From NCBI GenBank assembly GCA_030673955.1, contig DAOVBF010000003.1, positions 1-13,933 on the forward strand: a stretch of 13,933 nucleotides of DNA. Direction: 5' to 3'. The first letter of the stretch is position 1; every line of letters begins with the position of its first letter. Under the pieces are notes generated by a model. The model did not search any database. It saw only the letters and a program-made list of their open reading frames with translations, and had not been told where the DNA came from. The position numbers and the translations under genes were made by a program. Of this stretch, positions 1 to 13,933 are shown piece after piece. Origin of the DNA: Deltaproteobacteria bacterium. Lineage in GTDB: Bacteria > Myxococcota_A > UBA9160 > SZUA-336.

Positions 1-1
1 C

Positions 2-1255
2 TCGGCCCAGTCGCAGTACAACCTCACTCCCCTGGGCTCGTCGCTGTGGCTGGTGGCCGTCGGGCTGGAGCTCGTGGCGTTCCTGATCGGCGGCATCAAC
101 TTCATCACGACCGCCATCAACTTGCGCGCGCGGGGCATGCGACTTTTCGACCTGCCGCTCATGATCTGGATGCAGGTCGGGGCCAGCATCATCTTCCTGT
201 TCTCGGTGGGTCCGCTCATCGCCGGGGCCGTGTTACTGCTCCTCGACCGGGTGGCGGGAACCGGCTTCTACGACCCCGCAGCGGGCGGCGACCCCATCCT
301 GTTCCAACACCTGTTCTGGTTTTTCGGGCACCCCGAGGTCTACGTCATCTTGCTGCCCAGTCTGGGTGTCATCGCCGAGGTCGTGCCGGTCTTCTCGCGA
401 AAGCCCATCTTCGGCTACCGCATGATCGTCTACTCGACGATCATCACCGGCATCCTGAGCTTCATCGTCTGGGCACACCATCAGTTCGTCGCGGGCATCG
501 ACCCTCGCCTGGCCACGCCTTTCAGCATCACTACCATCCTCATCTCGGTGCCGATCGCGGTGATCATCTTCTCCTTCATCGCGACACTGTACCGTGGCTC
601 GATCGAGTTCAAGACGCCGATGCTTTTCGCCGTCGGCATGCTCGTCGTCTTCCTCCTGGGTGGGGTCACCGGGATTCACCTGGGCTCCGCCGCGGCCGAC
701 ATTTACCTGCACGACACGTACTTCGTCGTGGCCCATTTCCATTACACCCTCATCCCTCCAACATTTTTCACGTTTTTTGCAGCGGCCTACTACTGGTACC
801 CGAAGATGTTCGGTCGGATGATGAACGAAATCCTCGGCCACGTTCATTTCTGGCTCAGCCTGACATTCATGAACCTGACCTTCCTGCCGATGTTCCTGCT
901 CGGGCTGGCGGGACATCAGCGCCGGATCGCGAATCCCGCGTTCTTCGAGGCGCTGCAGACCCCCGAGGTGGCACGACTGCATACGCTCGCCACGATCGGG
1001 GCCATCGGCCTGCTCCTTTCCCAGCTGCCCTTCCTCGTGAACCTGGTGCTGAGCTTCTTCGTAGGCAAGGAGGCGGGGAGGAACCCCTGGCACGCGAACA
1101 CGCTGGAGTGGGCCGCGGCCTCCCCCCCCGGCCACGGGAACTTCGAGGAAGATCCCGTCGTCTACCGCGGGCCCTATGAGTACAGCCCACCGGGACACGC
1201 GCGGGACTGGCTGCCCCAGAATCTGGCGCCGGAGCAGATCGCCGACGAGTCGTAG
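2..1255 (+). CDS. ctaD: Cytochrome c oxidase subunit I (aa3-type heme-copper oxidase), 5' truncated
   Basis: This is the catalytic subunit of a proton-pumping terminal oxidase in the inner membrane. The frame is open from base 2, so the N-terminus (including the heme a ligand of helix II and the start of the D-channel) lies outside the window. Hallmarks: GHPEVY at 326-343, giving the CuB His, the helix VI Glu of A1-type enzymes and the Tyr that crosslinks to His; HH at 476-481 (the other CuB ligands); LHDTY followed by VAHFHY at 728-745 (Mg site, heme a3 and heme a ligands). The C-terminal NPW-ANTLEW and VVYRGPYEYS stretches are family-typical. Odd: the helix VIII stretch that normally reads VPTGIKVFS here reads VPIAVIIFS (548-574), so the K-channel Lys is Ile and the Thr three residues before it is Ile; in helix VI the usual Ser of G-I-I-S is Ala (374-376). 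It is followed after 50 bases by subunit III genes. Identification is secure; the subtype is uncertain. Confidence 0.96.
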   Translation, partial: SAQSQYNLTPLGSSLWLVAVGLELVAFLIGGINFITTAINLRARGMRLFDLPLMIWMQVGASIIFLFSVGPLIAGAVLLLLDRVAGTGFYDPAAGGDPILFQHLFWFFGHPEVYVILLPSLGVIAEVVPVFSRKPIFGYRMIVYSTIITGILSFIVWAHHQFVAGIDPRLATPFSITTILISVPIAVIIFSFIATLYRGSIEFKTPMLFAVGMLVVFLLGGVTGIHLGSAAADIYLHDTYFVVAHFHYTLIPPTFFTFFAAAYYWYPKMFGRMMNEILGHVHFWLSLTFMNLTFLPMFLLGLAGHQRRIANPAFFEALQTPEVARLHTLATIGAIGLLLSQLPFLVNLVLSFFVGKEAGRNPWHANTLEWAAASPPGHGNFEEDPVVYRGPYEYSPPGHARDWLPQNLAPEQIADES

Positions 1256-1305
1256 CCTAGGACGTGAATGAACGGGCACTGACCTGTCTAGATTGGGAGA
1301 TAAGA

Positions 1306-1881
1306 ATGACGAGAGCAGCCGAGCCGGGTTTCAAAGAGGCGACGGCGATCTCCACCGGCCGCCTCGGGATCTGGTGCTTCCTGGCTTCGGAGATCGTCAT
1401 CTTCGGCGGCCTGATCGCGATCTACCTGCTCTTCCGATGGCGTCACCCGGAGTGGAGCGCAGACGCGGCCCACATGCTGACCGCCGTGGGGGCCATCAAC
1501 ACCGTGGTCCTCCTGGCGAGCGGTCGGACGATGTTTCTCGCCCACGCTGCGGTCGAGAGACGCGACCTGCGGGCGGCCGTGCGGAACCTCGGATTCACGC
1601 TGCTGGGCGGATCCGTATTCCTCGGCATCAAGGGCTTTGAATACAGCCACGAGATCCGCCATGGCTTCACACCGGTCACGAATCTTTTCTGGTCCTTCTA
1701 TTACGTCATGACCGGTCTCCATGCCCTGCACATTCTGGGAGGTCTGGTCGCCCTTGCGATGATTCTGCTGGGCGTGCGCAGGGGACGCCATTCACAGCGG
1801 GTGGAGTACGTCGGGATGTACTGGTACTTCGTCGACGTCGTATGGATTTTTCTCTTTTCTCTCCTGTACCTGTTCTCATGA
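1306..1881 (+). CDS. ctaE: Cytochrome c oxidase subunit III, first copy
   Basis: A 191-residue, five-helix subunit III that packs on subunit I and supports stable proton pumping. It has the conserved membrane Glu (E29 in FLASEIVIFGG), the central G-L-H-A-L-H-I-L-G-G motif (H139 and H142) and the C-terminal YWYFVDVVWIFLFSLLYL helix typical of the family. The ATG at 1306 is chosen because GGGAGA lies about 7 bases upstream; an in-frame GTG at 1264 has no ribosome binding site and would add 14 residues that do not look like the family. It lacks the first two helices of the seven-helix mitochondrial type, which is normal for many bacteria. It sits 50 bases after subunit I and 16 bases before a second subunit III gene, so co-transcription is very likely. 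Confidence 0.94.
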   Translation: MTRAAEPGFKEATAISTGRLGIWCFLASEIVIFGGLIAIYLLFRWRHPEWSADAAHMLTAVGAINTVVLLASGRTMFLAHAAVERRDLRAAVRNLGFTLLGGSVFLGIKGFEYSHEIRHGFTPVTNLFWSFYYVMTGLHALHILGGLVALAMILLGVRRGRHSQRVEYVGMYWYFVDVVWIFLFSLLYLFS

Positions 1882-1897
1882 CGAGGAGTAGAGCGTG

Positions 1898-2482
1898 ATG
1901 GCGTCACAGGGATCCGCCGCCCTCGGCCGGCAGCCGATCGTCCCCAGCGGGGTGCTCGGGATGGTTCTGTTCCTGGCGACGGAAGCGATGTTCTTCGGGG
2001 GGCTGATCAGCGCCTTCGTCGTGCTTCGCGCGGCTACCCTGGATTGGCCGCCCCTCGGCCAGCCACGTCTTCCCATCGGCCTCACCGGTATCAACACGGC
2101 GATCCTCCTGCTGAGCGGATACGCGATGCATCGGGCGGTGGTCTGTGTACGGAAGGGCGAGGCTCACCTCGTTGCATGGCTCAGCGGGACCGCCCTGCTG
2201 GGTTGCGTCTTCCTCGGCATCCAGGGTTACGAGTGGCTCGAGCTCATCGGCTTCGGACTCACGACCCGCTCGAGCCTGTACGGAGCCACCTTCTACACGC
2301 TCGTGGGGGCTCACGGTCTGCACGTCCTCGCCGCGCTTGTCGTGCTGCTCGTGGTCCTGGCTCGGGGGATCCAGGGAAGATATACCGCGGCCGCGCATGG
2401 CGAGCTGGAGCTCTGCCGCATGTACTGGCTCTTCGTGGTTGCGGTCTGGCCCGTGCTCTACGTGCTGGTGTATTTGAGATGA
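1898..2482 (+). CDS. Cytochrome c oxidase subunit III paralogue, second tandem copy
   Basis: A 194-residue membrane protein of the heme-copper oxidase subunit III family. It shares the layout of the preceding gene: an N-terminal LFLATEAMFFGGL helix with the conserved Glu also at residue 29, the G-A-H-G-L-H-V-L motif, and a C-terminal YWLFVVAVWPVLYVLVYL helix. The usual F-V-D-V-V-W of the last helix is replaced by V-V-A-V-W, so the Asp seen in copy one is absent. The two copies are clearly diverged, so this is an old paralogue rather than a recent duplication. It may take the place that subunit IV or a seven-helix subunit III fills in other operons; that is inference. GAGGAGT at about 10 bases before the ATG at 1898 supports the start (a GTG lies one codon earlier). 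The stop overlaps the next start as ATGA. Confidence 0.9.
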   Translation: MASQGSAALGRQPIVPSGVLGMVLFLATEAMFFGGLISAFVVLRAATLDWPPLGQPRLPIGLTGINTAILLLSGYAMHRAVVCVRKGEAHLVAWLSGTALLGCVFLGIQGYEWLELIGFGLTTRSSLYGATFYTLVGAHGLHVLAALVVLLVVLARGIQGRYTAAAHGELELCRMYWLFVVAVWPVLYVLVYLR

Positions 2483-2715
2483 AAGAGCGGTTCGCAACGA
2501 ACGTGCGCATGCTTCTCGGATGGGGGGTCATCTGGAGCATCCTCACGGGAGCCCGCGTGGCGGCGGCCTGCTCGGTATGCTTCTCGGCCACGGACGCGGC
2601 CCGCGAGGCCTACTACTCCACAACCGCCTTCATGATCCTGCTGCCGATTGGGCTCGTTGCTTCGATCGGCGTTTGGCTGTATCGCGCCTCACGCAGGGCG
2701 GACGATACGCACTAG
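2479..2715 (+). CDS. Small CxxC membrane protein in the oxidase operon, function unknown
   Basis: A 78-residue protein whose ATG overlaps the stop of the preceding oxidase gene (ATGA), so it is translationally coupled to it. It has a basic N-terminus, a hydrophobic signal or anchor segment (about residues 9-29), a C-S-V-C-F motif at 31-35 just after it, a short polar stretch, and a second membrane helix (about 49-68) ending in arginines. I do not know a named function. Small proteins of this general shape, with two cysteines after a signal-like helix, occur beside terminal oxidases in other bacteria as far as I recall, but I cannot verify the family. The cysteine pair on the outer membrane face could bind metal or heme, or C31 could be a lipidation site (A-A-A-C). 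The TAG stop is the first three bases of the downstream dispersed repeat. Confidence 0.75.
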   Translation: MKERFATNVRMLLGWGVIWSILTGARVAAACSVCFSATDAAREAYYSTTAFMILLPIGLVASIGVWLYRASRRADDTH

Positions 2716-2717
2716 GA

Positions 2718-2737
2718 GGGCGACTCAAGGGTCGCCC
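2718..2737 (+). terminator. Hairpin at the 3' end of the oxidase operon (repeat copy 1, left arm)
   Basis: GGGCGAC and GTCGCCC form a perfect 7-bp stem around a 6-base loop, 2 bases after the stop of the last oxidase-operon gene. There is no T-run after it, so if it terminates it does so without a canonical U-tract, or it protects the 3' end. Confidence 0.45.
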
Positions 2738-2785
2738 GACGCGCGCGCAGGCGAACTCTGCTCGCCGATAACGCGCTAAGACGGC

Positions 2786-2825
2786 TAGGAGCGGACCCAA
2801 GACAGAGTCTTGGGTCAGGCTCCTA
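2786..2825 (-). terminator. Long hairpin at the 3' end of the sigma-factor operon (repeat copy 1, right arm)
   Basis: GACCCAAGAC (2794-2803) and GTCTTGGGTC (2807-2816) form a perfect 10-bp stem with a 3-base loop. Outside it TAGGAGC (2786-2792) pairs with GCTCCTA (2819-2825) across a small bulge. It starts one base after the stop codon of the minus-strand secreted-protein gene and can fold on either strand. A short T-rich half of the stem is present, but no separate U-tract. Confidence 0.5.
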
Positions 2826-2826
2826 G

Positions 2827-3363
2827 CTACTCGGCGGGCTTCCTCACCCGGTGCAGCGCGCCGCCCGGTATACGCGGGATGGATCGGGAAGCTCGCCTGG
2901 GCACACGGAAGTTCGGCACCATGTGAACGATCAGATAGCCGTCCCCGTGTTCCACGCCGCCCAGGATCACACCGCGACCGCTCGTCATGCGCATACGCGT
3001 ATTCACGGGGCCCGGCATCTCGACCTGCATGTGGAGCTGATGGCGCACGACGGAGATCGGCAGAAAGCGAACCTCCCGTCCCTCGGGCAGGGCCAGCCGT
3101 CCCGACTCCCCGAAGCGCAGCTTGAACTGACGCCGCTGTATGACGCGAAGCGTGCCGAAGTTCATGGGCTCCAGCTTCTTCCGCAGCTTCTCACAAATCC
3201 AATCCACCTGCCCCGGCTTCTTCTCGGCGTGCACGACCAGCGCGCGCACCAACACGGTCGGATCCGAGGCACGGTCCTTCGAATCCGCTCGGGCGATCTG
3301 GCTGCCCGGGATCCCCAGGGCCAGCACCGCCACCCCACAGAGCCACAGCCTCAGACTCGCCAT
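2827..3363 (-). CDS. Secreted protein of unknown function, third gene of the ECF sigma operon
   Basis: A 178-residue protein with a clear signal peptide (a short hydrophobic stretch after MASLRLW, likely cleaved after the A-R-A near residue 26), so it should act in the periplasm or outside the cell. The mature part has a helical stretch with many Lys and Arg residues (W-I-C-E-K-L-R-K-K-L), then a beta-rich pattern with alternating hydrophobic residues and Gly-containing turns. It has one cysteine beyond the signal peptide and no membrane anchor. I do not recognise a named family. The start lies 4 bases after the stop of the anti-sigma gene, so it is almost certainly co-transcribed and may be a target or sensor for the sigma system, by analogy with RseB-type periplasmic partners; that is inference. 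It ends in a basic tail, and the dispersed repeat begins one base past its TAG stop. Confidence 0.8.
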   Translation of the reverse strand: MASLRLWLCGVAVLALGIPGSQIARADSKDRASDPTVLVRALVVHAEKKPGQVDWICEKLRKKLEPMNFGTLRVIQRRQFKLRFGESGRLALPEGREVRFLPISVVRHQLHMQVEMPGPVNTRMRMTSGRGVILGGVEHGDGYLIVHMVPNFRVPRRASRSIPRIPGGALHRVRKPAE

Positions 3364-3367
3364 CGTG

Positions 3368-3925
3368 TCATGTCCACCGGCCCCCAGTGGGGAGCCGGCC
3401 GGAAATGTGGTCCTCGCCCTCGAGCAGCCAGATCACGGTAACGCCGTCCTCGAGCTCGTACACGAGCAGCGGATGCTCCGCCGAATCCAGGTCGTAGATG
3501 GCTGCGGGGGAGGCGAGGGTCGCGACCACGTCGGGCGGAGCGGGCTTACCGTCGTCAAGAGTGGGCAAACCAAGCCACACGAGGAGCAGCCCAGCCGCTA
3601 CGGTGCCCGCCAGCGCCGTCACGGGCACTGGACGGAGCACCTCGCTGACGTGTTGCACCAGGCGCTGCCAGGGCGACCGCGCCGCCAGCTCCGCATCCAC
3701 ACGACGCATCTCGGGACGCAGGGCGTTTACCAGGAACACGGCCGAGGGGGCCACAGGACCCTCGGTCCAGGCCTCCCGAACCGCAGCACCCAGCGACTCC
3801 ATCTGGCGCAAGCGGTCTACGCTCTCGGGATCGGAGCGGAGACAGCGCTCCAAGCGCTTGCGCGCGCGTGGGGACAGCTCGCCGTCGCGATAGGCTGCAA
3901 GCTGTCGCTCGAGACGCCACCTCAT
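3368..3925 (-). CDS. Anti-sigma factor, single-pass membrane protein
   Basis: A 185-residue protein encoded directly after an ECF sigma factor, with start and stop overlapping as ATGA (3922-3925). The N-terminal third is a short helical domain with the L-A-A-Y-R-D-G-E-L-S pattern of anti-sigma domains (about residues 8-50). It has no H-x3-C-x2-C zinc motif, so it would be a zinc-free type. One membrane helix spans about residues 99-120. The C-terminal 65 residues lie outside and end with a compact strand-rich block (Y-E-L-E-D-G-V-T-V-I-W-L-L). This topology, a cytoplasmic sigma-binding domain with a periplasmic sensor tail, fits RseA-like regulators: the sigma factor would be held inactive at the membrane until a signal triggers release or proteolysis. 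The start is set by the overlap; the longer open frame upstream runs antiparallel to sigma coding and is not used. Confidence 0.85.
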   Translation of the reverse strand: MRWRLERQLAAYRDGELSPRARKRLERCLRSDPESVDRLRQMESLGAAVREAWTEGPVAPSAVFLVNALRPEMRRVDAELAARSPWQRLVQHVSEVLRPVPVTALAGTVAAGLLLVWLGLPTLDDGKPAPPDVVATLASPAAIYDLDSAEHPLLVYELEDGVTVIWLLEGEDHISGRLPTGGRWT

Positions 3926-4554
3926 GTCACATCCTCCGGCTTCACGCCGTGCTGCTCCAGAAAAGCCACCATCTTCTTGCGGGCATAATGTAACCGGCTC
4001 ATCACCGTCCCCTTCGAGATGCCCATGGTGTCGGCGATCTCTTCGTAGGACAGGCCATCGACCTCTCGCAGCAGGAGAACCTCGCGCTGCCCATTCGGCA
4101 GCCCCTGGACGCCTCGCGCAACCAGCTCGCGAACCTGGCTGCGCCGGGCTGCGAGCTCGGGGTTGCGCGACGGCGGCTGGCTCGCACGGGGATCGACCCG
4201 TGCCGCCACGGAGTCTTCCCATTCCACGCTGGGGGCGCGCTGCTCGCTGCGGCGGCGGTCGAGCGCCAGGTTGACCACGATCCGGTAGAGCCAGGTGTAG
4301 AACGAAGAGCGAGACTCAAACTTGCGTAGCCCCTTGTATGCCTTGATAAAGGCCTCCTGCAGGATCTCTTCGGCTGAACTGGCATCACGCAGAACCCGGT
4401 AGGCGACCCGGAAGGCACGCTCGGAGTAACGCCGCACCAGAGCCTCGAAGGCCTGACGGTCCCCCTGACGCGCGTCCCGGACCAGCTCGCGGTCGGACCG
4501 CTCTGACTCGACCGCCACTCCCGGCACCGGCGCCAGCGCCACTACGGCTCGCAT
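3922..4554 (-). CDS. rpoE: ECF sigma factor, RpoE-like
   Basis: A 210-residue group IV sigma-70 factor that directs RNA polymerase to stress or envelope promoters. Region 2 covers about residues 33-101 (F-E-A-L-V-R-R-Y, then the D-A-S-S-A-E-E-I-L-Q-E-A-F core-binding stretch and the T-W-L-Y-R-I-V-V-N-L-A-L-D-R-R-R segment that contacts the -10). Region 4 covers about 145-198, ending in the helix-turn-helix L-S-Y-E-E-I-A-D-T-M-G-I-S-K-G-T-V-M-S-R. It lacks regions 1 and 3, as expected. The ATG at 4554 is chosen because GAGGAAG lies 9 bases upstream; an earlier in-frame start would overlap the end of polA. It overlaps its anti-sigma gene. I saw no obvious copy of its own promoter in the 88 bases after polA. 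The symbol is by class, not orthology. Confidence 0.92.
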   Translation of the reverse strand: MRAVVALAPVPGVAVESERSDRELVRDARQGDRQAFEALVRRYSERAFRVAYRVLRDASSAEEILQEAFIKAYKGLRKFESRSSFYTWLYRIVVNLALDRRRSEQRAPSVEWEDSVAARVDPRASQPPSRNPELAARRSQVRELVARGVQGLPNGQREVLLLREVDGLSYEEIADTMGISKGTVMSRLHYARKKMVAFLEQHGVKPEDVT

Positions 4555-4593
4555 GGGCCGCTGCTTCCTCGAAATACCATCCCTAGCCAGCTT

Positions 4594-4606
4594 CGACGGC
4601 CCTCTG
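4594..4606. other. Small palindrome between polA and the sigma factor gene
   Basis: In the 88-base gap (4555-4642), GGCCC-TCT-GGGCC can form a 5-bp hairpin with a 3-base loop. On the minus strand no T-run follows it, so termination of polA transcripts here would be weak at best. It could equally be a chance feature of GC-rich DNA. I see no clear sigma-70 or ECF promoter in this gap. Confidence 0.25.
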
Positions 4607-4642
4607 GGCCCGAAAATTCGCCCAGATTCGCTGCTGCGCTGC

Positions 4643-7303
4643 TCAATGTGCCTCCCGCCAGTTACGGCCCCAGCCCACACTAGCCTTCAGCACAACGGAC
4701 AGTTCCGCCACCCCCTGCATGCGATTGATCACGAGCGCACGGAGCGCCTCCACATCGGAGGGGGCCACCTCGAAGACCAGCTCATCGTGGACGGTCAGGA
4801 TCATGCGCGCCTCGGGGGCGCCGGCTGCCACCAGATCCCGGTCGATTCCGACCATGGCCCGCTTGATGAAGTCGGCGGCCGTGCCCTGGATCACCGAGTT
4901 GGTCGCCATACGCTCCGCAGCGGCGCGCTGGGCACGGTTCCTCGAGCGCAGATCGGGCAGGTAACGTCGCCTCCCATCAAGGGTTTCGGCATAGCCCTGC
5001 TCGCGCGCCCGCTGGATCGCCGTGTCCAGGAAAGCCCGCACCCCGGGATAGCGCGCGAAGTAGGCCCGAATGTGCTCCTGCGCCTGGCTCTGCGAGATCC
5101 CGAGCTGGCGAGCGATGCCGAACGCGGACGAACCGTAGATGATCCCGAAGTTGATGGCCTTCGTCTGGGTGCGCTGCTCCTCCGTGACCTCCTCCGGAGG
5201 GATGTCGAAGATCTGGGAAGCCGTCCGCACGTGGATGTCCTCGCCCTCCCGGAAGGCCGCCAGCAAGGGCGTGTCCTGAGAGAGATGCGCGAGGATGCGC
5301 AGCTCGATCTGGCTGTAGTCCGCTGAAAGCAGCACACGCCCCTCCGCCGGGATGAAGGCCTCGCGGATGCGCTGTCCCAGAGGCGTCCGGATGGGGATGT
5401 TCTGCAGGTTCGGGTTGGACGCGGAGAGACGGCCGGTGGCCGCCACGGTCTGGTTGAAGCTGCAGTGGATCCGGCCGCTCTCCGGATGGATCAGCTTGGG
5501 CAGGGCGTCGACGTACGTGCTCTTGAGCTTGGAGAGCTTGCGGTAGACCAGGATCTCGCGGGGTAGCTCGTAGTCGAGGGCGAGCTCCTCCAGCACCGAT
5601 TCATCGGTGGAGAAGCCCGTCTTGGTCCGCTTGGTCGGGGGCAGGGCCAGCTTCTCGAACAGGATGTGCTGCAGCTGCTTGGGGGAGTTGATCGTGAAAT
5701 CCTCCCCGGCCAGCTCGTAGACGCGCCGCTCTCGGTCGACCAGCTCTCGCTCCAGCTCCTTCGAGAGCGTAGCCAGCTTCCTCTCGTCGATGCGCACGCC
5801 GGCGAGCTCCATGCGCGCAAGCACCCGCACGAGCGGGACCTCGATCTCGCGGAAGAGGTCCAGCTGCCCCGTCGAGTCCAGTCGTCTCTCCAGCTCGGGC
5901 TCCAGGTCCAGGGCCGTGGCGACCTGCGTCCCGAAGAAATCCGCCAGCTCCTGGGCCGGGAGTGTGTCGGCGGAGCGTCGCTTCGCCCCCTTCCCGAACA
6001 GGTCCTCCCGAGCGGGGAGCTCCCTCGAGAGATAGGTTTGCGCCAGGGCCTCGGGGCGCTGAACCTGCCGGGAGGCGTCCACGACATAGGCACCGACGGC
6101 CGCGTCTCGCAGCTCTCCCCCGAGCGCGATGCCTCTTCGGGCAAACGCGACGCAATCTCGCTTGAGGTCGTGACCAACCCAGCTGCGCTGGCTCCGCTCG
6201 AGGACGGGGCGTAGGGCCTCGAGCACCTTCTCCTCCCCGAGCGCCTCGACGAGCAGGAAGTCGGCCGCGTCAGAGCTCCGCGCGAAGGCCATCCCCACGA
6301 GCTCCCCGCGCATCGGGTCCTCCGGCTCCAGGACCGTGGCCAGCGCCGCGCGGGGCCCGGCTTCGAGACGCGCGACCAGGGCTGCGAGGCCGTCCGCATC
6401 CCGCACCAGCTGGGTCCTCACGGCGGTCGGCCGGGGAGCCCTCCCCGCCGCGGCCTCTCCCAAGGCCTCGAGCAGCCGCTTGAACTCGAACTTCCGGAAG
6501 AGCTCGGCAAGCGCCTGCCGGTCGGGCTCGGGGATTGCAAAACGCTGGAGGTCGAGCTCGAGGGGCAGGTCCTCGCGCAGGCGCGAGAGTTCGTGCGAGA
6601 GCCGCGCCGCATCGGTCCCCGCGGCCAGCGCCTCCCGCACGCGCTTCGAGCCGATCGCCGTGGCGTGCTCGAGCAGGTTCTCGAGCGTGCCGTACTCCGC
6701 GATCAGCTTGGCCGCGGTCTTCTCGCCGATACCCCGGACCCCCGGGATGTTGTCGGAGCTGTCACCGGTCAGGGCCCGCAGCTCGAGCATGCGCGCCGGC
6801 GGCACACCGAAGCGCTCCTCGACCTCCTTCGGTCCGTAAGTGCGATCGCGCATGGTGTCGAGCAGCGTGACGTGCTGACTCACGAGCTGCATCAGGTCAC
6901 GATCCGTGGAAACGATCGAGACCTCGAGATTCTCGGGCTCGGCCTTGCGCGTGAGCGTCGCGATCACATCGTCGGCCTCCTCCCCCTCGTACTCGACCGA
7001 AGCCAGACCGTACGCCTCCACCACGCTGCGGATATGCGGGAGCTGCGCGACCAGGGCCTCGGGCATCGCGTCCCGTGTTGCTTTGTACTCGGGGTAGAGC
7101 TCCTTACGGCGCTTCGCGATCCGGCTGTCCCACACGACGACCACGTAGTCGGGCCGTTGTTCGCGCAGAACTTTTTGCAGCATGTTCACGAAGCCCAGCG
7201 TGGCGTTCGTCGGAACCCCACTTGCGGTCATCAACGGGGGCAGCGCGTAGAACGCCCGATAGATGCTCGAGCTCGCGTCGATCAGGAAGAGTTTCTTCGC
7301 CAT
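4643..7303 (-). CDS. polA: DNA polymerase I
   Basis: An 886-residue, full-length enzyme for Okazaki fragment maturation and repair synthesis. Residues 1 to about 290 form the 5'-3' flap nuclease (F-L-I-D-A at the start, E-G-E-E-A-D-D near 106-112, T-G-D-S-S-D-N-I-P-G-V near 179-189). About 300-480 is the 3'-5' exonuclease-like domain. About 490-886 is the polymerase: motif A L-L-S-A-D-Y-S-Q-I-E-L-R (D662), the O-helix R711, K715, F719 and Y723, and motif C T-V-H-D-E-L (D840, E841). Odd: the proofreading motif I, F-D-T-E in E. coli, aligns to L-A-T-V (residues 321-324), so both metal-binding carboxylates are missing. The motif II Asp (D383 in G-H-D-L-K-R-D) is kept. Phe at 719 is the usual residue that disfavours dideoxynucleotides. 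The ribosome binding site is weak. It follows a sugar-nucleotide gene by 51 bases. Confidence 0.97.
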   Translation of the reverse strand: MAKKLFLIDASSSIYRAFYALPPLMTASGVPTNATLGFVNMLQKVLREQRPDYVVVVWDSRIAKRRKELYPEYKATRDAMPEALVAQLPHIRSVVEAYGLASVEYEGEEADDVIATLTRKAEPENLEVSIVSTDRDLMQLVSQHVTLLDTMRDRTYGPKEVEERFGVPPARMLELRALTGDSSDNIPGVRGIGEKTAAKLIAEYGTLENLLEHATAIGSKRVREALAAGTDAARLSHELSRLREDLPLELDLQRFAIPEPDRQALAELFRKFEFKRLLEALGEAAAGRAPRPTAVRTQLVRDADGLAALVARLEAGPRAALATVLEPEDPMRGELVGMAFARSSDAADFLLVEALGEEKVLEALRPVLERSQRSWVGHDLKRDCVAFARRGIALGGELRDAAVGAYVVDASRQVQRPEALAQTYLSRELPAREDLFGKGAKRRSADTLPAQELADFFGTQVATALDLEPELERRLDSTGQLDLFREIEVPLVRVLARMELAGVRIDERKLATLSKELERELVDRERRVYELAGEDFTINSPKQLQHILFEKLALPPTKRTKTGFSTDESVLEELALDYELPREILVYRKLSKLKSTYVDALPKLIHPESGRIHCSFNQTVAATGRLSASNPNLQNIPIRTPLGQRIREAFIPAEGRVLLSADYSQIELRILAHLSQDTPLLAAFREGEDIHVRTASQIFDIPPEEVTEEQRTQTKAINFGIIYGSSAFGIARQLGISQSQAQEHIRAYFARYPGVRAFLDTAIQRAREQGYAETLDGRRRYLPDLRSRNRAQRAAAERMATNSVIQGTAADFIKRAMVGIDRDLVAAGAPEARMILTVHDELVFEVAPSDVEALRALVINRMQGVAELSVVLKASVGWGRNWREAH

Positions 7304-7354
7304 CGGATCGGATGTATCACGCCTTCCCGCCGCACGACAAGCGAGGCTGCGGCG

Positions 7355-8467
7355 TCAGGCACCGGAGAAACGCTTTCGCAGCTCGGCGTCTCGGCGCAGC
7401 GCCTCGAGGTCAGCGGGGGTCTTCACCGGAAAGAAGCGGCCTCGGGGCCCGCTGCGCGGTATGGCCAGATACGCCGTTTCGACAAAGGCCGAGAGCTCGC
7501 CAATCAGGCGTTCCATCTGGACGACTTTCCGCCCGTCGAGCTTCTTCTCGACGTAGAACCAGGAGAGTGGATAGTCCTTCTCCCATGCGGAGAGCGAGAT
7601 CATGAATGTATTTGTATTGATGAACCGGATCCGATCGAAGTCGAAGTCCCGCGGAAAGCGGAATCCCTCCACGATCTGAATCCGTCCCCCCACGCGGGCC
7701 GGGGCTCCGCCCACGTCGCCGCCCATCGTCTCCGCCACCTCGACCGTGAGCGCCCGCCCGTGCTTCAGGTGATAACCCACGATCACGGGATCCAGTTCCG
7801 CGCCGAGGTTGTCGACGTTAGACAGCGCGATGGCACGAACGCCGCGTTCAGCGAGCTCCGCCAAGCGCCCCGAATCGCGCAGCGCCGTGAGGAAGTCCCC
7901 GTGGCCCGGCGCGTAAAGCGAGAGCGCGCCCGAGGCGTCCCGAAAGAGCTCTCCCTCGGGCGTGAGGCGCAGGGAGGCCGATTGCAGGAACGGGAGCACA
8001 TCGTCCTCGAGCCCGTGCTCTGCGAGGAAACGAAGCGTGCGTTGGTGAGTGGCGAAGCTGTTCATGACGAGGAAAGGCACCGGCCCGTGCCGGAGCGCCT
8101 GCTCGCGCTTGAGCTCGAGGAAGCTTCGGCCGCCGACCGCTTCGACGACGCCTTTGACAGCTCCGCCGAAGCGCGTGGCCATCCCCCCGTTCAAGACCGC
8201 AACCGCCACCTCCCCCCGCGCCAGCAGCTCGCGTCCGATTTCGGTGTAATCAGCGCGCTCGATCTCCGGAAACGCTTCCAGCCGGTCGACCAGCTCGTCC
8301 GGCGCGGGCTCGGGGGGAGCGGGGAGTCGGTTCGACTCGGAGTCGAGTCGGCCTGCGCGAATCTCCTCGGCAAAGTACTCGACTCGCTCTCGGTCCACGG
8401 CAAGGCCGTCCAGGCCTTCCAGCAGGCCCGCCAGCTCCCTTTCGATTGCCCTCCAGTCGAAGCGCAT
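7355..8467 (-). CDS. UTP-sugar-1-phosphate uridylyltransferase, UDPGP family
   Basis: A 370-residue protein of the eukaryote-like UDPGP family, which makes UDP-glucose or UDP-N-acetylglucosamine from UTP and the sugar 1-phosphate for envelope polysaccharides. It has the nucleotide-binding loop V-L-N-G-G-M-A-T-R-F-G (residues 91-101) with the conserved Lys after it (K105 in V-K-G-V), the S-N-V-D-N-L-G motif in the middle and the F-I-N-T-N-T-F stretch that contacts the sugar. It belongs to a different family from the common bacterial GalU and GlmU. It is shorter than eukaryotic members (about 500 residues). The ATG at 8467 has a strong GGGAGGGGGGA just upstream; longer in-frame starts run into the divergent gene. 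The exact sugar cannot be read from the sequence. It is transcribed toward polA and divergent from the small membrane protein gene. Confidence 0.85.
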   Translation of the reverse strand: MRFDWRAIERELAGLLEGLDGLAVDRERVEYFAEEIRAGRLDSESNRLPAPPEPAPDELVDRLEAFPEIERADYTEIGRELLARGEVAVAVLNGGMATRFGGAVKGVVEAVGGRSFLELKREQALRHGPVPFLVMNSFATHQRTLRFLAEHGLEDDVLPFLQSASLRLTPEGELFRDASGALSLYAPGHGDFLTALRDSGRLAELAERGVRAIALSNVDNLGAELDPVIVGYHLKHGRALTVEVAETMGGDVGGAPARVGGRIQIVEGFRFPRDFDFDRIRFINTNTFMISLSAWEKDYPLSWFYVEKKLDGRKVVQMERLIGELSAFVETAYLAIPRSGPRGRFFPVKTPADLEALRRDAELRKRFSGA

Positions 8468-8535
8468 TCCCCCCTCCCAGGGTAAACCATCCTGTCCCCT
8501 TGCGCGGCCGGCAGAGCCCACGCCATGATGACCCC

Positions 8536-8814
8536 ATGCGGAGAGGCCAGCCGGACGATCGCGACCTCGCGAGATTCTTCCCACGCGTCACTCTGGCGAT
8601 CGCCGCGAGTCTTCTGCTGTTTCTGGTCTCGGCCGGGCTCTACGCCCTGCCGGTCCTCCTCGAGCCTCCGCCTCCGGGCGCGATCGCCGATTACCACAAG
8701 GAAAAAGTCAGGGCACGCCTACAGGGCAAGGTGATCTGGTTCCTGGCGGGCTCGCTCCTGACCGTCACCCTGGTCGTTGCGCTACCCCGCGGCGGGGGTC
8801 CCCGGAAGTCATGA
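8536..8814 (+). CDS. Small membrane protein, two helices, function unknown
   Basis: A 92-residue protein with a charged N-terminus, a hydrophobic helix (about 18-42), a proline-rich turn and charged linker (E-P-P-P-P-G, then H-K-E-K-V-R-A-R), and a second helix (about 66-83) with a basic tail. It probably forms an inner-membrane hairpin. I do not recognise a family. Its stop overlaps the start of the next gene as ATGA, so the two are coupled. The ATG at 8536 is the first that gives a sensible membrane protein; no clear ribosome binding site precedes it. It is divergent from the UDPGP gene with 68 bases between the two starts. Confidence 0.6.
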   Translation: MRRGQPDDRDLARFFPRVTLAIAASLLLFLVSAGLYALPVLLEPPPPGAIADYHKEKVRARLQGKVIWFLAGSLLTVTLVVALPRGGGPRKS

Positions 8815-9263
8815 GCGGCATTCGCTATTTCGCCTATGGCTCCAACCTCGACGCCGAGCAGATGGCGCTTCGCTGCCCCTCCGCGCGTGGGCTTTTCCGC
8901 GCGTGCCTGCGGGATCACCGGCTCGACTTCACCTACTTCTCCAGGCGCTGGTCGGGTGGGTCCGCCGATGTGGTGCCCCACTTCGGGGCGAACGTCTGGG
9001 GGATCGTCTACGAGCTGAACCCCGCGGAGGTGCCGGATCTGGATCGCTTCGAGGGCGGCTACCAGCGGATTTTTCTCGCGGTTAACGACGACCAGGAACG
9101 CACGCACCCCGTGATCAGCTACGAGGTGCCGCTGAAGCGCAGCTTCCGTCCGACGGCAAGCTATCTCGGGAAGATCATCCTCTGGGGCGAGCGCTGGAGC
9201 CTGCCCCCTGAGTATCTGGAGGGGCTCCGGCGCATCCCCATCATCCCCGAGCCCGGAACTTAG
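8811..9263 (+). CDS. Gamma-glutamylcyclotransferase-like protein
   Basis: A 150-residue protein of the gamma-glutamylcyclotransferase-like fold, enzymes that cyclise and release gamma-glutamyl groups as 5-oxoproline. The family signature Y-F-A-Y-G-S-N-L is at residues 6-13 (substrate-binding loop), followed by the R-C-P-S-A segment, the V-W-G-I-V-Y-E-L strand, and L-D-R-F-E-G with E81 as the likely catalytic acid. The C-terminus ends with a short L-P-P-E-Y-L-E-G-L-R helix seen in several relatives. The true substrate is unknown: relatives act on glutathione fragments, gamma-glutamylamines or butirosin-type intermediates. The start overlaps the upstream membrane protein. Its TAG stop is the first three bases of the second copy of the dispersed repeat. 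Confidence 0.85.
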   Translation: MSGIRYFAYGSNLDAEQMALRCPSARGLFRACLRDHRLDFTYFSRRWSGGSADVVPHFGANVWGIVYELNPAEVPDLDRFEGGYQRIFLAVNDDQERTHPVISYEVPLKRSFRPTASYLGKIILWGERWSLPPEYLEGLRRIPIIPEPGT

Positions 9264-9300
9264 GAGCCTGACCCAAGACTGTGTCTTGGGTCCGCTCCTA
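9261..9300 (+). terminator. Long hairpin ending the plus-strand pair (repeat copy 2)
   Basis: A 10-bp perfect stem (9270-9279 with 9283-9292, loop TGT) is enclosed by TAGGAGC/GCTCCTA. The hairpin includes the stop codon of the upstream gene, so it starts inside the translated region. It is the same structure that ends the sigma operon on the other strand at 2786-2825. Confidence 0.5.
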
Positions 9301-9409
9301 CCCCCGCTTAGCGCGCAAGGCGGTGCGAAGCGCTGCCGTCGCGGCAGGCCGGCTTCGCCGGCCGATAACCGGGTAGTCGGGGCGAGCAGAGCTCGCCTGC
9401 GCGCGCGTC

Positions 9410-9429
9410 GGGCGACTCTTGAGTCGCCC
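9410..9429 (-). terminator. Hairpin at the 3' end of fabH (repeat copy 2)
   Basis: GGGCGACT and AGTCGCCC form an 8-bp stem with a 4-base loop. On the minus strand it begins 2 bases past the TAG stop of the fabH-like gene. It is equivalent to the 2718-2737 hairpin after the oxidase operon. Confidence 0.45.
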
Positions 9430-9431
9430 TC

Positions 9432-10436
9432 CTAGGCGAAAGGCGGCACGTCCAGGCTCCAGCGCAGGGCACAGCCGGCCCAGGTCAGCCCCGACCCGAA
9501 AGCAACGGCGATAATCCGGTCGCCGGGGCGAAAACGCGCCGCGCGCTGACACTCGTCCAGCAAGACCGGAATGGAAGCCGCCGAAATATTCCCGGTGCGG
9601 GCCAGGTTCGTGGGCACCTTTTCGCTGGGAACCCCGAGCCGGTCGGCAACCGCATTCAGGATCCGACGGTTTGCCTGGTGCACGATCAAGTGGTCGACGT
9701 CTTCGATCCGCCAGCCAACCTTATCTAGTGTATCCTGCGCCACCTGCTCCAGAGCCTGTACCGCCAGCTTGAAGAGCTGGCGCTCCTCCATGCGCAGGAA
9801 TTGCTCGCGCTGGGTGAGCGTGTACGGCGAGGCCGGGCGCGCCGCGGCACCGCCGGGAATCCGGATCAGATCCGAGGACCCGGGGTCAGCCTTGAGCGTC
9901 GTGGCCAGAACATCGCCCTCCCCCTCCTCCACCTCCAGCAAGACGGCCCCCGCTCCGTCCCCGAACAGAACACAGACCTGCCGGTCCTGGTAGTCGACGA
10001 AGCGCGTCAGCGTCTCGGCCCCGATCAGCAGCGCCCGGCGGTAGCTCCCGGAAGCCAGGAGAGTATTGACCACCTCGAGGCCGTAGATGAAGCCGGAGAA
10101 GGCAGCATTCAAGTCGAAGCTCGGGATCGGGCGTCCGATGCGGAGATTCCGCTGCACGAGGTTCGCGGTCGACGGCGTGAGCATGTCGGGCGAGATCGTG
10201 GCGACGACGATCAGGTCCACGTCGTCGGGGGTGGCACCTGCCATATCGAGCGCCTGCTGCGCCGCGCGGGTGGCCATGTCGCTGGTGGCCTGGTCGGCCT
10301 CGAGCACACAGCGCTCCCGGATCCCCGTGCGCACAACGATCCACTCGTCGCTTGTGTCGAGCATGCGCTCGAGATCGGCGTTGGTGAGCTTAGACTCGGG
10401 GAGGCTCGAGCCCGTTCCCCGGATCACCGCGCTCAT
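9432..10436 (-). CDS. fabH: Beta-ketoacyl-ACP synthase III-like protein with catalytic Cys replaced by Phe
   Basis: A 334-residue KAS III family protein. Normal FabH joins acetyl-CoA (or another starter) to malonyl-ACP to start fatty acid synthesis. It has the N-terminal S-D-E-W-I...R-T-G-I-R-E-R signature, the F-G-D-G-A-G-A-V-L-L block, H253 in H-Q-A-N-R-R-I and N283 in T-G-N-I-S-A-A-S-I-P. The active-site stretch that normally reads N-A-A-C-S-G-F reads N-A-A-F-S-G-F: residue 113 is Phe (codon TTC at 10100-10098). One base change from TGC would explain it. Without the Cys the protein cannot form the acyl-enzyme; it could be a malonyl decarboxylase, a non-catalytic partner, or inactive, unless this is a sequencing error. 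It overlaps acpP as ATGA, so the two are coupled. The C-terminus runs about 6 residues past the usual end. Confidence 0.9.
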   Translation of the reverse strand: MSAVIRGTGSSLPESKLTNADLERMLDTSDEWIVVRTGIRERCVLEADQATSDMATRAAQQALDMAGATPDDVDLIVVATISPDMLTPSTANLVQRNLRIGRPIPSFDLNAAFSGFIYGLEVVNTLLASGSYRRALLIGAETLTRFVDYQDRQVCVLFGDGAGAVLLEVEEGEGDVLATTLKADPGSSDLIRIPGGAAARPASPYTLTQREQFLRMEERQLFKLAVQALEQVAQDTLDKVGWRIEDVDHLIVHQANRRILNAVADRLGVPSEKVPTNLARTGNISAASIPVLLDECQRAARFRPGDRIIAVAFGSGLTWAGCALRWSLDVPPFA

Positions 10437-10678
10437 TGGGCGGATTCGACGCGGCTACCCAGGTACTGGACGATGTCGTTGATCGTACGCATCGTTTCGA
10501 CGTCCTCATCCGGGACCTCGACCCCGAATTCCTCCTCCAGGGCCATGACGAGCTCCACGACGTCGAGGGAGTCGGCTCCCAGGTCATCCAGAAGATTCGC
10601 CTCTGGGACGAGGTTCGCCTGCTCCACTCCGAGCTGATCGCCGATGATGGCGTTCACACGCTGCGCGAGCGCTTCCAT
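10433..10678 (-). CDS. acpP: Acyl carrier protein
   Basis: An 81-residue acidic carrier protein that holds growing acyl chains as a thioester on a phosphopantetheine arm. The attachment Ser is S37 in D-D-L-G-A-D-S-L-D, followed by the V-V-E-L-V-M-A-L-E-E-E-F-G helix II typical of fatty-acid ACPs. Length and sequence are standard. The ATG at 10678 is preceded by GGGAGGAG at a good distance; a longer in-frame start upstream is not supported. It is followed with a 4-base overlap by the fabH-like gene. Other fatty acid genes (fabD, fabG, fabF) are not in the window, so this is a split or specialised acyl-ACP pair. A promoter region with a palindrome lies about 110-170 bases upstream. Confidence 0.96.
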   Translation of the reverse strand: MEALAQRVNAIIGDQLGVEQANLVPEANLLDDLGADSLDVVELVMALEEEFGVEVPDEDVETMRTINDIVQYLGSRVESAQ

Positions 10679-10787
10679 GCTCTCCTCCCGTAAACACGAC
10701 CGCCCACGCTGGGCAGCCGCCCATCGGGTCACCCCCCAACGGGCCCCCGTCCGAGCTCAGCCAGCCGCCCCGGTCGAGCCTCCGAAG

Positions 10788-10845
10788 TGACTAGGAGTCA
10801 TCTTATAAGCAAGGGAATGTAGGGATCTCCTCAGAGCCCTGTCAA
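10788..10845 (-). promoter_or_regulatory. Candidate promoter and operator upstream of acpP
   Basis: The 214-base gap 10679-10892 is the longest without a gene outside the repeats. On the minus strand it has a perfect TTGACA (10845-10840) with TACATT 18 bases later, and further down TATAAG (10807-10802) followed after one base by the palindrome TGACTCCTAGTCA (10800-10788). The palindrome would cover the transcription start of a TATAAG promoter, a good place for a repressor such as the neighbouring TetR protein or a lipid regulator. The implied leader is over 100 bases and includes a small TGGGC/GCCCA hairpin. All of this is by eye. Confidence 0.35.
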
Positions 10846-10892
10846 GCAGTCCGGGCCAGGCGGGCTGGCCGAGCTGGACCCGGGTTCCGAGG

Positions 10893-11519
10893 CTAAGCCG
10901 AAGCCTCGGGGCCAAGCCCCCGGATGAGCACCTCCATCGCGCTCTCGAAGACCCCCTCCAGCTCGCGGGCCCGCAGCCCGGATCTCTCGGGCTGCTCCTC
11001 CGTCTGGATCAGGCCGTTCGCCACGATCCAGAAGATGTTCGCCATCTCCCAGGGGTCGCAGGGCCGGAAGCACCCCTCGCGGACGCCCCGGGTGATCTGA
11101 TCGGCCAGGATCTGCAGGCAGCGCGACCACAAATCGGTGACAGCCCGTACCACGGCGTCGGGCAGCCCTCCGATCATGCGTTGGTTCTCGATGGCCCAAA
11201 AGATCCGAAAGTACTCGCGGTTCTCGCAGTAGTGCTTGAAGTAGAAGAGCCCGATCCGCTTAATCTGCTTGTCGGGCGAGAGCGAGGGATCGATCTTGTT
11301 CCGCATGCGCGAGACGAAGGCATCCGCGTTGTGGACCAGGACCGCGACATAGAGCTCGGCCTTGCTCTCGAAGTAGCGGTAGATGGTTCCCTTGGCGACG
11401 CCGGCCAGGCTCGCCACCTCGTCGAGGTTGGCCGCCTCGAAACCCTCCCGGAAGAATACCGTGCGCGCTGAATCAAGGATGCGGCGTCGGCTGGCTTCGC
11501 GTTTCCCCAACTGCTCCAT
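10893..11519 (-). CDS. TetR-family transcriptional regulator
   Basis: A 208-residue one-component repressor. The N-terminal DNA-binding domain (residues about 10-60) has the canonical pattern I-L-D-S-A-R-T-V-F-F-R-E-G-F, then A-N-L-D-E-V-A-S-L-A-G-V-A-K-G-T-I-Y-R-Y-F-E-S-K-A-E-L. The remaining helical domain would bind a small ligand and make the dimer; it holds many aromatic residues (I-G-L-F-Y-F-K-H-Y-C, F-R-I-F-W), fitting a hydrophobic or acyl ligand, which is inference. It lies between cysK and acpP-fabH on the same strand, so it may control either, or itself. A TATAAT box ends 9 bases before its ATG, so the transcript may have almost no leader. The TAG stop sits in a hairpin (CCGAGGC/GCCTCGG, 10887-10909). 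Confidence 0.9.
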   Translation of the reverse strand: MEQLGKREASRRRILDSARTVFFREGFEAANLDEVASLAGVAKGTIYRYFESKAELYVAVLVHNADAFVSRMRNKIDPSLSPDKQIKRIGLFYFKHYCENREYFRIFWAIENQRMIGGLPDAVVRAVTDLWSRCLQILADQITRGVREGCFRPCDPWEMANIFWIVANGLIQTEEQPERSGLRARELEGVFESAMEVLIRGLGPEASA

Positions 11520-11528
11520 AGCAGCGAG

Positions 11529-11534
11529 ATTATA
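11529..11534 (-). promoter_or_regulatory. Candidate -10 box of the TetR gene, possible leaderless start
   Basis: TATAAT on the minus strand, a perfect consensus in GC-rich DNA, ends 9 bases before the ATG at 11519. No good TTGACA is at the right distance (around 11552-11557 reads ACTGGA), and there is no Shine-Dalgarno before the ATG. A start about 7 bases past the box would give a leader of only about 3 bases. Confidence 0.35.
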
Positions 11535-11603
11535 ACGCGACTCGAGCCCGCTCCAGTGTCTTTTGGGCGGATCGCGGATGCGGACCTGCCCAGGGGCCCC
11601 GAG

Positions 11604-11617
11604 CGGGCCGAAGCCCG
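11604..11617 (-). terminator. Hairpin with a UUCG loop just after cysK
   Basis: On the minus strand CGGGC-TTCG-GCCCG directly follows the TAA of cysK. C(UUCG)G is an extra-stable tetraloop. The stem is short and no T-run follows, so it could be a weak terminator or a 3'-end stabiliser that separates cysK from the TetR gene. Confidence 0.4.
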
Positions 11618-12571
11618 TTAGACGTCGTCACTTCCCTCGAAGCGCAGGTCTTCGAAGAGAGCCGTCGAGAGATAGCGCTCCCCGTAGCTCGGCAGGACGA
11701 TGACGATGAGCTTGCCCTCGGCCTCCGCTCGCTTGCCCACCTCCACGCCAGCACAGACCGCCGCACCGGAGGAGATTCCCGACAGTAGGCCTTCTTCCAC
11801 ACCCAGCCGGCGCGCCATCTGGATCGCCTCCTGGCTCGAGACCTGGATCACCTCATCGATCAAGGCCGTGTCGCAGACATCGGGGATAAAGCCCGCGCCG
11901 ATCCCCTGGATCATATGCTTGCCGGGCTTGCCTCCGGAAAGGACCGGGCTCTCCCTGGGCTCCACGGCGATGGACTTGAAGCTCGGCTTGCGCGACTTGA
12001 TGACCTGCGCCACGCCCGTGATGGTGCCTCCGGTCCCCACGCCGGAAACCACGTAATCCACCTGACCATCGGTATCGTTCCAGATCTCTTCGGCTGTGGT
12101 GTTGCGGTGGATCTCCGGGTTGGAGGGATTCTTGAACTGCTGGGGAACAAAGGAGTTTGGAATCCGCGCCGCCAGCTCCTCGGCAGCCTTCAGCGCGCCC
12201 GGCATGCCCTCGGCCGCCGGTGTGAGAACGAGCTTGGCGCCGTAGGCGCGCAGCATGGTGCGGCGCTCCACCGACATGGATTCCGGCATGGTGAGGACGA
12301 GGTCGTACCCCTTCACCGCCGCCACAAGCGCGAGTGCGATCCCGGTGTTCCCGGAAGTGGGCTCGACAAGCACGGTCTTGCCCGGCTGGATGAGACCGTC
12401 GCGCTCGGCGGCGGCAATCATGGAGGCGCCGATCCGGTCCTTGACGCTCGACGCGGGGTTCGAGCCCTCCAGCTTGCACACCAGCTGCGCCCTCACACCA
12501 GTGCTGACGCGGTTCAGCCGCACGAGCGGGGTGTTTCCAATCAGCTGCGTGACATCGTCCCAGATTCTCAT
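11618..12571 (-). CDS. cysK: Cysteine synthase (O-acetylserine sulfhydrylase)
   Basis: A 317-residue PLP enzyme of the cytosol that makes cysteine from O-acetylserine and sulfide. K44 in S-S-V-K-D-R is the PLP Schiff-base lysine. T-S-G-N-T-G (72-77) is the substrate-binding loop, G-T-G-G-T (179-183) grips the PLP phosphate, and S268 in G-I-S-S-G-A contacts the pyridine nitrogen. The length is normal for CysK, and there is no regulatory CBS domain, which argues against cystathionine beta-synthase. GGAGGGAAGG upstream of the ATG at 12571 supports the start. It lies 26 bases after a small unknown gene and is likely part of the lpxD-rnhB transcript. CysM-type enzymes with other sulfur donors cannot be wholly excluded. 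Confidence 0.94.
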
Positions 12572-12597
12572 GCCTGCCTTCCCTCCTGGCTGTGGCC

Positions 12598-12951
12598 TTA
12601 CGATGGTAACACGAGGTTGGTAACGCCTAGGCGCGCTCCGGGAGTGCGGCGCAGCAGATCCGCCCCCAGCTCCGCAACGAGATCCCGGACCGCCTGACTC
12701 CGCTCTGGGTGAGTCATCGGATCGATCCTCACGGTCGCGCCGCCGCGATCATGGGTCGAAACCTTCACGTAAAAGGGCTGCTTTCGGCCTGCCTCCACCA
12801 CGAGCGCCTCGATCAGCAGCGAACGCCTTTCTCGCTCCAGGAAGACGCGGTCTGCCCGCAGCACGTCTTTCCCGCGCCGGAGCAGAATGGGCTCGAAGTC
12901 GCGCGCATAGGCGTGCAGATCCACGGGGCCCTCGAGCACGACGTGGGGCAC
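12598..12951 (-). CDS. Small conserved-looking protein of unknown function, GTG start
   Basis: A 117-residue soluble protein directly after rnhB: the TAG stop of rnhB and the GTG start are one base apart, and GGGAGGT sits 5 bases before the GTG, so the start is well supported. The sequence has mixed strands and helices, many charged residues ([22 protein letters not shown]), no cysteine, no signal peptide and no membrane segment. I do not recognise the family. In many bacteria the gene after rnhB is yraN, a predicted endonuclease-like protein, but I do not see its usual G-E-I-D-L motif, so I do not assign it. A longer open frame in front of the GTG overlaps rnhB and is not used. Followed by cysK after 26 bases. 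Confidence 0.7.
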
Positions 12952-12952
12952 G

Positions 12953-13750
12953 CTAGACCTCCCGGACCACGTCGGCCGCCGCGGCCACCGGCGCAAAGGA
13001 GTGGCGGTGTACGGGGGTCGGTCCCCTCGCTTCCAGCGCCCGCAGGTGCTGCTTCGTACCGTACCCCGCATTGCTCGCGAAGCCGTAGCCCGGATAGCAG
13101 CGGTCGAGCCCACACATGAGGGCGTCCCGATACACCTTCGCCACGATGGAGGCCGCGGCAATGCAGGCCACCCGGGCATCACCCTCGACCACCGCACGCT
13201 GGGGAATAGCGAGCCCGGGCACCTTGCGCGCGTCGACCAGCAGCATGTCAGCAGGCTGGCTCAGGCCCTCGATGGCGCGCCTCATCGCGAGCAGAGCCGC
13301 ATGGTAGATGTTCAAGCGGTCTATCTCCTCGGGGCTGGCCGACCCCACGGAGACACCGCACGCCACCGCACGGATCTCCGCAGCGAGGCGCTCGCGCGCC
13401 GCGGGGCTGAGCTGCTTCGAGTCGTTCAGCCCCGGAAGCCAGACCCCGTGCGGAAGAACCACCGACGCCGCAACCACGGGGCCAGCCAGCGGTCCCACAC
13501 CCACTTCATCGACCCCCGCAATGTGCTCTACGCCCGCCATGCGCAGGCCGCGTTCGAGCGAGAAGAGCCGGCGGAGGCGCCGCTTCTCGGCGGCGGCCCG
13601 CTTGCGTCGTGCCTCGAGCGTCCGCGCCAGGCTACGCGCGCCGGCGCGGGGATCGTCTCTCAGCTCCTCCAGCAGCGCCTCGCTCACGCGCTCGCCATCG
13701 CGCACATAGCGGCGGCGGATCTCCGCAAGCGGGACGCCCCGAAGCTCCAT
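12953..13750 (-). CDS. rnhB: Ribonuclease HII with a variant G-V-G motif
   Basis: A 265-residue enzyme that cuts RNA in RNA-DNA hybrids and excises single ribonucleotides from DNA. It has an N-terminal helical extension of about 70 residues (L-A-E-I-R-R-R-Y...E-E-L-R-D-D-P-R-A-G), also seen in some other RNase HII proteins. The catalytic carboxylates are present: D81 and E82 in G-V-D-E-V-G, D173 in L-L-V-D-A and D191 in E-G-D-A-R. L-N-D-S-K-Q-L-S and A-A-A-S-I-V-A-K-V-Y-R-D are family-typical. Odd: the D-E-x-G-R-G signature reads D-E-V-G-V-G, with Val85 in place of Arg or Lys. The ATG at 13750, with GAGGG 5 bases upstream, is preferred over a GTG at 13762 that would sit right against its ribosome binding site. 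It follows lpxD by 8 bases. Confidence 0.93.
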   Translation of the reverse strand: MELRGVPLAEIRRRYVRDGERVSEALLEELRDDPRAGARSLARTLEARRKRAAAEKRRLRRLFSLERGLRMAGVEHIAGVDEVGVGPLAGPVVAASVVLPHGVWLPGLNDSKQLSPAARERLAAEIRAVACGVSVGSASPEEIDRLNIYHAALLAMRRAIEGLSQPADMLLVDARKVPGLAIPQRAVVEGDARVACIAAASIVAKVYRDALMCGLDRCYPGYGFASNAGYGTKQHLRALEARGPTPVHRHSFAPVAAAADVVREV

Positions 13751-13758
13751 GTGCGCCC

Positions 13759-13933
13759 TCACTCCTCGGGTCGCATGCCGAGCCGCTCTTCGATGCGTCG
13801 CACCCGTCGCAGCAGGTCGGGTAAACGCTTCCAGGCCGCGCTGACCCGCGCGAAGAGACGCCGATCCATATGGGGTACGCCCACCACCTGCGATCCCGGC
13901 GCCAGGTCTCCGGCGACCGCGGAGGAGCCACCG
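13759..13933 (-). CDS. lpxD: LpxD (UDP-3-O-acylglucosamine N-acyltransferase), C-terminal fragment
   Basis: Only the last 57 codons are in the window; the gene continues beyond base 13933. The fragment begins with the end of a left-handed beta-helix (A-V-A-G-D-L-A-P-G-S-Q-V-V-G-V-P) and then a C-terminal helix (R-L-F-A-R-V-S-A-A-W-K-R-L-P-D-L-L-R-R-V-R-R-I) ending M-R-P-E-E. This join of hexapeptide repeat and helix, with H-M-D-R-R after the V-P, matches the end of LpxD, which adds the second hydroxyacyl chain in lipid A synthesis using acyl-ACP. LpxA has a different C-terminus. It is followed after 8 bases by rnhB; in E. coli fabZ, lpxA and lpxB lie between them. The call rests on a short stretch. 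Confidence 0.7.
   Translation of the reverse strand, partial: GGSSAVAGDLAPGSQVVGVPHMDRRLFARVSAAWKRLPDLLRRVRRIEERLGMRPEE

Follow-up and report, generated by a model that had tools for sequence, protein, structure and literature searches.

IS1272, ISPse1 and ISPsy36, whose transposases belong to the IS1182 family that also concerns us here, are the closest described systems. In the accessible parts of the sources, IS1272 is said to replace a target stem-loop without duplication (PMC5678879), ISPse1 of Paracoccus to have ends of 16 bp and a direct repeat of 4 bp (PMC3281130), and ISPsy36 to target GGCC (PMC8027508). The RUP and Correia/NEMIS repeats are described, in the passages available, as small, non-coding, mostly intergenic elements with terminal inverted repeats (TIRs), TA ends and stem-loop transcripts (PMC2229807, PMC5896051); RUP is tied to IS630-Spn1 (PMC2229807), and the stop codons that the same passages mention lie inside RUP and the 155-bp form of Correia rather than at the element edges (PMC2229807, PMC5896051). 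MITEPsy1 of Pseudomonas syringae has other TIRs and is thought to derive from ISPsy2, and the available excerpts place its insertions inside genes rather than at stop codons. REP/BIME sequences, palindromic units in intergenic places like the repeats considered below, are spread by RAYT enzymes and are not known to have IS-type TIRs or a target duplication. Among the matches listed from the open-access literature, the portions available describe no stop-preserving IS1182 element.

The window, which is the whole stretch of 13,933 nt analysed here, contains two copies of a repeat that resembles RUP and Correia/NEMIS in being small, non-coding, TIR-bounded, TA-ended and mostly intergenic, and differs from RUP and Correia in being GC-rich, with IS1182-type ends, a CTAG target and an outward TAG that coincides with stop codons. 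The copies, their parts and the adjoining genes (named as in an earlier note on this DNA) are the following.

2479-2715, plus strand: putative small CxxC-type protein gene; its stop, TAG 2713-2715, is the left edge of copy A
2713-2825, plus strand: copy A, a probable MITE (small non-autonomous transposon) of 113 nt, in the context CTAGGAG...CTCCTAG
2713-2733, plus strand: left TIR of copy A, of GACTCAAGR type
2718-2737, plus strand: left terminal hairpin of copy A
2741-2776, plus strand: central REP-like hairpin of copy A
2786-2825, plus strand: right terminal near-palindrome of copy A, 40 nt, in which a 3-nt spacer separates the TIR from an inverted TIR
2827-3333, minus strand: putative secreted-protein gene; copy A ends one base short of its stop, 2827-2829
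8811-9263, plus strand: putative gamma-glutamylcyclotransferase-like gene; its stop, TAG 9261-9263, is flush with one edge of copy B
9261-9434, minus strand: copy B, a probable MITE of 174 nt that contains an extra REP-like hairpin
9261-9300, minus strand: right terminal near-palindrome of copy B, with the exact TIR TAGGAGCCTGACCCAAGA at 9261-9278
9347-9368, minus strand: the additional REP-like hairpin of copy B, TTATCGGCCGGCGAAGCCGGCC
9410-9429, minus strand: left terminal hairpin of copy B
9432-10436, minus strand: putative fabH; its stop, CTA 9432-9434 as read on the plus strand, is flush with the other edge of copy B

The earlier note had placed the two copies at these positions and in opposite orientation, and had recognised their TAGGAG and CTCCTA ends; both observations hold, and the ends recur in all four full copies of the window's own assembly (59% complete, 1.58 Mb), which contains two besides A and B. 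Between copies A and B the outer arms are 96% identical over 55 nt and 95% identical over 43 nt. Short (113-174 nt), multicopy even in this 59%-complete assembly (four copies) and lacking a transposase ORF, the repeat has the attributes of a MITE. The flush TAG stops that the note saw at three of the four edges, the secreted-protein stop one base past the repeat end at 2825 and the convergent junction filled by each copy are likewise as described; all four copies of the assembly sit between convergent called genes, with flush stops at six of their eight edges. The conserved context is CTAG...CTAG, the base outside the left TAG being C in three of the four copies (T in copy B) and that outside the right end G in all four.

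Four genomes contain complete elements, 1386-1443 nt long, that carry these TIRs at each end and enclose an IS1182-type gene: L184 (G005, from the window's family), L185 (G066), L186 (G064) and L187 (G014). Against NF033551, the NCBIfam model for IS1182 with a cut-off of 270, the G066 transposase reaches 327 bits. The right end of the window's repeats matches the IS TIR exactly over TAGGAGCCTGACCCAAGA, and the repeats hence have TIRs in common with complete elements that encode an IS1182 transposase, as a derivative of such elements should. By eye, the left TIR in its copy B version carries the same base as the right TIR of the L186 element at 19 of 21 positions; against the canonical TIR the window's left TIR agrees at only 16 of 21, also by eye, which counts against an IS1182 reading. 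So does the window's own 59%-complete assembly, which gave no IS1182 match at E <= 1e-20, so that it is from relatives that we infer mobilisation in trans by an IS1182-type transposase.

The target can be read from a nested insertion in L055, where a 166-nt element lies within an element of the 141-nt type that is uninterrupted in L067 and L129 (site CCGCAGC-TA-GCTGG). The empty site GCAGCTAGCTGG has become GCAGC[TAGGAG...CTCCTA]GCTGG, with TA, or equally CTAG, duplicated and no base lost; the 2-bp and 4-bp versions are inseparable because the target is itself CTAG. This sole nucleotide-level empty site belongs to a relative's element with the same TIR rather than to a window copy, is nested in another repeat and is not located at a stop codon. 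In this single case the short target duplication guessed at in the earlier note proves right, as a TA within CTAG, and it would also fit the 4-bp direct repeat of ISPse1. The stem-loop replacement known from IS1272 does not apply to it: the target is complete, with both of its sides kept and nothing removed. Nor is a palindromic target the general rule, as the flanks of 50 elements beyond the outer base (positions 2-12) give 172 complementary matches against 163.7 +/- 10.5 in shuffled pairings, a few elements being exceptions. Two of these, in L053 and L179, do stand in long palindromes. The data suggest a CTAG-duplicating branch of the IS1182 family; that IS1272, a member of this family, is described as a stem-loop replacer without duplication is in itself a point against the reading given here.

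Of 50 elements, 48 have C as the outer base on the left side, and 48 have G as the outer base on the right side. The 19-mer scan and the two-ended search (up to two substitutions) favour TAG edges, and a search with the core alone served as a check: in 14 chosen genomes CTAG precedes 71 of 86 exact cores GAGCCTGACCCAAGA. Among the remaining 15, 14 contexts were read (five CCAG, three CTAA, two GTAG and one each of TTAG, CGAG, CTCG and AGCC), and 13 of them are one base off CTAG; these exceptions can be mutations or relaxed targets. From base composition one would expect 1907 CTAG sites in the 86 named loci, all of which were analysed; the actual number is 411.

Based on these observations, we propose that the repeats are very probably MITEs which insert at CTAG, spare C-TAG stops and depend on an IS1182-family transposase acting in trans. 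The transposase would recognise TAGGAGCCTGACCCAAGA-type or TAGGAGGGCGACTCAAGR-type ends and insert the element at CTAG, rarely at a one-base variant, with duplication of TA or, indistinguishably, CTAG. Each edge would then read ...C-TAG-GAG outward, and a gene ending in C-TAG would retain its stop; where convergent genes have stops that overlap in CTAG (or TTAG), both would be retained. CTAG is rare in these GC-rich genomes, where it frequently falls at gene ends. Insertions in genes or between divergent genes are under-represented, as they should be if they are lost, with selection probably acting as the filter; the surviving repeats are often flush with stops and cluster at convergent junctions.

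Gene calling relied on a home-made codon model, applied in the same way to elements and to control CTAG sites. Of 45 two-ended elements (35 of them in L044-L129, the named loci, and 10 in further fetched loci, copies sharing a genome being non-independent), 27 have a flush stop and five have two; 23 lie in a convergent setting, 18 in tandem, one in a divergent setting and three are unassigned, one of these within a called gene. One element, in L075/L185, is counted as tandem with one flush edge because the caller missed the end of the sulfatase-like gene beside the IS, and relatives suggest two flush edges: among two readable relatives, L213 has the same stop codon and L212 stops one codon later. 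Compared with the controls, all from L044-L129, flush stops are found at 27/45 elements and 76/261 sites, positions inside called genes at 1/45 and 62/261, divergent settings at 1/42 and 28/185, and convergent settings at 23/42 and 48/185. The element counts bear out the earlier suggestion of a mobile repeat often standing exactly at gene ends; its author had held that copies mostly in divergent or intragenic places, with edges off the stops, would make the two junctions coincidence, and the 23 convergent cases among 45 show a different distribution.

The same note had the repeat itself supply the stop codon, which is not needed, as the empty site already holds CTAG and the uninserted genes of relatives mostly stop at the codon in question. 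For the gene on the right-hand side of the L121 element, six of seven relatives have their stop at the corresponding codon (TGA, TGA, TAG, TAA, TAG, TAG), whereas in L167 it comes three codons further on. All eight family relatives that match the 8811-9263 protein have the copy B junction but not the element. At stops, the flanks of genus and family relatives are mostly 67-86% identical, which makes stop positions comparable and a duplication unreadable. As 76/261 ordinary CTAG sites touch stops, CTAG targeting together with the loss of harmful insertions accounts for the larger part of the pattern. What is left is a modest excess at convergent junctions, where 20/23 elements are flush against 27/48 control sites (p = 0.015), which indicates that the availability of CTAG does not account for everything.

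This excess, with the enrichment of convergent junctions itself, speaks for an otherwise unlikely alternative, namely that the repeat is kept at gene ends as a combined stop and two-way terminator or insulator, its position being selected and not merely tolerated. The hairpins favour it as well. Copies A and B, noted before for their strong hairpins, indeed form more stable folds than any of 200 dinucleotide shuffles (z = -5.63 and -5.37). In seven copies from three genera, an alignment from which copy B and a third G004 match were excluded, 96.8% of the counted pair cells are kept, against 30-43% in slid versions, which speaks for the MITE proposal too; four pairs show changes on both sides, and the central hairpin of copy A is kept in this manner, but 26 of 500 shuffles reach that number, a point against the proposal. 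Its left terminal hairpin, outside the structure used for pair counting, has different bases in the G001/G004 relatives, with pairing still possible by eye. However, a simple consensus scan of the whole window places no U-tract terminator at 2713-2825 or 9261-9434 and finds three terminator-like sites, against 6.6 in shuffles. Moreover, the target already holds CTAG and relatives without the element stop at or near the same codon, flush edges are not in excess at tandem junctions (7/18 elements vs 48/109 control sites), and the hairpins may in part be a by-product of inverted TIRs standing close together.

A combination of MITE insertion and later function is conceivable, if rather doubtful: in an IS1182-type transposon lineage from Myxococcota-related bacteria, CTAG would serve as a safe harbour at which both TAGs are rebuilt, and the copies would subsequently have been selected as two-way terminators or protectors of mRNA 3' ends. 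In that lineage, insertion into stops, even overlapping convergent ones, would leave both proteins unchanged. The very probable MITE reading by itself has target choice and end sequence jointly preserve the stop codon, and so gives a transposon a simple route into dense, GC-rich genomes, at gene ends and with coding sequences unaltered. It also makes it possible to test how many of the hairpins at convergent junctions, commonly taken for terminators, descend from transposons.

Spread of a REP/BIME-type palindrome by a REP-associated (RAYT) tyrosine transposase would agree with small, palindromic, multicopy units between convergent genes, and the copies do carry a REP-like hairpin, a type with 15 occurrences in the window's own assembly. 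Yet 12 of these 15 lie outside the elements, whose ends are IS1182-type TIRs and which show a CTAG target and a duplication, and we consider this origin very unlikely. An IS630/mariner-type element that duplicates TA at CTAG, as in RUP or Correia repeats, would fit the TA ends, the small size and the inseparable 2-bp TA duplication. IS630 prefers CTAG. The complete elements with these TIRs nevertheless encode IS1182-type transposases, by which this already disfavoured assignment becomes extremely improbable.

Finally, random truncation, in which an element lands near a gene end and provides the next in-frame stop, would look tidy because the TIR has stops in two frames (TAG at 1-3, TGA at 9-11), but it is scarcely credible and largely refuted by the frame bias of the 103 exact TIR ends that make up the total in the 86 loci (two of them less than 150 bases from a locus end), where 44 are flush TAG stops, two use the TGA eleven bases in and one lies in a called gene, C stands before TAG in 100 of the 103, and the stops of related genes fall at the corresponding codon or close to it.

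The two hairpin repeats of the window very probably belong to an IS1182-type group of MITEs (small non-autonomous transposons) whose CTAG target preserves stop codons. The group is a variation on known elements, and its target offers one clear, testable mechanistic idea. The repeats and their neighbours, with gene names from the earlier note, are:

2713-2825, copy A, hairpin repeat
9261-9434, reversed, copy B, hairpin repeat
2479-2715, CxxC protein gene
2827-3333, secreted protein gene
8811-9263, gamma-glutamylcyclotransferase gene
9432-10436, fabH

The copies have common arms of 55 nt (96%) and 43 nt (95%), and each folds better than all 200 of its shuffles. As described in the earlier note, both start with TAGGAG and end with CTCCTA, and the adjacent gene's stop codon is the element edge at three of four edges, the fourth stop being one base off. 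Contigs C89 and C125 of the window's own assembly (1.58 Mb, 59% complete) carry two more full copies. When the end sequence was searched as a pattern, this assembly gave eight exact ends, making up four elements, plus three two-mismatch matches; only the exact ones were counted because the reversed control also gave eight matches at ≤2 mismatches. All four elements sit between convergent called genes and have flush stops, in which the edge TAG is exactly the neighbour's stop codon, at 6/8 edges.

Across the genome collection, 86 stretches contain the end TAGGAGCCTGACCCAAGAC; the assemblies behind the 80 listed bear the titles Deltaproteobacteria, Myxococcales, Myxococcota or Proteobacteria and, in one case, Thermoanaerobaculia. 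The occurrence of this terminal inverted repeat (TIR) in the Thermoanaerobaculia-titled assembly, on the contig of locus L089, suggests cross-phylum transfer or a binning error. The elements flanked by such ends are 39-209 nt long, apart from one longer row that is a nested pair, or are complete insertion sequences (IS) of about 1.4 kb. The protein encoded by the IS of genome G066 (L075/L185) is 416 aa long, has DUF772 and DDE domains, and reaches 327 bits with the NCBIfam IS1182 model, whose cut-off is 270. Across 94 genomes this model matched in 19 at E ≤ 1e-20, in 9 above the cut-off, with zero matches at that E value in the window's own 59%-complete assembly. Four elements among the fetched loci, including one in G005 of the window's family, carry these TIRs at both ends. 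The right TIR at L186 is of the GACTCAAGA type, and the window's left end agrees with this L186 TIR at 19/21 bases. In the family relative G006 (L024, L255, L267, L278), contigs break off some 155 nt inside an element that carries this TIR and the start of a transposase-like reading frame, as expected if a multi-copy IS had broken the assembly. Another IS1182-type element (L179, 1384-3161; ends TAGAAGCCCGGCCGAAAAG), again at CTAG, is exactly centred in a long palindrome that is almost perfect.

On the left the outer base was C in 48/50 elements, and on the right it was G, also in 48/50; 71 of 86 exact cores GAGCCTGACCCAAGA in 14 chosen genomes were preceded by CTAG; of the other 15, 14 were read and 13 differ from CTAG by one base. 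At L055, a 166-nt element interrupts one of the 141-nt type, which is continuous in L067 and L129, converting CCGCAGCTAGCTGG into CCGCAGC[TAGGAG...CTCCTA]GCTGG with no bases lost. The short target duplication suspected earlier is thus visible in this one case, as TA or, equally, CTAG. PMC3281130 lists ISPse1, another member of the IS1182 family, with a 4-bp repeat. For IS1272, stem-loop replacement without duplication is reported (PMC5678879), unlike the L055 case. CTAG is a scarce tetranucleotide: counting those at element ends, the 86 named loci contain 411, whereas their base composition predicts 1907. Six loci (L072, L093, L094, L100, L101, L119) have 24-nt solo units TAGGAGCCTGACCCAAGACTCCTA, one end closed by CTCCTA with C before, of which 3/6 sit flush against the stop of a called gene. 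Three elements of one assembly (L072, L119, L120) directly adjoin a second repeat, which ends in TTCATGAA(C/T)A.TCCGGGC, or the end of that repeat.

Among 103 exact TIR ends, the TAG is the stop of a called gene in 44, one lies inside a called gene, and in two the gene ends at a TGA eleven bases in; under random truncation, roughly equal numbers of TAG and TGA would be expected, against the 44 and 2 observed. Ordinary TAG trinucleotides were flush stops in 118/3852 readings and ordinary CTAG in 69/398. A flush stop was found at 27/45 elements, and two at 5/45; among control CTAG sites, contact with a stop was seen at 76/261 and with two at 6/261. Elements were rarer than control CTAG inside called genes (1/45 vs 62/261) and between divergent genes (1/42 vs 28/185), and commoner between convergent ones (23/42 vs 48/185). 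The excess of flush edges persists within convergent junctions (20/23 vs 27/48, p = 0.015) and is absent from tandem ones (7/18 vs 48/109). From these counts, CTAG targeting with loss of harmful insertions therefore accounts for most of the stop pattern, perhaps not all.

Comparison with relatives argues that the stop codons at element edges pre-exist the element. At L121, the gene on the right side of the element encodes a protein ending ...SLFESAN and has the element's TAG as its stop; six of seven comparable relatives stop at the same position (three TAG, two TGA, one TAA), the seventh three codons later. For the sulfatase-like gene beside the L185 IS, one of two readable relatives has the same stop codon and the other stops a codon later. 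All eight family relatives with a match for the 8811-9263 protein have, next to this match, a homologue of the 9432-10436 protein and no element between the two (spacing -38 to +50 bp in the seven with both genes called), so copy B most likely arrived in a conserved tight convergent junction. Its removal in silico would leave ACTTAGGCG, the stop TAG and opposite stop TAA overlapping in TTAG; likewise, removing copy A would leave CACTAGCTACTC, with two stops back to back.

A selected terminator role is possible, and the data are explicable without one. In a simple scan, neither copy A nor copy B showed a U-tract terminator; the hairpins may act in termination, in 3'-end protection or have no role. 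The repeat is matched at E ≤ 0.001 in 21 of 97 searched genomes, a set that includes its own. Related elements of 112-123 nt in G001 and G004, from two other genera of the family, keep the order of terminal hairpin, REP-like hairpin and 40-nt end palindrome. Across seven aligned copies, from three lineages only, pairing holds in 96.8% of counted cells vs 30-43% in slid versions. Ten cells have changes on both sides, reached by 0/500 shuffles; these fall in four pairs, a number reached by 26/500. Within these three lineages the alignment shows that the hairpins are kept; the pairing data do not indicate their role. The REP-like family TTATCGGC-(GGGC/GAGC/CGGC)...GCC occurs in 15 places (L239-L253), among them window 9347-9368 on the minus strand, all exact matches in the own assembly vs 0 in the reversed control. 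Three of the 15 sit in MITE copies, none lies inside a called gene, and 8/10 with both neighbours called sit between convergent genes.
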